This document shows, piece by piece, positions 1 to 64,000 of a stretch of 64,000 bases of DNA. The position numbers and the translations under genes were made by a program. Position 1 is the first letter of the stretch. Each line of letters opens with the position of its first letter. The notes under the pieces are model-generated. The model worked only from the letters and a program-made list of their open reading frames with translations, searched no databases and was not told where the DNA came from. Location of the stretch: assembly GCA_016219005.1 (NCBI GenBank), contig JACRCN010000067.1, positions 1-64,000 of the forward strand. The letters run 5' to 3'. This DNA comes from Deltaproteobacteria bacterium (GTDB lineage Bacteria > Desulfobacterota > Desulfobacteria > Desulfobacterales > SpSt-501).

Positions 1-5
1 CACGA

Positions 6-365
6 ATGTTGAAGCAGGAAGTGTATGCGCTTTATCTCGCCTCCAAGGATCGAAGGATACCCTGGTATGCCCGGGTGGTTGCCGCCGCCGTTGTGGCCTA
101 TGCGTTCAGCCCTATTGATTTGATTCCCGACCCCATCCCGGTGCTTGGCTACTTAGACGACCTAATTCTGATTCCCTTGGGTATTGCTTTGGTGATACGA
201 TTGATTCCCGCCGAGGTGTTGCAGGATTGCCGGGAAAAAGCCGCATTGACCATGAAGGCCGGGAAACCCAAGAATTGGGTTGCGGGAGGCATCATAATTC
301 TGATTTGGGTGAGCCTGTTCGCTTTTACTTTTTACTATTTGAGTGGTATGGTCGCCAATCTGTGA
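6..365 (+). CDS. DUF1232 (YkvA-type) small membrane protein
   Basis: A 119-residue protein with the compact DUF1232 signature: a hydrophobic stretch running into an SPIDLIPD-type turn (residues about 34-43), then a second hydrophobic segment with [10 protein letters not shown] third hydrophobic helix lies near the C terminus (about 95-113). DUF1232 proteins are small membrane-associated proteins of unknown function, so no role is assigned. The ATG is only five bases from the window edge, so upstream context and ribosome binding site cannot be judged. It ends just before the riboswitch that serves the next gene and is probably a separate unit. Confidence 0.8.
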
Positions 366-395
366 ATCTGATATGGTTTTCGCAGAAGGCACACT

Positions 396-452
396 GAAGG
401 GGATGGAGTCCCCCGTACAAACGCTCGTTTTTCGAGCTGATGACTCCTACTG
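396..452 (+). promoter_or_regulatory. Fluoride riboswitch (crcB motif) aptamer
   Basis: The RNA matches the crcB/fluoride aptamer consensus almost base for base: GGGGAUGG at 399-406, pairing with the C-run at 410-414, then ACGCUCG at 421-427 pairing with CGAGC at 433-437, followed by the invariant UGAUGACUCCUAC at 438-450. The ACAAACG segment can form the pseudoknot seen in the family. It lies 90-145 bases before the antiporter start and just ahead of an intrinsic terminator, the usual arrangement for a transcriptional ON switch. The aptamer class is recognised from primary sequence; ligand binding is inferred. Confidence 0.92.
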
Positions 453-494
453 CACGGCATTGCATGCGGTGGGAGCATCGGTTCTGCGAGTTTA

Positions 495-517
495 CCCGCC
501 GCCTGGCGGGTTTTTTT
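495..517 (+). terminator. Intrinsic terminator, expression platform of the fluoride riboswitch
   Basis: CCCGCC (495-500), loop GCCT, GGCGGG (505-510), then seven T. It sits between the aptamer and the antiporter start codon, where transcription would stop in the absence of ligand. Confidence 0.85.
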
Positions 518-541
518 CTGCTCAACGAGTTTGGAGGACTC

Positions 542-1780
542 ATGACCGAAACTTTCACCCTGGCCGCTTTGTGGCTTGCCCTCGCCGTTGTCTCCACCAT
601 CATCGCCAATCACCTCAAGATGTCCATGGCTCTGGTTGAAATCTGCGTGGGAATTGCCGCGGGCTTCGTTGCCGAGCGGTTTATCGGCCCCGGCGCCCTG
701 GGGGCGGACGCCCCGTGGCTGCGCTTTCTAGCGGCATCCGGGGCCGTGCTTCTGACCTTTCTGGCCGGGGCGGAGCTTGAGCCGGTGGTTTTGCGCGCCA
801 AGTGGAAAGAAGTGACCGTGGTGGGTCTCTTCAGCTTTGCCGCGCCCTTTTTGGGCTGTGCAGCCATCGCCTACTATCTTATGGGATGGGACCCGCAGGC
901 GAGCTGGCTGGCCGGGGTTGCACTCTCCACCACATCGATGGCGGTGGTCTACGCCGTCATGCTGGAAACCCGGTTCAACCGCACCGAGTACGGCATGGGA
1001 ATCCTCGGGGCGTGCTTCGTCACGGATCTCGGAACGGTGATCGCCCTGGGGCTCATTTTCGCCCCCTTTACCTACAAGACCGTCGTTTTCGTGGTCGTCA
1101 GCGCGCTGGTGATCGGAATGCTGCCTTTTCTTACACGCCGGATCAGCCGGCGCTATGCTCACCGCACGGCCGCGATCCGGGCCAAATGGGTGCTGCTGGT
1201 GCTCTTTGGGCTGGGGGCTCTGGCGCTTTGGTCGGGGAGTGAAGCGGTGCTGCCGGCTTATATCGCCGGAATGGTGCTCGCGGGCATGGCGTGCGAAGAC
1301 CGCCTGTGGGTGCGCCGGATGCGCACCCTGACCATCGGCTTTCTGACACCCTTCTATTTCATCCGCGCCGGCTCGCTCGTGTCCCTGCCGGTGGTGGTCG
1401 GCGGGCCGCTCGTGTTCCTGCTGCTTCTCGGGGGCAAGGTGGCAAGCAAGATTTTTGGGTTGTATCCGGTGATCAGTCAGTTCCGCAAGGAACGCAACGA
1501 GCGCTGGTATTACACGCTGCTGATGTCGACCGGCCTCACCTTCGGGACCATTTCGGCCATCTATGGCTTGTCCCACGGAATCGTGACGCGGGAGCAATAC
1601 TCGTTTCTCGTTGCCGTGGTGATCGCCTCCGCCGTCGTGCCCACCGTGATCGCCACCATGGCGTTCGTGCCCCGGCACTTGATGCCGCCGCCGGCTGAAG
1701 CCCAAATACCCCAACCGGCCGCGGTATGCGCGCCCGAGCTTCAAACCAATGGGGATGGGAGCGGATTGGCTGATGAATAA
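542..1780 (+). CDS. Cation/proton antiporter (CPA/Kef type) under fluoride-riboswitch control
   Basis: A 412-residue polytopic membrane protein with about 12 hydrophobic segments and the CPA-fold features TFLAGAELE (TM3 region) and ACFVTDLGTV (TM5 region, with the ion-binding Asp). The chosen ATG has GGAGG four bases upstream and gives a TM1 start typical of the family; an upstream in-frame ATG at 440 would overlap the riboswitch and is rejected. Antiporters of this family are among the known fluoride-riboswitch targets, besides CrcB and CLC-F. The likely role is ion homeostasis when fluoride enters as HF and acidifies the cytoplasm. The last 30 residues are a hydrophilic tail of no recognised domain. 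Confidence 0.85.
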   Translation: MTETFTLAALWLALAVVSTIIANHLKMSMALVEICVGIAAGFVAERFIGPGALGADAPWLRFLAASGAVLLTFLAGAELEPVVLRAKWKEVTVVGLFSFAAPFLGCAAIAYYLMGWDPQASWLAGVALSTTSMAVVYAVMLETRFNRTEYGMGILGACFVTDLGTVIALGLIFAPFTYKTVVFVVVSALVIGMLPFLTRRISRRYAHRTAAIRAKWVLLVLFGLGALALWSGSEAVLPAYIAGMVLAGMACEDRLWVRRMRTLTIGFLTPFYFIRAGSLVSLPVVVGGPLVFLLLLGGKVASKIFGLYPVISQFRKERNERWYYTLLMSTGLTFGTISAIYGLSHGIVTREQYSFLVAVVIASAVVPTVIATMAFVPRHLMPPPAEAQIPQPAAVCAPELQTNGDGSGLADE

Positions 1781-1926
1781 CAAGCTTCTGCCGTGTGCGG
1801 TTCCTCGAACCAGTCTTCGAACAGGACCAGCAGCTACGGGTCGGTGATGGATCTGAGCTGTTTGGATTGCGCGGCCTTGTCGACCAGGCCCTGGCGCATC
1901 TGCGTCGGGTCGACGCCTTCGCCCAT
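1781..1926 (-). pseudogene. Possible remnant of a small helical protein
   Basis: Reading from an ATG at 1926, the frame gives about 30 codons (MGEGVDPTQMRQGLVDKAAQ...) up to a TAG at 1834-1836. The same frame then continues with LLVLFEDWFEEP. The text across the stop (ITDP, stop, LLVLFEDW) looks like one amphipathic helix interrupted by a GAG-to-TAG change. I do not recognise the family. It could also be chance in high-GC DNA. Confidence 0.25.
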
Positions 1927-1963
1927 GCATAACCGGTGTGAATCGCTTAGCCTTAGAACTTTA

Positions 1964-2794
1964 TTAATGCAGACTGATCTGTCGAGCGTGCATGATGCCG
2001 TTTATCAGCATATAGACCCCGAAAATCAGGGCGGCATAGCCGAACATAAAATAGAGCCTCCGGTACCAGAGGGAAGGTGCCGCGCTGCGCGCCGACTCCA
2101 GTTTTCCTTCCTCCTTAAGGCGCTGCACCCATGCCGGCTTTTCTTCAATTGCTTCTTCCATGGGAACGCTGCCGGAAAACATGGCTTCGTTCATCGGGAA
2201 ACTGGAAGGTCTGAGATGGCCGATAAAGAAATGAACGATGAAGATATACGTCACAGCCAGAATGGCCTCCGCGCGGTGCAGGAGTGCGGCGATATTCAAT
2301 GACCAGCCGGGTAGGAACCGGCTGGTCGACAATGGATACATCAGCATCACTCCGGTTACCGCCAGCAGTGGAAGCCCCCAATAAACCGCCCAGTAATCAA
2401 ACTTCTCCCAGTAGGACCAACGGTTGAATCCGGGAAGTGGGCCCAACCCGAAGAACCAGCGGAGCCGCTGCCCGAATTGTCTGGCATCGGTCAAATTCGG
2501 GACCAAGGAATCCGGCCCGAAGATGCTTTTCACCGGAGCGCGCCAGTCGACCCGCGTCAACAAATAAATGCTGTGAAGGACAAAACCCACCATCATCACC
2601 ATGCCGGTCCATTCGTGAATCACCAGCGAGGTGTCGTAGCCTCCGAATAATGTGTTCACCTTTTTGCCCCAAACGGTGGTTACGTAGAGGCGGCTGAAAC
2701 CAGTGGCTGTCTGGAGCAGAAAGGTCAATATCAGGAAAACGTGAGACAGCCGATCTAAAACACTGAATCGTTTAATGCGCGTCGGCAGCGTCAT
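1964..2794 (-). CDS. Cytochrome b subunit, FdnI/hydrogenase cytochrome-b-like
   Basis: A 276-residue integral membrane protein with four or five hydrophobic helices. Candidate haem-b histidines lie in RLSHVFLIL (TM1), LVIHEWTGM...VLHSIY (TM2) and VHFFIGHLRP (TM4), the pattern of the formate dehydrogenase gamma/Ni-Fe hydrogenase cytochrome b family. It should take or give quinol electrons on the membrane and exchange them with the periplasmic cytochromes encoded just upstream. Its start overlaps the end of the trihaem cytochrome gene by 23 bases, so the two are translationally coupled. Last gene of the operon. Confidence 0.82.
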   Translation of the reverse strand: MTLPTRIKRFSVLDRLSHVFLILTFLLQTATGFSRLYVTTVWGKKVNTLFGGYDTSLVIHEWTGMVMMVGFVLHSIYLLTRVDWRAPVKSIFGPDSLVPNLTDARQFGQRLRWFFGLGPLPGFNRWSYWEKFDYWAVYWGLPLLAVTGVMLMYPLSTSRFLPGWSLNIAALLHRAEAILAVTYIFIVHFFIGHLRPSSFPMNEAMFSGSVPMEEAIEEKPAWVQRLKEEGKLESARSAAPSLWYRRLYFMFGYAALIFGVYMLINGIMHARQISLH

Positions 2795-3473
2795 TGTTCG
2801 TGGTCCTCTTTTTATTGAATAATTCTCTTAAGCCCACCAAGAGACTATGCGGAATGAAGAAAGCCAGTGTTCCCACCAGAAGCACCAGCATGAACCAGTA
2901 AGCATAATAGAGGACGGGAAAACCTGTCCGAGCCTTGGCCGACCCGGCCGCAGGTTCATGCACGATGTAGCTTGCAAACGAAGCGCTGGCGCCCTCATGA
3001 CACTTGGCGCATATATACGCATGCTTCCGGACCGGGTTCATGGGTGAATTGAAGTATTGGATGCTGGCAATGGGTTCCCCGCCATGGCACTGGCGGCAGG
3101 TGAGGTTGGCGCGCACCGTATGAATGTCCTTCGCCTGCTCGGGGTGACAGGTTTGACAGGTTTTCTCCTTGTAAAACGCAATCCCCATGTGAGAGTCGGC
3201 CAGGCGATAGCGGTTCCTCACTTGGGCCGCTGACGGGCTGTAGGGGAAGACCCCGGCGCGGACGCCGGGGACCTCGACAAATGGCCTCCCACGCCGGGGT
3301 CGCACTTCGAATTCTTCGTAATAGCCCGTGCTGGCTTCGCGGTCCTTGTAGCGCCGGATGGCGGAGGCGACCTCCTCCTGGGCGGCGGCCGGAGGCGGCA
3401 GAAGCATAATTGCACCCGCCGCCAGGATGGCCGCCAGGATGGCGATTTTCAGGGTACCGGATATCCTTGACAT
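2772..3473 (-). CDS. Trihaem cytochrome c with C-terminal membrane anchor
   Basis: A 233-residue exported protein. It has an N-terminal signal peptide ending near AAAQ (about residue 32), three CXXCH haem sites (CQTCH about 106, CRQCH about 126, CAKCH about 155), and one transmembrane helix at about 190-212 that holds it to the periplasmic face. GGGAG precedes the ATG. It lies between the octahaem cytochrome and the cytochrome b and would carry electrons between them. Homology is at the level of cytochrome c3/NapC-like proteins; it lacks the fourth haem of NapC. Confidence 0.82.
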   Translation of the reverse strand: MSRISGTLKIAILAAILAAGAIMLLPPPAAAQEEVASAIRRYKDREASTGYYEEFEVRPRRGRPFVEVPGVRAGVFPYSPSAAQVRNRYRLADSHMGIAFYKEKTCQTCHPEQAKDIHTVRANLTCRQCHGGEPIASIQYFNSPMNPVRKHAYICAKCHEGASASFASYIVHEPAAGSAKARTGFPVLYYAYWFMLVLLVGTLAFFIPHSLLVGLRELFNKKRTTNNDAADAH

Positions 3474-3490
3474 ATCGGTCTCCCGTGCGG

Positions 3491-4765
3491 CTATTTAGCC
3501 CTTTTGTAAGGGATCGATTCGATGGGCTTGCCCACCGGTTTCGGTATCTTGGCCAAAGCGTCCCAATCCGCCTGCAGCTCGTTCAGGTCTTCATTCTTAT
3601 GCTTGTGGCAGGTCTGGCAGGAGTTGGGAATGGCCTTGTTCTTCAGCGTGTCTGACGGCAGCAGTGTAGCAAACACATGGCTGTGCAGGTCGCCCGACTC
3701 CGCGCTGGTGACGATGCGCGGCATATGGCAGCCCACGCAGTTGGCGAAGGAGTGAATGGAGTGGGCCATGTTCTGATTGATCTGGACATGGCACGCGAAA
3801 CACTGTTTGGAGCCCGCCGCCTGGGTCTGGGAGCGGGTGGGCGGCACCCCGATCTGATGCACATAGTGGCAGGAGATGCAGTTGACGCCCTCCTTGAAGT
3901 GTTTGGATTGCTTCCAGTCGATGTACTGCTGGTGGTGGGCCTTGGAGAACTCGTTGCCGTAAAGGTGAGTCGCGTCGCCGCCGGCAAAGGAAGTGGACTT
4001 GAAAAAGATTTCCAATGATTTGCCGGGCTCGTAGCCCACGGCCCACTCCGCATCCTTGAATTTGGTGGCCTTGCCGCGGTTGTGACAGGAGCCGCAGATT
4101 TCCACCGCGACCCCCGAGGTAAGCTTGGACGGGTTGACGATGGTCTGCCGTTTCTCGAAGACGGCCGTTTTGGGCAGCGCCGCGTGCCAGGAACCTTTCC
4201 CGTGGCAGGCTTCGCAGCCGACGGCGGGTTCAACGAATTTTTGCTTGTCCAGATCGACCCCGGTGGCGTGGCAGCCGCCGCATTTGAGCAGCCATGGGTT
4301 CTTTTCCCAGGTGGCCTCGTTGTAGTTCACCCAGCGGTCGGTGTCGGCGTTGTATTGAATGGGTGCAATGTAGAGCACCCCGCCCTTCTCGATGATGTAA
4401 CGCTGCTTCCACTGACTGCCGATGGTGTACTTGATGTCTTCGATTTTGGGGATGAAAATTTGATCGGCCGGGACCTTCAGTTTGTCGCCGAGCTTGGCGA
4501 GGTCTTCGCGGATCCTCTTCTCATCAAAGTCCGCGATGATCACGTCCCTGTTTTTCTGGGGGTCCTGGGTCATGCGGCTGTGGAGCGTCATCATCCAGGA
4601 ATCGAAGTGTTCCAGGTGGCACATCTTGCACGTGTCTGAGCCTACGTAGGACTTCGGCGACGCCATGAGTTTTTTGACGTCGACCGCCTGTTCCCCGCCG
4701 CAGGCCATCAACATCAGAGCCGGGAAAACCACGCTGATGGCTGCCGCTAAAGTTTTTGCTCTCAT
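3491..4765 (-). CDS. Octahaem c-type cytochrome, lipoprotein
   Basis: A 424-residue protein with eight CXXCH motifs: CKMCH, CGGCH, CEACH, CGSCH, CISCH, CFACH, CVGCH and CQTCH. The N terminus is a lipoprotein signal with lipobox LMAC (Cys22). The GCEACHGKGSWH and CGGCHATGVD segments are typical of the cytochrome c554-like multihaem family. The ATG at 4765 is preceded by GGAGG with five-base spacing, so the ATG four codons upstream is not used. It is probably the terminal reductase, or an electron store, of the complex formed with the next two gene products. The substrate cannot be read from sequence; size and haem number recall octahaem tetrathionate/nitrite-type reductases, but no specific active-site signature was confirmed. 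Confidence 0.85.
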   Translation of the reverse strand: MRAKTLAAAISVVFPALMLMACGGEQAVDVKKLMASPKSYVGSDTCKMCHLEHFDSWMMTLHSRMTQDPQKNRDVIIADFDEKRIREDLAKLGDKLKVPADQIFIPKIEDIKYTIGSQWKQRYIIEKGGVLYIAPIQYNADTDRWVNYNEATWEKNPWLLKCGGCHATGVDLDKQKFVEPAVGCEACHGKGSWHAALPKTAVFEKRQTIVNPSKLTSGVAVEICGSCHNRGKATKFKDAEWAVGYEPGKSLEIFFKSTSFAGGDATHLYGNEFSKAHHQQYIDWKQSKHFKEGVNCISCHYVHQIGVPPTRSQTQAAGSKQCFACHVQINQNMAHSIHSFANCVGCHMPRIVTSAESGDLHSHVFATLLPSDTLKNKAIPNSCQTCHKHKNEDLNELQADWDALAKIPKPVGKPIESIPYKRAK

Positions 4766-4801
4766 GTCGACCTCCATTCGATTGATTGATGGTGACGGAT
4801 G

Positions 4802-5155
4802 TTATGCGAAAATGCTCTTAAGAACATACAGAAGCTCATCCGGGTCCGCCGGTTTTCCCAGGCAGGCGTAAATGTGATGCGTCAGTGCCTCTTCCAGCCC
4901 GGGGTGAAATTGCTCCCGGGACAGGGCGATGATGGTCAGCGGGTGCTTTTTTTTGAGTCCCCGCAGGCTGGCGTTGGTGACCGGTTCCGAGTCCAGATCC
5001 AAAATCAGCACGCCGCTTTCGCGGCCCTGCATGTATTGCGGGAGGTCATCGATGGACCCCATCCGCAACGGGGCATAAGGGCCTTGGCCCAGGATGGAGC
5101 AAAGAGCATCGGATTGGGATTTCGGAGAGACGAGCACGGCCACCTCGTGTTTCAT
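4802..5155 (-). CDS. Stand-alone receiver-like (CheY-fold) protein
   Basis: A 117-residue protein with the alternating hydrophobic pattern of a receiver domain: VAVLVSPK (beta 1, without the usual acidic pair), VLILDLDS (beta 3, Asp at the phosphoacceptor position), IIALSRE (beta 4, Ser at the T/S position) and LGKPADPDELL (beta 5, conserved Lys-Pro). The missing acidic pocket suggests a degenerate receiver. It is the first gene after the sigma-54 promoter at 5230-5244 and precedes the octahaem gene by 36 bases, so it is probably co-expressed. An upstream GTG at 5164 is an alternative start. Confidence 0.6.
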   Translation of the reverse strand: MKHEVAVLVSPKSQSDALCSILGQGPYAPLRMGSIDDLPQYMQGRESGVLILDLDSEPVTNASLRGLKKKHPLTIIALSREQFHPGLEEALTHHIYACLGKPADPDELLYVLKSIFA

Positions 5156-5229
5156 TCGGCGCACGCTTTTTTGAATTACGCGGATAGCTGCAATCGTGGA
5201 GAAAGACTCTTTTTCGAGGCGTTAAGAGA

Positions 5230-5244
5230 GCAACAACGATGCCA
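5230..5244 (-). promoter_or_regulatory. Sigma-54 (-24/-12) promoter of the cytochrome operon
   Basis: On the minus strand the sequence is TGGCAT, five bases, TTGC, matching the TGGCAC-N5-TTGC consensus with one mismatch and the correct GG/GC spacing. Transcription would start about 12 bases downstream, near 5218, and run through the receiver-like gene and the three cytochrome genes. A sigma-54 activator is encoded immediately upstream. Confidence 0.75.
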
Positions 5245-5390
5245 TGTGCTTGAGAAATGAGCCTGACGGCCATGCGGGCCGCGCGTGTTTTAATAACAAA
5301 TTGAAATTAAATAAAATTCAACCTCAACGGCCATGCGGTTTTATTTAGGGTGGACGGCTCGCAGCAACCGCGCTTAAACGGCATGTGCGA

Positions 5391-5519
5391 CGGACATTCG
5401 GACACGGTTTCGAAAATCGTTCAATATTTTATTGATATCAGTTAGTTGGACATGTCCGAAATCCGGACACGCCTCCCGCGAAACAATACGCCGGACAGGA
5501 CGCCTGCGTGATCGGACAT
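5391..5519. promoter_or_regulatory. Cluster of CGGACA/TGTCCG activator sites
   Basis: The hexamer CGGACA or its complement recurs at 5391, 5399, 5453, 5464, 5492 and 5513. The central pair is a perfect inverted repeat, TGTCCG-N5-CGGACA (5453-5469), and another pair is a direct repeat eight bases apart. They lie 150-290 bases upstream of the sigma-54 promoter, where NtrC-type enhancer sites are usually found. The binding protein is inferred to be the neighbouring activator. Confidence 0.6.
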
Positions 5520-5593
5520 CGATTCGGCGGGCATGAAACAGGCAATCCGACTCCGGCTCAAGAATCCCGATCCCATGGCTGCCCGGCCGGCTG

Positions 5594-7804
5594 TCAATGG
5601 AAGGTGGGCTGGGTGATCTCGTGTTTCCTGATCTTGTCGTACAGAGTGCTGCGGCTGATCCCCAGGCGCTGGGCGGCAAGCTTTTTGTTCCAGCCGCATT
5701 CCGCCAGCACTTCCTGCAGCAGGCGCCTTTCATTTTGAACGATGGTCTTTGAATGATCCGTGCCGTTTTCTGCGGCGGCCGAATGCGCCTTGTGGATGCC
5801 GGAGGGAAGATCGGCGACTTCGATCAGCTGGCTCTTGGCCAGCACCACGGCATGCTCGACGCTGTTTTCAAGCTCGCGCACATTGCCTGGCCAGGCGTAT
5901 TCGAGCAGCAGGTGCATGGCCTCGGAGCTGAAATCGTGAATGGTCTTGTCCTGCTCCTGGCAGTAACGGCGCAGAAAGCTCCGGGCGAGAAGAGGTATGT
6001 CGTTGGCGCGGCTGTTCAGGGCCGGCAGATTGATGGGGATGACGTTCAGCCGGTAGTAGAGATCCTCCCGGAAATTGCCCTGGCGAACCTCCTGGAGCAG
6101 GTCGCGGTTGGTGGCTGCGAGGATCCGCACGTTGACATGGATGGTTTTTTCTCCTCCCAGGCGTTCGAACTTCTGGGTTTGAAGCACCCGCAGGAGCTTG
6201 ATCTGGGCGGACGGGGCGATCTCGCCGATTTCGTCCAGGAAGACGGTCCCGCCGTCAGCCTGCTCGAAGCGGCCGGCTTTCTGGCGGATGGCGCTGGTGA
6301 AGGCGCCTTTTTCGTGTCCGAAAAGTTCGCTTTCGAGCAGGGTTGCCGGGAAGGCCGAGCAGTTGATAACGATGAAAGGCTTGTCTCGGCGGGGGCTCAG
6401 GTGATGGATGGCCTTGGCGACCAGTTCCTTGCCTGTACCGCTTTGACCCTGGATGAGAACCGTGGCATCCGTCGGCGCCGTGTCCTCGATCAGCTTGTAG
6501 ATGATCCGCATCTGAGGGGCCTTGCCAATCATGCCGCTGAATTCGGCCGAGCTTTCGACCCGCTCCTGGAGATCGCGGATCTCCTCTTCCTGAAGGGTCG
6601 CACGCCGGATGGTTCCGGCGGTTTGACGGAAGATCAGGTTGATGACATCCAGACCTTTTCGGTCGCAGACGCATTCGCCGCTGCAGGCGATGACCAGGGC
6701 ACCGAGCAGCCGCTCTTCATGCCTGACCGGAGCGATGACCAGCCGCCGGGCCGTTTCGAACTCCGCCGGGACAAGTGGCGGCCGCAGGGCGTCGGGCTTG
6801 AGAAAAGCCGTTTCGTCCAGGCGCTGGACGGCGGCGCTGGCGGTTTCGAAAAAATTTGCCGCGAGGCAGGAGCTCCGGGATTCGGACACCATGATCACCG
6901 TCTTTTTATTTTCCAGAAAGACCAGCATCGCCATGCGGCGGCAGGCGACGACTTCCTGGAAACGGCGCAGCAGGTAACCGCAGACATCGTTCAGGGTGAG
7001 CTGGCTGCCCACTTCCTGAACGATGGCGAAGGAGTTGCGGGTCTGGCGGTAGGCCCGATCGAGTTCGGCGCTCTTATCTTCCAGGCGCTGTGTATCGTCC
7101 TGGATGCGCGCCACCATCTGGTTGAAGGAGGCCGAGAGCCGACCCACCTCATCGCTGCCGGAGACCGGCACTTGGATGTCCAGCCGACCGCCGCTGATGT
7201 CTTCGGCCGCCTGGGCTAGAAACGACAGCGGGCCGGTGATGCGCTTGAGAAAGAGGTGGCCGATGGTGATCCCGGCGCAGAGGATGGCCGCGGTGATCAG
7301 CATCATCTGCACCCACAGCCCGTTGACCTGCTGACGCAGGGGCTGCTCGGACAGGCCCATCCGCAGAACACCGGCCTTGCCCTCCAGAATGGGGTGCGCG
7401 AAGTCCAGGAAATCCTCGCCGGTTTCGTTCTGGATTCGGATGATGTTGTCCGCGCCGCCGGGGTCGGCCCGGTTGGCGCCGATCAGGTTTGCCGGAAAGC
7501 CGTCGGCGAAGCTGTGCGCCAGCACTTCGCCGTCTCTCAGAACAAAAAGGTAGGAGAGCGAGGAATGGCTGCGCATGTGATGGTCGATCAGCTTCTGAAG
7601 CGACACCAGGTCGTTGATCAGGATCTTGTCGGCGGCTTGAAGAGCGATCTGATGGGAGAGATTGTCGGCGTGGGTAGTGGCGGCGGAATAAATCATCCCG
7701 CTATATCGGTAGGCGACCAGGGATGAGATCACCACGCCGCTGACGACGACCAGCACGGTGATGGCCAGCAGCAGTCTGCCCTTAAGGCTGTGCAGTCGCG
7801 GCAT
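5594..7804 (-). CDS. Membrane-bound sigma-54 activator (sensor-HAMP-GAF-AAA+-Fis)
   Basis: A 736-residue one-component regulator. Order of parts: TM1 (about 9-31), periplasmic sensor region (32-165), TM2 (about 168-188), HAMP (190-245), GAF-like region (265-400), AAA+ sigma-54 interaction domain (425-655) with Walker A GQSGTGKE, Walker [10 protein letters not shown] and the sigma-54 contact loop as GAFTSA rather than GAFTGA, then a Fis-type helix-turn-helix (about 695-725, [16 protein letters not shown]). There is no kinase domain, so the periplasmic signal acts on the ATPase in one polypeptide. Its start overlaps the PhnD-like lipoprotein gene by 23 bases. It probably activates the cytochrome operon through the promoter at 5230. 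Confidence 0.88.
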
Positions 7805-8747
7805 GGCCGTCCTCCAAAACGCTTGACTGAACTAGCATGCACCGGATGGAGTCATACAATTGCTCGTCCGGCGGGATGAACCGGTCGATCAGCAGTTCTC
7901 CGAGAATCGCCGCCCCCCTGGGGTCCTGGTGCATGGAGAGCAGCAGTTCGCGGATGCGTTTTTTCAGGGGTTCGGGCATTGAGGCCGAGGCCACCAGCGG
8001 AGGGTTGCCGAAGGGCTCCGATGCGTAGATGACCTTTGCGCGGGCGGCGATGGCGGGGTTTTTCAGTGAATAGTATTCCCATATGTGCTCGTGGACGAAG
8101 GCCCCGTCCACCAGGGACCTGGAAACGGCCAGGATGGAGTTGTCGTGGCTGTAGGTGAAGATGGTCTTGCCGAAGAAGGTTTTGGGTCGCTCCCCTTTTT
8201 CGGCCAGAAGGAAGCTTGGAACGAAACAGCCGGAGTTGGAGTCCGGATCGCTGAAAGCGAAGACCTTGCCTCTCAGATCTTCCAGTCGGTTGACGGCGCT
8301 TGCCTGGTGTGTGAGCAAGAGGGCCCGGTAAACCGCTTTTTGATGCACCTGGGGCACGGCCAGGGCCTCGAAACGATAGCGGTCCCTGCCCGAGGCATAG
8401 GGGCCGGAGCAGATGAATGCCAGATCGATTCCGCCGCTTCCGAGCAGGCCGTTGATCTCGGCGTAAGTCTTGCGCTGGATCAGGTTGATGCGCTTGTCGA
8501 CCTTCGCGGCCAGGTATTCGAGCAGCGCCTGGTAATGCACGAAAGTTTCATCGGGCGAGATCATGGAGGCGACCGCCACATTCAAGGCGGCCCCGGGCGG
8601 CGGCTTCGTCTTTGGCTGGACGTTCACCTTCTGGCTGAAATCGATCGCGAGCCGGTCGGGGCCCTCCGCACAGGCCCCGAAAAAAAGGCCGGCGGCGAGG
8701 AGAATCAGGACAAGGGGCCCTCTGGTGAAAAGCGAGTACCTTTTCAT
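7782..8747 (-). CDS. PhnD-like periplasmic binding lipoprotein, probable sensory partner
   Basis: A 321-residue lipoprotein (signal with lipobox-like FFGACAEG at about 20-27) of the phosphate/phosphite/phosphonate-binding PhnD family: LNVAVASMISPDETFVHYQ, LIQRKTYAEINGLLGSGGIDLAFI and VFAFSDPDSNSG segments. The ATG at 8747 has GAGGG seven bases upstream. No ABC permease or ATPase is nearby. Instead the gene overlaps a membrane sensor-activator. PhnD-like domains sense respiratory oxyanions in TtrS, ArrX and AioX-type systems, so a sensory role is more likely than uptake. Confidence 0.8.
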   Translation of the reverse strand: MKRYSLFTRGPLVLILLAAGLFFGACAEGPDRLAIDFSQKVNVQPKTKPPPGAALNVAVASMISPDETFVHYQALLEYLAAKVDKRINLIQRKTYAEINGLLGSGGIDLAFICSGPYASGRDRYRFEALAVPQVHQKAVYRALLLTHQASAVNRLEDLRGKVFAFSDPDSNSGCFVPSFLLAEKGERPKTFFGKTIFTYSHDNSILAVSRSLVDGAFVHEHIWEYYSLKNPAIAARAKVIYASEPFGNPPLVASASMPEPLKKRIRELLLSMHQDPRGAAILGELLIDRFIPPDEQLYDSIRCMLVQSSVLEDGHAATAQP

Positions 8748-9103
8748 AGGCAACCCTCGGGCAGATGAGGGGACGCAAGTGGTATCGGAGCCGGCCGGGA
8801 TCAGCGCAGAGAGGGTGATGCACGTAACTGGTAATCGGATACCAAACTGTAGGGTTTAATGTCAATGGGCAAGTGATATTGCATAGCGCAGCTTTTCAAC
8901 CGCTGTTGAAAGCAGACTATCGGGTAACGGGCAATGTAAGGATGCGCGAGAAAACCGGCGGGGAAGCCATGCGGCGGGGAGGCTGTAAAATCGAGTCTCA
9001 AGATTTCAGGTTTCCGGACCTTGCGGTCCCCCGCCATCCATTTGACAACGGCCCCGGGAAAACCTACAAATTCATATTCGTGGCCCTAATAAGGACAACC
9101 CGC
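8748..9103. other. Divergent intergenic region
   Basis: No convincing gene in 356 bases between the PhnD-like and the PPDK-like genes. It holds a sigma-70-like promoter on the minus strand (listed separately) and an imperfect inverted repeat near 8890-8912. Confidence 0.5.
8836..8865 (-). promoter_or_regulatory. Sigma-70-like promoter for the phnD-like/activator pair
   Basis: On the minus strand a perfect -35 box TTGACA (8865-8860) is followed after 18 bases by TATCCG (8841-8836) as a weak -10. It lies about 90 bases upstream of the PhnD-like start. This would give constitutive sensor expression, as expected for a regulator. Confidence 0.4.
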
Positions 9104-12097
9104 ATGACGCTTCCCATCGAAAGCTTTGCGCAGGACTTCGATCCGAAGTTCAAGATTTTCCACGAACTCATGGCCCGCAAGGTGCGGGACGTGCTGCTCG
9201 TTTCCACTCCCTACGACGCCTGGATCATGGAGGAGGATTGCCGGCTGTCCGAGCGCATCATCAATGAATACCGCGGTCTCAACCTGAGCAACCCCCCGCG
9301 CATCACCTGGGTGCCGACGGTCGCCGCCGCCCTGGCCGCGCTGACCGGTCGAAAGTTCGACCTGGTGCTTACCATGCTGAACCTGGCGGACACGGTTGCC
9401 TACGACCTCGGCCGCGCCATAAAGCAGCGGGACCCGGACCTGCCGGTGGTGCACCTGCGCCATCAGGCCGATGTATCGTCAACGGCCGAACTGGAGGCCC
9501 CCAAACCGCCCGGGACCGACCGGACCTTTGTCTGGTCCGGGAATACGGATCTGCTGGTGTCCCTGATCAAGAGCGCGGAAGACCGGCTGAACGTCGGTCA
9601 CGACACCTCCTCGGCGGGGATCCGGGTCATCCTCTTCGTGGAGGATTCGCCCATCTACATCTCGTCGCTGCTGCCGTTGCTCTACAAGGAGGTGGTCTCC
9701 CAGACCCAGGCCGTGCTGGAGGAGGGGCTGAACGAAGAACACCGGCTGCTTACCATGCGCGCCCGGCCGAAGATCCTGGTGGCCGAAAACTTCGAGGAGG
9801 CGCTGCGCCTCTACGAGACCTACCAGCCGTATATCCTGGGGGTGATCTCCGACGTACGCTATCCCCGCAACGGCAGGCCCGACGATGCCGCCGGCGTCGA
9901 TTTCCTCAAGCGCATCAAGCGCGAACGGTTCGACATCCCGCTCCTGCTCACCAGCTCCGACGCCTCCAACGCGGAGCGCGCTGCCGGCATCCCGGCCAAC
10001 TTTGTCCACAAGCACTCGCCCAGCCTGCACGAGGAGGTCCACGCCTTTTTCAGGGAGCACCTCGGCTTCGGCGATTTCGTCTTCCGCCGGCCGACCGGCG
10101 AGGAGATCGCCCGGGCCTCCACCCTGCGCAGCCTGGAAAACCTGATGGCCGAAATCCCGGAGGATTCGTTCGCCTATCACAGCAACCGCAACGACTTCTC
10201 GCGCTGGCTCTTCGCCCGCACGGAGATCATGCTGGCGAGCAAGATGCGGCCGCTGCGCGAAGCCGATTTCCAGGATGTCGAGAGCCACCGCCAATACCTG
10301 GTTTCGATCATCCACGCCCGCCGCAGTCGGCGGCAAAAAGGCGTCGTGGTGAACTTCGAGGCCGGCGGCTTCGACCTGGACACGGATTTTTTCAAGGTCG
10401 GCAAGGGCAGTCTCGGGGGCAAGGCCCGGGGCCTGGCCTTCATGGCCAACCTCCTGCAGCGCGTCACGGACATCCACAGGACCTACCAGGGGATCAAGCT
10501 CGGTATCCCCCAGTCGCTCGTGATCACCACCGACGGCTTCGACGCCTTTGTCGGGGGAAACGACCTGAAGCATTTCGCCACCCACGACGCGCCCGACGCG
10601 GAGGTGGCCGCGGGCTTTGAAAAGGCAGCCTTCCCGCAGGCAATCGCAGACGACCTGCGAGCCTACCTGGCGCGGATCACCTATCCCCTGGCCGTGCGCT
10701 CGTCGAGCCTGCTCGAGGACGCCAAGTTCCGGGCCTACGCCGGTCTCTATCGCACGTACATGCTTCCCAACGACCACCCGAGCCTCGACGTGCGCCTGAA
10801 ACAGCTCATCGCCGCCATCAAGCTGGTTTATGCGTCCACCTACTTTCAAAGCCCCAAGGCCTTCTCCCGGCGGGTCGGGCACCGCACCGAGGAGGAGAAG
10901 ATGGCCGTGATCATCCAGCAGCTCGTGGGCGAGCCCTGCGGCCGGTATTTCTACCCGGCGATCTCCGGCGTGGCCCAGTCTTACAACTATTACCCGTTCG
11001 GCCAGATGAAACCCGAGGAGGGGATCGCGGCCGTCGCCCTGGGCCTGGGCAAGACCGTCATGGAGGGTGAAAAGTCCCTGCGGTTCTCGCCCCGGCACCC
11101 GCAGGTTCTGCCCCAGCGCTCGACCGTGAACGACATCCTCGAGAACTGCCAGCGTTTCTTTTACAGCCTCAGGCTCGGCGGTCCCTACCCGGTGCTGGGG
11201 ATCAGCGAGGACGCCAACCTGGAAAAACGCGAGGTGGCCGATGCCGCCGCCGACCCGGCCGTGATGACGCTGGCCGGGTATTTTCTGCCCGACGAAGGCC
11301 GCATCCGGGACAGCTACGACCCGGCCGGCCACCCGGTGCTGACCTTCTCCCCGGTGCTTAAATACGACCTCTTCCCGCTGGCGCCGCTGCTGTCGGATGC
11401 GCTTGCGTTGGGGCAGGAGGGAATCGGCAGCCCGGTCGAGATCGAGTTCTCGGTGAATCTGAGGCCGGTCACGGGCGGGCCGCCCGAGTTCGCCTTTCTC
11501 CAGGTGAGGCCCATGACGGCGCGGGCCGAGCTCGTGCAGGTCAACATCCGGGAAGCGGAGGCCGCACGGTCGTTCTGCATCTCCTCCCAATCCCTCGGCA
11601 ACGGGGAGAAGACCGAGATCGCCGACATCGTCTACGTGAAGCCGGAGGCCTTCGATGTGCGCCGGACCCCCGAGATCGCTCGCGAGCTCGGGCAGCTCAA
11701 CAGCCGGCTGGTCAAGGAGGGACGCAAGTACCTCCTGATCGGACCGGGGCGCTGGGGTTCGGCCGACCGCTGGCTGGGGATCCCGGTGAGTTGGGCGGAG
11801 ATCTGCGGCGTGGGCGCCATGGTGGAGACCACGGCGCCCGAGCTCAAGGTCGAGCCCTCCCAGGGTTCGCACTTTTTCCACAACATTACCACGCTCGAAA
11901 TCACTTACTGCACGGTCAACCCCGACAAGGACGACCGCCTGGACTGGGCCTGGCTCGGTGCGCAACCCCGCGCGGCCGAAACCGGCTTCGCCGCCCACGT
12001 GCGCCTGCCGCAGCCCTTCGTGATCAAGGCCGACGGCCGAGGTTCACGCTGCGTGATGTTCCTTCGTGACGAACATCGTCCCGGACGATCGGATTGA
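9104..12097 (+). CDS. Receiver-like/PPDK (PEP/pyruvate-binding) domain protein
   Basis: A 997-residue protein. Two receiver-like modules occupy the N-terminal third: RDVLLVSTPYDA...FDLVLTMLNL (about 25-125) and VILFVEDSPIY...GVISDVRYP...LLLTSSDASN (about 170-320). The centre carries the ATP-grasp region of PEP synthase/pyruvate phosphate dikinase (GKGSLGGKARGL at about 435; LAVRSSSLLEDAKF...AGLYRTY at about 525-555). No phosphohistidine or PEP-binding TIM-barrel domain follows, so it is not a complete PPDK. The ATG at 9104 begins the conserved sequence and has an AAGGA-like site. The reaction is unknown; a phosphotransfer or ATP-dependent regulatory role is possible. The next gene overlaps its end. 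Confidence 0.75.
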   Translation: MTLPIESFAQDFDPKFKIFHELMARKVRDVLLVSTPYDAWIMEEDCRLSERIINEYRGLNLSNPPRITWVPTVAAALAALTGRKFDLVLTMLNLADTVAYDLGRAIKQRDPDLPVVHLRHQADVSSTAELEAPKPPGTDRTFVWSGNTDLLVSLIKSAEDRLNVGHDTSSAGIRVILFVEDSPIYISSLLPLLYKEVVSQTQAVLEEGLNEEHRLLTMRARPKILVAENFEEALRLYETYQPYILGVISDVRYPRNGRPDDAAGVDFLKRIKRERFDIPLLLTSSDASNAERAAGIPANFVHKHSPSLHEEVHAFFREHLGFGDFVFRRPTGEEIARASTLRSLENLMAEIPEDSFAYHSNRNDFSRWLFARTEIMLASKMRPLREADFQDVESHRQYLVSIIHARRSRRQKGVVVNFEAGGFDLDTDFFKVGKGSLGGKARGLAFMANLLQRVTDIHRTYQGIKLGIPQSLVITTDGFDAFVGGNDLKHFATHDAPDAEVAAGFEKAAFPQAIADDLRAYLARITYPLAVRSSSLLEDAKFRAYAGLYRTYMLPNDHPSLDVRLKQLIAAIKLVYASTYFQSPKAFSRRVGHRTEEEKMAVIIQQLVGEPCGRYFYPAISGVAQSYNYYPFGQMKPEEGIAAVALGLGKTVMEGEKSLRFSPRHPQVLPQRSTVNDILENCQRFFYSLRLGGPYPVLGISEDANLEKREVADAAADPAVMTLAGYFLPDEGRIRDSYDPAGHPVLTFSPVLKYDLFPLAPLLSDALALGQEGIGSPVEIEFSVNLRPVTGGPPEFAFLQVRPMTARAELVQVNIREAEAARSFCISSQSLGNGEKTEIADIVYVKPEAFDVRRTPEIARELGQLNSRLVKEGRKYLLIGPGRWGSADRWLGIPVSWAEICGVGAMVETTAPELKVEPSQGSHFFHNITTLEITYCTVNPDKDDRLDWAWLGAQPRAAETGFAAHVRLPQPFVIKADGRGSRCVMFLRDEHRPGRSD

Positions 12098-13433
12098 GGC
12101 CATCGTGAAGATAACTGAAGAAATGAACTGGCTGCGTGCAGTCGTATCCGACGGGAACGGCGCCATCTTCGAGCTTCCGGGCTATGCCGCGGCGGGGATG
12201 GCCGGTGGGCATGTGGCAGCGCTCACGGTGACGGAGTCCATCGTGGCGCCTTACGGCAGCGAGCTCATGTACCTGCCCGACCGCGAGCCGGTGCTCTTCA
12301 ACATCGCCGCCGGCGAGTTCGAGAAACTGCACGAGAACCCGCACGCGCCGGGCGAGCCTGTCTTCCCCGTGGCGGTCTTCAACTCGCCGGGGTACGTCAT
12401 CACCCACGTCAGCGCCTTCCGCGAACACAGCCGGGCGCGCATGCTGCCGCTTTTTTCCTACGGCGCGGCGGGCTGGCACCGCGGCCAGTTCCGCTCGGCC
12501 GCGATCCGGGTCGACGCCGAGCCGCGCCAGGACCTGCGCCGCATGAAGCCCACGGATGTCAGCGCCGGCGTTCGGGCCGTTCGTTGGCGCATGCCTGGAA
12601 ACCGGTTGCGGCAGCACCTGGAAACCTGCGCCCTGCGCTACGGCTGCCCGGCCGGGAAAAACTTCTTCCTGGGCCGCTACGAGGCCCCGCTTCCAACCGC
12701 CAAAACCTGCAACGCCCGCTGTCTCGGCTGCCTGTCGCTGCAGAAGAAGAGTGGCATCAGCTGCACCCAGGAGCGGATCGCCTTCACCCCGTCGCCGGCT
12801 GAGATCTCCGAGGTGGCCCTATTTCACATCGGCCGGGTGCGCCGGGCCGTGGTGAGCTTCGGTCAGGGCTGCGAGGGCGAGCCCCTGTCCGCGGCCCGCG
12901 TGATCGAGCCCGCTATCCGGATGATCCGCTCCCGGACAGGCCGCGGCACCATCAACCTCAACACCAACGCGAGCCGTCCGGAGGCCGTCGGGCGGCTTTG
13001 CGACGCGGGCCTCGACAGCATCCGGGTCAGCATGAACAGCGTGCGCCGGGAGTGCTACGAGGCCTATTTCCGGCCCCGGGGGTACACGTTCGACAACGTG
13101 CTGCGCAGCATCGACACCGCCCTCGAAAAGGGCAAATTCGTCTCGATCAACTACCTCAACTCCCCCGGCTTTACGGACACGCCCGAGGAGGCCGAGGCCT
13201 TCTTCGCCTTCATGGCCGCGCGCCCCGTCCGCATGATCCAGTGGCGCAATCTTAACTTCGACCCACTGCGCTACTGGAAGTCCATGGCCGCCGCCGCGCC
13301 GCTGGGGGCACCGATGGGGATGGAGGTGCTGATCCGGGAAGTTCGGCGCGGGTTCCCGAAGCTCAAGTTCGGCTACTTTAATCCACCGAAGGAGAAATTC
13401 GGAATTGAACGGCTCACCGCCCGCTGCGCTTGA
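12066..13433 (+). CDS. Radical SAM protein
   Basis: A protein of up to 455 residues with the radical SAM cluster motif CNARCLGC (C-x3-C-x2-C) in the middle (about residue 216-223), followed by VSFGQGCEGEP, a GGEP-like SAM-binding segment, and TINLNTNASRPE and DSIRVSMNS strands of the partial TIM barrel. The N-terminal 200 residues are a separate domain of unknown function. It overlaps the end of the PPDK-like gene by 32 bases if the GTG at 12066 is used; GTG 12105 and ATG 12123 are alternatives. Tight coupling suggests a joint function with the PPDK-like protein. The substrate is unknown. Confidence 0.8.
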   Translation: MTNIVPDDRIEAIVKITEEMNWLRAVVSDGNGAIFELPGYAAAGMAGGHVAALTVTESIVAPYGSELMYLPDREPVLFNIAAGEFEKLHENPHAPGEPVFPVAVFNSPGYVITHVSAFREHSRARMLPLFSYGAAGWHRGQFRSAAIRVDAEPRQDLRRMKPTDVSAGVRAVRWRMPGNRLRQHLETCALRYGCPAGKNFFLGRYEAPLPTAKTCNARCLGCLSLQKKSGISCTQERIAFTPSPAEISEVALFHIGRVRRAVVSFGQGCEGEPLSAARVIEPAIRMIRSRTGRGTINLNTNASRPEAVGRLCDAGLDSIRVSMNSVRRECYEAYFRPRGYTFDNVLRSIDTALEKGKFVSINYLNSPGFTDTPEEAEAFFAFMAARPVRMIQWRNLNFDPLRYWKSMAAAAPLGAPMGMEVLIREVRRGFPKLKFGYFNPPKEKFGIERLTARCA

Positions 13434-13495
13434 AACGCAAGGATCGCTGAGAGGTCAGTTCTTTTTGAACAGTGGTGAACCCCGTTTTTTTGTCC

Positions 13496-14419
13496 ATGAA
13501 ATACATCGAAGCCAAAATAACTTTCGACCACCCCGACGCGGGGCTTGCCGGCGACCTCGTTGCGGGGGTGTTCTTCGATTTCGGCCTGCAGGGCGTGGTG
13601 GTGGAGGACCCGGGCATGGAGCCGGTCGAAGACTGGGCGGAGGATGCCGTGGCGCGGCCATCCGCCCACGCCGTGATCGGGTACCTGCCGGGGGATGACC
13701 GGCTGAACCGGCGGCGCGCGCAGCTGGAGAATGCAATCGCCCGGATGGGCAACCAGCTCGGTCTCCTGTACCGCGTCAGCTACCGGCAGGTGGACGAGCA
13801 GGACTGGGCCGAGTCCTGGAAGGCGTTCTTCTGGCCGCAGAAGATCGGCGAACGCATCGTGGTCAAGCCCTCCTGGCGCGATTACGATGCCCGGCCCGAT
13901 GACATCGTGATTGAAATCGATCCCGGCATGGCCTTTGGGACCGGCACGCACCCGACGACCTCCCTGTGCGTGCGGCTGATCGAGAACGAGCTGAAACCGG
14001 GAGACTCGTTTCTGGACATCGGGACCGGCTCCGGCATCCTGATGGTCGCCGCCGGAAAACTCGGGGCGGGGCGGCTGTGCGGCGTTGACCGCGACGAACT
14101 GGCCGTGCGCATCGCCTCCGAGAACCTGGGCCGCAACGGGATCGGTGCGGACCGCTTCCACCTGGCTCAAGGATCGCTCGCCGCGCCTATCAAGGGCCGG
14201 TTCGACGTCGTCGCCGCCAACATCCTCACCCATGTCGTCCTCGAGCTGCTCGTCGACGTTTCGAGGGTGCTTAAACCTGGCGGAATTTTCATCTGCTCGG
14301 GAATCATCGAGGAGAACAAGAACCTCGTCGTCGGCCGGATGACGGCCATGGATTTCGAAGTGAAGGACGTCCGGCTGCAGGAAGGCTGGGTGGCGATTGC
14401 CGGACGTGTCCGCCCTTGA
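13496..14419 (+). CDS. prmA: Ribosomal protein L11 methyltransferase
   Basis: A 307-residue class I SAM-dependent methyltransferase. It has an N-terminal PrmA-specific domain (EDWAESWKAFFWPQKIG at about 97-113), then DPGMAFGTGTHPTT, the SAM-binding DIGTGSGIL (about 173-181) and the catalytic-region motif VVAANILTHV. These features identify PrmA, which trimethylates ribosomal protein L11. The ATG at 13496 (MKYIEAKI) matches the family start; an upstream GTG at 13472 is in frame but less likely. It lies downstream of the radical SAM gene on the same strand. Confidence 0.9.
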   Translation: MKYIEAKITFDHPDAGLAGDLVAGVFFDFGLQGVVVEDPGMEPVEDWAEDAVARPSAHAVIGYLPGDDRLNRRRAQLENAIARMGNQLGLLYRVSYRQVDEQDWAESWKAFFWPQKIGERIVVKPSWRDYDARPDDIVIEIDPGMAFGTGTHPTTSLCVRLIENELKPGDSFLDIGTGSGILMVAAGKLGAGRLCGVDRDELAVRIASENLGRNGIGADRFHLAQGSLAAPIKGRFDVVAANILTHVVLELLVDVSRVLKPGGIFICSGIIEENKNLVVGRMTAMDFEVKDVRLQEGWVAIAGRVRP

Positions 14420-14523
14420 GCTCGAAGCTCGAAGCCGAAAGTTCAAAGTCGAATAACAACTATCGGCGTATCGGACGCAATTGGCTACCCCTTTCAGCTT
14501 TGACCCTTGAGCTGGTGATACCC

Positions 14524-15201
14524 ATGCGCATACTTCTCGTCGAGGACGACCCTAAAATCGCCTCCTTCATTTTGAAGGGGCTGAAGGCCGAAGGCTTTGC
14601 CGTCGATCATGCGGCGGACGGCGAGCAGGGACTGGATCTCGCCCTGACGGAGCCCTACGATGCTGCCGTCGTCGACGTCATGCTCCCCAAACTGGGCGGG
14701 CTCGAGCTCATCAAGACCATGCGAGCCGAGAAGGTGAAGACCCCTATCATCGTGCTGAGCGCCAAGGGCGCGGTGGAGGACCGAGTGAAGGGTCTGCAGA
14801 CCGGTGCGGACGATTATCTGGCCAAGCCGTTTGCCTTTTCCGAACTCCTGGCCCGGCTGCAGGCGCTGATCCGTCGCAGTACGGACGCGGTCGAGCCGAT
14901 CCGGTTGTCCTTCGCGGACCTGTCCATGAATCTCATCACCCGCGAGGTGTTTCGGGGAGAAGCTCCCATCGAACTCCAGCCCCTTGAGTTCGCGCTGCTC
15001 GAGTACCTGCTGCGCAACGCCGGCCGGGTGGTGTCCAAGACCATGATCATGGAGCACGTCTGGGACTACCACTTCGACCCCCAGACCAACGTGGTGGAGT
15101 CGCGGATCTACAAGCTGCGGGAGAAGGTCGACAAGGCCTTCCCCGTCAAACTCATACACACCGTGCGCGGGGTCGGGTATGTCGTTAAAGCGTCTGCCTA
15201 G
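14524..15201 (+). CDS. OmpR-family response regulator
   Basis: A 225-residue regulator. The receiver domain (about 1-115) has the acidic pair in RILLVEDDPKI, phosphoacceptor Asp in AAVVDVMLPKLGG, Ser in IIVLSAKG and Lys in YLAKPFAFSELL. The winged-helix DNA-binding domain (about 130-223) ends in VVESRIYKLREKVD and IHTVRGVGYV, typical of OmpR/CopR proteins. An upstream in-frame start at 14416 would add 36 residues outside the family fold and is rejected. The next gene, its cognate kinase, starts 23 bases before this one ends. Confidence 0.93.
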   Translation: MRILLVEDDPKIASFILKGLKAEGFAVDHAADGEQGLDLALTEPYDAAVVDVMLPKLGGLELIKTMRAEKVKTPIIVLSAKGAVEDRVKGLQTGADDYLAKPFAFSELLARLQALIRRSTDAVEPIRLSFADLSMNLITREVFRGEAPIELQPLEFALLEYLLRNAGRVVSKTMIMEHVWDYHFDPQTNVVESRIYKLREKVDKAFPVKLIHTVRGVGYVVKASA

Positions 15202-16612
15202 CCTCCGCCACAGCCTGGCGTTGCGCCTGACCCTCTGGTATGCGGGCATTTTTCTGCTCTCCGCCGGCATCGCCTTTGCCTTTTTCTATTACCTGATCAC
15301 CTCCACGATCCGGGGCCGCACCGACCAGGACCTATTGGGCGAGGTGCGCTCCTTTTCGTCGGTCATGCTGCGGCAGGGCATCGAGGCCGTGAAGCGCCAG
15401 GCCGTGCTCGAATCCCAGGCGGCTGGTGAAAAGAAGATCTTCATCCAGCTGGTCTATCCCGACGGCCGGGTTTTCTCGTCCTCGAACATGTCCTACTTCC
15501 TCAACATCCCGGTCGCGAAGGAGGCGATCAGCCGCATGCTCGAACAGGGCGAGCCGCTGTTTGCCACCGTCAGCTCGCCGGACCGCAGCCACGAGATCCG
15601 GGTGGTGTATGCCCTCCTCGGCCCGGGCCTGATCGTCCACCTCGGCCAGGCCATGGACGACCTCACGCGCATCATCGACGCCTTCCAGAGAACCTTTGTG
15701 GCCATCATGGCGGTGCTGTTCATCCTGGCGGCCGTGATCGGCTGGTTCATGGCGCGGCGGGCGCTGGCGGGGGTGGAAAACGTCACCCATACGGCCCGCC
15801 GCATATCCGGCAGCAGCCTGACCGAGCGCGTGCCGGTGACCGGGCGGGAGGACGAGATCGACCAGCTCGCCGTCACCTTCAACCGGATGCTCGACCGCAT
15901 CCAGACTTTGGTGAGCGGCATCAAGGAGATGACCGACAACATCGCCCACGACCTGAAAAGCCCCATCACCCGCATCCGGGGCCAGGCCGAGCTGGCGCTG
16001 TTGGGCAGCGGGTCGCCGGAAGATTACGAAACCATGGCGGCGAGCGCCATCGAGGAGTGCGACCGGCTGATCGAGATGATCAACACCATGCTGTTCATCT
16101 CCCGCACCGAGGCCGGGGTCATCCGGCCGGAGCTTGCGGAGATGGACATCGCGGCCCTGGTGCGGGATGCCTGCCGGCTGTTCCAGGCCCCGGCGGAAGA
16201 AAAGGGGATCGCGCTCGACGGCCGCGGGCCGGAGCGCCTCGCACTGGCCGGCGACATCCGCCTCGTCCAGCGCATGGTCGGAAACCTGCTGGACAACGCC
16301 ATCAAATACACGCACGCCGGCGGCCGCGTGGATGTCGCGGTCCGCTCCCCGGCCGGCGGCCGGGTGGAGATCGAGGTGCGGGACACCGGCCCCGGCATCT
16401 CGGCAACCGACCTGCCGCACGTCTTCGAGCGCTTCTACCGCGGCGACCCCAGCCGCGCCCAGACCGGGGCGGGCCTGGGCCTGAGCTTCGCCCGCGCCGT
16501 TGCGCGAGCTCACGGCGGGGATATCACGGCCGTGAGCTCACCGGGAGGCGGAAGCATTTTCACCGTCACGCTGCCGGTCCGCCCGGTCCAGCCCGAGATG
16601 GCCTCCCGATGA
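15179..16612 (+). CDS. Sensor histidine kinase (CusS-like architecture)
   Basis: A 477-residue membrane kinase: TM1 (about 15-37), periplasmic loop of about 125 residues, TM2 (about 165-190), HAMP, H-box NIAHDLKSPITRIRG (His about 260), N-box NLLDNAIKYT, and G-boxes DTGPGI and GAGLGLSFARA. The arrangement matches heavy-metal-type kinases paired with OmpR regulators. The gene overlaps the response regulator by 23 bases, and its stop overlaps the ATG of the M23 peptidase, suggesting a three-gene operon. The signal is unknown; the co-transcribed peptidase points to the envelope. Confidence 0.92.
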   Translation: MSLKRLPSLRHSLALRLTLWYAGIFLLSAGIAFAFFYYLITSTIRGRTDQDLLGEVRSFSSVMLRQGIEAVKRQAVLESQAAGEKKIFIQLVYPDGRVFSSSNMSYFLNIPVAKEAISRMLEQGEPLFATVSSPDRSHEIRVVYALLGPGLIVHLGQAMDDLTRIIDAFQRTFVAIMAVLFILAAVIGWFMARRALAGVENVTHTARRISGSSLTERVPVTGREDEIDQLAVTFNRMLDRIQTLVSGIKEMTDNIAHDLKSPITRIRGQAELALLGSGSPEDYETMAASAIEECDRLIEMINTMLFISRTEAGVIRPELAEMDIAALVRDACRLFQAPAEEKGIALDGRGPERLALAGDIRLVQRMVGNLLDNAIKYTHAGGRVDVAVRSPAGGRVEIEVRDTGPGISATDLPHVFERFYRGDPSRAQTGAGLGLSFARAVARAHGGDITAVSSPGGGSIFTVTLPVRPVQPEMASR

Positions 16613-17340
16613 CAGCAGCCCGCAAATGGCATCATATAGGTTTGTGCGTATTTTGCCTGGACGTTATCCTGATGTGGACTTTGCCGGCGTTGTGCGGCGG
16701 GGAAGATGACTGGCAGCGGTTCGAGCGGCGCGTGCGGGACGAGCAGATCTCGTATGAAGACGGTCTGAAGGAAATCCGCTGCTGGTGGGACGTGCTGCAG
16801 CACGCCTACTTCGCCGAGCGCTTTGACGGCCGCCCGTTTTTCCCGGTGAAGGGCTATGGCCTGAAGCATGTGGGGGGCAGGCACGGGAGCGGATATCGAC
16901 CCAGCCGCTACCAGTTCGTTGGTCCAAACCGGCGCATCGGACACCCCGCCCAGGACATCTTCGTCTACGACGGCAACCAGGACGGTCTCGACGATCGCAC
17001 CGGGAAGCGCGTCGAGATCCTGGCCGTTGCCGATGGGGTCGTGCTGTCCACCTGCGGGGAATGGACGCCGGAGCTGCCGTCCAACGGAAACCGCGGCGGC
17101 AATTACCTATGGATCTACCACCCGGCCCTTCGGCTGTTTTCCTACTATGCGCACCTTCAGGATATCCGGGTCGCTTTATGCGAACGGGTGGCCGGCGGCC
17201 AGGTGATCGCCACGCTGGGCCGCACCGGTACCAACGCCTACCCCGAGCGCTCTCCGACTCACCTGCACCTTATGCTCCTGCGATCCCGGGACATGACGCC
17301 CGTCAATGCGTATCCGCTCTTAGCGGGCATCCCTGATTGA
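16609..17340 (+). CDS. M23-family metallopeptidase (peptidoglycan hydrolase)
   Basis: A 243-residue protein with a hydrophobic N terminus (signal or anchor, about 8-28) and an M23/LytM-like domain: GHPAQDIF (H-x3-D zinc ligands, about residue 109), AVADGVVLS, FSYYAHL and HLHLML (HxH, third zinc ligand). Such enzymes cut peptide cross-links in peptidoglycan. It starts with an ATGA overlap with the kinase stop, so it belongs to the two-component operon. The signature is complete enough for an active enzyme. Confidence 0.85.
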   Translation: MTAARKWHHIGLCVFCLDVILMWTLPALCGGEDDWQRFERRVRDEQISYEDGLKEIRCWWDVLQHAYFAERFDGRPFFPVKGYGLKHVGGRHGSGYRPSRYQFVGPNRRIGHPAQDIFVYDGNQDGLDDRTGKRVEILAVADGVVLSTCGEWTPELPSNGNRGGNYLWIYHPALRLFSYYAHLQDIRVALCERVAGGQVIATLGRTGTNAYPERSPTHLHLMLLRSRDMTPVNAYPLLAGIPD

Positions 17341-17511
17341 TCCGGTTATTGCTCGGCTTCCCAGGAGAGCGCCAAGGCGTGCGAATTCAAGCTGCAATTT
17401 ATCTTTAGACAGCCCTGGGGAAAAATATTATACAGACTCCCGGCCGTAACGGTTCAATTGACCCACGCAAAGCGTATTCAGCAATGAGGTTGGAGCATCA
17501 TCTGGAGCGTC

Positions 17512-18849
17512 ATGGCGAGCGAATCGAAACCGGCTGATCTCTTGCCCCGGCAGCCCATCCACGTCATCATCGCACCGATCCGGCACTTCATGCACATCGA
17601 GTCGGCGAGCGGGGTGGTGCTCCTGGCGGCGGCAGCCGTCGCCCTGGCCGCCGCCAACTCGCCGCTGGGCGAAGCCTTTCTGCGATTCTGGCAGCAGCCG
17701 GCCGGATTCCGGCTGGGCGGTTTTCACCTGGAGCTCTCCGTGCAGCAGTGGATCAACGACTTTTTCATGGCGATCTTTTTCTATGTGATCGGCCTGGAGG
17801 TCAAACGCGAGCTGGTGCTGGGTGAACTCCGTGAATTCCGGCGCGCGGCCCTGCCGCTTGCGGCGGCCCTGGGCGGCATGATCGTGCCGGCGGCAATCTA
17901 CCTGCTGCTGCAGCACGGGGCCGCGGGCGAACGCGGCTGGGGCATTCCCATGGCGACGGACATCGCCTTCGTGGTGGGCTGCCTGGCGGTGCTGGGATCC
18001 CGCATCCCCGTAGGCCTGAGGATCATGCTGCTGTCGCTCGCCATCGCCGACGACATCGGCGCCATCCTGGTGATCGCGATCGGCTACACCGGCAACGTCA
18101 ACTGGGCCGCCCTGGCCGCCAGTCTCGTCGCCGTCGCCATCATCATCGGTTTCATGCGGCTGGGGGTGCACAACAAGGCGATCTACCTGTTCCTGGCGCT
18201 GTGGGTCTGGTACGCGGTGCACGCGTCCGGCGTCCACGCCACCATCGCGGGGGTTATCGTCGGCTTTCTCACCCCTACGCGGGCGAGGATCAGCGAGCGG
18301 CGCCTCGGCCTGATCATCGACAGATCCTTGCGTTTCATGCGCGGTGAAGGCCGGCGCGCCGCCAATGAGCGCTACGCCGTGCTGCGCCAGATGGAGCTTG
18401 CGGCGCGCGGGTCCATCGCGCCGCTCGAGCGCTTCGAAACCGGCCTGCACCCGTGGGTGGGGTTTGCGATCATGCCGCTGTTCGCCCTGGCGAATGCGGG
18501 CGTGCGGTTTGAGGTTGCGGATCTGGCCGACCCGGTGGCGGTGGCCGTGATGCTGGGGCTTGTGCTCGGCAAGCCGTTCGGCGTGCTCCTTTTCAGCTGG
18601 CTTGCGGTGAAGACCGGACTGGCCCGGCAGCCGAGCGGTGTCACCTGGGGGGTATTGACCGGCGGCGGCTTTTTAGCCGGAATCGGATTCACCATGGCCA
18701 TCTTCATCTCCGGGCTGGCCCTGCAGGGAGCCATGCTTGGTACCGCCAAGGTGGGGATACTGGCGGGCTCGGTGCTCAGCGCCGCGATCGGAATGGTCCT
18801 GCTGATCGTGTTATTGCCCAAAAAAGCCCCACCGCAGCCGCACGGGTGA
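17512..18849 (+). CDS. nhaA: Na+/H+ antiporter NhaA
   Basis: A 445-residue polytopic membrane protein clearly of the NhaA family. It contains FFYVIGLEVKREL, PMATDIAFVVG with the ion-path Asp, and AIADDIGAILVIA with the Asp pair that binds Na+ and protons. The C-terminal segment TGGGFLAGIGFTMAIFI is also typical. The protein is longer than the E. coli one (388 residues) by an N-terminal extension and an enlarged loop at about 255-300. GGAG lies six bases before the ATG. No fluoride or other riboswitch was found in its leader. Confidence 0.95.
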   Translation: MASESKPADLLPRQPIHVIIAPIRHFMHIESASGVVLLAAAAVALAAANSPLGEAFLRFWQQPAGFRLGGFHLELSVQQWINDFFMAIFFYVIGLEVKRELVLGELREFRRAALPLAAALGGMIVPAAIYLLLQHGAAGERGWGIPMATDIAFVVGCLAVLGSRIPVGLRIMLLSLAIADDIGAILVIAIGYTGNVNWAALAASLVAVAIIIGFMRLGVHNKAIYLFLALWVWYAVHASGVHATIAGVIVGFLTPTRARISERRLGLIIDRSLRFMRGEGRRAANERYAVLRQMELAARGSIAPLERFETGLHPWVGFAIMPLFALANAGVRFEVADLADPVAVAVMLGLVLGKPFGVLLFSWLAVKTGLARQPSGVTWGVLTGGGFLAGIGFTMAIFISGLALQGAMLGTAKVGILAGSVLSAAIGMVLLIVLLPKKAPPQPHG

Positions 18850-18985
18850 AGCGGAAGGGCCTTGGGCATGAACGGCTGGATAGAAGCCGAACGGGCCGGA
18901 CCAGGCGAAAGTCACACGACGCGGCTACGCCGACACCGGATCCGGGGTTGGCCGCGGTTCAATCATAGAGAAGGGCCTATTTGAC

Positions 18986-19876
18986 ATGCCAACTCATAAT
19001 CTTTCCGAAGTGATCGGGCGAACACGCCGAAAGACCATTTGGCTTGATCCGGCATCGATCGACCGCATGACCGACCTGCTTGATCTTCCACGGGGCACCA
19101 CGTCCGGCATGGTGCCCGTGCCGTGGCATTGGGTCTATTTCTTCAGCGAATCGGTTGCCAACAGCCGCATTGGAAGGGATGGGCACCCGGCGAGAGGGGA
19201 TTTTCTGCCGGCGACCCGCCTCGAACGGCGAATGTTTGCCGGCTCCCATATCGAGATGTTCGCTGAACTCCGGACCGGTGTTGAGGCCACATTTGTTGAA
19301 CGGATCGATGCGATTGAAGAAAAGAGCGGGACATCCGGACCGCTCCTCTTTGTAACCATTCAGTGTTCGATCGCGCAGAACAGCGCTGAGGTTGGGACCG
19401 AGCAGCGGACGCTCGTCTACCTTGATCCGCCAGGCCCGGCAACGATGCCGAAGGTGCAGCCCTTTATGCCGCCAGAACCTGGGCAGATCTCATGCGAATG
19501 GCGCCCGCAGACGCAGGAGCTGTTTCGCTATTCTGCGCTGACCTATAACGGGCATCGAATCCATTACGACGCCGACTATGCGCGCGACGTTGAGCGCTAT
19601 CCCGGTATCGTCGTGCATGGTCCACTGATAGCGACCCGCCTGGCCCTGCTTGCCGCAAGGATGGCCGGAGACCCCGTCACCTGGTTCCGCTTTCGAGGAA
19701 AAGCGCCGGTCTTTGTCGATCAGCCGATACAGCTGATCGGCCAACGAGAAAAAAGCCGCATCATCGCACTGCGCGCCATCCGGTGCGACGGCGTCTTGGC
19801 CATGGAAGCGACCGCAGGAACCGGTTATGCCCCACCGCCGGTTCGACAGCCAAAGGTGTTGAAAAACCGCGCCTGA
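18986..19876 (+). CDS. MaoC/HTD2-like acyl-CoA dehydratase (mesaconyl-C4-CoA hydratase-like)
   Basis: A 296-residue protein with an N-terminal FAS1-type dehydratase-like half (WHWVYFF, GDFLPATRLERRMFAGS) and a C-terminal hot-dog half with FRYSALTYNGHRIHYD and GIVVHGPLIATRLALL. In HTD2 and mesaconyl-C4-CoA hydratase homologues the NGHRIHYD segment carries the active-site His/Asp. It would hydrate or dehydrate an acyl-CoA. The last six residues and the stop codon are encoded by the inverted-repeat element that begins at 19856, so the native C terminus was replaced or trimmed. The catabolic cluster that follows may use it, but it is separated by the repeat. Confidence 0.75.
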   Translation: MPTHNLSEVIGRTRRKTIWLDPASIDRMTDLLDLPRGTTSGMVPVPWHWVYFFSESVANSRIGRDGHPARGDFLPATRLERRMFAGSHIEMFAELRTGVEATFVERIDAIEEKSGTSGPLLFVTIQCSIAQNSAEVGTEQRTLVYLDPPGPATMPKVQPFMPPEPGQISCEWRPQTQELFRYSALTYNGHRIHYDADYARDVERYPGIVVHGPLIATRLALLAARMAGDPVTWFRFRGKAPVFVDQPIQLIGQREKSRIIALRAIRCDGVLAMEATAGTGYAPPPVRQPKVLKNRA

Positions 19877-19991
19877 GGCCGGGAACCGGCGTTGTGCGGC
19901 TTTGGTAAATGCTCACCTTTCGGCCGAATAGGCTGCGCTTTCGGAAACCACGCACGCCTTGGCGAACGGCCTGATGCTTGTTTTTCAACGC
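19856..19991 (+). repeat. MITE-like element, family A, copy 1
   Basis: A 136-base element with terminal inverted repeats GTGTTGAAAAAC (19856-19867) and GTTTTTCAACGC (19980-19991, one mismatch). The inner sequence is largely the same as copy 2 at 55766-55900 and copy 3 at 58628-58719. It encodes no protein. It overlaps the 3' end of the dehydratase gene. Confidence 0.8.
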
Positions 19992-20062
19992 TCTTGCCAA
20001 GACCCGAGCGGCTGTTTCCCCCACCTGCGGTAATTCCTAATTCAACTGGCCGGAGAAAAATA

Positions 20063-20100
20063 TTGACAATTATTGGAATCTGGTGTTTGGTATACCAGAT
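20063..20100 (+). promoter_or_regulatory. GntR operator in the promoter of the acylating dehydrogenase gene
   Basis: A 10-base perfect palindrome TGGTATACCA (20088-20097), nested in a wider inverted repeat ATCTGGT-N9-ACCAGAT (20078-20100), lies about 70 bases before the start codon. FadR-type GntR proteins bind sites of this TGGTATACCA form. A TTGACA at 20063-20068 is a possible -35 box, which would put the operator over the -10 region. The regulator encoded two genes on is the likely ligand. Confidence 0.65.
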
Positions 20101-20165
20101 AGATTATTTCAAACTCCGGCCGCCATCGGAGCGGTACGGTGAAAGGACATTGAAAGGAAATCGAC

Positions 20166-21572
20166 ATGTCGAGCAACGCGGAAATCATCGGCGCTCTGGT
20201 GGCAACGGCCCGCGCCGCACAGAAACAGGTCGAAAATTATACCCAGGAGCAGATCGACGAGGTCGCCCTCTCGGTGGCCTGGCAGGTCTACAAGGACGAC
20301 AACATCGCCGCCTGCGCGAAGATCGCCGTGGAAGAGACCGGCAAGGGTGTCTACGAGGACAAAATCACCAAACACAAGGTCAAGGTCTTCGGGGTTTGCC
20401 GGGACATCAAGCATGCCAAGACCGTCGGTGTGATCGAACGGGACGAAGCCCGGGGGCTCACGAAATACGCCAAACCGGTGGGCGTCATCGGGGCCCTCAC
20501 GCCGGTGACCAACCCCACGGCAACACTGGCCAGCAACGGGACGGGAATCCTGAAGGGCCGCAACGCCGTCATCTTTGCACCCCACCCGGCAGCCAAGCGC
20601 TCCTGCCGGGTGGTCTGCGAATTCATGCGGGAGGGGCTGCGCAAGGTCGGCGCCCCGGTTGATCTGGTTCAATACGTGGAGGAGCCCAGCGTGGCCCTGA
20701 GCCAGGAGCTCATGCGCCAGGTGGACCTGGTGTTGGCGACCGGCGGTGCCGTAATGGTCAAGGCCGCCTATTCCAGCGGCAAACCCGCTTACGGTGTGGG
20801 AGCCGGCAACCCTGTCATCGTTGTGGCCGAAGATGCCGACCTGGCCGATGCGGCCGAGAAGATCCGGATCAGCAAATCTTTCGACAACGCCACCTCCTGC
20901 AGTTCCGACAATTCCCTGCTGATCCAGGCCGGCGTTTTCGACCGAATGGTGGCGGAACTCAAGCAACAGGGCGGCTACCTTTGCAATGCCGAAGAAAAGG
21001 CCCGGCTTGAAAACTGGATGTGGGTGGCGAACGCCAAAACTGGCGAAGTGGCCCTCAACCCAAAGGTCGTCGCGATTTCCGCCCGCCGGATCGCGGCCGA
21101 CGCCGGCATCAATGTCCCGGACACCACCCGGATGCTCATGGTGATCGGGGAGAAGCCGGGGCAGGAGCGCTTCAGCGGCGAAAAGATATCTCCCGTCCTG
21201 GCACTCTGGCGATACCAGACGATCGATGAGGCCATCGAACAGATCGCAAGGCTCCACGGCTATGCGGGGCTGGGGCATTCCTGCGGCATCTATACCTTCA
21301 ATTCCGACTACATCCACCGGGTGGCCTCGGCGGCCAAGGTCAGCCGGATCCTGGTCCGCCAGGCCCATGCACCGTCCGCCGGGGGCCATTTCCACAACGG
21401 CATGCCCTCTACGGTCACGCTGGGGTGCGGCACCTGGGGCGGCAACATTACCACCGAGAATATCCACTGGAAGCATTTCATCAATGTGACCTGGGTCTCG
21501 GAGCCGCTGCCGGTGGTAAAGCCCACGGAAGAGGAGATCTGGGGTTCGCTCTGGTCTAAATATGGCCGGTGA
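20166..21572 (+). CDS. Acylating (CoA-dependent) aldehyde dehydrogenase, SauS/EutE-like
   Basis: A 468-residue aldehyde dehydrogenase of the CoA-acylating branch. Visible features are VGVIGALTPVTNPTAT (cofactor domain), AAYSSGKPAYGVGAGNPVI and the catalytic Cys in DNATSCSSDN (about residue 245). There is no alcohol dehydrogenase half, so it is not AdhE. The closest type by eye is sulfoacetaldehyde dehydrogenase (SauS) and EutE relatives, which interconvert an aldehyde and its acyl-CoA with NAD(P). AAAGGA precedes the ATG. It heads a cluster with a CoA-transferase and a carboxylate transporter, which fits uptake, activation and reduction of a small carboxylate. The substrate is not proven. Confidence 0.85.
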   Translation: MSSNAEIIGALVATARAAQKQVENYTQEQIDEVALSVAWQVYKDDNIAACAKIAVEETGKGVYEDKITKHKVKVFGVCRDIKHAKTVGVIERDEARGLTKYAKPVGVIGALTPVTNPTATLASNGTGILKGRNAVIFAPHPAAKRSCRVVCEFMREGLRKVGAPVDLVQYVEEPSVALSQELMRQVDLVLATGGAVMVKAAYSSGKPAYGVGAGNPVIVVAEDADLADAAEKIRISKSFDNATSCSSDNSLLIQAGVFDRMVAELKQQGGYLCNAEEKARLENWMWVANAKTGEVALNPKVVAISARRIAADAGINVPDTTRMLMVIGEKPGQERFSGEKISPVLALWRYQTIDEAIEQIARLHGYAGLGHSCGIYTFNSDYIHRVASAAKVSRILVRQAHAPSAGGHFHNGMPSTVTLGCGTWGGNITTENIHWKHFINVTWVSEPLPVVKPTEEEIWGSLWSKYGR

Positions 21573-21592
21573 CCTGCGGCCGGAAGGATAGA

Positions 21593-21722
21593 AATGGTTT
21601 CACAACCTCGGATCCCTCCTGAGGGCAAGGTACCGGCCGATTCGAAAGCGCAGCAACCACGGCGAGTTGTGAGCATTTCAAGAGGTCTGCGGCGCCGCCA
21701 TTTTCTACGGTCTTGGAGGTCA
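21593..21722 (+). repeat. Degenerate family-B inverted-repeat element
   Basis: The segment shares GAGGGCAAGG...GCCGAT and GTGAGCATTT...AGAGG...CGCCGCCA with the family-B copies at 49595 and 50162, in the same order and spacing, but its ends are diverged. It fills the space between the dehydrogenase and regulator genes. Confidence 0.45.
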
Positions 21723-21728
21723 TAGCAC

Positions 21729-22442
21729 ATGCAACGAAAAACGGCTGAGTCGTCACCCAAAGTCTGCCTCCTGCCCCTGTCGACCCCCGACAGCCTGTCT
21801 GGTTTGGCTTACAATGCTTTGAAGGAAACCATCCTCGGCATGGACGCCACCACCGAGGGCAGGCTGGATGAGCGCGACCTGGCACAGAGCCTGAAAATCA
21901 GCCGGACCCCCCTTCGGGATGCCATCCGACGGCTGGTCGACGAGGGCTTTTTGCGGGTTGAGCCGCGCAAGGGGGTGTTCGTGGTCCGCAAGACCCGGCA
22001 GGAGATCATCGAAATCCTATACGTCCGTGCCGCACTCGAAGGCATGGCCGCCAAACTGGCGGTCCGGCACGTCACCGTTGAGGACGTTGCGCAGATGAGG
22101 GCCATGTTCGCAGGGTTCACACCGCGCAGCGTGGCGGGCCAGGTAGACGAATTCTCTGTCGCCAACGTGATCTTTCACGAGTTCGTCCTGAAGCTCAGCC
22201 ATTGCCAGAAGCTCCAGGAGATGGCGGCCAACATCTACGACCACATGCGCATGGTGCGCATGCAGACGATCCGGCTCGGAAACCGTGCCCGGAACGCTCT
22301 GTCCGAGCACTTGGAAATGATTCAGGCCTTCGAAAAACGCGACGGGGATCTGGCCGGCCGGCGCATGCAGCAGCACATCGAAGGGCTGGCCAGGTACGTG
22401 GAGGAGAACAGGGGGCTTTTTCCCTGGGGGCCCTTGAAATAA
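21729..22442 (+). CDS. GntR-family regulator (FadR/FCD subfamily)
   Basis: A 237-residue regulator. The N-terminal winged helix (about 22-90) has DERDLAQSLKISRTPLRDAIRRL and GFLRVEPRKGVFV. The C-terminal FCD effector domain (about 95-225) has EILYVRAALEGMAAKLA and, later, HEFVLKLSHC and SEHLEMIQAFEKRD with the His residues that bind metal and a carboxylate ligand. GGAGG precedes the ATG. It sits inside the cluster it probably controls; the palindrome at 20088-20097 is the candidate operator. FCD regulators usually respond to small organic acids, consistent with the neighbouring carboxylate genes. Confidence 0.9.
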   Translation: MQRKTAESSPKVCLLPLSTPDSLSGLAYNALKETILGMDATTEGRLDERDLAQSLKISRTPLRDAIRRLVDEGFLRVEPRKGVFVVRKTRQEIIEILYVRAALEGMAAKLAVRHVTVEDVAQMRAMFAGFTPRSVAGQVDEFSVANVIFHEFVLKLSHCQKLQEMAANIYDHMRMVRMQTIRLGNRARNALSEHLEMIQAFEKRDGDLAGRRMQQHIEGLARYVEENRGLFPWGPLK

Positions 22443-22532
22443 TCCGTTTTTGTGCGCGAGCATTCATCGGAACTCGGTGATTCGGTTTTCGTATCGGAAC
22501 AAGCAAGGCCTTTGACAGGAGGAACGCAGCGC

Positions 22533-24254
22533 ATGCAAAGCAAGCTCATGAAGACCCGGGAGGCGGTTGCCCGGTTCATCAAACCGGGGATGCACATTGG
22601 TTTTGGCGGGTTTTCCCTGTGCCGCAACGCCATGAGCGTCTCTCACGAAATCATCCGCCAGGCAATCGGGAACCTGCACGTCTCGAGCGTGAACCCCGCC
22701 TATGGGGTGGATATCCTGATCGGTGCCGGCCTGGTCAAGTCCGTGGAATCCGGCTGCCTCAACATGGAACGGCTGGGGTTGCCGCGGAATTTCTGCCGTG
22801 CCGTCGAGGGCGGAAGCCTCAAATCCGAGGACTTCGAGCACCTCGGCATGACCATGCGCTACCTGGCGGGCGCGCTGGGGATCTCCTTCATCCCCACCAA
22901 GGCCGAGCTCGGCTCGGATATCGTTGCTTACCAGGCGCTGGAAGCAAAAAAAGTGCAGATCGGCCCCTGCCCCTTCACGGGGGAAACCTATGCGATTCTG
23001 CCGGCCTGCACGCCGGACCTGGCCGTGGTCTTCGCCACCCAGGCGGACGAGTTCGGCAACACCCAGATCCAAGGCACGGCCTTTGCCGACGAGTTCATCG
23101 CCAAGGCCTCGCGTCAGCTCATCGTCGTGGCCGAACAGATCGTGACGACCGAGGAAATCCGCCAGAAGCCGCAGGATACCCTGATCCCCTCCTACCGGGT
23201 CGACGCACTCATCCACGAACCGTGGGGCGCCCATCCGACGGCCTCGCCGGGACACTATGACTACGACTACGAGGCCCTGCAGGAATACCAGCAGGCGGCC
23301 CGCGACGCGGCGTCCTTCAAAGCCTACATCCAGAAGTACATTCTCGACGTCAGGGATTTCAAAGAGTACCTGGACAAGGCCTTGTCTCCCTCGCGCATGC
23401 AGCGCCTGCGTTACGACCCCCGGCTGGGGTATTCTTCGGAAATCGCAGAAGTGGTCACCTGTGGCGGCTTCACCGGCGATCTGCCCGACGAGTGCACCCG
23501 CAACGAGATGATGATCGTGGCCGCGGCCCGACAAATCCGGGAGGGCGAGGTGGCCATCGTGGGCACGGGCCTGCCCATGGCGGCGACCGCACTTGCCATG
23601 AACACCCATGCGCCCAACCTCAATTACATCGTCGAGACGGGCATCGGCGACCTTATGCCGCTGCACGCGAGCCTGTCCGTGGCGGACACCCGGCTGCTCG
23701 GCGCCGCCAAGCCTTCCTTCGTGCGCAACATCCTGGAAGCCCTGGGCTTTCTGGTCCAGAGGGGTTTGGCGGATTTAGGGTTTTTAGGCGGGGCACAGAT
23801 CGACATGTACGGGAACCTCAACGCCACCTGCGTCGGCGATTATGCCAAGCCGAAGAAGCGCTTCCCGGGCAGCGGCGGCGCCAACCCGATAGCCTCCTGT
23901 GCCAAACGGGTGCTCATCATCATCCGGCACGAGAAACGCCGCTTCCTGGAGCGGGTGGAATACATCACCAGCCCGGGCCACCTTCAGGGGGGCGATTCGC
24001 GGAGGGCGGCCAGCCTGCGGGGCGGCGGCCCGGACCGGGTGATCACGGATCTGGGCATCATGGACTTCGAGCCCGGGTCCAAGCGCATGCGGGTGATATC
24101 GCTGCACCCCGGTATCACCCGCGAAAAAATCCAGGAGGCGACCGGCTTCCCGCTCCTCTTTGCGCCGGAAGTGGCCGTGACACCGCCTCCAAGCCCTGAG
24201 GAACTGAACACCTTGAGAACCAAGATCGGCCGCGTCTATCTCGGTGGAGAGTAA
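22533..24254 (+). CDS. Fused family I CoA-transferase (alpha and beta halves in one chain)
   Basis: A 573-residue protein joining two CoA-transferase halves. Residues about 1-290 resemble the glutaconate CoA-transferase alpha subunit (FIKPGMHIGFGGFSLCRNAM; FATQADEFGNTQIQG). Residues about 305-573 resemble the beta subunit (NYIVETGIGDL, with a Glu where the beta subunit has its catalytic residue; GGAQIDMYGNLNATCVGDY; FPGSGGANPIAS). In most glutaconate-type enzymes these are separate genes. It would form the CoA ester of the imported acid for the acylating dehydrogenase. The ATG at 22533 is chosen because AGGAGG lies ten bases upstream; the frame is open from 22452. Confidence 0.85.
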   Translation: MQSKLMKTREAVARFIKPGMHIGFGGFSLCRNAMSVSHEIIRQAIGNLHVSSVNPAYGVDILIGAGLVKSVESGCLNMERLGLPRNFCRAVEGGSLKSEDFEHLGMTMRYLAGALGISFIPTKAELGSDIVAYQALEAKKVQIGPCPFTGETYAILPACTPDLAVVFATQADEFGNTQIQGTAFADEFIAKASRQLIVVAEQIVTTEEIRQKPQDTLIPSYRVDALIHEPWGAHPTASPGHYDYDYEALQEYQQAARDAASFKAYIQKYILDVRDFKEYLDKALSPSRMQRLRYDPRLGYSSEIAEVVTCGGFTGDLPDECTRNEMMIVAAARQIREGEVAIVGTGLPMAATALAMNTHAPNLNYIVETGIGDLMPLHASLSVADTRLLGAAKPSFVRNILEALGFLVQRGLADLGFLGGAQIDMYGNLNATCVGDYAKPKKRFPGSGGANPIASCAKRVLIIIRHEKRRFLERVEYITSPGHLQGGDSRRAASLRGGGPDRVITDLGIMDFEPGSKRMRVISLHPGITREKIQEATGFPLLFAPEVAVTPPPSPEELNTLRTKIGRVYLGGE

Positions 24255-24389
24255 ACATAGTCACGTGTTTCCCGCATCGGGCAATGACAGATTTTCACCG
24301 GGACGATTGGTTGAGATCATAGAGAATGGCGGCGTGGAAAAGATTTTAACTCGGGATCCCTCTCAAGAACGAATTGGAGGACAATCACC

Positions 24390-25358
24390 ATGAAACGCAA
24401 CGGACTGAATTGGGTTGGATTCGCATTGGCGTTGACTCTGATTCTGGGTGCTTCTTTTGCTTTCGGCCAGGAGAAATACCCTTCGCGGCCGATCGATTTC
24501 ATCTGCACCTGGGGTGTCGGCGGCGGGTCGGACCAGATGGTGCGCGTGCTCGGCAAGCTGGCCGAACCCTTCCTCGGCGTTCCTCTCCCCGTTTCCAACA
24601 AACCGGGAGCCTCCGGCAACTCGGGAACCACCGATCTTCTGGCCGCCAAAACCGACGGCTACACCGTCGCCAACTATATCGCCGATACCCTCTGCACGAT
24701 CCCGTCCGGAACGGCCCGCTACAAGCTCGACGACATAGAATGGGTGGTCCGCACCCAGCTGATGCCATCGTTTCTCTTCGTGAAGGTCGACGGCCCCTAT
24801 GCTACCATTCAGGATTTGCTGAAAACCGCCAAGGAAAACCCGGGCAAGGTCAAAGTCGGCGGCCTGGGCTTCAACACCATCGACGATGTGTGCCTGCGCT
24901 TTCTCGCAAGCAAGGGCTACCGGATGACGCTGGTGCCCAACGCCAACCCCGGCGAACGCTACGCGGCCACTCTGGGCGGCCACAACGACGCGCTCTACGA
25001 ACAGGCCGGCGACATCCGGCAGTACCTGGACGCGAAGCAGTTGAAGCCGGTCCTGGTATTTTCTGAAAAACGCTTCCCGGCGTTCCCCGACGTGCCATGT
25101 ACCAAGGAACTCGGCTTAGAGGTCTACCTGCCGCAGTTTCGCTGCATAATCGCCAAGAAAGGGGTTGCCCCGGAGCGGATCAAGTCACTTTCCGACGCCT
25201 TTCAAAAAGCCATGCAGACGCCGGAGTGGAAGAAGTTCAACGCGGACCAGTATGCTTCCGAGGACAGCTTCATGGGGCCGGAGCAGTTCAGGACCTGGGT
25301 CGCAGGAGAGATGTCCGCCCTGGAAAAGTTCATGAAGGAATTCGGGATGATCAAATAA
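24390..25358 (+). CDS. TctC-type (Bug) periplasmic substrate-binding protein
   Basis: A 322-residue exported protein with a signal peptide (cleavage near SFAFGQ, about residue 27) and the Bug/TctC features YPSRPIDFICTWGVGGGSD near the N terminus and NKPGASGNSGTTDL in the first lobe. These proteins bind small carboxylates through their carboxylate group and feed the TctAB permease encoded directly after. GGAGG precedes the ATG. No sequence feature fixes the ligand; cluster context suggests the substrate of the CoA-transferase. Confidence 0.9.
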   Translation: MKRNGLNWVGFALALTLILGASFAFGQEKYPSRPIDFICTWGVGGGSDQMVRVLGKLAEPFLGVPLPVSNKPGASGNSGTTDLLAAKTDGYTVANYIADTLCTIPSGTARYKLDDIEWVVRTQLMPSFLFVKVDGPYATIQDLLKTAKENPGKVKVGGLGFNTIDDVCLRFLASKGYRMTLVPNANPGERYAATLGGHNDALYEQAGDIRQYLDAKQLKPVLVFSEKRFPAFPDVPCTKELGLEVYLPQFRCIIAKKGVAPERIKSLSDAFQKAMQTPEWKKFNADQYASEDSFMGPEQFRTWVAGEMSALEKFMKEFGMIK

Positions 25359-25376
25359 GAGGCGGAGGTCCATACG

Positions 25377-25916
25377 ATGAACATCCAGGCAAATCAGAAT
25401 CAAAAACTTCCGTGGGCCAAGGCTGTCGGAGGACCCGTGTTTTTCCTTTCGTTCGGCCTGATAGGATACCTCTATGCGCAGTTGAACATCGGGCCGACCC
25501 CGCCCGGCCAACTGGGGCCCGCGTTCTGGCCCAAGATGTGTCTGCTGTCGATTACGCTCGCCGCGGCGTTCAAGCTGTTCGAAGTGCTGAAACAGCGTGG
25601 GCAGCCAGCCAAAGCCGGTGCGAACGCGCTGAAGGCGATGGACAACCGCAAGCTGGCGCTGATGATCGCCATGATTGTTCTGGTGGTGCCGGCCATCGGT
25701 TTCCTGGGCTTCCCGATTTCCTCGGTTTCGTTTTTCTGGCTGTTCATGCGACTGGCCGGGGAGAAAAAGCGGTTACGGATGCTGCTCATTTCGGTCTTGG
25801 GGACCATTGCGCTTCTCTATCTTTTCGTGAAAGTCGTCTACATCCCCCTGCCCCGGGGCGACTGGATCTTCGACGACATTACCCTGTTCATCTATCGGGT
25901 CTTGTTCATACAATGA
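25377..25916 (+). CDS. TctB-like small permease subunit
   Basis: A 179-residue protein with four hydrophobic helices (about 18-38, 48-65, 88-118, 135-160), as in the small subunit of tripartite tricarboxylate transporters. TctB proteins are poorly conserved in sequence, so assignment rests on length, topology and position between tctC and tctA. GGAGG precedes the ATG; the gap to tctA is 19 bases. Confidence 0.85.
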   Translation: MNIQANQNQKLPWAKAVGGPVFFLSFGLIGYLYAQLNIGPTPPGQLGPAFWPKMCLLSITLAAAFKLFEVLKQRGQPAKAGANALKAMDNRKLALMIAMIVLVVPAIGFLGFPISSVSFFWLFMRLAGEKKRLRMLLISVLGTIALLYLFVKVVYIPLPRGDWIFDDITLFIYRVLFIQ

Positions 25917-25935
25917 GAAACTGAGGAGTGACGTT

Positions 25936-27441
25936 ATGGGCGGATGGGAGCTTTTTTTCACGGGTCTTGGCAATGTTCTCGAACCATTCAACTTCACCAT
26001 GATGGCCACCGGCCTTGTCATCGGCGTGTTGGCCGGGGCGCTGCCGGGCATCACGATGATGAATGCCATCGTCCTCGTCCTGCCGTTCACCTACATCATG
26101 GGGATCGTCCCTTCTCTGCTGCTCATGAGCGGGATTTACTGCGGCGGGGTCTTCGGAGGATCGATCACGGGGATCCTGTTCAACATCCCCGGGGATCCCA
26201 TGAATGTACCGACCACCTGGGAAGGCTACAAGCTCAACAAGAAGGGTTTCGTTTCAAAGGCGCTGGGCATGGCCATCATGTGCTCGGCCATCGGGGGGGT
26301 CGTGAGCGGCGTGCTGATGACCCTCCTGTCGCCGCCCTTTGCCAAGATCGCCCTGTCGTTTTCCTCCGCCGAGTATTTTGCAGTCGTGTTCATGGGCATG
26401 GTGAGCGTCGTCGTCATCGAGAGCAAATCCGTAAGCACGGCTTTTATTTCGTTGTTCTTCGGGATGCTGCTGGGAACCATCGGTATCGACGAAATCTACG
26501 GGGCGCCGCGCTTTACCTTCGGCTCGCGCCTGCTGGAGACAGGGATCAACTTCACCATCGTTTTGATCGGGCTATTCGCTATCGGCGAAGTGCTCGAGCA
26601 GTTGTGCGAGAAGGGAAAGACCGGCGAAGGCGTTGCGAGGCTGCGTCCCAAGGTGCATGTTCCTTCGCTCCGCGAGTTCTGGGAGATCAAAGGCTCTTTG
26701 CTGCGCGGACTCGGGGTCGGGGTCGGCATGGGCGCTCTACCGGGAGCCGGAGCCACGGTCACCTCCTTTGTCAGCTACGGCGTCGAAAGGCAGTGCTCCA
26801 AGCAACCGCAGCTTTTCGGCACGGGGGTCTGGGAAGGCCTGGTGGCTTCCGAGACGGCCATCAACGGCTCCACCGGAGGTGCGATGATGCATCTCTTCGC
26901 CCTCGGCATCCCCGGAAGCGGCGCCACCGCGGTCATGATGGGAGCCTTTCTCCTCCACGGGATCCAACCCGGGCCGCTGCTTTTCACGAACTCACCGGTG
27001 GAGGTCTATACGATCTTCGTGGGGTTCATTCTCTGCAACCTGGTCATGATCCCGGCCGGCGTGGTGTGTTCAAAATTCTTCTCCGAGCTTATGCGGGTGC
27101 CGGAGAGCATTCTGGGCGCTTTTATCATCGTGTTCTGCCTGCTCGGGGCCTATGGGCTGCGCAACGACTCGGCGGACCTCTGGTACATGGCCCTGTTCGG
27201 GATCGTCGGCTATTTCATGCGCCGCTTCGACCTGCCGGTGCCGCCGCTCGTGCTGGGCGTTATTTTAGGTCCCCTTGCCGAGCGGTTCTTCATGACCACC
27301 ATGATCGGCGCGGACAACGACATCAGCGTCTTCTTCACCCGGCCGGTCAGCGGTGCGGTCATCATTATCTCTTTGGCCCTGTTTTTCTGGCCGATCGTGA
27401 AAGGTCACCTGAAACAGCGCCGAGCGGAGAACCCGGCCTAA
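25936..27441 (+). CDS. TctA-like large permease subunit
   Basis: A 501-residue membrane protein with about eleven hydrophobic segments and the TctA hallmarks: GVLAGALPGITMMNA near the N terminus, GGVFGGSITGILFNIPG, GVGMGALPGAGATVTSFVSYGVER and GGAMMHLFALGIPGSGATAVMMGA. This is the secondary-transport channel of the tripartite system and completes the tctCBA set. It is the last gene of the cluster and faces the sigma-54 activator gene, with 57 bases between the stops. Confidence 0.93.
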   Translation: MGGWELFFTGLGNVLEPFNFTMMATGLVIGVLAGALPGITMMNAIVLVLPFTYIMGIVPSLLLMSGIYCGGVFGGSITGILFNIPGDPMNVPTTWEGYKLNKKGFVSKALGMAIMCSAIGGVVSGVLMTLLSPPFAKIALSFSSAEYFAVVFMGMVSVVVIESKSVSTAFISLFFGMLLGTIGIDEIYGAPRFTFGSRLLETGINFTIVLIGLFAIGEVLEQLCEKGKTGEGVARLRPKVHVPSLREFWEIKGSLLRGLGVGVGMGALPGAGATVTSFVSYGVERQCSKQPQLFGTGVWEGLVASETAINGSTGGAMMHLFALGIPGSGATAVMMGAFLLHGIQPGPLLFTNSPVEVYTIFVGFILCNLVMIPAGVVCSKFFSELMRVPESILGAFIIVFCLLGAYGLRNDSADLWYMALFGIVGYFMRRFDLPVPPLVLGVILGPLAERFFMTTMIGADNDISVFFTRPVSGAVIIISLALFFWPIVKGHLKQRRAENPA

Positions 27442-27498
27442 ACCGAAAGGTCCCGCTCGCGATGGATGCAGCAGCCGATGGCGACATCCAAAAGCGCT

Positions 27499-29058
27499 TT
27501 AACGGCAGGCGTCGGTCATCGAGAGTCGGGCCATGAAATCTTTTGGATTTAAGGAGTGTTTTTTCAGGCGGTATTTGAGTGTGGATCGTGCGATACCCAA
27601 TAAGTGGGCGGTCCCGTTTGGGCCGCCCACAACACCCTGACACTTGATCAAGGCCTGCTCGATATGATGGCGCTCAGCTTCAGCCAATGTGGAAGGCGTG
27701 GGTGATTCCGGCGAACAGGCCAACAGGTGCATGGAATGGGTCAATTCCTTGCATGTGATGCGTTCATCCGGATAGAAAATAACCATGCGGGTTATAAAAT
27801 TCTTCAACTCCCTGATATTCCCCGGCCACTCGTAGTTGCACAAATACTCAAGCGCCTCTTTCGTGTAATACGGGGCGGGCTTCTTAATTTCCAGCGATTC
27901 CTGTTTGTTCAACTGTACTATCAGGAGCGGGATATCTTCCTTCCTCTCCCGCAATGGCGGCACATGTATGTTGATGATATTCAGCCGATAGTAGAGATCC
28001 TTTCTAAAGGCTCCTCCCTTGATTCGTTTCTCGAGGTTTTCATTGGTCGCCGCAATAACCCTGAAGTTGACGCAAATTGGATTACTGTCCCCCACGCGCT
28101 CGAACTGCATGTCTTGCAGGACTTGGAGAAGCTTGGCCTGCAGGTTCATGGGAATCTCGCTGATCTCGTCCAGAAACAGAGTGCCTTTGTGCGCCATCTC
28201 GATCCTGCCAACCCGTTTGGAAATGGCTCCCGTGAAGGCCCCCTTGGAATGCCCGAACAGCTCGCTTTCGAATAGGGTTTCAGCAATAGCCGGGCAGTTT
28301 ACTTTTACGAACAAGTGATTTTTTCGGGGACTCAAATTGTGAATATAACGCGCAATGTTGTCCTTGCCCGTCCCCGTTTCTCCGGTGATCAAGATCGATG
28401 CATCCGTATGGGCCGCCTGCCGGGTGGTCGATAAGATGTGCTTCATCACCTCCGAGGCATAAATAATATCTCCGTCTCCGTATTCGCCTGTTTGCTTGAG
28501 CAGGTATTGCTTTTCCTGCTCCAGCGTGAGGTTTACTTCTTTCAGCCGCGTGTAGGACACAAATACGTCAACCGCAATCGCGACCTGTTTGGATACCTGG
28601 GTGAGCAGCTCCAACAATTCGGACAGGTACTCGGGAGGGTTCTTGAATAGAAAGTGAAGACTCCCTATGACCCGGTCATGAACGATCAAGGGAAAGGCCA
28701 TGGTTGCCGTGATGCCCAGCTTAAGAATTTCGGCCACTGGAAACTCGTGTTGAAACGGCCTCAGGTCTTCGATGATGAGCGGTTTCCGGGATAGAATCAC
28801 CTTCTGCGCCAGGGAGCCCATGGATAACGGCCTTTGCCGCATATAGAGCATTTCTTCAACGTTTGCGCCGGCGGCGGCAAAAAGGTTCAGGTATTGGTTT
28901 TTTTCATCGTAGAGGTTGATGGTCGCCCCATCGAACAAGAAATGCTTCTTGAGCTCGACGATGAGGGTGTTGAAGAAACTGTCTTTGCAGGTTTCGGAGA
29001 TGACTGCATTGGTGATATCCAAGAGAATTTGATATCGCGTTGACAGCTCCCAGCGCAT
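27499..29058 (-). CDS. Sigma-54-dependent activator with N-terminal GAF domain
   Basis: A 519-residue cytoplasmic regulator. GAF-type sensor at about 5-175, AAA+ domain at about 205-430 with Walker A GETGTGKD, canonical GAFTGA loop and Walker B TLFLDEISE, and a C-terminal Fis-type helix (GTAHLLGIARSTLKYRL). The ATG at 29058 has GGAGGGAGG just upstream, so the ATG six codons earlier is not favoured. It is transcribed away from the alcohol dehydrogenase/TRAP/transketolase cluster and probably activates it. It could also affect the TctCBA cluster. Base composition is visibly more AT-rich than the flanking metabolic genes. Confidence 0.9.
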   Translation of the reverse strand: MRWELSTRYQILLDITNAVISETCKDSFFNTLIVELKKHFLFDGATINLYDEKNQYLNLFAAAGANVEEMLYMRQRPLSMGSLAQKVILSRKPLIIEDLRPFQHEFPVAEILKLGITATMAFPLIVHDRVIGSLHFLFKNPPEYLSELLELLTQVSKQVAIAVDVFVSYTRLKEVNLTLEQEKQYLLKQTGEYGDGDIIYASEVMKHILSTTRQAAHTDASILITGETGTGKDNIARYIHNLSPRKNHLFVKVNCPAIAETLFESELFGHSKGAFTGAISKRVGRIEMAHKGTLFLDEISEIPMNLQAKLLQVLQDMQFERVGDSNPICVNFRVIAATNENLEKRIKGGAFRKDLYYRLNIINIHVPPLRERKEDIPLLIVQLNKQESLEIKKPAPYYTKEALEYLCNYEWPGNIRELKNFITRMVIFYPDERITCKELTHSMHLLACSPESPTPSTLAEAERHHIEQALIKCQGVVGGPNGTAHLLGIARSTLKYRLKKHSLNPKDFMARLSMTDACR

Positions 29059-29149
29059 TGCCTCCCTCCGTTCCATTCAGCGAAAATTTTAAAACAGGAA
29101 CCCTAACCCTAAGACGGCTATCGATACTTCATCACAAACGATTTATCAA

Positions 29150-29163
29150 GGCCAATATTGGCC
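29150..29163. promoter_or_regulatory. 14-base perfect palindrome in the divergent promoter region
   Basis: GGCCAATATTGGCC, a complete inverted repeat without spacer, lies between the sigma-54 activator and the alcohol dehydrogenase genes, 15 bases upstream of a possible -24 box. It is a plausible binding site of the activator. The binding protein is inferred. Confidence 0.45.
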
Positions 29164-29177
29164 ATCGAGTCCAAAAA

Positions 29178-29193
29178 TGGCCACTTCATAGCT
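29178..29193 (+). promoter_or_regulatory. Possible sigma-54 promoter of the alcohol dehydrogenase/TRAP cluster
   Basis: TGGCCACTTCATAGCT has the essential GG and GC dinucleotides ten bases apart. It matches the -24/-12 consensus only partly: TGGC is present but TTGC is replaced by TAGC. It lies 115 bases before the first gene of the cluster, divergent from a sigma-54 activator gene. Confidence 0.35.
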
Positions 29194-29306
29194 GCAGCAA
29201 GTCGCCTCTTCCACTGTATTTACATGAAAATATACGTGTTTTGCGTTTGGTCCGGATTTTGAATATCGCCAGTGCGGTGCTCTAAATTCAAGCTGGAGAA
29301 TCAAGT

Positions 29307-30341
29307 ATGAGGGCGATCGTCTTGCGCGAACCCAACCGGTTCGCACTGGAAGAAATAAAAGACCCGGTTCCGAATACCGGGGAAGTCGAAATAAGGGTCC
29401 GGCTGGCCGGCATTTGCGGGACAGACCTCCATGTGCTCAGGGGGCACAATCCCTTCGTGGCATACCCGCTGATCCCAGGACATGAGTATGTGGGCGAGGT
29501 CCTCAAGGCGCCGGAAGGGTCTTCCCTTCGCGTGGGCCAACGAGTGATCGTGTATCCGGGCAAGGGATGCAATACCTGCAAGGCCTGCAGAGAAGGGCGT
29601 ACGATACACTGCCCCCAATTTGAATTTATTGGGGTCAGTCGTTCAGGCGGAGGGTTCGCTGAAAAGGTGGTCGTTCACGAAAATCATGTGATTCCGCTGC
29701 CCGATAACCTTGCGGATATCGAGGCCTCGCTCATCGAACCTTTGGCGGTTGCCGTCCATGCCACACGGCGGGCCGGGATGAGCGAGAATATCACGAATGG
29801 ACCTATCGTAGCGATCATCGGCGGCGGCACGATTGGGCTGTTAATTGCACAAGTTGCCAAGAAGTTCGGGGCTTCGTCGGTGATCTTATCGGAACCCCTC
29901 GCAGGACGAAGGCTCTTGGCCGCCAAGATGGGAATCGATGCGGTGTGCAATCCAGCGGAAGAAGACTTGGCAGACTTCGTTGCCGAGAGAATTGGGATGG
30001 TGGATATTGTCTTTGACGCTGTAGCAAGCCCTGCAACGTTTCTGTCGAGCGAAAAGGCCCTGCGCCCCGGAGGACGCCTGGTGGCCGTCGGGCTGCCCTC
30101 TTCCAAGACGATGGGGATTCCTTATGAGTTGCTGTTCAAAAAGGAATTGAGCGCGATAGCCACCCGAACCTATTTTCGAAGTGATTTCAAGGATGCCATC
30201 GATCTCGCACGCAATAAAGCGGTCGCACTCACCGCCCTGATCAGCGCGGTATTGCCACTGGCGGAATTCCGGGAAGGGGTAAAGTTGCTGGAAGCAGAGC
30301 CTGAAAGATACACGAAGATCCTCATCGACCCGGTTGTCTAA
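29307..30341 (+). CDS. Zinc-dependent alcohol/polyol dehydrogenase (MDR family)
   Basis: A 344-residue medium-chain dehydrogenase. Catalytic zinc ligands are Cys in AGICGTDLH and His-Glu in PGHEYVG; the structural-zinc lobe has Cys residues in KGCNTCKACREG plus IHCPQ. The Rossmann fold is marked by IIGGGTIGLL. It belongs to the threonine/sorbitol dehydrogenase branch and would oxidise a secondary hydroxyl of a polyol-like substrate with NAD. GGAG precedes the ATG. It is the first gene of a cluster that continues with an SDR, a TRAP transporter and a split transketolase. Confidence 0.9.
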   Translation: MRAIVLREPNRFALEEIKDPVPNTGEVEIRVRLAGICGTDLHVLRGHNPFVAYPLIPGHEYVGEVLKAPEGSSLRVGQRVIVYPGKGCNTCKACREGRTIHCPQFEFIGVSRSGGGFAEKVVVHENHVIPLPDNLADIEASLIEPLAVAVHATRRAGMSENITNGPIVAIIGGGTIGLLIAQVAKKFGASSVILSEPLAGRRLLAAKMGIDAVCNPAEEDLADFVAERIGMVDIVFDAVASPATFLSSEKALRPGGRLVAVGLPSSKTMGIPYELLFKKELSAIATRTYFRSDFKDAIDLARNKAVALTALISAVLPLAEFREGVKLLEAEPERYTKILIDPVV

Positions 30342-30402
30342 CACGGCCGTCGCTGTGGTTTGACACCTGGCAGGAGCATTTTCGTCTCAGATAGCAGACG
30401 GC

Positions 30403-31215
30403 ATGTCTCTCGCAGCCGCCGATTACGCACACGAGGTGAATGTGAACGTTTCCAATTTGTTCAGTTTAGAGGGAGAGAAAGCCATTATCGTCGGCGGTGG
30501 ATCAGGCATAGGGAAAGCTACGGCGACCCTGTTTTCCGAAGCAGGCGCAGACGTCGCGATAGCGGATATCAATGTGGACAGCGCCCGGGAGGCATCGGCT
30601 GAACTGTCTGCATTGGGGTCCAGGTCGTTGGCGGTGCAGGTCGACGTCGCCGATCCCATTTCTGTAGGAAAAATGGTTGAGACTGTTTTGACTGAGTTCG
30701 AATGTGTAGACATCTTGGTCAACAGCGCCGGCATCAACAGGCGAATCCCCGCCGAAAACCTGGAGGAAACCGATTGGGATGCTGTTGTCGATATCAATTT
30801 AAAGGGCACTTTCCTCACATGCCAGCATGTGGGACGCCACATGATTGGACAAAAAAGCGGTAAGATCATCAACCTGGCATCCATGTCCGGCTTGGTGACG
30901 AACAAGGGCAAGACCAACACGGTCTATTGCTCTTCCAAGGGCGGAGTCATCATGCTGACCAAATCACTCGCCGTCGAGTGGGCAAGGCACAATATCCGCG
31001 TTAACGCCATAGCTCCGGGATATGTCAAGACGCCATTGACACGGGCTTGGATGGAAGATCCGGTGGCAAGCAAACCGACATTGGATTTGATCCCCCTGGG
31101 GCGCTTTTGCGAAACAACCGAAATTGCATCGAGTGCACTGTATCTGGCCGCCCGGGCATCGAGTTATCTTACCGGCTCCATACTGATCGTCGATGGGGGA
31201 TATACCTGCTACTAA
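30403..31215 (+). CDS. Short-chain dehydrogenase/reductase (SDR)
   Basis: A 270-residue classical SDR: cofactor motif GGGSGIGKA near residue 28, NSAGINR, catalytic Ser in ASMSGLV and YxxxK as YCSSKGG (about 170), with the C-terminal SILIVDGGYT. Such enzymes interconvert a hydroxyl and a ketone in sugar and polyol pathways. The N terminus has about 20 residues before the fold; GTG codons at 30436 and 30442 are alternative starts, closer to the usual length. It sits in the same cluster as the zinc dehydrogenase, so two consecutive oxidations are possible. Confidence 0.88.
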   Translation: MSLAAADYAHEVNVNVSNLFSLEGEKAIIVGGGSGIGKATATLFSEAGADVAIADINVDSAREASAELSALGSRSLAVQVDVADPISVGKMVETVLTEFECVDILVNSAGINRRIPAENLEETDWDAVVDINLKGTFLTCQHVGRHMIGQKSGKIINLASMSGLVTNKGKTNTVYCSSKGGVIMLTKSLAVEWARHNIRVNAIAPGYVKTPLTRAWMEDPVASKPTLDLIPLGRFCETTEIASSALYLAARASSYLTGSILIVDGGYTCY

Positions 31216-31246
31216 CGTGGAAAAAAACAACCAACGGGAGGAAACA

Positions 31247-32323
31247 ATGAAAAGAAAATTCGAAATGCGTTTGTTCGGGCTCGCGGTGTTGAATCTCTTG
31301 ATTGCAGCTTTCCTTTTTTCTCCGGTGTCTGCAGCGCCCATCGTGATCAAGTTGGGGCATTATTCCACCGCCGACCTGCCGTTTCCCGGGCAGGGGATCG
31401 CACCCAATGTGATTGTCTTCAAGAACTACGTTGAACAAGCGTCCAACGGTGAAATGCAAGTCGAGATCCATCCCAACGCTGTTCTGGGCTCGGTTCGCCC
31501 GATGATCGAGCTGACCCAAGCCGGCGCGATCCACATGACGGTGCCGTACACGTCCATCATGGTGCCGTTTGTCGCTGAAATGGGCATAACCCAAACCCCC
31601 TTCCTTTTCAAAGACCATGCGGTCGCTTATCGAACGATGCAGGGGCACCTTGGGAAGGAATTGAACGAGTTGTGGGTCAAGAAAACAGGGACACGTATCC
31701 TGAGCTGGCCCGAAGGATCGGGCTTCCGCCAAGTGTACACCAAAAACAAAATGATAAAGACACCCGATGACATGAAGGGTCTGAAAATCAGGGTCCCGGA
31801 GAACCCGGGTCTCCTGGCATTGTTCAGCTCCTTTGGGGCCAAGACCGTCACTGTGACCTGGACGGAAGTCTATACCGCGCTTCAGACGGGAGTGGCGGAT
31901 TCATGCGAAACGGAATTGCTGAGCGTAGAAGAAGCCAAGCTGTTCGAAGTGATGAAGTACGCTACTATGCTGAATCATAGCTACAATGTGCAACCCCTGA
32001 TCGTTAACGAAAAATTTTTCCAGTCGCTTTCGCCTAAAAATCAGATGATCCTCATGCGTGCAGCAGAATTGGGATCGATCGCTCATAACGGCTTTTGCCG
32101 GACCTCTGAAAACATGGTGATTGAAAAAGCGGTTAAAAACGGAATTAAATTCTATACGCCGACCGGGGCCGAGATCGACCAGTTCAAGCAAGTGGGGCAG
32201 AAGGCCTATCTCGATGCTCTGCGAAAGTCGGTCAGCGAGGAGTGGATCAAGAAGGCCTTCGATGCGGTCGCCGCGACCGAAGCTGAGATGGCAAAAGAAT
32301 ACCAGGCCAAGCTTAAGCCATAA
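31247..32323 (+). CDS. TRAP transporter solute-binding protein (DctP family)
   Basis: A 358-residue exported protein with a signal peptide (cleavage near PVSAAP, about residue 27). DctP-family features are IVIKLGHYST, the GEMQVEIHPNAVLG segment and DDMKGLKIRVPENPG, which contains the conserved Arg that binds the ligand carboxylate or sulfonate. The ATG at 31247 is preceded by GGGAGG, so the upstream in-frame start is rejected. A hairpin follows the gene and probably raises its mRNA level relative to the permease genes. Confidence 0.92.
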   Translation: MKRKFEMRLFGLAVLNLLIAAFLFSPVSAAPIVIKLGHYSTADLPFPGQGIAPNVIVFKNYVEQASNGEMQVEIHPNAVLGSVRPMIELTQAGAIHMTVPYTSIMVPFVAEMGITQTPFLFKDHAVAYRTMQGHLGKELNELWVKKTGTRILSWPEGSGFRQVYTKNKMIKTPDDMKGLKIRVPENPGLLALFSSFGAKTVTVTWTEVYTALQTGVADSCETELLSVEEAKLFEVMKYATMLNHSYNVQPLIVNEKFFQSLSPKNQMILMRAAELGSIAHNGFCRTSENMVIEKAVKNGIKFYTPTGAEIDQFKQVGQKAYLDALRKSVSEEWIKKAFDAVAATEAEMAKEYQAKLKP

Positions 32324-32340
32324 TTTATAATCACGTTCGC

Positions 32341-32366
32341 GAGGGACCGGTCAAGGCCGGTCCCTC
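32341..32366 (+). promoter_or_regulatory. Intercistronic hairpin between dctP-like and dctQ-like genes
   Basis: GAGGGACCGG and CCGGTCCCTC form a perfect ten-base-pair stem with a six-base loop. No T tract follows, so it is more likely an mRNA 3'-end stabiliser or partial terminator than a full stop. Such hairpins are common after binding-protein genes. Confidence 0.6.
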
Positions 32367-32388
32367 CATCCAACTCGAAGAGCACGGC

Positions 32389-32916
32389 ATGAAAAAATTA
32401 CTCAGCCATTTCCAATCGTTTCTCGATGGTTTGGAAAAATTCACGATGGCCGTTACCTGCACGGTCCTGGCCATCCTCCTTGCGAACGAATCACTGGGGA
32501 TCCTTGCTGATGTAATGGGCTATTCAATCCCCTGGATAACCGAGGTTTCGGTTATCCTTTTCGCCTGGGTCATTTTCCTTGGAGCCGGAGTGATCACCCG
32601 GAAATGCGGGCATATTTCTCTCGATTTTCTCGTTGAAAGGCTCCCGAGCCACGCGAAGCCGCTCCTGCTGGCTTTGAATACGGCGCTGATGCTTTTTGTC
32701 GCATTCGCGATGGTTTATTATGGCGGAAAGCAGGCCCTGTTTGTCGGCCAGTATCAAAAGACCGTGTACCTGCAGATCTCGCTCTTCTACCTTTACATTT
32801 CCGTCCCCGCAGGAGGATTCCTCCTTGGCTTAAATGCGATTGGAGCCGCCCTGCCGGGTGGAATGCAAGCCGAAATTTCCAAGCTGGCCAAGATCGAGGA
32901 AAACCCTCTTTATTAA
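32389..32916 (+). CDS. TRAP transporter small permease (DctQ family)
   Basis: A 175-residue protein with four transmembrane helices (about 18-38, 55-75, 90-112, 135-155) and the DctQ-like segment EVSVILFAWVIFLGAGVITRKCGHISLDFLVERLP. It joins the large DctM subunit in the membrane. Sixteen bases separate it from dctM. Confidence 0.9.
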   Translation: MKKLLSHFQSFLDGLEKFTMAVTCTVLAILLANESLGILADVMGYSIPWITEVSVILFAWVIFLGAGVITRKCGHISLDFLVERLPSHAKPLLLALNTALMLFVAFAMVYYGGKQALFVGQYQKTVYLQISLFYLYISVPAGGFLLGLNAIGAALPGGMQAEISKLAKIEENPLY

Positions 32917-32932
32917 AACTGGAGACACGCTC

Positions 32933-34222
32933 ATGTTGAGCTTTTTAGGGATCAGTTTTACCACCATGCTGTTGCTGGGGGTTCCGGTTGCAATCACCCT
33001 CGCCGCCGCCACCTTGTTTGCATTCATTAAAATCGACAACCCCATGCTCTTTGTGCTGGTCCCGCAGAGAATGGTGACTACCGCCGAGGATTACGTCCTG
33101 CTGGCCATCCCTTTTTTCATCATGACCGGCGAAATCATGAACCGGGCCCACCTGACGGACAAAATCGTTCGTTTTGCGGGGAATCTGGTCAACAATTTGC
33201 GCGGCGGCCTGGCCCACACCGTTATCGTTTCCGAAATATTCTTCTCAGGGATCACGGGCTCGGCCGTTGCCGACATGGTTGCGTTGGGCGGCGTCCTGAT
33301 CCCGGCCATGGAAAAGGAAAAGTATCCAAAGGAATTCGCCACCGCGGTCACCGCGTCGGCGGCCGTTCTCGGGCCGATCATTCCCCCGAGCATCCCCATG
33401 TTGATCTACGCATCCGTCATGAACGTCTCCGTTGCAGCTCTGTTCCTGGCAGGCTTGCTGCCCGGGATCGTCATGGCGCTTTGCCTGATGGCGATGGCTG
33501 CCTACATCTCGGCCAAAAGAGGTTACGGGGTCAGGCAGAAATTCCCAGGTCTTAAAGCCATTGCCAATAGCTTCATGGCTGGATTTCCGGCCCTGATCAT
33601 GCCCGTTTTGATCATGGGCGGTATTTTGGGTGGGTTTTTCACCCCCACCCAAGCCTCCGCTGTGGCCTGCATCTATGGGCTGGTCGTAGGATTCGTTTTT
33701 TATAAGACCCTGAAAATCAGCGATATCGCCCCCATCCTGAAAGCCACGGTCCGGTCTACGGCCATGATCTTGTTTATCCTGGCTGCTGCTCGGGCCTTCT
33801 CCTGGGTCATCACGTACACAAAACTAGTGGATCAGGCTACCGTTTTGTTTCTGAGTCTTGCAACCGACAAAATTATATTCCTGCTGTTTGCCAACCTCAT
33901 CATGCTGCTGGCAGGCATGTTTCTTGACATGGCCTTCTCCATCATCGTGTTGACGCCGCTCATGGCGCCGGCCGCTTACAGCCTGGGCATAGATCCCATC
34001 CACTTCGGACTCGTGGTTATTTTCAATCTCTCGATCGGCCTGCTCTCGCCGCCGTTCGGATTGATTCTTTTTGCCGCCTGCGGGATCACCAATCTACCCC
34101 TGGCGAAGGTGAGCAAGGCGATCGTCTGGTTCCTGATCGCTCAATTTATATCCTTGGGGATCATTACCTATGCTCCCTTCTTCTCGTTATATTTGCCCCG
34201 TTTATTCGGCTACATCAAATGA
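32933..34222 (+). CDS. TRAP transporter large permease (DctM family)
   Basis: A 429-residue membrane protein with about twelve hydrophobic segments. DctM hallmarks include LLAIPFFIMTGEIMN, HTVIVSEIFFSGITGSAVAD, GPIIPPSIPMLIYA and LLAGMFLDMAFSIIVLTP. The ATG at 32933 has GGAG upstream; the earlier open frame overlaps dctQ and is rejected. Its stop overlaps the ATG of the transketolase N subunit, so transport and transketolase genes are coupled. Confidence 0.93.
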   Translation: MLSFLGISFTTMLLLGVPVAITLAAATLFAFIKIDNPMLFVLVPQRMVTTAEDYVLLAIPFFIMTGEIMNRAHLTDKIVRFAGNLVNNLRGGLAHTVIVSEIFFSGITGSAVADMVALGGVLIPAMEKEKYPKEFATAVTASAAVLGPIIPPSIPMLIYASVMNVSVAALFLAGLLPGIVMALCLMAMAAYISAKRGYGVRQKFPGLKAIANSFMAGFPALIMPVLIMGGILGGFFTPTQASAVACIYGLVVGFVFYKTLKISDIAPILKATVRSTAMILFILAAARAFSWVITYTKLVDQATVLFLSLATDKIIFLLFANLIMLLAGMFLDMAFSIIVLTPLMAPAAYSLGIDPIHFGLVVIFNLSIGLLSPPFGLILFAACGITNLPLAKVSKAIVWFLIAQFISLGIITYAPFFSLYLPRLFGYIK

Positions 34223-35148
34223 GCCGTCACGTTTCTACCGATGGTATCGCAGTGAGCAAATATCAAGAATCGGTTCCGCAAGAACCAAGGAGGACCCTAT
34301 TGGAAAAGCAGGATTTGAGTCTTGAAAATTTGGATGAGCTGGCAAGGGAATTCCGTTATGTCTTGACGGACGCCATCTGCCGGTCCGGCTCGGGCCACAT
34401 CGGCGGGGTCATGAGTCTCGTGGAAATTGTCATCACCCTGTATTACAGGGTGATGAATGTGAGACCGCTGGAACCGAACTGGGCGGACCGCGATCGCCTG
34501 GTGCTGTCCAAGGGCCATGCCGGGCCCATGATCTACACCGCCCTGGCCTACAAAGGGTTTTTCCCCAAAGCCTGGCTGGCGACGATCAACCAGAACGGTA
34601 CGCACCTCCCCAGCCACATGGACCAGAACCTGACCCCCGGGGTCGACCTGACCGCCGGTTCTTTGGGCCAGGGATTGTCAGCCGCCTGCGGCATGGCGCT
34701 GGCCGCCAAACGCGACGGCAGGAAGCACCGCATATTCTGCATCATCGGCGATGGAGAAAGCGATGAAGGGCAGATCTGGGAAGCGGCGTTGTTTGCCAGT
34801 CATCATGGCTTGGACAACCTCATCGCCATCTGTGATTACAACAAGCTCCAGATCGACGGCTTTACCCGCCAGATCCTGAACCTCGAACCCCTGGTCGACA
34901 AGTGGCGCGCTTTCGGTTGGGAAACCTTCGAAATGGACGGACACGACTGGAACGCCATCCACGACACCCTGGCCAAGGCCGATGCCGTCACAGCGAAACC
35001 CGCCATGGTCATCGCCCACACGGTCAAGGGCAAAGGCAACAGCGAAACCGAGAATCGTGTGGACTGCCACAACATAAGAATCCCCGATCAGGCGACCTAC
35101 GACCGCATCATGTGCGGCTTGGAATGCAAAATGGAATTGCCCTATTGA
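34219..35148 (+). CDS. Transketolase, N-terminal subunit
   Basis: A 309-residue protein corresponding to the thiamine-diphosphate-binding half of transketolase: SGSGHIGGVMS, LSKGHAGPMIY, TAGSLGQGLS and the ThDP/Mg motif GDGESDEGQIWEA...CDYNKLQ. The C-terminal half is the next gene, the split arrangement seen in many anaerobes. It starts in an ATGA overlap with the TRAP large permease. The first 25 residues are not conserved; a start nearer residue 30 is possible. A transketolase encoded with an uptake system and two dehydrogenases suggests cleavage of an imported sugar-like compound. Confidence 0.93.
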   Translation: MSRHVSTDGIAVSKYQESVPQEPRRTLLEKQDLSLENLDELAREFRYVLTDAICRSGSGHIGGVMSLVEIVITLYYRVMNVRPLEPNWADRDRLVLSKGHAGPMIYTALAYKGFFPKAWLATINQNGTHLPSHMDQNLTPGVDLTAGSLGQGLSAACGMALAAKRDGRKHRIFCIIGDGESDEGQIWEAALFASHHGLDNLIAICDYNKLQIDGFTRQILNLEPLVDKWRAFGWETFEMDGHDWNAIHDTLAKADAVTAKPAMVIAHTVKGKGNSETENRVDCHNIRIPDQATYDRIMCGLECKMELPY

Positions 35149-35166
35149 TGAGAGGACGAGCTCACG

Positions 35167-36120
35167 ATGGACTGCCATGAAAAAGAAATGCGCTTGGTGT
35201 ACGCGCTGACGTTGAATGAACTAATCGATCGCAACCCCAACGTGTATTGCCTTGAGGCGGATTTGAGCAAGGCCTCCGGAACCAGCCCCGAGGTCTCGAG
35301 CCGCCATCCGCAAAACTTCATCAATTGCGGGGTCCAGGAAGCCAACATGATCGGTGTTGCGGCGGGAATGGCCAGGGAAGGCAAGGTTCCATTCTGTGCT
35401 TCGTTTACGGCGTTTGCGACGCGGCGGGTCTATGATCAGATCACCGTCAGTGTTGCCTATGCCAATAACAACGTGAAGATCGTCGGGACCTCTCCCGGAA
35501 TCACTCAAGGGCCAAACGGCGGGACGCACATGTGCTTTCAGGATCTCGCGATCATGCGGGCCATGCCGAACATGCACGTCTACAGCCCGGCGGATGCGAA
35601 CGAACTCCGGGCGATCCTGTTTCATATGGCCGGCAGCAAGCAGCCAACCTACCTGCAGCTGATCCGGCTTAAAATGCCGAAGATTTTCGAAGGAAGCTAC
35701 CGCTTCGACCCAAACCGGGCCGTACGTCTGCACGAGGGGAACGATGTGACTCTGGTCTCGACCGGGTTTATGACTCATGTCGCCCTGGACGTTGCGCACA
35801 AGCTTTCATCCGAGGGGATCAAGGTTGACCTTTTGCACTACTCTGCAGTCAAGCCGTTCGATTCGCAGATTCTGGTTGACTCGGCCCGCCGCACCGGAGC
35901 CGTTGTGACGGTCGAGAATCAGAACATCATCGGTGGGCTTGGAAGCGCGGTCTGCGAGGTGCTGTGCGAGCATCGCCCAGTTAAGACGAAACGGATGGGG
36001 ATGCCGGATCGATTCGGGGAGGTTGCCGACCCGGATTACCTGTTCGACAAGCACGGTTTCGGTCTGAGCCATATCATGCAAACCTGCCGCGAAATGATTC
36101 GCTCGAAGAAAGCTTACTGA
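35167..36120 (+). CDS. Transketolase, C-terminal subunit
   Basis: A 317-residue protein equal to the pyrimidine-binding and C-terminal domains of transketolase: FINCGVQEANMIGVAAGMA with the catalytic Glu, FCASFTAFATRRVYDQI, and the C-terminal VVTVENQNIIGGLGSAV. It forms the active site together with the N subunit encoded 18 bases upstream. It is the last gene of the cluster. Confidence 0.93.
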   Translation: MDCHEKEMRLVYALTLNELIDRNPNVYCLEADLSKASGTSPEVSSRHPQNFINCGVQEANMIGVAAGMAREGKVPFCASFTAFATRRVYDQITVSVAYANNNVKIVGTSPGITQGPNGGTHMCFQDLAIMRAMPNMHVYSPADANELRAILFHMAGSKQPTYLQLIRLKMPKIFEGSYRFDPNRAVRLHEGNDVTLVSTGFMTHVALDVAHKLSSEGIKVDLLHYSAVKPFDSQILVDSARRTGAVVTVENQNIIGGLGSAVCEVLCEHRPVKTKRMGMPDRFGEVADPDYLFDKHGFGLSHIMQTCREMIRSKKAY

Positions 36121-36161
36121 CAGCGATATCTGATTGAAAAAACCTCCCTTGGCCCTTTTAT

Positions 36162-36196
36162 CGCTTGCGCATGGCCGCCGTGCCCATGCGCAAGCG
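36162..36196. terminator. Long perfect hairpin at the cluster end
   Basis: CGCTTGCGCATGG (36162-36174) and CCATGCGCAAGCG (36184-36196) form 13 uninterrupted base pairs with a nine-base loop, 42 bases after the transketolase stop. There is no T tract, so termination is likely but not certain. It could instead act as an operator for the transporter gene that follows. Confidence 0.5.
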
Positions 36197-36368
36197 TTCA
36201 GTTTGGAGTGCCGCCACCCCGGTCTCTGTGAAGCCGACTTTCGCCGGTGACTTCCCCGCATCAGGCCTGCCCTTGATTCCAAAAGAGATGATGCGATTTG
36301 CTTTATGCCGCCCGGGTGTATTAATTTGCCCTTCACAAGGATCGGCATTTATCCGAGGCGGTGAACGC

Positions 36369-37676
36369 ATGGGGGAGCAGACCGGCAACAATCGGCACCA
36401 CAGCGACACGGCGACCATCTCCGCCGCCACGGATGTGCTCACGGGGGAGAGTCGCAAGAAAGGGCTGGCGCGTCTGTGGCCGTTTCTCGGGCCGGCGTTC
36501 ATCGCCAGCATCGCCTACGTCGACCCGGGCAATTTCGCCACCAATATCCAGGGCGGGGCGAAGTTCGGCTACACCCTGCTATGGGTGGTGGTCTGCAGCA
36601 ACCTGATGGCCATGCTGATCCAGTCGCTGTCCGCCAAGCTTGGCATCGCCACCGGCCGCAACCTGGCCGAGCTCTGCCGGCTGCACTTTCCCCGGCCGCT
36701 GGTGTGGCTGATGTGGGCCCTGATGGAGGGGGTGGCCATGGCGACCGACCTCGCCGAATTTCTCGGCGCCGCCATCGGCTTCAATCTTCTGTTCGGCATC
36801 CCTCTCTGGGCGGCCGGGTTGCTAACGGCGCTTGCGACCTTCCTCATTTTAAGCCTGCAGGTGCGTGGGTTCCGGGCGCTGGAAGCGGTGATCACAGGCA
36901 TGCTCGGAGTCATCGTCTTGTGCTATCTGGTCGAGACGATCCTGGACAAACCGGATTGGAAGACCCTGGCGTACCACGCGGTGGCACCACAGTTTTCCGG
37001 TGTGGAGAGCGTGCTGCTCGCAGCCGGCATCCTCGGGGCCACCGTGATGCCTCACGTGATTTTCCTGCATTCCTCGCTCACCCAGGACCGCATCGTGGTG
37101 GACAGCCCGGTTCTGCGGCGCCGGTTGTTTCGCTTCGAGCTGGTGGATGTCTGCGTCGCCATGGGAGTGGCCGGGTTCGTCAACGCCGCCATGCTGATCA
37201 TGGCCGCGGCGACCTTCAACCGTGCCGGCCTCGGCCATATCGCCTCCATCGAGGAGGCCTACATCACGCTCGAGCCGCTGCTCGGGACAGCGGCGCGTTA
37301 CATATTCGCTGTCTCGCTTTTAGCCTCGGGGCTTTCCTCATCGGCGGTCGGCACCATGTCGGGGCAGGTGATCATGCAGGGTTTCCTGGAGCGGCACATC
37401 CCGGTCTGGGTGCGCCGCCTGGTCACCATCCTGCCCTCGCTGGTGGTAATCTTCCTCGGCTTCGACCCGACGCGCACACTCGTGATCAGTCAAGTGGTTT
37501 TAAGTTTCGGGCTGCCCTTCGCGGTCATCCCGCTGGTGCTCTTCTCGCGGCGGCGCGACCTCATGGGGGAGCTGGTCAACCACCGGCTGACCACCGCTGT
37601 GACCTGGGTGGTGGCTGCCCTGATCGTTTCGCTGAATCTCTATCTGCTCTATCAGACCCTCTTCGGGGGTGAGTGA
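36369..37676 (+). CDS. NRAMP-family divalent metal transporter (MntH-like)
   Basis: A 435-residue membrane protein with eleven or so helices. The metal-binding motifs are both present: DPGN in AYVDPGNFATN (TM1) and the MPH motif in GATVMPHVIFLHSS (TM6). NRAMP proteins import Mn2+ or Fe2+ with protons. The ATG at 36369 is selected because upstream residues in the open frame are non-conserved and overlap the long hairpin. The stop overlaps the ATG of the universal stress gene (TGATG), so the two form an operon. No manganese riboswitch (yybP-ykoY) was recognised in the leader. Confidence 0.9.
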   Translation: MGEQTGNNRHHSDTATISAATDVLTGESRKKGLARLWPFLGPAFIASIAYVDPGNFATNIQGGAKFGYTLLWVVVCSNLMAMLIQSLSAKLGIATGRNLAELCRLHFPRPLVWLMWALMEGVAMATDLAEFLGAAIGFNLLFGIPLWAAGLLTALATFLILSLQVRGFRALEAVITGMLGVIVLCYLVETILDKPDWKTLAYHAVAPQFSGVESVLLAAGILGATVMPHVIFLHSSLTQDRIVVDSPVLRRRLFRFELVDVCVAMGVAGFVNAAMLIMAAATFNRAGLGHIASIEEAYITLEPLLGTAARYIFAVSLLASGLSSSAVGTMSGQVIMQGFLERHIPVWVRRLVTILPSLVVIFLGFDPTRTLVISQVVLSFGLPFAVIPLVLFSRRRDLMGELVNHRLTTAVTWVVAALIVSLNLYLLYQTLFGGE

Positions 37677-38575
37677 TGTTCAAACACATTCTATTGCCTC
37701 TGGACGGCTCGGCCCTGGCCGAGTCGGTGCTGCCGGCCGCCGAATATCTGGCGCGCCTCTTCGGCGCGAAGATCACCCTGATCCATATCATCGAAAAGGA
37801 CGGCCGGGCGGTGGTGCACGGGGAGCGCCATCTCACTCAGCCGGCGGAGGCGGAAGCATATCTGGCGCAGATCCGGCAGCGCGTATTTGCATCGGAAACG
37901 GTGATTTCCCTGCATGTCCACGAGTCGGCCATGGAGGATGTGGCCCAAGGCATCGTGGAACACCAGGACGAGCTCAACCCCGATCTGATCGTGATGTGCA
38001 GCCACGGCCGGGGAGGGTTCAGGGACCTGGTATTCGGCAGCATCGCCCAGCAGGTGATCACATCCGGCCGCGTGCCGGTCCTGCTCGTGCGACCGCAGGC
38101 GGCGGACGGGCAACAACTCTTTGAGTGCCGCAGCATCCTCGCACCGACGGACGGTCGTCCCCATCACGAGGCGGGTCTTCTCACCGCCGCGCGCCTGGCG
38201 CAAACCACGCGCGCCCGGTTGAACCTGATCGCCGTGGCGCCGACGCTGGAAACCCTTGCGGGGCGGCAGGCCGCCACCGGGCGCTTCATGCCGGGAGCCA
38301 CGCGGACCATGCTCGAGATTGTGGAGGATGAGCTGCGATCCTACCTGGGAGGAATGGCGGAGCGTTTTCAGGCCGAAGGGGTAGCGGTGAGCGCGCTGGT
38401 CGGCCGCGGCGACCCGGCGGCCCTGATTGCGCGCAACGCCGAAACCACCCATGCCGATCTCATCGTCTTTGCCACCCACGGCAAGGCCGGCACGAAAGCC
38501 TTCTGGGCCCACAGCATCGGGGCCAAAGTGCTGGCCCAGACCGCGCGCCCCGTACTGCTGGTGCCGATCCGCTGA
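37676..38575 (+). CDS. Universal stress protein with two tandem UspA domains
   Basis: A 299-residue protein made of two UspA folds (about 1-145 and 155-298). The first has FKHILLPLDGSALAE at its start and VMCSHGRGGFRDLVFGSIAQQVI, the ATP-binding G-x2-G-x9-G-S/T pattern. The second ends with FATHGKAGTKAFWAHSIGAKVLAQTARPVLLVPI. Its ATG overlaps the NRAMP stop. The exact role is unknown; proteins of this kind bind ATP or act in stress survival. Confidence 0.9.
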   Translation: MFKHILLPLDGSALAESVLPAAEYLARLFGAKITLIHIIEKDGRAVVHGERHLTQPAEAEAYLAQIRQRVFASETVISLHVHESAMEDVAQGIVEHQDELNPDLIVMCSHGRGGFRDLVFGSIAQQVITSGRVPVLLVRPQAADGQQLFECRSILAPTDGRPHHEAGLLTAARLAQTTRARLNLIAVAPTLETLAGRQAATGRFMPGATRTMLEIVEDELRSYLGGMAERFQAEGVAVSALVGRGDPAALIARNAETTHADLIVFATHGKAGTKAFWAHSIGAKVLAQTARPVLLVPIR

Positions 38576-38711
38576 TGGGGGTACGCATTTTGACCCGCCG
38601 GAGATCCATTCCGAGTCAGCCAGTGGTGCTTCCACTTGACCTCGCTGGCGGCGCTTGTTAAGCCTTCTTCATACGGTTCACCGGCATTGACTCTATCCGA
38701 GGAGGGCCGAT

Positions 38712-39320
38712 ATGCGGCGGCATGGGTGCATGCTCCTGGGAGCTGTAATGGTAGTGGCGGTCTGCGGCGCGGCCTGGGCGGCGAGCGATCAGGCCATGAA
38801 GCTGCGTGGCGATAACGGCCTGTCCGAATTCGCGCCGCCGGAGGCCTTCCTGGCCGGCAATTTCCTGGCGGACGAGACCGAGCCGGCCTTCATTTTCGGG
38901 AAAGTCAGGGATTTCACCAAATCGCTTGCCTGCCCGGCCACCTGGCTCATCGAGGCGGGCGAGCGCAGGCGCATCGAGGCCCGGGGCCAGTCGCCGGGCC
39001 CGGTTGAGTATTCACTCTATCTGGAGGCGGATTGCCCGGGCAAGGTCATCTATTACGTCTTTGTCGACCGGTCTATTAATTCCGCCCAGTGGCTGGAATG
39101 GCGCCGGCAATTCCACAAGAACAAGGCCGACCCCCACTACGGGGTGGCCAAGGCCGGCCTTGAGCAGGCCGCCCAGAACGGGTTCGTGGTGGATGGTGAA
39201 CTGCGGTTCGTGGCACTCAACGGCGACCTTCTGCTGAAGCGACCGGAAGACATCCTCGCCGGCGAGCTCAAGTTCCAGCCGATCTACGATCTCAAGAAAA
39301 ACCAGGCGCTCTCCAAGTGA
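38712..39320 (+). CDS. Exported protein of unknown function
   Basis: A 202-residue protein with a signal peptide (cleavage near AAWAAS, about residue 24). The mature part has two Cys residues (SLACPATW and EADCPGK) that could form a disulfide, and no recognised domain. GAGG lies about ten bases before the ATG. It stands between the stress protein and the aldo/keto reductase genes on the same strand. I do not recognise the family. Confidence 0.65.
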   Translation: MRRHGCMLLGAVMVVAVCGAAWAASDQAMKLRGDNGLSEFAPPEAFLAGNFLADETEPAFIFGKVRDFTKSLACPATWLIEAGERRRIEARGQSPGPVEYSLYLEADCPGKVIYYVFVDRSINSAQWLEWRRQFHKNKADPHYGVAKAGLEQAAQNGFVVDGELRFVALNGDLLLKRPEDILAGELKFQPIYDLKKNQALSK

Positions 39321-39396
39321 GCCGAAACGGGCCTGCCCCCATTGCCGGCCGGATGCCGGGGCGGTCGCGGCCATTATATCGCTGGAGGTAACGGTG

Positions 39397-40617
39397 ATGG
39401 ATAATACAAAAAAGCAGCAAGGTGTAACGCGTCGCGGGTTTATCAGAACCGTCGGAATCGGCGGGGTGGCGGCTACGGCCCTGGGCATCCCAGGAGGTGC
39501 CGGCGCCCAGGCGCCGGCAGGCGGACAGGCAGCAGCCATGCCCAAGCGCAAGCTGGGAAAGACCGGGGCCGAGGTGTCGATCCTTTGCCTGGGCGGCATG
39601 TTCGACACGGTCAACAACCAGCTGCTGCTGAGGCAGGCTCTCAACTGGGGCGTGACCTACTGGGATACGGCCGAGGGCTACGGCAACGGCCTGAGCGAAG
39701 ATGGTTTCGGCCGCTTTTTCACCCGCTACCCGGAAGCCCGCAAGGACATTTTCCTGGTGACCAAGTTCCGCCCGTCCCCGCCCGACAAGTTGAGCGAGGC
39801 CTTGGACAAGGGGCTGAAGCGGCTGCAGACGGATTACGTGGATGTGTTTTTCACCCACGGAATCAGCGACTTCAACCAGATCGCAGGTGTCCGCGACTGG
39901 GCGGAGCAGATGAAGAAGGCCGGCAAGTTCAAGTTTTTCGGCTTCAGCACGCACGCGAACATGGAGGATTGCCTGCTCGCCGCCTCGAAGTCCGGCTGGA
40001 TCGACTCGGTCATGTTCACCTACAACTTCCGGCTCATGAACACCCCGAAAATGAAAGAAGCCGTGGACGCGTGCACACAGGCGGGAATCGGCCTGACGTC
40101 TTTTAAAACCCAGGCCGGCGGGCAGGTGAAAGCGGACAGCGAGACCGAGTTCAAGCTGGTCCAGAAATTCCTCGAGCGCGGCTTCACCGACAAGCAGGCC
40201 AAGCTCAAGGCCGTGTGGGAGAACCCGCACATCGCCAGCATCTGCTCCCAGATGCCCAACCTGGCCTACCTTTCGGCCAACGTGGCCGCCGCCCGCGACC
40301 TGAAGTCGCTGGCTCAAAGCGATTTCGAGGCCCTCGACCGCTTCGCCTCTGAGACCCGCTCCGGCTATTGCGCCGGCTGCGGGCGCATCTGCCAGGCGGC
40401 CGTGGGAGGGAAGGTGCCGGTGAACGACGTGATGCGTTGCCTGATGTACTACCGGGACTACGGCGACCGCGAACTGGCCCGGGGTGTCTTTGCCGGGCTG
40501 CCGGAAGAGGTGCGCTCGCGGCTGACGGGAGTGGACTATTCCAAGGCTGAAAAGGCTTGCCCCCAGGGGCTCGCCATCGCAGCCCTCATGGCCGAGGCCT
40601 CCGACCTGCTGGCCTGA
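39397..40617 (+). CDS. Tat-exported aldo/keto reductase with C-terminal Cys-rich segment
   Basis: A 406-residue protein. It starts with a twin-arginine signal (TRRGFIRTVGIGG, residues about 10-22). The AKR barrel follows: KRKLGKTGAEVSILCLGG, the catalytic-Asp region YWDTAEGYGNG, TKFRPSP, LQTDYVDVFFTHG. Near the C terminus CAGCGRICQ, a later single Cys and CPQG resemble the iron-sulfur-binding tail of ferredoxin-like AKRs. GGAGG precedes the start. Export of a cofactor-containing, folded reductase through Tat is consistent with that tail. The substrate is unknown. Confidence 0.85.
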   Translation: MDNTKKQQGVTRRGFIRTVGIGGVAATALGIPGGAGAQAPAGGQAAAMPKRKLGKTGAEVSILCLGGMFDTVNNQLLLRQALNWGVTYWDTAEGYGNGLSEDGFGRFFTRYPEARKDIFLVTKFRPSPPDKLSEALDKGLKRLQTDYVDVFFTHGISDFNQIAGVRDWAEQMKKAGKFKFFGFSTHANMEDCLLAASKSGWIDSVMFTYNFRLMNTPKMKEAVDACTQAGIGLTSFKTQAGGQVKADSETEFKLVQKFLERGFTDKQAKLKAVWENPHIASICSQMPNLAYLSANVAAARDLKSLAQSDFEALDRFASETRSGYCAGCGRICQAAVGGKVPVNDVMRCLMYYRDYGDRELARGVFAGLPEEVRSRLTGVDYSKAEKACPQGLAIAALMAEASDLLA

Positions 40618-40782
40618 TCGGTATTCTTATCTTTGTGGCCTGCGAACCTGCACCCCACCGCCTGCACTGCGGGCCTTTCGGGGTGAAAGGCGCAACCCGC
40701 CTCTTGAACGCCCAAGCGCCCGACACGCCGCATCCATTTCAAACGGCCGCCCCGGGCGGCGAGGCGATCCTCAACAACTGCT

Positions 40783-42288
40783 TCATTGATTCGAGAGGAT
40801 CCGTTTGAAATCGATATACCCCTTCTCCACATCCGTGCGGACAAGCTGCACCTTGAGTCGGTCGCCCACATCGACGCCTTCAACCCCGTAGAGCAGCCGG
40901 CCTTCGATCGGGGGCTGAAAGATCCGGACCCATGTCCCTTTGTCGGCCGCACCCGTGCAGATGGCCTCGAAACGGTCTCCGATCCTTGACGAAAGCAGCA
41001 TGGCTGCGGCCGATTTGGTAACGAGCCGCTCCACCTTGTTGGCCTCATTTTCCCGCTCGGTGCAGTGACGGGCCAGTTCCGTCAATTCGTTCCGGGTGTA
41101 GGGCGAGAGCGACCCCTCTAAAAGGGCCTTCAGAATGCGCTGGGTGACCAGATCCGGAAACCGCCGGTTGGGAGCCGTCGAATGCGTATAATCCTTGACG
41201 GCCAAGCCGAAGTGGCCGGGGGCTTCCTCGTCCGGGGCTTCGACGACATACTCACCCGGCCCGAGCAGCTTGATGACGGCCAGCGACAGATCGGGAAAAC
41301 GGAGCGGGTCGGCGGCCTTCTGCGCGGCCAGGAACCCTCCGAGCGACTTCGAATCCGGCTGCGCCGGGAGTTTGAAACCGTGCTGGGCCGCGATCTCGAC
41401 AATCCGGTCCCAGCGCTTGGGGGAACGGACCATGCGCCTCAGGGATTCGATGTTCTTTGCGTGCAGAAAACGGGCGGCCACGCCGTTGGCCGCAATCATG
41501 AAGTCCTCGATGATCTCCCTGGCCCGGTTGCGCTCATCTGCCTGCAGATCCTGGATCTCGTCTCCGGCAAAGACCGGGCGGGCTTCCGGCGTCTGCAGCT
41601 CCAGGGCCCCGTGCTCATGCCGCAGGGCTCTTAGCTGCCGGGCCACCCGGTCCTGGAGCCGGAGATTCTCGGCCAGCCCCGGGACCGCCGCCACGGCCGC
41701 CGGCATGGGCCCCTTGCCTTCCAGCCAGGCCGCCACGCTGTTATAGGCAAGCTTGGCCTGGCTGCGGACCCGCGCGCGATAGATGTTCGAGCCTTGCATC
41801 ACCCCCCCGTCGGCGATTGCCATTTCGATGACCATGGCCGACCGGTCTTCATGACAGTTGAGAGAGGTGAGATCCGTGGAGAGTTTTTCCGGCAGCATGG
41901 GAAAAATCCGGCCGGCGGTGTAGACCGAGGTCGTGTTGTGGCGGGCGTGCGCATCGATGGCCGAGTTCTTTTTAACAAGGACATCCACGTCGGCAACGGC
42001 CACGAGAAGCTTCACCTGATTATCCGCCAGGGCCTCGGCCACTGTCAGCTGGTCCAGATCCAGGGAATCATCGTTATCAATCGATGCCCAGAGCAGGTGG
42101 CGCAGGTCCTGGTCGAGAGATTCCGCCCCCCGGTCGACCGGCCGGACAGACTCCAGTTCTTTAATGGCTGCCGCTGAGAAATCGGGCAGAAAACCATGGG
42201 CCTGCATGGCCCGGCGAGCGATCTGCGCCAGGGCTGCTTTTCGTCCGGCATCCGCAGGATTCGCCATCGGCGGCTTTTCCTTTTCCAT
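40783..42288 (-). CDS. RNase II/R-family exoribonuclease (RNB domain)
   Basis: A protein of about 501 residues with the RNB catalytic domain: LLVAVADVDVLVKKNSAIDAHA, SVYTAGRIFPMLPEKLS, ALIADGG-like beta region and YTHSTAPNRRFPDLV. The last 80 residues resemble an S1 RNA-binding fold. N-terminal cold-shock domains of full-length RNase R are absent, so it is shorter than RNase R. It degrades RNA 3'-to-5' in its family. ATG 42267, preceded by GGAAAAGG, is an alternative start. It is followed upstream by the YkgJ gene, transcribed in the same direction. Confidence 0.85.
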   Translation of the reverse strand: MEKEKPPMANPADAGRKAALAQIARRAMQAHGFLPDFSAAAIKELESVRPVDRGAESLDQDLRHLLWASIDNDDSLDLDQLTVAEALADNQVKLLVAVADVDVLVKKNSAIDAHARHNTTSVYTAGRIFPMLPEKLSTDLTSLNCHEDRSAMVIEMAIADGGVMQGSNIYRARVRSQAKLAYNSVAAWLEGKGPMPAAVAAVPGLAENLRLQDRVARQLRALRHEHGALELQTPEARPVFAGDEIQDLQADERNRAREIIEDFMIAANGVAARFLHAKNIESLRRMVRSPKRWDRIVEIAAQHGFKLPAQPDSKSLGGFLAAQKAADPLRFPDLSLAVIKLLGPGEYVVEAPDEEAPGHFGLAVKDYTHSTAPNRRFPDLVTQRILKALLEGSLSPYTRNELTELARHCTERENEANKVERLVTKSAAAMLLSSRIGDRFEAICTGAADKGTWVRIFQPPIEGRLLYGVEGVDVGDRLKVQLVRTDVEKGYIDFKRILSNQ

Positions 42289-42308
42289 TGGTGAAACGGA
42301 TGAAAGGT

Positions 42309-42998
42309 TCAAGGGTCAACGGGGCAGGGCGCCAGGGCGTCCCAACCCATTTCTGCCGCCAGCCAATGTGGCAGCAGCATGATGGACCGCGAGAAATCCA
42401 GGCCTGCGTTTTCGATGCTGTCCCTCAACGGCTTCGAAAACGGACCTGCCGCTCGAATGATGGACGTGAGCACCACGGGTGCGATTGCGGCCGGCCGATG
42501 ATCGTGTGACGGCCGGCAAGCGGCGGGGTCCGAACTGACAAAATGCGTTCGGCAGATGAGCGGTCTTACCGGGTAGGCACTGCAGACACGGTCCACCAAC
42601 AGGGGACAGCAGGGGTCGTAGCCGGAAAGATCCGGGCCGTGAGCGGGGGCGGCCGATGTCGGCGGGCCCCGCCGGGCAACCTCCCACGCAAGCCACTGCT
42701 GGGTTCGCCGCCGGAGGTCACTGGTCTGCCGCGGTGAGAATCTGCGTTTGATGTATTGCCCCAAGGCGTGGGCCTCGGAAATATTGGTCTGAATATGCTG
42801 CCCGCAGCACTTGCAGCAGCCGCGTTTACAGCTGGGGACCACGCCTTCTTCGCGGCGTAACTGAACGAGCTCGCGGGAGGCGGCATCATCCACCGAAGCA
42901 TACACGCGGATCACCAGGACTTCTTGCGGCGTCACAGGGATATCCGCACCGCAGGCTTCGGCGCTTATGGCGCTATTGTCACCCGCAACGGATTTCAT
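42309..42998 (-). CDS. YkgJ-family cysteine-cluster protein
   Basis: A 229-residue cytoplasmic protein with the Cys-cluster signature of the YkgJ family: SCKRGCCKCC near residue 56 and CPLLVDRVCSAYPVRPLICRTH further on. The pattern suggests a bound metal or iron-sulfur cluster; the function is unknown. The start is uncertain: the open frame begins at 43088, but the ATG at 42998 gives the more usual length. The gap to the RNase gene is 20 bases, so they may be co-transcribed. Confidence 0.8.
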   Translation of the reverse strand: MKSVAGDNSAISAEACGADIPVTPQEVLVIRVYASVDDAASRELVQLRREEGVVPSCKRGCCKCCGQHIQTNISEAHALGQYIKRRFSPRQTSDLRRRTQQWLAWEVARRGPPTSAAPAHGPDLSGYDPCCPLLVDRVCSAYPVRPLICRTHFVSSDPAACRPSHDHRPAAIAPVVLTSIIRAAGPFSKPLRDSIENAGLDFSRSIMLLPHWLAAEMGWDALAPCPVDP

Positions 42999-43102
42999 GA
43001 TTCTCACTTTCTGAGCAGACCCCTGCGCTTGACGCCTTCTCTGAAAAACGAAAGCGGCTGTTGGCGGCTTGGGCGTCAAGGCGGGCACTTCATTGGAAGC
43101 GG

Positions 43103-43843
43103 TTATGGATTCACCCCCGCCTCATGCAACAGCGCCTTGCGGCTCGATTCGGAAAGACCGTAGCCTTCGATTTCGGCCTTGAGGGACTCGGCGGTGCCGT
43201 TGCGGCCGAGGTATCCGTTGACGCGCGCCGCCGCGGTGGAGTTCATCAGCCCCTCGTCCTGCGGGTAATAGCGCTGCAACTCTTTCAGATACGGCTTGTT
43301 CCCCCTCAGGTAGTACTTCTGGTGATACGCCTCGGCCGGGTAGAATCGGCTGAAGGGGATCACCTCGGTGTGGATCGTTTTCCCCAGCCTGGCCGCCAGA
43401 CGATCGCGGGTTGCGAGTGCCAGGCGCTTCTGCTCATCGCCGTGATAAAATATGACGGCCTTGTACTGCGTGGACCACGACGTGCTGGTCGGATTGTGCT
43501 CCTCCCAGAAGACCTCCAGCAGCTTTTCGTAGGAGATGCGCGCCGGGTCGTAATCGACCTCGAGCGTCTCGGTGTGGTCGCCCAGTTGATGATAGGTCGG
43601 GTTTACCTTCTTTCCGCCGGAATAACCCACCCTCGTTCTGATCACACCATCGAGGACTCCGAACCTGGAGTCCGGGCCCCAGAATCAGCCCAGGGCGAAG
43701 GTGGCCGTTTCGGTTTCGGCCGGCGCGGCCGCATCGATGGCGGGCATCCCGGCGTCCGGGGGCGTCGCTGGGGCGGCGGCCGACTGGCCCGTGCCCAAAG
43801 CGCCAAGCATTGCGAACAATGCAATATGCAGACGACTCATCAT
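43103..43843 (-). CDS. msrA: Selenocysteine-containing peptide methionine sulfoxide reductase A, exported
   Basis: A 246-residue MsrA read through an in-frame TGA at 43685-43687 (residue 53). Around it the protein reads ATFALG-U-FWGPDSRFG, where every MsrA has GCFWG with the catalytic Cys, so TGA replaces that Cys codon exactly. Downstream are VIRTRVGYSGG, STQYKAVIFYH and FYPAEAYHQKYY. No other Cys is present in the protein. The ATG at 43843 has GGAGG seven bases upstream and gives a signal peptide (cleavage near QSAAAP). A SECIS-like hairpin follows the TGA. Sec-MsrA enzymes are known; the family reduces methionine-S-sulfoxide, here probably in the periplasm. Without readthrough, a start at 43645 would make an inactive fragment. 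Confidence 0.88.
43654..43673 (-). promoter_or_regulatory. Bacterial SECIS element of msrA
   Basis: In the mRNA, 11 nucleotides after the UGA, GGACUCC-AGGUUC-GGAGUCC forms seven perfect base pairs with a six-base loop. Distance and the AGGU loop start match the E. coli fdhF SECIS (loop AGGUCU, hairpin 11 nt after UGA), which SelB recognises. Confidence 0.82.
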
Positions 43844-44106
43844 TTCATGCCTCCATGACGGACGGAGCCGGTCAACCCTGATGCGCCCGCGCTCCCGGCC
43901 GCCTTGTTTGCAATTCCGTTTGAATTCAAAAAGCAGGCGCTGATTTCGCCGCCTCGCTCGACACCGATCCGGTGTGTAATGGGAAAGATAACCATGCCGC
44001 CTTCATTTTCCAAACCCGAATCCGTTTTTGTGCCTTCGAACGCTCGGACGTCTTGAAGAAATGGGATGGATGATTTAAGTGTTAGCATTGACGAGGAGAT
44101 AATCCG
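43844..44106. other. Divergent intergenic region between msrA and aroC
   Basis: 263 bases with no recognisable gene. It must hold the promoters of both divergent genes; no clear -35/-10 pair stood out. Confidence 0.4.
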
Positions 44107-45186
44107 ATGTTCAGCACTTTTGGGACCCTGTTCAGGGCGAGCACGTTTGGCGAATCCCACGGCCGGGGCGTGGGGGTCGTAATCGACGGATGCCCCGCCC
44201 GTCTGCCGTTAACCGAGGCCGGCATCCAGCCTCAGCTCGACCGCCGCAGACCCGGCCAGAGCCGGCTCACCACCGAGCGGGAGGAGGCCGATCAGGTCAC
44301 CATTCTGAGCGGCACCCAAAACGGGCTCACCCTGGGGACCCCCATCGGGCTGATGGTGCCCAACCGGGACCAGCGCCCGGCCGACTACGAGCACCTGGAC
44401 ACGGCCCCGCGGCCGTCCCATGCCGATTTCACCTATCAGGCCAAGTACGGCATCCGGGCTGCGAGCGGCGGGGGCCGTGCGAGCGCGCGCGAGACCATCG
44501 GCCGGGTGGCGGCTGGGGCGGTAGCCGAAATATTCCTGCAGGAGTGCTGCGGCGTCGAGATCGTCGCCTGGGTGAGCGCGGTGGGCGAGCTGGACGCTCC
44601 GCCGGTCGATGCACTGCGCATCGACCGGGCGGCCGTGGACCAAAACGCTGTCCGCTGTCCCCACGCGGAAACGGCCGTGCGCATGATCGCGGAGATCTCC
44701 CGGGCGCGGGAGGCGGCCGATTCGGTAGGCGGCGTGGTTACCTGTGTCTGCCGCAACGTACCCGTCGGGCTGGGGGAGCCGGTATTCGGCAAGACCGAGG
44801 CCCTGCTGGCCCAGGCCATGCTGTCCATCCCGGCCACCAAGGGCTTCGAAATCGGCGCGGGCTTCTCCGGCGCGCGCATGCGCGGCAGCCGGCACAACGA
44901 CCCCTTCGTGATGAAAGACGGGCGGCTGGGCACCCTGACCAACCGCAGCGGCGGCGTGCAGGGCGGCATCACCAACGGAGAACCGATCGTCTTCCGGGTG
45001 GCCTTCAAGCCGCCGTCCACCATCGGCCAGGCCCAGGCGAGCGCAGACTTCGACGGGCAACCGGTGACGCTGGAAGCCCGGGGCCGCCACGACCCTTGTG
45101 TCGTCCCGCGCGCGGTGCCCATCGTGGAGAGCATGGCGGCGCTGGTGCTGGCCGACTTGGTATTGATCCAGAAGATGCGGGGGTGA
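44107..45186 (+). CDS. aroC: Chorismate synthase
   Basis: A 359-residue protein with chorismate synthase signatures: [17 protein letters not shown] near the N terminus, [33 protein letters not shown] in the centre and [17 protein letters not shown] at the C-terminal end. It makes chorismate from EPSP with reduced FMN, the last shikimate-pathway step. It stands alone; no other aro gene is in the window. Confidence 0.97.
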
Positions 45187-45362
45187 ACGGGCGCTTGCAG
45201 CGGTTTCCCGCGGCAGGCCGCGGCCCCGGCTATCGGACTGAAAATATTCCGCTTGACCCGCTTGCCGAACGGTACTACTATCGGCTGCATAATCCGGAAT
45301 CCACCTTTGGGGGGATCCGGGCGTATCAAAGGTTGGATGAAAACATTTTGAAGCGTAGGTTT

Positions 45363-45397
45363 AACCACCACACCCTCCAAACTGTGGTGGTTTTTTT
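45363..45397 (+). terminator. Intrinsic terminator between aroC and csp
   Basis: AACCACCACA and TGTGGTGGTT pair over ten bases with a ten-base loop, followed by a T tract to 45397. It is 55 bases upstream of the cold-shock gene and about 175 after aroC. It can end the aroC transcript or act as an attenuator in the csp leader. Confidence 0.8.
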
Positions 45398-45451
45398 CTG
45401 CCGCCGTCGTAATCCTCCCTTTAAAAATTCAGAGAAAGGAGGATGCAAACG

Positions 45452-45652
45452 ATGACACAAGGCAAAGTCAAGTGGTTCAACGAACGCAAGGGTTTCGGCT
45501 TTATCACGGCCGAAGACGGCAACGATGTGTTCGTGCACTTCAGCGCCATTCAGGATAGCGGTTTCAAGACCCTTCAAGAAGGCCAGTCCGTGAGCTTCGA
45601 CGTCCAGAACGGACCGAAGGGCCTTTCGGCTGCCAACGTCAAGGCGGTCTAA
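45452..45652 (+). CDS. Cold-shock domain protein (CspA family)
   Basis: A 66-residue single OB-fold protein with both RNA-binding motifs: [15 protein letters not shown] (RNP1) and DVFVHFSAI (RNP2). The ATG at 45452 lies nine bases after a strong AAGGAGG; the ATG at 45443 abuts that site and is not used. It binds single-stranded RNA/DNA and may melt mRNA structure. It neighbours another RNA-binding protein gene. Confidence 0.95.
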
Positions 45653-45807
45653 ACCTTCCGTCCAAACCGGGTACTCGTCCGCGTTTCACGGAGGAGTGCC
45701 CCCAGTTACCGTTGCATCCGGGCTCTTATGCGTGGGCGCTTGTCGTCCGCGCAAGCCTTCCAGTATGGGCTGGCCCGGATGAACACCAACCCAGAAAGGA
45801 TCACCCC

Positions 45808-46128
45808 ATGAATAAGAAATTGTACGTCGGCAACCTGGCGAGCGAAGTTACGGAAACGGACCTCAATCATAATTTTTCCATGGCCGGCAAGGTCGCCTCG
45901 GTAGCGATCATCAAGGACCGCTATTCCGGCCAGAGCAAGGGTTTCGGCTTTGTGGAGATGGAGACCGAGGAGGGTGCCCGTGAGGCCATCACCAAATTCA
46001 ACGGCGGCGAACTAAGCGGTAAGACCATCACCGTGAGCGAGGCGCGGGCCAAAACCGAGCGTGAAGGCGGCGGAGGCTTCGGCGGCCGAGGCGGACGCCC
46101 CGGCGGTGGCGGCGGCAGGCGGTACTAA
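45808..46128 (+). CDS. RNA-binding protein with one RRM domain and glycine-rich tail
   Basis: A 106-residue protein: an RRM of about 80 residues with RNP2 KLYVGNL at the start and RNP1 SKGFGFVEM in the middle, then a Gly/Arg-rich tail (GGGGFGGRGGRPGGGGG). This type is common in bacteria with cold-shock-related RNA binding. The ATG at 45808 begins the RRM and follows an AGAAAGGA site. It ends before a strong hairpin. Confidence 0.95.
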   Translation: MNKKLYVGNLASEVTETDLNHNFSMAGKVASVAIIKDRYSGQSKGFGFVEMETEEGAREAITKFNGGELSGKTITVSEARAKTEREGGGGFGGRGGRPGGGGGRRY

Positions 46129-46159
46129 GAAATCATGACCTTCCACGAATGACGAACCA

Positions 46160-46185
46160 GCCGCCGCCCGCTGCCGGGCGGCGGC
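46160..46185 (+). terminator. Strong GC hairpin after the RRM gene
   Basis: GCCGCCGCCCG and CGGGCGGCGGC pair over 11 bases with a four-base loop, followed by TTCCT. It lies between the RRM gene and the convergent ChaN-like gene and probably ends transcription. Confidence 0.65.
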
Positions 46186-46283
46186 TTCCTCCCGCACCGA
46201 TCCCCTCCCAGCCGATCCGTTCCGATCCACACCCGTGGCCGATTTTCCGCTCAAATCGACACTGCCATGCCCGATTTTCAAAT

Positions 46284-47138
46284 TCATCTTGCATCCAGCA
46301 GGATATAGTCCGCGTCCTGCACATCAACCGTTTTGGAATCGGTGCTGCCGGGGACTTCCGGCAGCATGACCGCAATCGGCACCTGCGAACGCAATCGGAT
46401 TTGGCGGGGCACGCCGCCTTTCTGAGCGTGACCCACGCCGGTCAGGATCACCAGCGTGTCGTCGGGGTTCGCCTTGAGATAATCCAGGGAGTGAACGGCC
46501 ATCGCCACGTCCCAGATCATCTGAGCTTCGCAAAAGAACGTGAAATTCATGTTTCCATGGGCATGCGCGCCGTAGACCCTGCGGATGTAGCGCAGGTAGT
46601 CCTCGTCGATGCTGCAGGTTACCTCCGAGAGCTGGCCCCGCTGCGCTTCGGTGAGGGACTGGAAGCCGCCGCGCGACACCTGGCGCGTGAGCTCCCGTGG
46701 AACGTTGAGGCCGATCATCGGAATCCGTTGGGCGCGGGCATATTCAAAAATGGCGCTGTAGGCAGCCCAGGGGTAGTTCCAGTTGTCATCGTAGACGGCT
46801 TCGAACTCCCGCGGGCCGATGTCGCCGGCCGTCCAGCGGTCCAGGGCATGCTGACTGTCCTTTCGAAACATCTCCAGGCCGACGGCGATCTTGGCGCCGG
46901 CCTGCACCATGGCCTGGATGACCTTCAGCTGCGCGCGGTGATGCCCTTCGTCCGTGTGCTGCTCACCGATAACGACGATCCTGCTCTTGCGCAGCTCCGG
47001 GGCCAGCTCGGAAAGCTCCAGGCGGCGGCCTTGCCTGAGGTCGTAGACGAACTGGCCGGACGGGCCGGCCATCAGCAAACCGGTTGCGGCCAACAGGATC
47101 AACAGAGCCCAAATCCTGCTTCTAGGTTTCATTTCCAT
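46284..47138 (-). CDS. ChaN-like haem-binding/iron-regulated protein (DUF399)
   Basis: A 284-residue exported protein with an N-terminal hydrophobic signal and the ChaN features VVIGEQHTDEGHHRAQ, AVGLEMFRKD and VILTGVGHAQKGGVP. ChaN-type proteins bind haem or iron-related ligands at the outer envelope; the biochemical role is unsettled. Its ATG overlaps the end of the M1 peptidase gene, so the two form an operon. A further start at 47132 is possible. Confidence 0.8.
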   Translation of the reverse strand: MEMKPRSRIWALLILLAATGLLMAGPSGQFVYDLRQGRRLELSELAPELRKSRIVVIGEQHTDEGHHRAQLKVIQAMVQAGAKIAVGLEMFRKDSQHALDRWTAGDIGPREFEAVYDDNWNYPWAAYSAIFEYARAQRIPMIGLNVPRELTRQVSRGGFQSLTEAQRGQLSEVTCSIDEDYLRYIRRVYGAHAHGNMNFTFFCEAQMIWDVAMAVHSLDYLKANPDDTLVILTGVGHAQKGGVPRQIRLRSQVPIAVMLPEVPGSTDSKTVDVQDADYILLDAR

Positions 47139-49234
47139 CGATGAAGCACCGGCGAGTCGGCTGGTTCCCATGACCCCTTGTCACGGTTCTGACCATCGCG
47201 AAAGATGAGATAGCTGAACCGGCCGTAATGGGTGATCTTGGCAGCGACATTCGCCGCGTCCGGGGAGTCTGCTGGCAGCAAAACGGCGAGAACCCGGCCG
47301 GGGTCGTACGGGTTGGTGAAAACGCCGAAAAGAATCTCCCCGACGTTGGAGCCTCGCACTCCCCCAAGGGAAAACCCATCTCTTTGCAGGTGCAGGGAGG
47401 CCGGAATCGTGCTCAGCCATTCGACCGTGCGGGGATAGCCTACGAGGATGACGTCCTGCCCTTTAAAGCGGTTGCGGTCGACCTGGGCTTCCGACACGAT
47501 GGCATAATTGCCGAGGCCGAGGGAGGCGGCCAGTGTGTCCGCCACCTTTTGCCCGCCGCCGGCTGCGGCTTCGCAGACGACCAGAAGGGAAGAGGCGGAG
47601 CTTTTCAGCGCGTTCACCGTCGGCGGAATCTCCGACTGGTCGAGCCGGCGCAGCATGTCGTAATCGGGGTCGACGACGATCTGCGCCGGTTCGGAAGCCG
47701 CGGCAACCTCGAAGGACGTGGACTCCCCGGAGAGATCGACGCGCCGGGAAACGTCCAGGCCGTCGCCAACCAGGGCGAGCTCGAATTCGGCATGGAAAAA
47801 AGGCTTTTCCTGAGCCAAGCGGCCCGTGACTTTCCACCCGCCGGCTGCTCGGTCGCGCCGGACATCCGCCAAGTGGATGCGCGGCGCCCCCTTGCGGTTA
47901 ACCCACTGGTCGAAGAAGGCCTTGAGGGAGCGCTGGGAGCGCTGCTCAAACGCTCGGCGCAGGTCATCCCATGCGGTCGGCTGGAACAGCCGTTCGCGAT
48001 AGACGTCGCGCAGCGCCCCCCAGAAGGCCTCGTCCCCGATCACCTTGCGGAGCATGTGAAAGACCAGCATCCCCTTGTCGTAGCCGACGGCCTTGGTCGT
48101 CGTGTCAAGGCGGCCGATGAAGCGTGCGAGCGGAAAATCCTTTGCCGGTGGCACGAGGGTCGAGAAGTTGCGCAGGGCTTGGAGCCGGTAGTCCTTGGCG
48201 GCTGGCGCCGACTCCCGCTCCTTGTAGAGATAGTCCGACACGTAGGTGGTGAGCCCCTCGCTCCAATTGCCGTGTTCATAGTCGACAAAGACGCCGTTTC
48301 CCCACCAGCAGTGGGCGATCTCGTGCCCGAGGCTGGTGTTCAGGATAAAGGGCAGCCGCAGGATGGTGCTTCCCATAAGTGTGTAGGAGGAAAAGCCGTA
48401 GCCGGTGGGGAAGAAGTTTTCCACCACCGCAAATTTCGGAAAGGGGTAGGGCCCGAACATCCCGGAGTAAAGTTCCAAGTGGGCCGCGATCGCATCGATA
48501 TAGACAGCGGACAGATCCTGGTTGCGGGGCAAAAAATACGTGGCGGCGACTACGGCTCCGACTCTTTTTTCCTGCACCACATACGCCGCAGCGGAAAGCG
48601 CCAGGCCGCGCAATGGGTTGTCGATCCGCCATTCCGAAAAAGTGGCTCCGTCCCGCGTGGTGTGTCCGAGACCCAGACCGGAGGTTACGGCCAGAATCCC
48701 CTCAGGCGCTTTCACCCGCAGCAGTGGGAAGCTCTCGCGGCCGTCGACCAGGTCCGAGTACCAGCCGGCTCCGGCCAACAGAAACGTACCGGTCGGGGTT
48801 ATGGAAGCGGTGACGCCGAAACCGGGATTGTCGGTGTTCAGCGGTGTCACCGGCACGGGGTCATTGAAACTCGCCTCGTAGCCGATGACGACTTCCACGA
48901 TGCGTTGGCGTTCATCCGGTTCCAACGGAACCTCGAGCTCCGAATTCGTGAACTTGAACATCCGCGGTTTGCCGTCCACCTCGACCCGCAGCTGGGCTGC
49001 CCGTTCGGAAAGCGCGAACACCAGCTTGCGACGGTCGTCGACGCGGATTTGAAGCACATCTCGCCCCGCGAGCATGTGGGCGGGAGGCATCAGTTCGATC
49101 TCGAGCCGGTGCTCGACCTCCAGCGCGGCGGCAGGCAGCCCGCCGGGAGTTACGGCCATCAGCACGAAGCCGAGAACCAACGCCCGAACCGTGAGGCCCA
49201 CTTTTTCCCCCATCACGCGCATTTGAAGCCACAT
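47129..49234 (-). CDS. M1-family zinc metallopeptidase, exported
   Basis: A 701-residue protein with a signal-like N terminus (hydrophobic, about 13-35). The zinc site is LGHEIAHCWWGNG, followed by the third ligand Glu in WSEGLTTYVSDYLY. The N-terminal region is a beta-rich domain as in M1 peptidases. The GxMEN exopeptidase motif was not recognised (the corresponding segment reads FSSYTLMGST), so peptide specificity may differ from classical aminopeptidases. It is co-transcribed with the ChaN-like gene. The start is uncertain between 49234 and 49213. Confidence 0.85.
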   Translation of the reverse strand: MWLQMRVMGEKVGLTVRALVLGFVLMAVTPGGLPAAALEVEHRLEIELMPPAHMLAGRDVLQIRVDDRRKLVFALSERAAQLRVEVDGKPRMFKFTNSELEVPLEPDERQRIVEVVIGYEASFNDPVPVTPLNTDNPGFGVTASITPTGTFLLAGAGWYSDLVDGRESFPLLRVKAPEGILAVTSGLGLGHTTRDGATFSEWRIDNPLRGLALSAAAYVVQEKRVGAVVAATYFLPRNQDLSAVYIDAIAAHLELYSGMFGPYPFPKFAVVENFFPTGYGFSSYTLMGSTILRLPFILNTSLGHEIAHCWWGNGVFVDYEHGNWSEGLTTYVSDYLYKERESAPAAKDYRLQALRNFSTLVPPAKDFPLARFIGRLDTTTKAVGYDKGMLVFHMLRKVIGDEAFWGALRDVYRERLFQPTAWDDLRRAFEQRSQRSLKAFFDQWVNRKGAPRIHLADVRRDRAAGGWKVTGRLAQEKPFFHAEFELALVGDGLDVSRRVDLSGESTSFEVAAASEPAQIVVDPDYDMLRRLDQSEIPPTVNALKSSASSLLVVCEAAAGGGQKVADTLAASLGLGNYAIVSEAQVDRNRFKGQDVILVGYPRTVEWLSTIPASLHLQRDGFSLGGVRGSNVGEILFGVFTNPYDPGRVLAVLLPADSPDAANVAAKITHYGRFSYLIFRDGQNRDKGSWEPADSPVLHRWK

Positions 49235-49594
49235 TTATTTCATGATGACATCCAGCCCTATCCTTTTCTATCGTTTCTGGCAAGAAGGAAGACCCCCTGC
49301 GGCTTTTAAAGAAATGGCGTCGGCGAAAAAGTGCGACCGCGGGAAATCTCCATTGAAACCTTCGGCCCGTATCCAATCAGGAGAAACGTCGCTGCAGGCT
49401 TCCGCTTACTCGAGAACATCATCGCGCGACTGTTATTCAGGTCAACTGCTACGCTATCAAGCGCTGCAACAGGCGATGACGTGGATGGAATAAAGGCCAC
49501 AAGGAGTTGGTCCTTGCATTGGCATGGAAGAATGCTTACTGAAAAATAGAAGGCCTTGCAATGCGCGGGATCCGCCAGGCAAGTAATAATACTT
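49235..49594. other. Intergenic region, no gene recognised
   Basis: 360 bases ahead of the family-B repeat. A small open frame at 49242-49493 (+) has no recognisable family or binding site, so it is not called. GC content is lower than in the genes to the left. Confidence 0.4.
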
Positions 49595-49738
49595 GAAGCC
49601 ATCTCAAAAATGGCAGATCACAGCCGAGGGCAAGGCGCACGCCGATGAAAAAGTGCCACAACCGCGTCAGGCGGTGAGCATTTTTCAGAGGCGTAAAACG
49701 CCGCCATCGACTGTCGGATGCATTTTTGAAATAGCTTC
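49595..49738. repeat. Family-B inverted-repeat element, copy 1
   Basis: A 144-base element bounded by imperfect inverted ends: GAAGCCATCTCAAAAATG on the left and, on the other strand, GAAGCTATTTCAAAAATG. It is about 75 percent alike by eye to copy 2 at 50162-50302. The element ends 30 bases before the monooxygenase-like gene, which lies between the two copies. Confidence 0.75.
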
Positions 49739-49768
49739 TTGTCAAAAAGCTTCAAGCAGGAGTATCTC

Positions 49769-50095
49769 ATGCCTATCAGGGTTTTTATCAAACGGCATAT
49801 CAAGGAGGGGCGGCAAGAAGAGGCTATAGCTATGTTGAATCAGTTTCGCCACATGGCCAAAACGCAACCAGGCTACATTTCGGGCGAAACCTTGATCAAC
49901 CACTTTGATTCACGTAGCATCACCATTGTTTCTTCGTGGCAGAAAATTGAAGACTGGATGCTGTGGCAGAATAAAGCCGAAAGGGCAGCCAATGAGGCAA
50001 TGATAGAAGGCTTATTGGAGCAGCCTACAAAATATGAAATTTATGATGTGAGCAGCATCCGAGGAAGGCTATCCTCTCAGGATGCCGCCCGTTAA
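49769..50095 (+). CDS. ABM-domain (antibiotic biosynthesis monooxygenase-like) protein
   Basis: A 108-residue protein with the small alpha/beta fold of the ABM family: MPIRVFIKRHIKEGRQEEA at the start, then TQPGYISGETLI and TIVSSWQKIEDWMLWQ. Such proteins often act as monooxygenases, haem-degrading enzymes or ligand-binding dimers; no catalytic residue can be singled out. The ATG at 49769 has GGAG seven bases upstream. It lies between two family-B repeats and may be a mobile passenger gene or only flanked by chance. Confidence 0.75.
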   Translation: MPIRVFIKRHIKEGRQEEAIAMLNQFRHMAKTQPGYISGETLINHFDSRSITIVSSWQKIEDWMLWQNKAERAANEAMIEGLLEQPTKYEIYDVSSIRGRLSSQDAAR

Positions 50096-50161
50096 AATAC
50101 AGGGGTCAGGTCTCCGGCCTTCCCTTGTTAATTCTCTTTTCCGGCGCCTCGATTTGTTTAG

Positions 50162-50302
50162 TCGGCATCTCAAAAATGGCAGATCACGGTCGAAGGCAAG
50201 GCGCACGCCGATGAAACAAGCGTAGCAGCGGCAGGTGCTGAGCATTTTTCAGAGGCATTCAACACAGCCAGCGACTGTCAGATGCATTTTTAAGATAGCT
50301 TC
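50162..50302. repeat. Family-B inverted-repeat element, copy 2
   Basis: A 141-base element in the same orientation as copy 1 at 49595, with the same outer inverted ends (ATCTCAAAAATGGCAG on the left) and the same internal GCAAGGCGCACGCCGATG block. No protein is encoded. Confidence 0.75.
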
Positions 50303-50388
50303 TGGTCTGCGATCCTTTTTTTTCGCTTCTCGACGCGTCTGCCGTCCTGGCAGACGCCGGATTCACCCAGAAATGATCGTATTACCGC

Positions 50389-50635
50389 TTACGGTCCGCC
50401 GCGCACGGCGCGAACGTAGTAACCCGCATCCGTCTTGCCATAGTCGTAGGAGGTCCCGTCTTGGAAGACCACGCCGCATGCGCGGCCGGCGGTGAACCGG
50501 ATCGCCTCCCCGGCGTTGTAGGTGCTGGCCTCCGCCGGGCTGGAGACTGTCGCTTTAGGTGCCGAGTTGCGGCTGCACCCCGAGATGAATACCAGAATGG
50601 CGAAGACCGTCAATGCAATGAGGTTTTTTTCTCAT
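50389..50635 (-). pseudogene. Small lipoprotein gene with a +1 frameshift in an A tract
   Basis: From an ATG at 50635 the first codons are ATG AGA, then a run of seven A. With six A the frame would join NLIALTVFAILVFISGCSR, a perfect lipoprotein signal (lipobox ISGC), and continue to YYVRAVRGG at 50389. With seven A the ATG frame is lost. The mature part (about 55 residues) ends in a YYVRAVRGG segment known from DUF1566/Lcl-type C termini. The shift may be real, a sequencing error, or transcriptional slippage on the A run. A TTG at 50613 could give a shorter product. Confidence 0.5.
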
Positions 50636-50932
50636 TCGGGTTAATCGAAAAGCCCGCCTCTTCGTTTTTAAAACCCAAACTCCCCTCAGACTCCACATTG
50701 AAATTCGCGAAAAAAATCTCTTAAGTGTTCCTAAAAATAGACCGATAGTTTTAAACAGCTAAGTATTATAAAACAAAGTGAATTAAGAACGATTCCTATC
50801 ATCATCAACGAAACGAAGAGCAGCGGTATTCAACAGTCACGATAGCATAAATTTACATATAATATAAATAAGTTACGAATTGTCCATCGAAAGATTGTCA
50901 AGTTAAAAAAGCTAAACCAAAGGACAGGGTCG
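50636..50932. other. AT-rich leader of the signalling cassette
   Basis: About 300 bases without a gene and visibly richer in A+T than the rest. It contains the FliA-like promoter at 50722-50748 and a leader of about 175 bases before the first gene. No known riboswitch was recognised. Confidence 0.5.
50722..50748 (+). promoter_or_regulatory. Possible FliA (sigma-28) promoter of the signalling cassette
   Basis: TAAGTGTT, 11 bases, ACCGATAG. The spacing equals the sigma-28 consensus TAAAGTTT-N11-GCCGATAA; five of eight and six of eight bases match. A better match with the same spacing precedes the chemoreceptor gene at 56213. Confidence 0.45.
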
Positions 50933-51955
50933 ATGCTAATTATTCCTACGTATCAACCGATCGTTGAAGGCCTTAATTCGTATTATCTAAACGTCCGCAA
51001 GTTTTTCGAGCACCACCAGAGAGAACTTGGAACTTGTGGAATCCACCTGAAATCGCCGCGCATTGAAGGAATCGTCTATTTCGATTCGGGACAGTTCCTT
51101 AGCGCAACCTGTCTGACAAATACCGGCACTATTTCCGGTAAAGAAGCCATCGAGTGGCTTACGTCGGCTGTTGAGAAGCACAATTTTTCAGTAAGCGTGT
51201 ACCAGATCGATCCCGAAATGATCTTTTTCTGGGCGAATGCTCTGCATGCGAAGCCTCTTCACCGGGATCTTACCACCGATATTACAGAGCTGGATCGTCT
51301 CATCGCCAAAATGATCAACCAGCAATTAACCGGTTTTATTGAAGTTTTAATAGCTGATGGCTCTGCATCCGGCATCCTGTTTTTCAACGACGGCAAAATC
51401 GTCAGCGCAAGCACGAACTCCGGCAAAATCAGCGAATCTGTTGAGTTGGTTCGCAGCCGCCTAGTTGAACAGACGAAAGCTAAGGGCGGCACGTTCCATG
51501 TGAGCATGATATCCACTCATGAGGAAAATGAAGAGAACCCGCCGAAGAAGACTGAATCCTCGGCAAGTCCCACCGATGCAGTTGCCTCCCCTGCGCCTTC
51601 AGGCAATGGGAAGATGGTTAACCTGCTTCCGATGCTTGAAGAGATTCTGGGTTTGTCCGAGTCCGTTTGCATCGAGAGCAAACGGGTAAATGACTTTCAG
51701 ACGCAGTTCCGCAAAGCGGCGATGGAACTGACCGACAAATACAATTTTCTCGACCCATTTTTGAAGGAGTTTGAGTATTCTGCTGGAAAGGTGCGCCTGG
51801 AAGACACTGTCGATCCGAAGGTCCTGGTAGCCGGTGTTCTGGAATGCATCCAGAAAATGCTGGCACCGCTTGGGTTGACAGAGCATTTCAAGGCAAAAGC
51901 GGAAGGGTGGTTCCGCGCAAACGGCGAAACCTTAAAAAGTCTCGGGGTGAAATGA
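50933..51955 (+). CDS. DUF4388-like signalling protein, first gene of the cassette
   Basis: A 340-residue cytoplasmic protein without signal or membrane helix. Two repeats of a DUF4388/PATAN-like pattern are visible: GIVYFDSGQFLSATC at about 44-58 and GILFFNDGKIVSASTN at about 145-160, each with the strand-turn-strand FxxGxxxxA core. A Pro/Ser/Glu-rich linker at about 200-225 leads to a helical C-terminal domain of 110 residues. The function is unknown; DUF4388 proteins are adaptor-type modules in surface-motility and gene-control signalling. The codons are less GC-rich than upstream genes. Confidence 0.6.
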   Translation: MLIIPTYQPIVEGLNSYYLNVRKFFEHHQRELGTCGIHLKSPRIEGIVYFDSGQFLSATCLTNTGTISGKEAIEWLTSAVEKHNFSVSVYQIDPEMIFFWANALHAKPLHRDLTTDITELDRLIAKMINQQLTGFIEVLIADGSASGILFFNDGKIVSASTNSGKISESVELVRSRLVEQTKAKGGTFHVSMISTHEENEENPPKKTESSASPTDAVASPAPSGNGKMVNLLPMLEEILGLSESVCIESKRVNDFQTQFRKAAMELTDKYNFLDPFLKEFEYSAGKVRLEDTVDPKVLVAGVLECIQKMLAPLGLTEHFKAKAEGWFRANGETLKSLGVK

Positions 51956-52108
51956 TACCGATCAAAAATCGTCACGGGATCACGACTATATTTCGAACTC
52001 GGAAGAATTTTCCAGAGTCCATCGCCCAGATCCCGTAATGTAAGTACTTAAAATAGCGGCCAATCGCTCATCTCTCCCGCCTCGACTCCTCTTTCAGAGG
52101 CCGCTGCA

Positions 52109-53212
52109 ATGGAGCATATGAAACCACCGGTAATTGCATATGCAGCCGATAGCGGCGCTTTTAGCGCATGGCTGACGCAGTCGACCAGTTTATCCGACGG
52201 TTACGATTTCGTCGCGGTTTTTGCGAGAGAAAAAATCTTAAATTACCTCAATAACAAACCCATTGCGATGTTGGTCGTACAACTTGACCGGCAGGATTCA
52301 TTTTTAGGGCCGGTCCTTGATTTCATTCAATCAACGATGCCGGATCTGCCCATCATCGGTTTTGTCACTAACGACGAGCATGAGTTGTTGAAAAACCGGC
52401 CCGGCCTGAATTTTTATTTTTTGGGGAGAATGACCTCTGCGCAACAGATGCACGCCGAAATCAATCGGACATTTCAAAAGTTCAGTGATGGCGGCGCGCT
52501 TCAAAGCATTTCACCTGGTGTTTTACTCCAGTTGATTGAAATGGAAAAGAAAAGCTGTACCGTGCGCTTGTTCGATCCGGAACGCTTAAAAAGCGGGGCT
52601 CTTTTCTTTGTCGAAGGGGACCTGTTCGATGCGCGGCTATTCCAGTCCCATGGGGAAACCAGCGCCTGTGAAATTGTAGCTTGGGGAAAGCCCACCGCCT
52701 GGATCGAGAACCGTTGCCACATCACCACGAAGAATATCCGGGTCGGGAATAAGGCGATTCTGCTCGAGGCGTTGCGGCGGCAGGAACCATCGAACCCGGC
52801 AGATGGTCTTAATCCTGTCACCACAGCCCTGACAGATCATGGGTCTCAGCTAACGGAAAGCAGGCCATCAGCTGAATCCTCTCCAATCCCGGCGCCAAAG
52901 CAAGATGTGACGCCGGGACAGCCGACAGTGGCATCCGTCACCATCAATCGGGTTGCCGCTGCCTTGTCGCCTGATCCGTCGCACAGCCTGTTAGTCGATA
53001 AAGTTTATTCCGACCCCGCACAGACTTCTCTGGCCAAGCAGTTTGCCTTGGCCGGTTCCATCATGGATGCCGGCCGGCTGCAATGCGGGTTTATGGCCTC
53101 CCGGATCGGAGAACATGGTTTTTTTGTTTGTTTAGATGAAACGGTTTGTGTTCGCACCAGCAACGGGTGTCGACGGGAATCAATCCTTCAGTCTCTTTTT
53201 CGGTTGAAGTGA
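52109..53212 (+). CDS. Receiver-like/DUF4388 protein
   Basis: A 367-residue protein. The N-terminal 125 residues have a receiver-like fold (IAMLVVQLDRQDSF; LPIIGFVTNDEHEL) without a clear phosphoacceptor site. Residues about 130-215 form a DUF4388 domain: GALQSISPGVLLQLIEMEKKS, then GALFFVEGDLFDARL and EIVAWGKPTAWIE. A long Pro/Ser/Thr-rich linker (about 225-290) precedes a C-terminal part of 75 residues that is not recognised. It is followed by the roadblock-like gene after six bases. It looks like a scaffold or input adaptor; its partners are inferred from position. Confidence 0.65.
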   Translation: MEHMKPPVIAYAADSGAFSAWLTQSTSLSDGYDFVAVFAREKILNYLNNKPIAMLVVQLDRQDSFLGPVLDFIQSTMPDLPIIGFVTNDEHELLKNRPGLNFYFLGRMTSAQQMHAEINRTFQKFSDGGALQSISPGVLLQLIEMEKKSCTVRLFDPERLKSGALFFVEGDLFDARLFQSHGETSACEIVAWGKPTAWIENRCHITTKNIRVGNKAILLEALRRQEPSNPADGLNPVTTALTDHGSQLTESRPSAESSPIPAPKQDVTPGQPTVASVTINRVAAALSPDPSHSLLVDKVYSDPAQTSLAKQFALAGSIMDAGRLQCGFMASRIGEHGFFVCLDETVCVRTSNGCRRESILQSLFRLK

Positions 53213-53218
53213 GCATGC

Positions 53219-53554
53219 ATGAACAGGATTTTCAGAGATTCCCTTGCGGTTACCGGTGTTCGAGGCGTCATGCTCTATTCTGCCGATGAAAAACTCGTTT
53301 ATTCGGAATTCAGCCGGCCCCTGCATTCAGACCCTGAAAGGAGTGTGGAATGGGCTCTTTTCGTGAGCTCACTCAACAGTATCCAGGAACTCGAATTGCT
53401 ATTCGAGAATAGCCGTCTGTACGTGCGAAAAACCGTTATCGGTCCATTGATCGTTTTTATGGACCTAGTGCCCTCCTCAATGGTCAAGCTCACAACTGAA
53501 ATATTGGCGAATAACCTCCAAAGCAATCGGATTCAAAAGCAATTGGGGGTTTAA
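53219..53554 (+). CDS. Roadblock/LC7-like small protein
   Basis: A 111-residue protein whose size and strand pattern (GVRGVMLYSADEKLVYSEF; RLYVRKTVIGPLIVFMD; C-terminal helix) fit the roadblock/LC7 fold. Roadblock proteins typically regulate Ras-like GTPases such as MglA. No GTPase gene lies in the cassette. It is tightly packed between the DUF4388 and winged-helix genes. The match is structural in style rather than by a strict motif. Confidence 0.5.
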   Translation: MNRIFRDSLAVTGVRGVMLYSADEKLVYSEFSRPLHSDPERSVEWALFVSSLNSIQELELLFENSRLYVRKTVIGPLIVFMDLVPSSMVKLTTEILANNLQSNRIQKQLGV

Positions 53555-53579
53555 ACGAATAAGGGCTCGGAGGCGCATC

Positions 53580-54047
53580 ATGGATGAAAAGCAAACAGGC
53601 AGGCATGTATTCCAACGGCTGCGGTGTTCCGGCGCAGACGACCTAAAACTATCGGGCACAGCCGTCAATATTCTCCTTGAGGTTGACGGTAAGACCAACC
53701 TGGATAAAATCGCGGTACGTACCGGAATGCCGCTTGCGAAAGTACAGGCGGCGGTGACGACACTTATGGAGCAAGGTCTGATCGAGCAGATCCAAACCGC
53801 CGAGCCGATGGTCCCGGTCGATACATTCTCAAAAATCCAGGCTTTCATCGTCAAGGCGATCGGGCCGGTAGGCGAATATCTGCTGGAGGAAAAAACTGAG
53901 GACATGGGCCATTCGATTGCAAAGTTCCCGCTGCACCTGCTGCCCGAACTTGTTGAAAATATCGCTCAGGAAATCCGGCGCCCGGACATCTCGCTCTCTT
54001 TCAAGCGGCAAATGATTGAACTTATCCAGACACTAAATCGGCAATAA
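53580..54047 (+). CDS. Winged-helix-like small protein of the cassette
   Basis: A 155-residue protein. Residues about 18-62 read as a winged helix: SGTAVNILLEVDGKTNLDKIAVRTGMPLAKVQAAVTTL followed by LIEQI. The C-terminal 80 residues are helical. It may bind DNA or mediate protein contacts, as winged helices in DUF4388 proteins do. It lies 25 bases after the roadblock-like gene and 39 bases before the Cache-HAMP gene. Confidence 0.55.
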   Translation: MDEKQTGRHVFQRLRCSGADDLKLSGTAVNILLEVDGKTNLDKIAVRTGMPLAKVQAAVTTLMEQGLIEQIQTAEPMVPVDTFSKIQAFIVKAIGPVGEYLLEEKTEDMGHSIAKFPLHLLPELVENIAQEIRRPDISLSFKRQMIELIQTLNRQ

Positions 54048-54086
54048 CGTGTTTATTTATAAAACCATTGAAAGGAGTCCGGCAAC

Positions 54087-55526
54087 ATGAACGTCCAATG
54101 CTCGAACTGTCGAAAAGAATTCAAAATAGTGGATCCGCAAAAACTTGACGGCTCTCGCAAAACAATAACATTTAAATGCTCTAGCTGCGGGAAAAAGGAA
54201 GTTTTGTCCAAAAGCGAAAATGAATCCTGGCCTCAGTACCTCAGTCATCGTTCACGCCCGTCCGCGGTGCCTGTGTCGAGACTCTCCTCACGGGATTTTC
54301 GGACCGCAGGTCCGGTTTCCGGGACCGCAGTCGATGAGTCGGCACAGGCTAATTCCAAAGCGGACCGGCCTATCCAGATGGATATTCCCTCGGAGGAACC
54401 GCCCAAAAGGCGATTTGTGTTTTCCGGCCTCACCGGAAAGGTCGTTATCCTGATGCTATTCGTCAGTCTGCTGCCGTTAGGAATTTATGCGACTGTCATC
54501 AGCCGTGCGACGGTTCAGCGCATCGAAGATGACACCGACAGGGTTGGTCAGCAAATCACAATTGGACTGGCTGGCCATGTTAACGAATGGATGGACAAAA
54601 ACCTGCGGATCTTGCAGACGGCAGCTCAGCTTCCCGACATCCAGACAATGCAGCCCGCTATACAGGAGCCGATCCTGAAGGCCGTTAATGCCAACTATCC
54701 GTGGAAGTATGTGGTGTTTACGGTCGATGCTGCGGGGCAGAACATTGCGCGAAGCGATGGGCTGCGCTTGATAGACTATTCGGACCGCCATTACTATAAG
54801 GCCGTCGTTCTCGAAATGAAGCCGTTTGCATGGCAGAGCCTGCTCGGGCGCACAAACAAGAAGCCCGCGCTTATCCTCTCTGTGCCGATCAAACGGGACG
54901 GTAAGGTCATTGGTGCGCTTTGTTCGGGCATGGCGGTCGAAGAAATTTCAGACAACATTGTGAAATGGCGACTTGGACAGACAGGCCATGCGTTTCTGCT
55001 GGACCAAACCGGCAAGGTCGTTGCTCACCAGGTGGATGAGTTCGTGCAGACCGAAAAAAACCTCAGTAATCATCCGCTCATTGCGAACTTCAAAAAGGGG
55101 CAGGTTGGCTCGCAGCGATTTACCGAAAACGGTGTTGATAAGGTCGGATTCGTCCGCGAAACCCAGTGGCTCTGGAAGGTAGTAATCCAGCAGGACGAAA
55201 GCGAGATATTTGCGATTCTTCACCAGGCAAATCAATTTGCATGGACGCTTCTTGCGATTGCCGTCGTGCTCGTCATTGTGGTCGCGACTCTTGCCAGCCG
55301 GGCCATTGTGCGCCCGATCAAGCAACTCACCAAAGCGGCAGAAAAAATTTCAACCGGCGATTTGGAGGTTCAAATTGACATCAGCTCGAAAAACGAGATC
55401 GGCGAGCTTGCGACCGCAATCCGCCGAATGCAGGATTCCATTCGCTTCGCGATCGATCGTTTGAGACGGGCCCGCGGTACGCGGCCGGCGCCACTGCCGG
55501 ATGCCGTGTCGCAAGCTCCGTTCTGA
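54087..55526 (+). CDS. Zinc-ribbon, dCache and HAMP transmembrane protein without output domain
   Basis: A 479-residue protein. The N terminus is an MJ0042-type zinc ribbon (CSNCRKEF...CSSCGKKE, two CxxC pairs). After a linker come TM1 (about 113-137), a periplasmic double-Cache domain (about 140-375, with VFTVDAAGQNIARSD and DRHYYKAV), TM2 (about 380-402) and HAMP (about 403-455). It stops about 25 residues after the HAMP, with no methyl-accepting, kinase or cyclase domain. GGAG precedes the ATG. The signal must be passed to a separate protein, possibly through the zinc ribbon and the cassette proteins. This is the last gene of the cassette. Confidence 0.8.
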   Translation: MNVQCSNCRKEFKIVDPQKLDGSRKTITFKCSSCGKKEVLSKSENESWPQYLSHRSRPSAVPVSRLSSRDFRTAGPVSGTAVDESAQANSKADRPIQMDIPSEEPPKRRFVFSGLTGKVVILMLFVSLLPLGIYATVISRATVQRIEDDTDRVGQQITIGLAGHVNEWMDKNLRILQTAAQLPDIQTMQPAIQEPILKAVNANYPWKYVVFTVDAAGQNIARSDGLRLIDYSDRHYYKAVVLEMKPFAWQSLLGRTNKKPALILSVPIKRDGKVIGALCSGMAVEEISDNIVKWRLGQTGHAFLLDQTGKVVAHQVDEFVQTEKNLSNHPLIANFKKGQVGSQRFTENGVDKVGFVRETQWLWKVVIQQDESEIFAILHQANQFAWTLLAIAVVLVIVVATLASRAIVRPIKQLTKAAEKISTGDLEVQIDISSKNEIGELATAIRRMQDSIRFAIDRLRRARGTRPAPLPDAVSQAPF

Positions 55527-55765
55527 AGAAGGGTACCGGGTTTTTAGCCCTTGCGGTCAGAAAAACGACCAGTGACAGGCCGGGACAAACCAAGTGCGGT
55601 ACACAAAGACGCGAAAAATGCTTCGGCTGCTGGTTGGCGGTTATTTCCTGCGCTGATTGAAGAAGCAGGAACCATGGTGATGAGGGTCGATCATTTGGAT
55701 ACATGCATTGAGCGCTGCCATGTCCCAACATGCATGTCAGATTGCCGGGGCCTTGGGTTAACAGA
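55527..55765. other. Intergenic region after the signalling cassette
   Basis: 239 bases with no gene, site or hairpin recognised before the family-A element. Confidence 0.4.
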
Positions 55766-55900
55766 GTGTTGAAAAACCGCGCCTGAGGCCGGGAACCCTG
55801 GTTGTGCGGCTTTTGTAAATGCGCACATATCTTCGAATATGCTGCGCTTTCCAAAACGCCGCACGCCTCGGCTGGCGACCTGATGCTTGTTTTTCAACAC
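55766..55900 (+). repeat. MITE-like element, family A, copy 2
   Basis: A 135-base element with perfect 12-base terminal inverted repeats GTGTTGAAAAAC (55766-55777) and GTTTTTCAACAC (55889-55900). It is the best-preserved copy in the window. A receiver-domain remnant adjoins its right end. Confidence 0.85.
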
Positions 55901-56170
55901 CCTTTTAATGCCAATCTCAGCGGAGGTTACAGCTGGTCTTCCGGGCCGGTTTTGACAGGAGGCACGCTCCGAAATCGGTCCCAATTCGCCATATCCGCCT
56001 GAAATGAGAATCTTCAGGTCCGGGTCCAGTTGCTTGAGCTGTTGAGAAACTGATCGGGCATTAGGGCCTTCCATCCCATAGCCTAAGATTGCCAAATCAA
56101 TGGCTCCTTGCTGCTCCTCAACGATTCCGGTTATTCCAAGTGAGTTTGGGTCATGCGCTTCCCATGCAAC
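55901..56170 (-). pseudogene. Truncated receiver-domain remnant
   Basis: On the minus strand, sequence upstream of the family-A element reads IDLAILGYGMEGPNARSVSQ and then LDPDLKILISGGYGE, the beta-3 to beta-4 part of a receiver domain of a hybrid kinase; the phosphoacceptor Asp position reads Gly. No kinase part or clean start precedes it, and after ISGGYGE the text loses similarity. It is a decayed fragment cut off near the element. Confidence 0.55.
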
Positions 56171-56212
56171 ATAACTTACTAAAAATAAACGAAATCTTAT
56201 CTGAAAATTTCC

Positions 56213-56239
56213 TCAAGTTTTTGATGCCGAAGTCGATAT
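56213..56239 (+). promoter_or_regulatory. FliA (sigma-28) promoter of the chemoreceptor gene
   Basis: TCAAGTTT, 11 bases, GTCGATAT. Against TAAAGTTT-N11-GCCGATAA this matches seven of eight and six of eight bases with the exact spacing, and lies about 100 bases before a methyl-accepting protein gene, a typical FliA target. Confidence 0.65.
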
Positions 56240-56339
56240 TACAGCTATGTAATGAATAAAGCGGTTAGTTGAAACCTTCGACGAATCGGGTAGGTAGGCA
56301 CACTCGCTCAACGGTGGGATCTGAAGAGAGGAGATGGTT

Positions 56340-58175
56340 ATGAAACGAATGAGCCTGGGAAAAAAATTGGTTTGCGGCGGACTTGTGATCCTGTTGCTTC
56401 CTCTCGTGGGACTTGGAGCCTTCAGCGTGTATTGGTCATCCTCGTCCATGCAGAACATGGCCGGCGAACAACTAGAAAGCTTGCGCGATATAGTTCTCGA
56501 ACAAGTCAATTCGACCCTCAAAGAGCAAGCCGATCTGCTGAGTAACGCGGCAGCCCGTGACGGGCTCATCCAGGAGACGTTGCGATCGATCGCGGAGAGC
56601 GGAGTCTATGAGCTCGCAGATTTCAAACTGAAAACCAATACCACCATTTTTCATGACAAGAACACTTATGAGTTTTTCCTGATGACGGACACCAAAGGAG
56701 TAGTGGCGGGAGATACCCTGCAGGGCACTTTCAAGGGAAAGGACATCTCCGGGGAGGATTACATAAAAAGGGCTCTCCAAAAACAGACCGCGATCGGAGA
56801 CGTTCGAATCTCGGACACGACCCATGAGGCCTATATCGTGATGGCATCCCCTTTGGTTTATAAAGATAAATTCATAGGTGTGGGGGCGGCCGGCTGGCGA
56901 ATTCAGCTATTGAACGAGAAGATGAACCGAATCCGGATCGGCCGCAGCGGCAAGGTGATGATCGCAGACCGGTCCGGCAATTTGATTGTGCATCCGGATA
57001 AGGAAAAGGTACTGAAGGTTAAGATTGACCAAATTAAAGGCATGGAGCGGGTAGCCAAAGAGGCAATGAGCGGGCAGGCCGGCACCTTGCGGGTCAGCTC
57101 AGATGATGGTGACTTGGTGGCTAGCTACGCGCCGGTCCCGGATGTACAGTGGAGCCTGGCCCTGGTTCAGCCTGAATCCGAGATTCAGGCACCGATTGTC
57201 CATATGCGCAATCTTCTCGCCGTGGCCGTTTTAGGACTATTCGTGCTTGTGGCCGCACTCATTACCTGGGTGATACGCCGAGAAATCAATCGGCCGATCC
57301 AACGAATTGTTGCGCGTCTTGGCAAAGGCGCCGATGAAGTGGCGGCAGCTGCCTCCCAGTTGTCCAATGCCAGCAAGTCGCTGGCGGACCAATCGACCGA
57401 ACAAGCCGCCTCCTTGGAGGAAACCACCGCCTCGCTCGAAGAGATGGCCTCTATGACCAAGCAGAACGCGGATCATGCAGGAGAGGCGGATAGACTCATG
57501 CAAGAGGCAAATCAGGCAGTAGATGATGCAGGCACCTGCATAAAGAGTCTGAATGAGTCAATGACGGAGATATCCGAATCGAGTTCTGAAATTTCACGCA
57601 TCATTAAAACTATTGACGAAATCGCTTTCCAGACCAATCTGCTGGCGCTGAACGCAGCCGTGGAAGCTGCCCGCGCAGGTCAGGCGGGGGCAGGGTTTGC
57701 CGTCGTGGCCGATGAAGTGCGGGCGCTTGCCATCAAGGCTGCCGATTCTGCACGGAACACCGCTACCCTGATCGAAGGGACCATTACAAAAATCGGCAAC
57801 GGATCCGGGGACCTCAAAAAGACGGTTGATAAATTCAAGGATGTCACTTCAAAGACTGACAAGGTCGGCCAGTTGCTGAGGGAAATTACGGCTGCATCAA
57901 ATGAGCAGGTCCAGGGAATTGCGCAGATCAACAAGGCCGCAGGCGAAATGGACAAAACGGTTCAGCAAAACGCCGCCAGTGCCGAGCAATCGGCTTCCGC
58001 GTCAACCGAGCTGAATGTCCAGTCCGATGCGGTCCGGACAGTCGTGCAGGAATTGGAGTCCATGGTGGGCCTGTCCCGGGGATTGGAATCGGAAGAAACG
58101 GCTCACGCTTCAATCCGGACCGGGCAATCCCGCAGTAGCGCGAAACACGAAGGGGCGGCTGGACTTGAAGCCTGA
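56340..58175 (+). CDS. Methyl-accepting chemotaxis protein with Cache sensor
   Basis: A 611-residue chemoreceptor: TM1 (about 10-32), periplasmic double-Cache region (about 35-280), TM2 (about 287-310), HAMP-like linker and a C-terminal signalling domain (about 340-590). The hairpin tip reads [37 protein letters not shown] in consecutive pieces, the hallmark of MCPs. The ATG at 56340 has GAGGAG seven bases upstream; the ATG at 56334 is an alternative. A FliA-like promoter precedes it. The ligand is unknown. A damaged PilZ gene follows. Confidence 0.95.
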
Positions 58176-58223
58176 TTCGGCGAGTCCGTTTCTGGTATCC
58201 ATCAACAATAGAAGGTCTGCCGC

Positions 58224-58570
58224 ATGGGCCAGAATCCGATAAATGAAAGGCGGCGCTACTTCAGATTGGAATATCCTGCCGCCGAGCGACCCACGGTGCG
58301 GTACAAGGGCAGTGATTACAGGGTCTCTCAAGTCTCAGAGGGTGGAGTCAAGATCCTTCTGGATCGCCGTTGTGCAGTCCGCGTAGGCCAGTTTTTCGCC
58401 GGCGCTATCCGTTTCAAAGACGGGGGCTCGTTCCGATTGTGGGGGTCGTGGTGAGGTTTGACGAAAGGGAGCTGGTCGTCAAGCTCACGATAGGCATCGG
58501 TTTCAATCGCATGATGGCCGAGCAGAGGCGCATCCGACAGAAATATCCGATGTTTTTCGATAAGGAATAA
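58224..58570 (+). pseudogene. PilZ-domain protein gene with a -1 frameshift
   Basis: The first frame (from ATG 58224) reads INERRRYFRLEYP, then VSEGGVKILL, the RxxxR and D/NxSxxG-type elements of a c-di-GMP-binding PilZ domain, and stops at 58452. Near 58430-58440 the second frame takes over with VPIVGVVVRFDERELVVKL and runs to 58570, exactly the missing last strand and helix of a PilZ domain. One base lost near the G run at 58424-58428 would explain it. It may be a pseudogene or a sequencing error. The intact protein would be about 115 residues. Confidence 0.75.
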
Positions 58571-58627
58571 AAGCTGTAGCCACATTGCAGCGGTACGTAG
58601 CCCCCGGCCAATAATAGGACGGCATTG

Positions 58628-58719
58628 TGTTTGGAAAGCGCGGCATATCGAGCGATATGTGAGCATTTACAAAAGCCGCACAACGCCGGTTCCCGGCCTT
58701 AGGCGCGGTTTTTCAACAC
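58628..58719 (-). repeat. MITE-like element, family A, copy 3 (truncated)
   Basis: In inverted orientation to copies 1 and 2. The right end GTTTTTCAACAC (58708-58719) and the internal TTGGAAAGCGC, GCATTTACAAAAGCCGCAC and GTTCCCGGCC blocks are kept; about 40 bases of the other end are missing. Confidence 0.75.
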
Positions 58720-59092
58720 TCTGTTACGAGTCTTCGGCGAGCTTTCTGCCCGGGGTCTGTCCAAGAGGAGAATGCCAGCGGATTCTGGGCGGAAGGTGGT
58801 AGGTCGGAGTTCTCCTGAATTGAAGTATCGACATTTCCCCACCAGACTTTGGCACTAATTTCCAAACCCCTTCCCCATTCGATATACCACCTCCTTGCTT
58901 CACCCCGTCATTAAACCTGTACACGGCACCCCTGAACACACTCCCTCGCCAACTGTGTGAAATTGGCTACGGGCAGCCGCAAAATTTGGATAAGAGCGTA
59001 GGTATTTCGATTGATCCGGAGTCCGTTACCCATTCTCAAGTTTTTCCCGGACCATGCCGATGTAAAAAGAAATCCAAAGTGGAGGACCATCG
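58720..59092. other. Intergenic region, no gene recognised
   Basis: 373 bases between the truncated element and the metallophosphoesterase gene. No open frame with recognisable content and no clear promoter were seen. Confidence 0.4.
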
Positions 59093-60490
59093 ATGAAACT
59101 GTCTGAAATGTTGAAGCCTGGTACGCGGGTGCGGTTTGGACGTGTACAGGCAAGAAGCGAGGATGACGTGATGCTTACCAGAAGAAACTTCATGAAAATA
59201 GCCCTCGTTTCTGCGACGACCTTATCGCTTGGGCTGCAGGTCGGATGCGACGGCAACGGCGAGAGCGATGACGCCGATCCCGTAGAATTTACGCTAATCA
59301 GCGACGCTCATCTCTATGATTCGAGGCTCGGCATCACCGGCGCAGCCTTCGAGGAGTATCTCGCCACCGACCCGAAGCTCCTGTGCGAGAGCGAGGCCAT
59401 CCTGAAGTCCGCTGTCGACTCGATCAAGAGCTCAAGCGCCCAGTTCGTCCTTATTTGCGGCGACATGACCAAGGACGGCGAAAGGGACTGCCACGAGCTA
59501 ATGGCCAGCTACCTTGCCCAGCTCAGGGCCGCCGGCAAGATGGTTTACGTCGTTCCCGGCAACCATGACGTGGACAATCCCGAAGCCTACTCCTACAGCG
59601 GGAGCACGCAGACCCCGGTGCCGAACGTGACCCCTGAGGAATTCACCGACATCTACTGGGATTACGGCTACAGCGCGGCGATCGCCCGCGACCCCAATTC
59701 CCTGAGTTACGTGGCTGAACCAACGGAGGGCTACTGGCTTCTGGCCATGGACTCCTGCATCTACAAGAACAACACGAGCGGCAAGCCGAACACCGCCGGG
59801 GCATTTTCCGACCAGACCCTGGATTGGATCCGCGCCAGGTTGGCCGAGGCCAGTCAGCAAAACAAGATCGTTCTCGGCCTCATGCACCACGGCTTGGTCG
59901 AGCACTTCACCGGCCAGGCCACTCTTTTCCCCGGATTCGTCATCAATGACTGGGAGAACCTTTCCCAGATCCTTGCCCAGGACGGCCTGCGGTACGTCTT
60001 CACCGGCCACTTCCACGCCACGGATTGCACGGAGCGGACGTGGACCGATACCGGCGACCAGCTCTACGACATAGAGACCGGCTCCCCTGTGAGCTCTCCC
60101 TGCGCCTACCGGCAGGTCCGCATCGAGAACGGCGTCATGGACATCGACACGATCAGGATCACGAGCATCGACTACGATACCGGGTCGGCGACTTTCCAGG
60201 AATACGCACGGGACTATGCGATGCAAAAAGGCCAAAACATGTTCGTGGGCATGTTCATGTCCCCGCCCTACAACCTGACCCAGGCGGAGGCCGAGGGGTT
60301 CACGCCAACCTTCATGAACGCCTTGCTGGCCCACTATGGCGGCGACGAGTCGCCCGACGCCTCGACCCTATCCACTATCCAGACCCTTCTGGGCAGTTCG
60401 GACCCCACGGACATTGAACTCGGCCAGTTCCTCTCAACCCTTTGGACCGACCTGACTCCAGAGGACAACTCCCTGAATGTCCCCATGTAG
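59093..60490 (+). CDS. Tat-exported lipoprotein-like metallophosphoesterase
   Basis: A 465-residue calcineurin-type phosphoesterase. The N terminus has a twin-arginine motif (LTRRNFMKIAL, residues about 28-38) followed by a Cys in LQVGCDGN that could be lipidated. All metal-binding motifs are present: SDAHL, GDMTKDGE, GNHD, LMHHGL and GHFHA. ATG 59171, which begins right at the signal, is an equally plausible start. The substrate, a phosphodiester or phosphomonoester outside the cytoplasm, is unknown. A large hairpin separates it from the convergent protease gene. Confidence 0.88.
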   Translation: MKLSEMLKPGTRVRFGRVQARSEDDVMLTRRNFMKIALVSATTLSLGLQVGCDGNGESDDADPVEFTLISDAHLYDSRLGITGAAFEEYLATDPKLLCESEAILKSAVDSIKSSSAQFVLICGDMTKDGERDCHELMASYLAQLRAAGKMVYVVPGNHDVDNPEAYSYSGSTQTPVPNVTPEEFTDIYWDYGYSAAIARDPNSLSYVAEPTEGYWLLAMDSCIYKNNTSGKPNTAGAFSDQTLDWIRARLAEASQQNKIVLGLMHHGLVEHFTGQATLFPGFVINDWENLSQILAQDGLRYVFTGHFHATDCTERTWTDTGDQLYDIETGSPVSSPCAYRQVRIENGVMDIDTIRITSIDYDTGSATFQEYARDYAMQKGQNMFVGMFMSPPYNLTQAEAEGFTPTFMNALLAHYGGDESPDASTLSTIQTLLGSSDPTDIELGQFLSTLWTDLTPEDNSLNVPM

Positions 60491-60795
60491 CATTGCGCCC
60501 TTTCCGTGCGGCCGCTCTCGTGGTTCGCGGCGCGTCCTTCCGGTGAGACCGTGGACGACGCCGGCCGCATGGACGCCCTGACCTGCCTCGTGGAGGAAGT
60601 GAGTCCGCGCCACGAAAAAGGCCCCGCCGGCGCGAACCGGCGGGGCCTTGATCTTCAGAGCAGCAGGCGGGTTAGCGGATGAAGAGCATCTCCATGCAGG
60701 AGGGCAGGCAGATGTGGATTGCGACGGATAATCTCAACCATGGTTAGCTGGCCGGCCATGAGACGTGCTTCCTCCGATTCCATGGCAGTATGACC
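60491..60795. other. Convergent intergenic region
   Basis: 305 bases between two convergent genes. Only the bidirectional terminator at 60618-60649 was recognised. Confidence 0.5.
60618..60649. terminator. Bidirectional terminator
   Basis: AAGGCCCCGCCGG and CCGGCGGGGCCTT pair over 13 bases with a six-base loop. A tract of five A (60615-60619) lies on the left flank, giving a U run for the minus-strand transcript. It can serve both convergent genes. Confidence 0.8.
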
Positions 60796-63741
60796 CTAGT
60801 CGCACTTCGGATTCTTGAGTTCGATCTCGACGCACACGCTTTTTACGCGCACATGCTTGACGTCGGGATCCTTGAGTCCCAGGCAACCGAGAAGGTTCTT
60901 GGCAGGCTCCGCACAATCCTTCGGGTGCGGCTGGCCTGGTCCGGTCGGCGTTACCGTCGCCGGATCTCGATCAGGTTGTTGCACCACTACGCCGGGCGTT
61001 GGAGCAACCGACGGGTCCCATACGACGCTCACGCCGTAACTCCCGTCCCCGCCATCTTTTACATTGCCGGTGATCTTTACACCTGCTATCGGCGACACAG
61101 TGAAGCGATCGCCCCGCCCGGGGCCAAGCGGGTTGCCATAAGGATCGCGCGGCGTGATAACGAGTGTGCCATGCCGCCCATCCGGCTGGTCCGAGACGTT
61201 TACGAACTCCACGTCCGATTGCTTGGGGTCAATAGCCGGCTCAACGTGAACCGACCAGAATGCCTCGCGCGTGGCGGTGCATGCCTCGCCGAACGTTGCC
61301 ACGGCCCTGAACTCATATGTACCTTCAGCTCGCGTCAAATCTTTGAGCCGGTTGTTATAGATACCATCCGGTTCCATGGCACCGTCATCGTGCGAGCCGT
61401 CGTCAAAGAGCGGTACCGTAATGGTCGAAGCTGAAACCGGCAACGTGCCACCGGAGAGACGCGCGATGGACTGGAGCGTGGCGTAAAAAGTACCCACTGC
61501 ATCCACCGAAGTTGATGGCGGCCGCAGTCCGGCATTGGTAACAAGTTGGCCGAGCGAGACGGTAGGCGCTTTTATAATGAGCTTCACCTCTGCATGAGGA
61601 GACGTCCCATTACTGTAGTGAAGACCGACGAGTGAGTCGAGCGGGTCGCCGGTGTACACACGTCTTGGCCCACCGAGATGGATCAGTTTTGGTCCGCCGC
61701 TACAAACTACAAGGAAGAAATAGCGCACGTCGCTCGGTGGCGGCGAGAATTCGCCTCCGGTGGGCATGCGATCAACTGTGAAAGTCCACGTCCCATCTCG
61801 TTCGCCCTGATGTGGCAGAGGGATTTTCCAGAAGACCCAGGTCCGACCTCGCACCGGTCTAAGCTTTCTCTCGTTGATTAACTTGCCGCTGGGAGTGCGA
61901 ATATGCGCCCGCAGCGGGGTTGAGGGATCATCCCAACCGATAATGACTGTGATCTGCTCCTCACCGCACACCGAGAATTTGTGCGGATCAGATTCGGCCT
62001 GACCGGCGCGCAGTAGGAACTCGGGATCGCCAAGCGCCCCGGCCTCGAAAATATTTCCAAACGAAAGACCGAAGAATTTTCGCAGTGCGAGGCCATCGAC
62101 CGCGCGGGTGAACTGACCCCCATGTTCCCGCGCCACACGACTCAGGAGTGGTCCATCAATGTCGGCGTCAGATCCGAGTCCGATCACGTTGAGTTTTGTC
62201 GCACCCAAGGATCCTTCGATCTCCTCAATCAAAGGCAGGGTATTCTGCAGCCCATCCGTTAACAGAAGGATGGCGCGATCGTTCGTTGATGTCCCCCCGA
62301 AAGCCAGGAGCGCTATGCCCACGCCAGCGCCAATGCTGGTGCTGCCGCCTGCGGTGATCGCACCGACATCTCCGGTAGTGAAGGGAGGCGGGCCCACCAA
62401 TTCGATCTTCTTGGCAGCAGCAAGACCCAATGAAGTAGGAACTGAAGCTGCCGAACTGAATGTCACCAGGCCAAGGCGGTCACCGGCTCCCTCGCGAACC
62501 AGTTGGACGAAAAGCGATGCAGCATCCTGGGCTTCCTGGAGCTTGGTGCGACCGACCGGGGGCGCGACAGAACCCATGCTTCCCGAACGGTCAAAGACGA
62601 TCATGACGTCCAATGGACGCGGAGGCGACGGCGGGTTTGCCAGTGCTCCTTTAATGACGGCGATGGGCGCGTAGGTCACACTGCACGCACCCGGGCTGGA
62701 GCATGAACCCCCGTTGCTCAGCGGACCCATTACCAGCCGACCGCTCGTGTCGAACAGTGCCGAGCCAGAGCTTCCGCCCGCGTAATCGAAGCCGGAGATG
62801 GACGATCCCCCACCATGAACGCCTGCCTGTGTTTTCTTCGCGGCACCGTTGGGGTGGTGCATCGTGAAGATCACTTCTCCGTTCATCAGTATGGCATCGC
62901 GCATCTCGAGCGGCGCTGGCAGCTCACCCGGCGCGGTGTCGAGCCGCACGATCACCCAGTCCGTCGCCGCCGGCGGTTGAACGCCTGTCGGGGGGCCCCC
63001 TGAGGCCACTTCCGCGATGACCTTGAAGAATCTGGTGACGTGTCCGGGGGGTCTGCTCCCGTCGCAGTCCGTAGCGTAATCGAAAGTGACTGACGCGCTC
63101 CGCAGGTCCTCTCCACTGGGATCGTTCAGACAGTGGCGCGCAGTGAGAAACAGATCGGGCGCGATCAGTGTTCCCGAACAACTGCTGACCTGTGGCCCAA
63201 TGCCAGGGTCACGGTGCATTTCGACGATTATCCCCACAGCTGCGGCTACCCGATTCTTAACAGAATCAGGCACGGTGGGAAGAGAACAGGCTGCATTCAC
63301 AAAGTCGAAGGAATTGTTGCATTTTAGACGAGTCTCGAAGATGGGCTCCTGGTAAGGGTTGGTTTGCAGGAACGGGTCGGGGTTGGATTGGCTGCCGCAC
63401 GGCTGGCCTGCGGCTGCTCCAGGGGTAACAGTCGGCTCACCCACGCCGAATTCCAACAATCGCGCGGTGCCGGTGCCACCGATAATGCGTATTTTGATCG
63501 GTGTAGTCGAGGTATCGGCCGGGCGAGACCAGAAGTTGGCCCCGGAATTCCTGTTGAATACGTCGGTGCCGTATCCCAGTTCGACTGTCAGTTTGGCGGC
63601 TCCGGTAAGATTCACATTATCGAAGTGCAGCATGACAAAGCGCGGACCACCAAGCGGACCGGGGGTGGGGATAAAATCCAGACCCGCAGTCTGGCTGAAG
63701 GTTCGACCATCGGCAACGACGCGACCAAGATTATGGCTCAT
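60796..63741 (-). CDS. Trypsin-like serine protease fused to a VWA domain, large multidomain protein
   Basis: A 981-residue protein. Residues about 175-385 form a chymotrypsin-fold protease: CSGTLIAPDLFLTARHC (His), TDWVIVRLD (Asp) and GGSSGSALFD (Ser), a complete triad. Residues about 400-580 are a von Willebrand A domain with the MIDAS motif MIVFDRSGSMG and later LLLTDGLQ. The C-terminal 350 residues are beta-rich, Ig-like. The first 120 residues form another beta-rich part. No classical signal peptide was seen, though ligand domains and Cys pairs suggest an extracytoplasmic place. The ATG at 63741 has GGAGG five bases upstream. The combination is unusual. Confidence 0.75.
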   Translation of the reverse strand: MSHNLGRVVADGRTFSQTAGLDFIPTPGPLGGPRFVMLHFDNVNLTGAAKLTVELGYGTDVFNRNSGANFWSRPADTSTTPIKIRIIGGTGTARLLEFGVGEPTVTPGAAAGQPCGSQSNPDPFLQTNPYQEPIFETRLKCNNSFDFVNAACSLPTVPDSVKNRVAAAVGIIVEMHRDPGIGPQVSSCSGTLIAPDLFLTARHCLNDPSGEDLRSASVTFDYATDCDGSRPPGHVTRFFKVIAEVASGGPPTGVQPPAATDWVIVRLDTAPGELPAPLEMRDAILMNGEVIFTMHHPNGAAKKTQAGVHGGGSSISGFDYAGGSSGSALFDTSGRLVMGPLSNGGSCSSPGACSVTYAPIAVIKGALANPPSPPRPLDVMIVFDRSGSMGSVAPPVGRTKLQEAQDAASLFVQLVREGAGDRLGLVTFSSAASVPTSLGLAAAKKIELVGPPPFTTGDVGAITAGGSTSIGAGVGIALLAFGGTSTNDRAILLLTDGLQNTLPLIEEIEGSLGATKLNVIGLGSDADIDGPLLSRVAREHGGQFTRAVDGLALRKFFGLSFGNIFEAGALGDPEFLLRAGQAESDPHKFSVCGEEQITVIIGWDDPSTPLRAHIRTPSGKLINERKLRPVRGRTWVFWKIPLPHQGERDGTWTFTVDRMPTGGEFSPPPSDVRYFFLVVCSGGPKLIHLGGPRRVYTGDPLDSLVGLHYSNGTSPHAEVKLIIKAPTVSLGQLVTNAGLRPPSTSVDAVGTFYATLQSIARLSGGTLPVSASTITVPLFDDGSHDDGAMEPDGIYNNRLKDLTRAEGTYEFRAVATFGEACTATREAFWSVHVEPAIDPKQSDVEFVNVSDQPDGRHGTLVITPRDPYGNPLGPGRGDRFTVSPIAGVKITGNVKDGGDGSYGVSVVWDPSVAPTPGVVVQQPDRDPATVTPTGPGQPHPKDCAEPAKNLLGCLGLKDPDVKHVRVKSVCVEIELKNPKCD

Positions 63742-64000
63742 GACCACCTCCGTTTATGTGGAACAGGTTTCATCGGTAGCGGGGTCCCGTCAACGCTCTC
63801 ACGCTGTGACATCCTCTCATTTTGAGTCGGGTAGACCGGAGGCATTTTACCCCCAATCCCCGTCAGCTTGGAGTCTCGATGCCTAAGGGTGTCGCAGAAC
63901 CTTGAGGGTGCCATAAAAATCTTGAAGAATGTTTAAGCGTCTACAGGAGCGCAAACTCGATGCACGGCAATTCTCGACGCGTCCCCTTGCCGGTTTATTC
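63742..64000. other. Upstream region of the protease/VWA gene
   Basis: 259 bases to the window end with no recognised gene. It should contain the promoter for the minus-strand protease/VWA gene; no clear box was identified. Confidence 0.4.

Follow-up and report, generated by a model that had tools for sequence, protein, structure and literature searches.

The 64,000-nucleotide stretch of Desulfobacterales DNA analyzed here (the window) carries on its minus strand an msrA gene for a 246-residue methionine sulfoxide reductase A (MsrA; 43103..43843) whose frame contains one TGA, and this msrA is very likely a genuine selenoprotein gene of an already known family. With high confidence, we regard its product as a methionine-S-sulfoxide reductase of the 1-Cys type that carries a catalytic selenocysteine (Sec) and is probably exported. 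Read from the ATG at 43843, with a GGAGG six nucleotides upstream on the minus strand, the frame comprises 52 codons, meets the TGA at 43685..43687 (minus strand, residue 53), and stays open to the stop ending at 43103. According to both the translation and the relatives, the TGA occupies the catalytic position of the G-C/U-FWG motif (ATFALG-U-FWGPDSRFG), and no Cys occurs elsewhere in the read-through translation. Mechanical ORF calling returns a 180-residue ORF starting with GTG (43103-43645) and devoid of the active site. In all these points, the frame, the position of the UGA at the catalytic Cys, the lack of other Cys residues, and the truncated gene-caller product, the translation agrees with the initial annotation. 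The MsrA match runs full length through the TGA: the catalytic domain PF01625 covers residues 46 to 185 (43289..43708, minus strand; Pfam match, 1.8e-43), and the MsrA_helical domain PF20939 covers residues 196 to 232 (43148..43258, minus strand; 28.0 bits versus a cut-off of 23.7), the latter family bearing the title "Selenoprotein methionine sulfoxide reductase A, helical domain."

Among 30 matches to solved structures, the six best align through the helical domain, up to residue 235 (best E value, 8.8e-54). Four of these six we take to be structures of the Clostridium oremlandii MsrA (CoMsrA). The other two, 4LWJ and 4LWM, are CoMsrA according to PMC4479559, in which CoMsrA is also reported to be reduced by glutaredoxin, not thioredoxin, and to be able to dimerize through its catalytic residue; the helical domain is required by CoMsrA according to PMC4333827. 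Pfam and structure matches together make this 1-Cys selenoprotein of C. oremlandii the closest characterized relative of the MsrA in the window. Both have Sec at GUFWG, no resolving Cys, and a C-terminal helical domain, but the present protein differs in its signal-like N terminus and its host group. Sec-MsrA is a listed bacterial selenoprotein family (PMC13188914). The view that a Sec-only MsrA lacking a resolving Cys would be unusual was rejected, since it corresponds to the described CoMsrA type and since 31 of 47 TGA loci (two of them duplicates) have no Cys after Sec; in 23 of the 47, Cys is absent altogether, with the predicted N termini also counted. By homology, the Sec would attack methionine-S-sulfoxide, and, because the protein has no resolving Cys, the oxidized intermediate would need an outside thiol or other reductant, or a dimer, to be reduced, as reported for CoMsrA with glutaredoxin.

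The N terminus, up to about residue 24 (43772..43843, minus strand), forms a probable Sec-type signal peptide according to a hydrophobicity heuristic, with a guessed cleavage site; the 10-residue hydrophobic mean, computed from the second ATG, is 2.6, and the MsrA is thus probably exported. The exported form had also been called unusual, yet signal-like N termini recur among the TGA loci: a 10-residue mean of at least 2.0 near the start, a threshold set by eye, is found in 15 of 45 distinct ones. Such N-terminal signals are indications only, because start codons were set by a simple rule. RRxFL-like Tat motifs were seen at the N terminus of the Sec-MsrA homologues L033, L201, L203, and L207, and lipobox-like motifs in L041 and L198.

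The TGA is conserved among relatives. A homologue at E<=1e-50 is found in 35 of 291 sampled genomes of the class, and all 35, own genome included, contain exactly one internal TGA; weaker MsrA homologues lie outside this listing. Five of the 35 matches gave no locus, and in the 29 class loci examined by position the TGA is always at the catalytic site. In the best 80 of 144 loci from named genomes, the codon at the site is TGA in 17, which span several phyla, and TGC or TGT in 63; the two nearest of the named-genome loci, L029 and L030 from Desulfobacterales metagenome-assembled genomes (MAGs), have TGA. The alignment of homologues suggested by the initial annotation thus favors its reading. 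Within the genus (six genomes), a TGA-msrA match at E<=1e-50 is present in the own genome (G000), G263, and G284, and none is found in G055, G148, or G271; shared contig numbers and hit coordinates lead us to equate G263 and G284 with G001 and G002, the sources of L029 and L030. The neighborhood of msrA is also retained in L030, with a Cys-rich ORF downstream (42309..43088, minus strand; 57% identity) and a divergent ORF identified by eye as aroC, chorismate synthase (44107..45186, plus strand; 84% identity). We take the Cys-rich ORF to be YkgJ-like; it had no NCBIfam match at E<=0.001. A second, Cys-containing MsrA is encoded elsewhere in the same genome (L002, G000:C81, 607-1167), where the frame runs 344 residues past the Cys, and it is possibly a fusion.

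A 7-bp hairpin with loop AGGUUC had been described eleven nucleotides past the UGA, and it is present at 43673-43654 (43654..43673, minus strand): GGACUCC-AGGUUC-GGAGUCC begins at the 12th nucleotide past the TGA, leaving an 11-nt spacer. The msrA element resembles the E. coli fdhF-type bacterial SECIS in lying shortly past the UGA and in its small apical loop but differs in the AGGUUC loop, and it is a putative SelB site. SelB with Sec-tRNA would bind this hairpin and insert Sec. For a 24-nt segment that begins at position 10 past the codon, we compared the fold with 1,000 synonymous refolds per locus that kept the gene's own codon usage; this segment was picked after two wider-window results were seen. 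A hairpin beyond protein constraint is supported with the 24-nt window (z -3.08, p 0.007), whereas the wider ones are not significant for this locus, neither 42 nt against synonymous nulls (z -1.43, p 0.083) nor 48 nt against a dinucleotide shuffle (z -0.83). By group, the 42-nt windows give a mean z of -0.74 for TGA loci versus 0.04 for Cys loci (p 0.006).

With the 24-nt window, the 18 TGA loci have a mean z of -2.53, with 12 of the 18 at p<0.05, versus a mean of -0.10 for 64 Cys loci, with 3 of the 64 at p<0.05 (Mann-Whitney p 2.9e-9; 2.2e-7 when the Cys group is limited to the 37 loci numbered from L031 to L082); because the loci are related and kinship is uncorrected, the hairpin and TGA-locus tests are not independent. 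This comparison covers 82 of 84 loci, leaving out L004 (site unaligned) and L003 (contig end). The mean is likewise -2.53 for the 29 class loci, among which L029 and L030 recur, and 23 of the 29 reach p<0.05 (500 draws). For covariation, 35 of the 47 windows were aligned in one register, excluding the L001 register type (L001, L029, and L030 plus the copies L195 and L194), one identical copy, and six with a bulge (L051, L053, L054, L055, L057, and L063); the msrA hairpin of the window itself has the shifted register and lies outside this count. Paired cells make up 82.0% versus 71.0 in shuffles (0/500), the covariation score is 0.267 versus 0.072 (0/500; slid versions, <=0.094), and 26 cells have changes on both sides versus 10.8 (0/500). 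Two of the five measures show no excess over shuffles, namely, the number of pairs changed at both positions (2 versus 2.0) and that of further pair types (8 versus 6.5, 55/500). The three inner pairs are invariant, and the two outer pairs are formed in 11 and 20 of the 35 windows. The three Cys loci with a hairpin above the synonymous nulls are the TGC genes L031, L034, and L035 (p 0.001, 0.028, and 0.037), in which Sec may have given way to Cys recently, leaving a SECIS behind.

The genome encodes much of the selenium machinery. In profile searches, selA was found on C55 (609 bits), and two selB matches exceeded the cut-off (C89, 378 bits; C100, 281 bits), as did two selD matches (C100 and C79). 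Each selD gene has one internal TGA near the N terminus, presumably at the active-site position, and the sequence that follows could fold. The SelB on C89 is 77 to 81% identical to congener SelBs. A survey of 35 genomes, 16 with TGA-msrA (from the 17 TGA loci less L037) and 19 hand-picked from the 63 Cys loci, found SelB above cut-off in 14 of the 16 versus 4 of the 19 (Fisher p 1.3e-4) and tRNA-Sec above cut-off in 13 of the 16 versus 7 of the 19 (p 0.016); three of these seven Cys-genome tRNA matches score 49 to 51 bits and come without SelB above cut-off. TGA conservation, the hairpin test, and selA, selB, and selD in the genome together support the Sec-MsrA with SECIS claimed at the outset. 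The search for the four sel genes, also suggested by the initial annotation, succeeded for selA, selB, and selD and found no canonical tRNA-Sec in the assembly, where the tRNA(UCA) present looks like the selC* type; the refuting condition stated there, absence of selABCD and tRNA-Sec, is therefore escaped only in part.

The tRNA-Sec search of the own assembly, with 150 of 945 candidates scored, returned two hits above cut-off and no canonical tRNA-Sec. One hit (47.1 bits) was rejected, being a tRNA-Leu by ARAGORN; the other, C100:12719-12808 (55.5 bits), is the assembly's one confident tRNA-Sec-like gene. Manual reading gives it an 8-bp acceptor, AGGGGCAA/TTGCCCCT, with A1:U72, the discriminator T (U73), and the anticodon TCA (UCA); ARAGORN draws the acceptor with 7 bp in this copy and 8 bp in the copy of congener G001. 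A 4-bp T-stem with a bulged A fits the C100 tRNA by eye; the ARAGORN drawings of the two copies disagree on the T-arm. Downstream of the tRNA come first a divergent SelB, which shares 32% identity with the copy on C89 and has no SelB-wing_2 match at E<=0.001, and then a CysRS of 436 residues, to which the cysS model matched only to position 384 of 466, suggesting that it lacks the anticodon-binding domain; a full-length CysRS is also present, on C75. The cassette spans 12719-16067 on L109 (G000:C100:1-20000). Directly upstream of it are genes for a C_GCAxxG_C_C redox protein and a protein with a rhodanese domain, and the TGA-containing selD lies about 3 kb downstream.

The C100 tRNA thus looks like a selC* tRNA-Cys(UCA), with selB* and then a truncated cysS* downstream, and the reading as an ordinary tRNA-Sec was dropped after its structure had been read and compared with reviews. 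A selC*-selB*-cysS* cassette of Desulfobacterales was reportedly described by Mukai et al. 2017. The gene order, the UCA anticodon, A1:U72, U73, and the CysRS shortened C-terminally, on the anticodon-binding side, are shared with that cassette, but here it lies on C100, away from msrA, canonical selC was not seen in the assembly, and Cys insertion is putative. The reviews PMC7609411, PMC9437257, and PMC11415595 describe the arrangement for Desulfobacterales, and PMC9437257 posits that it serves selenoprotein synthesis under selenium scarcity; CysRS* is called uncharacterized in PMC11415595, whereas PMC7609411 reports an in vivo analysis. Congener G263 has such a tRNA and a SelB* 74% identical over 473 residues, plus a canonical tRNA-Sec.

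Canonical tRNA-Sec is present in 4 of 6 congeners. At E<=1e-9, the higher-scoring type (74 to 78 bits) is the only one in G284, G148, and G055, and no tRNA-Sec is found in G326 (85% complete) or G271 (80% complete). A search with the canonical G001 tRNA gave no match in G000; its 98% identical counterpart in G002 sits at a contig end. In G001, an integrase-like ORF (a tyrosine integrase, by eye) follows within about 60 nt, both genes occupying about 2127-3357 of L191 (G001:C140), and a partial tRNA copy is found about 16 kb farther on (G001:C140:31539-31599), so this locus looks like an integration site. The integrase-like ORF, the partial copy, and the contig end in G002 make an assembly break at the canonical tRNA site plausible. 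The gene adjoining the canonical tRNA in two congeners is absent from G000 and equally from G055 and G148, which nevertheless have the tRNA, and this absence is therefore no proof of a gap. Since selA and a second selB are retained, we infer that the canonical tRNA-Sec is probably missing from the assembly through a gap.

The presence of this cassette raises the question of what the msrA UGA encodes. The selC* tRNA-Cys(UCA), SelB*, and CysRS* might read it as Cys, either always or under selenium shortage, giving a Cys or mixed Sec/Cys MsrA, a reading we consider rather unlikely. It is suggested by the type of the C100 tRNA and by the accompanying divergent SelB and shortened CysRS, as the reviews describe for Desulfobacterales. 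However, the genome retains selA and the other selB, which would make little sense without tRNA-Sec, and the MsrA hairpin recurs in congener G284 (87% complete), whose one tRNA-Sec at E<=1e-9 is of the canonical type. SelB*, moreover, may not read the msrA hairpin, because it has no SelB-wing_2 match. A facultative UGA, decoded as Sec via SelB when selenium is present and as Cys via selC*, SelB*, and CysRS* when it is scarce, appears comparably improbable.

Explanations that deny decoding of the TGA fare worse and were rejected. A single internal stop in one draft assembly is compatible with a sequencing error or with a genuine stop codon in a gene undergoing decay, but the TGA recurs in every one of the sampled class homologues and in 17 of the best 80 named-genome loci, and both the frame and the helical domain are intact past it, making error or pseudogene decay extremely improbable. 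The selenium genes lie on other contigs and could be contamination of a host without Sec decoding, given an assembly contamination figure of 4.67% and a 402-bp overlap at 96.5% between the ends of C100 and C81. Nevertheless, the tetranucleotide profiles of C89, C79, C55, and the first 60 kb of C100 correlate at 0.71 to 0.80 (mean) with other stretches and at 0.72 to 0.78 with the window, and the C89 SelB closely resembles its congener counterparts, so contamination is very unlikely. The last 12.5 kb of C100 (L112, G000:C100:60001-72498) has a deviating profile (mean correlation, 0.42) and is a possible island.

Selenocysteine at the catalytic position is the preferred reading of this MsrA, whose active site is lost under plain ORF calling. 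At E<=1e-50, every one of the 35 homologues from the sampled class has the UGA form. That msrA shares its genome with selC*, selB*, and cysS* makes concrete the question of which UGA genes a Cys-inserting cassette serves. If the facultative reading were true, a single gene would yield an envelope repair enzyme in two catalytic versions.
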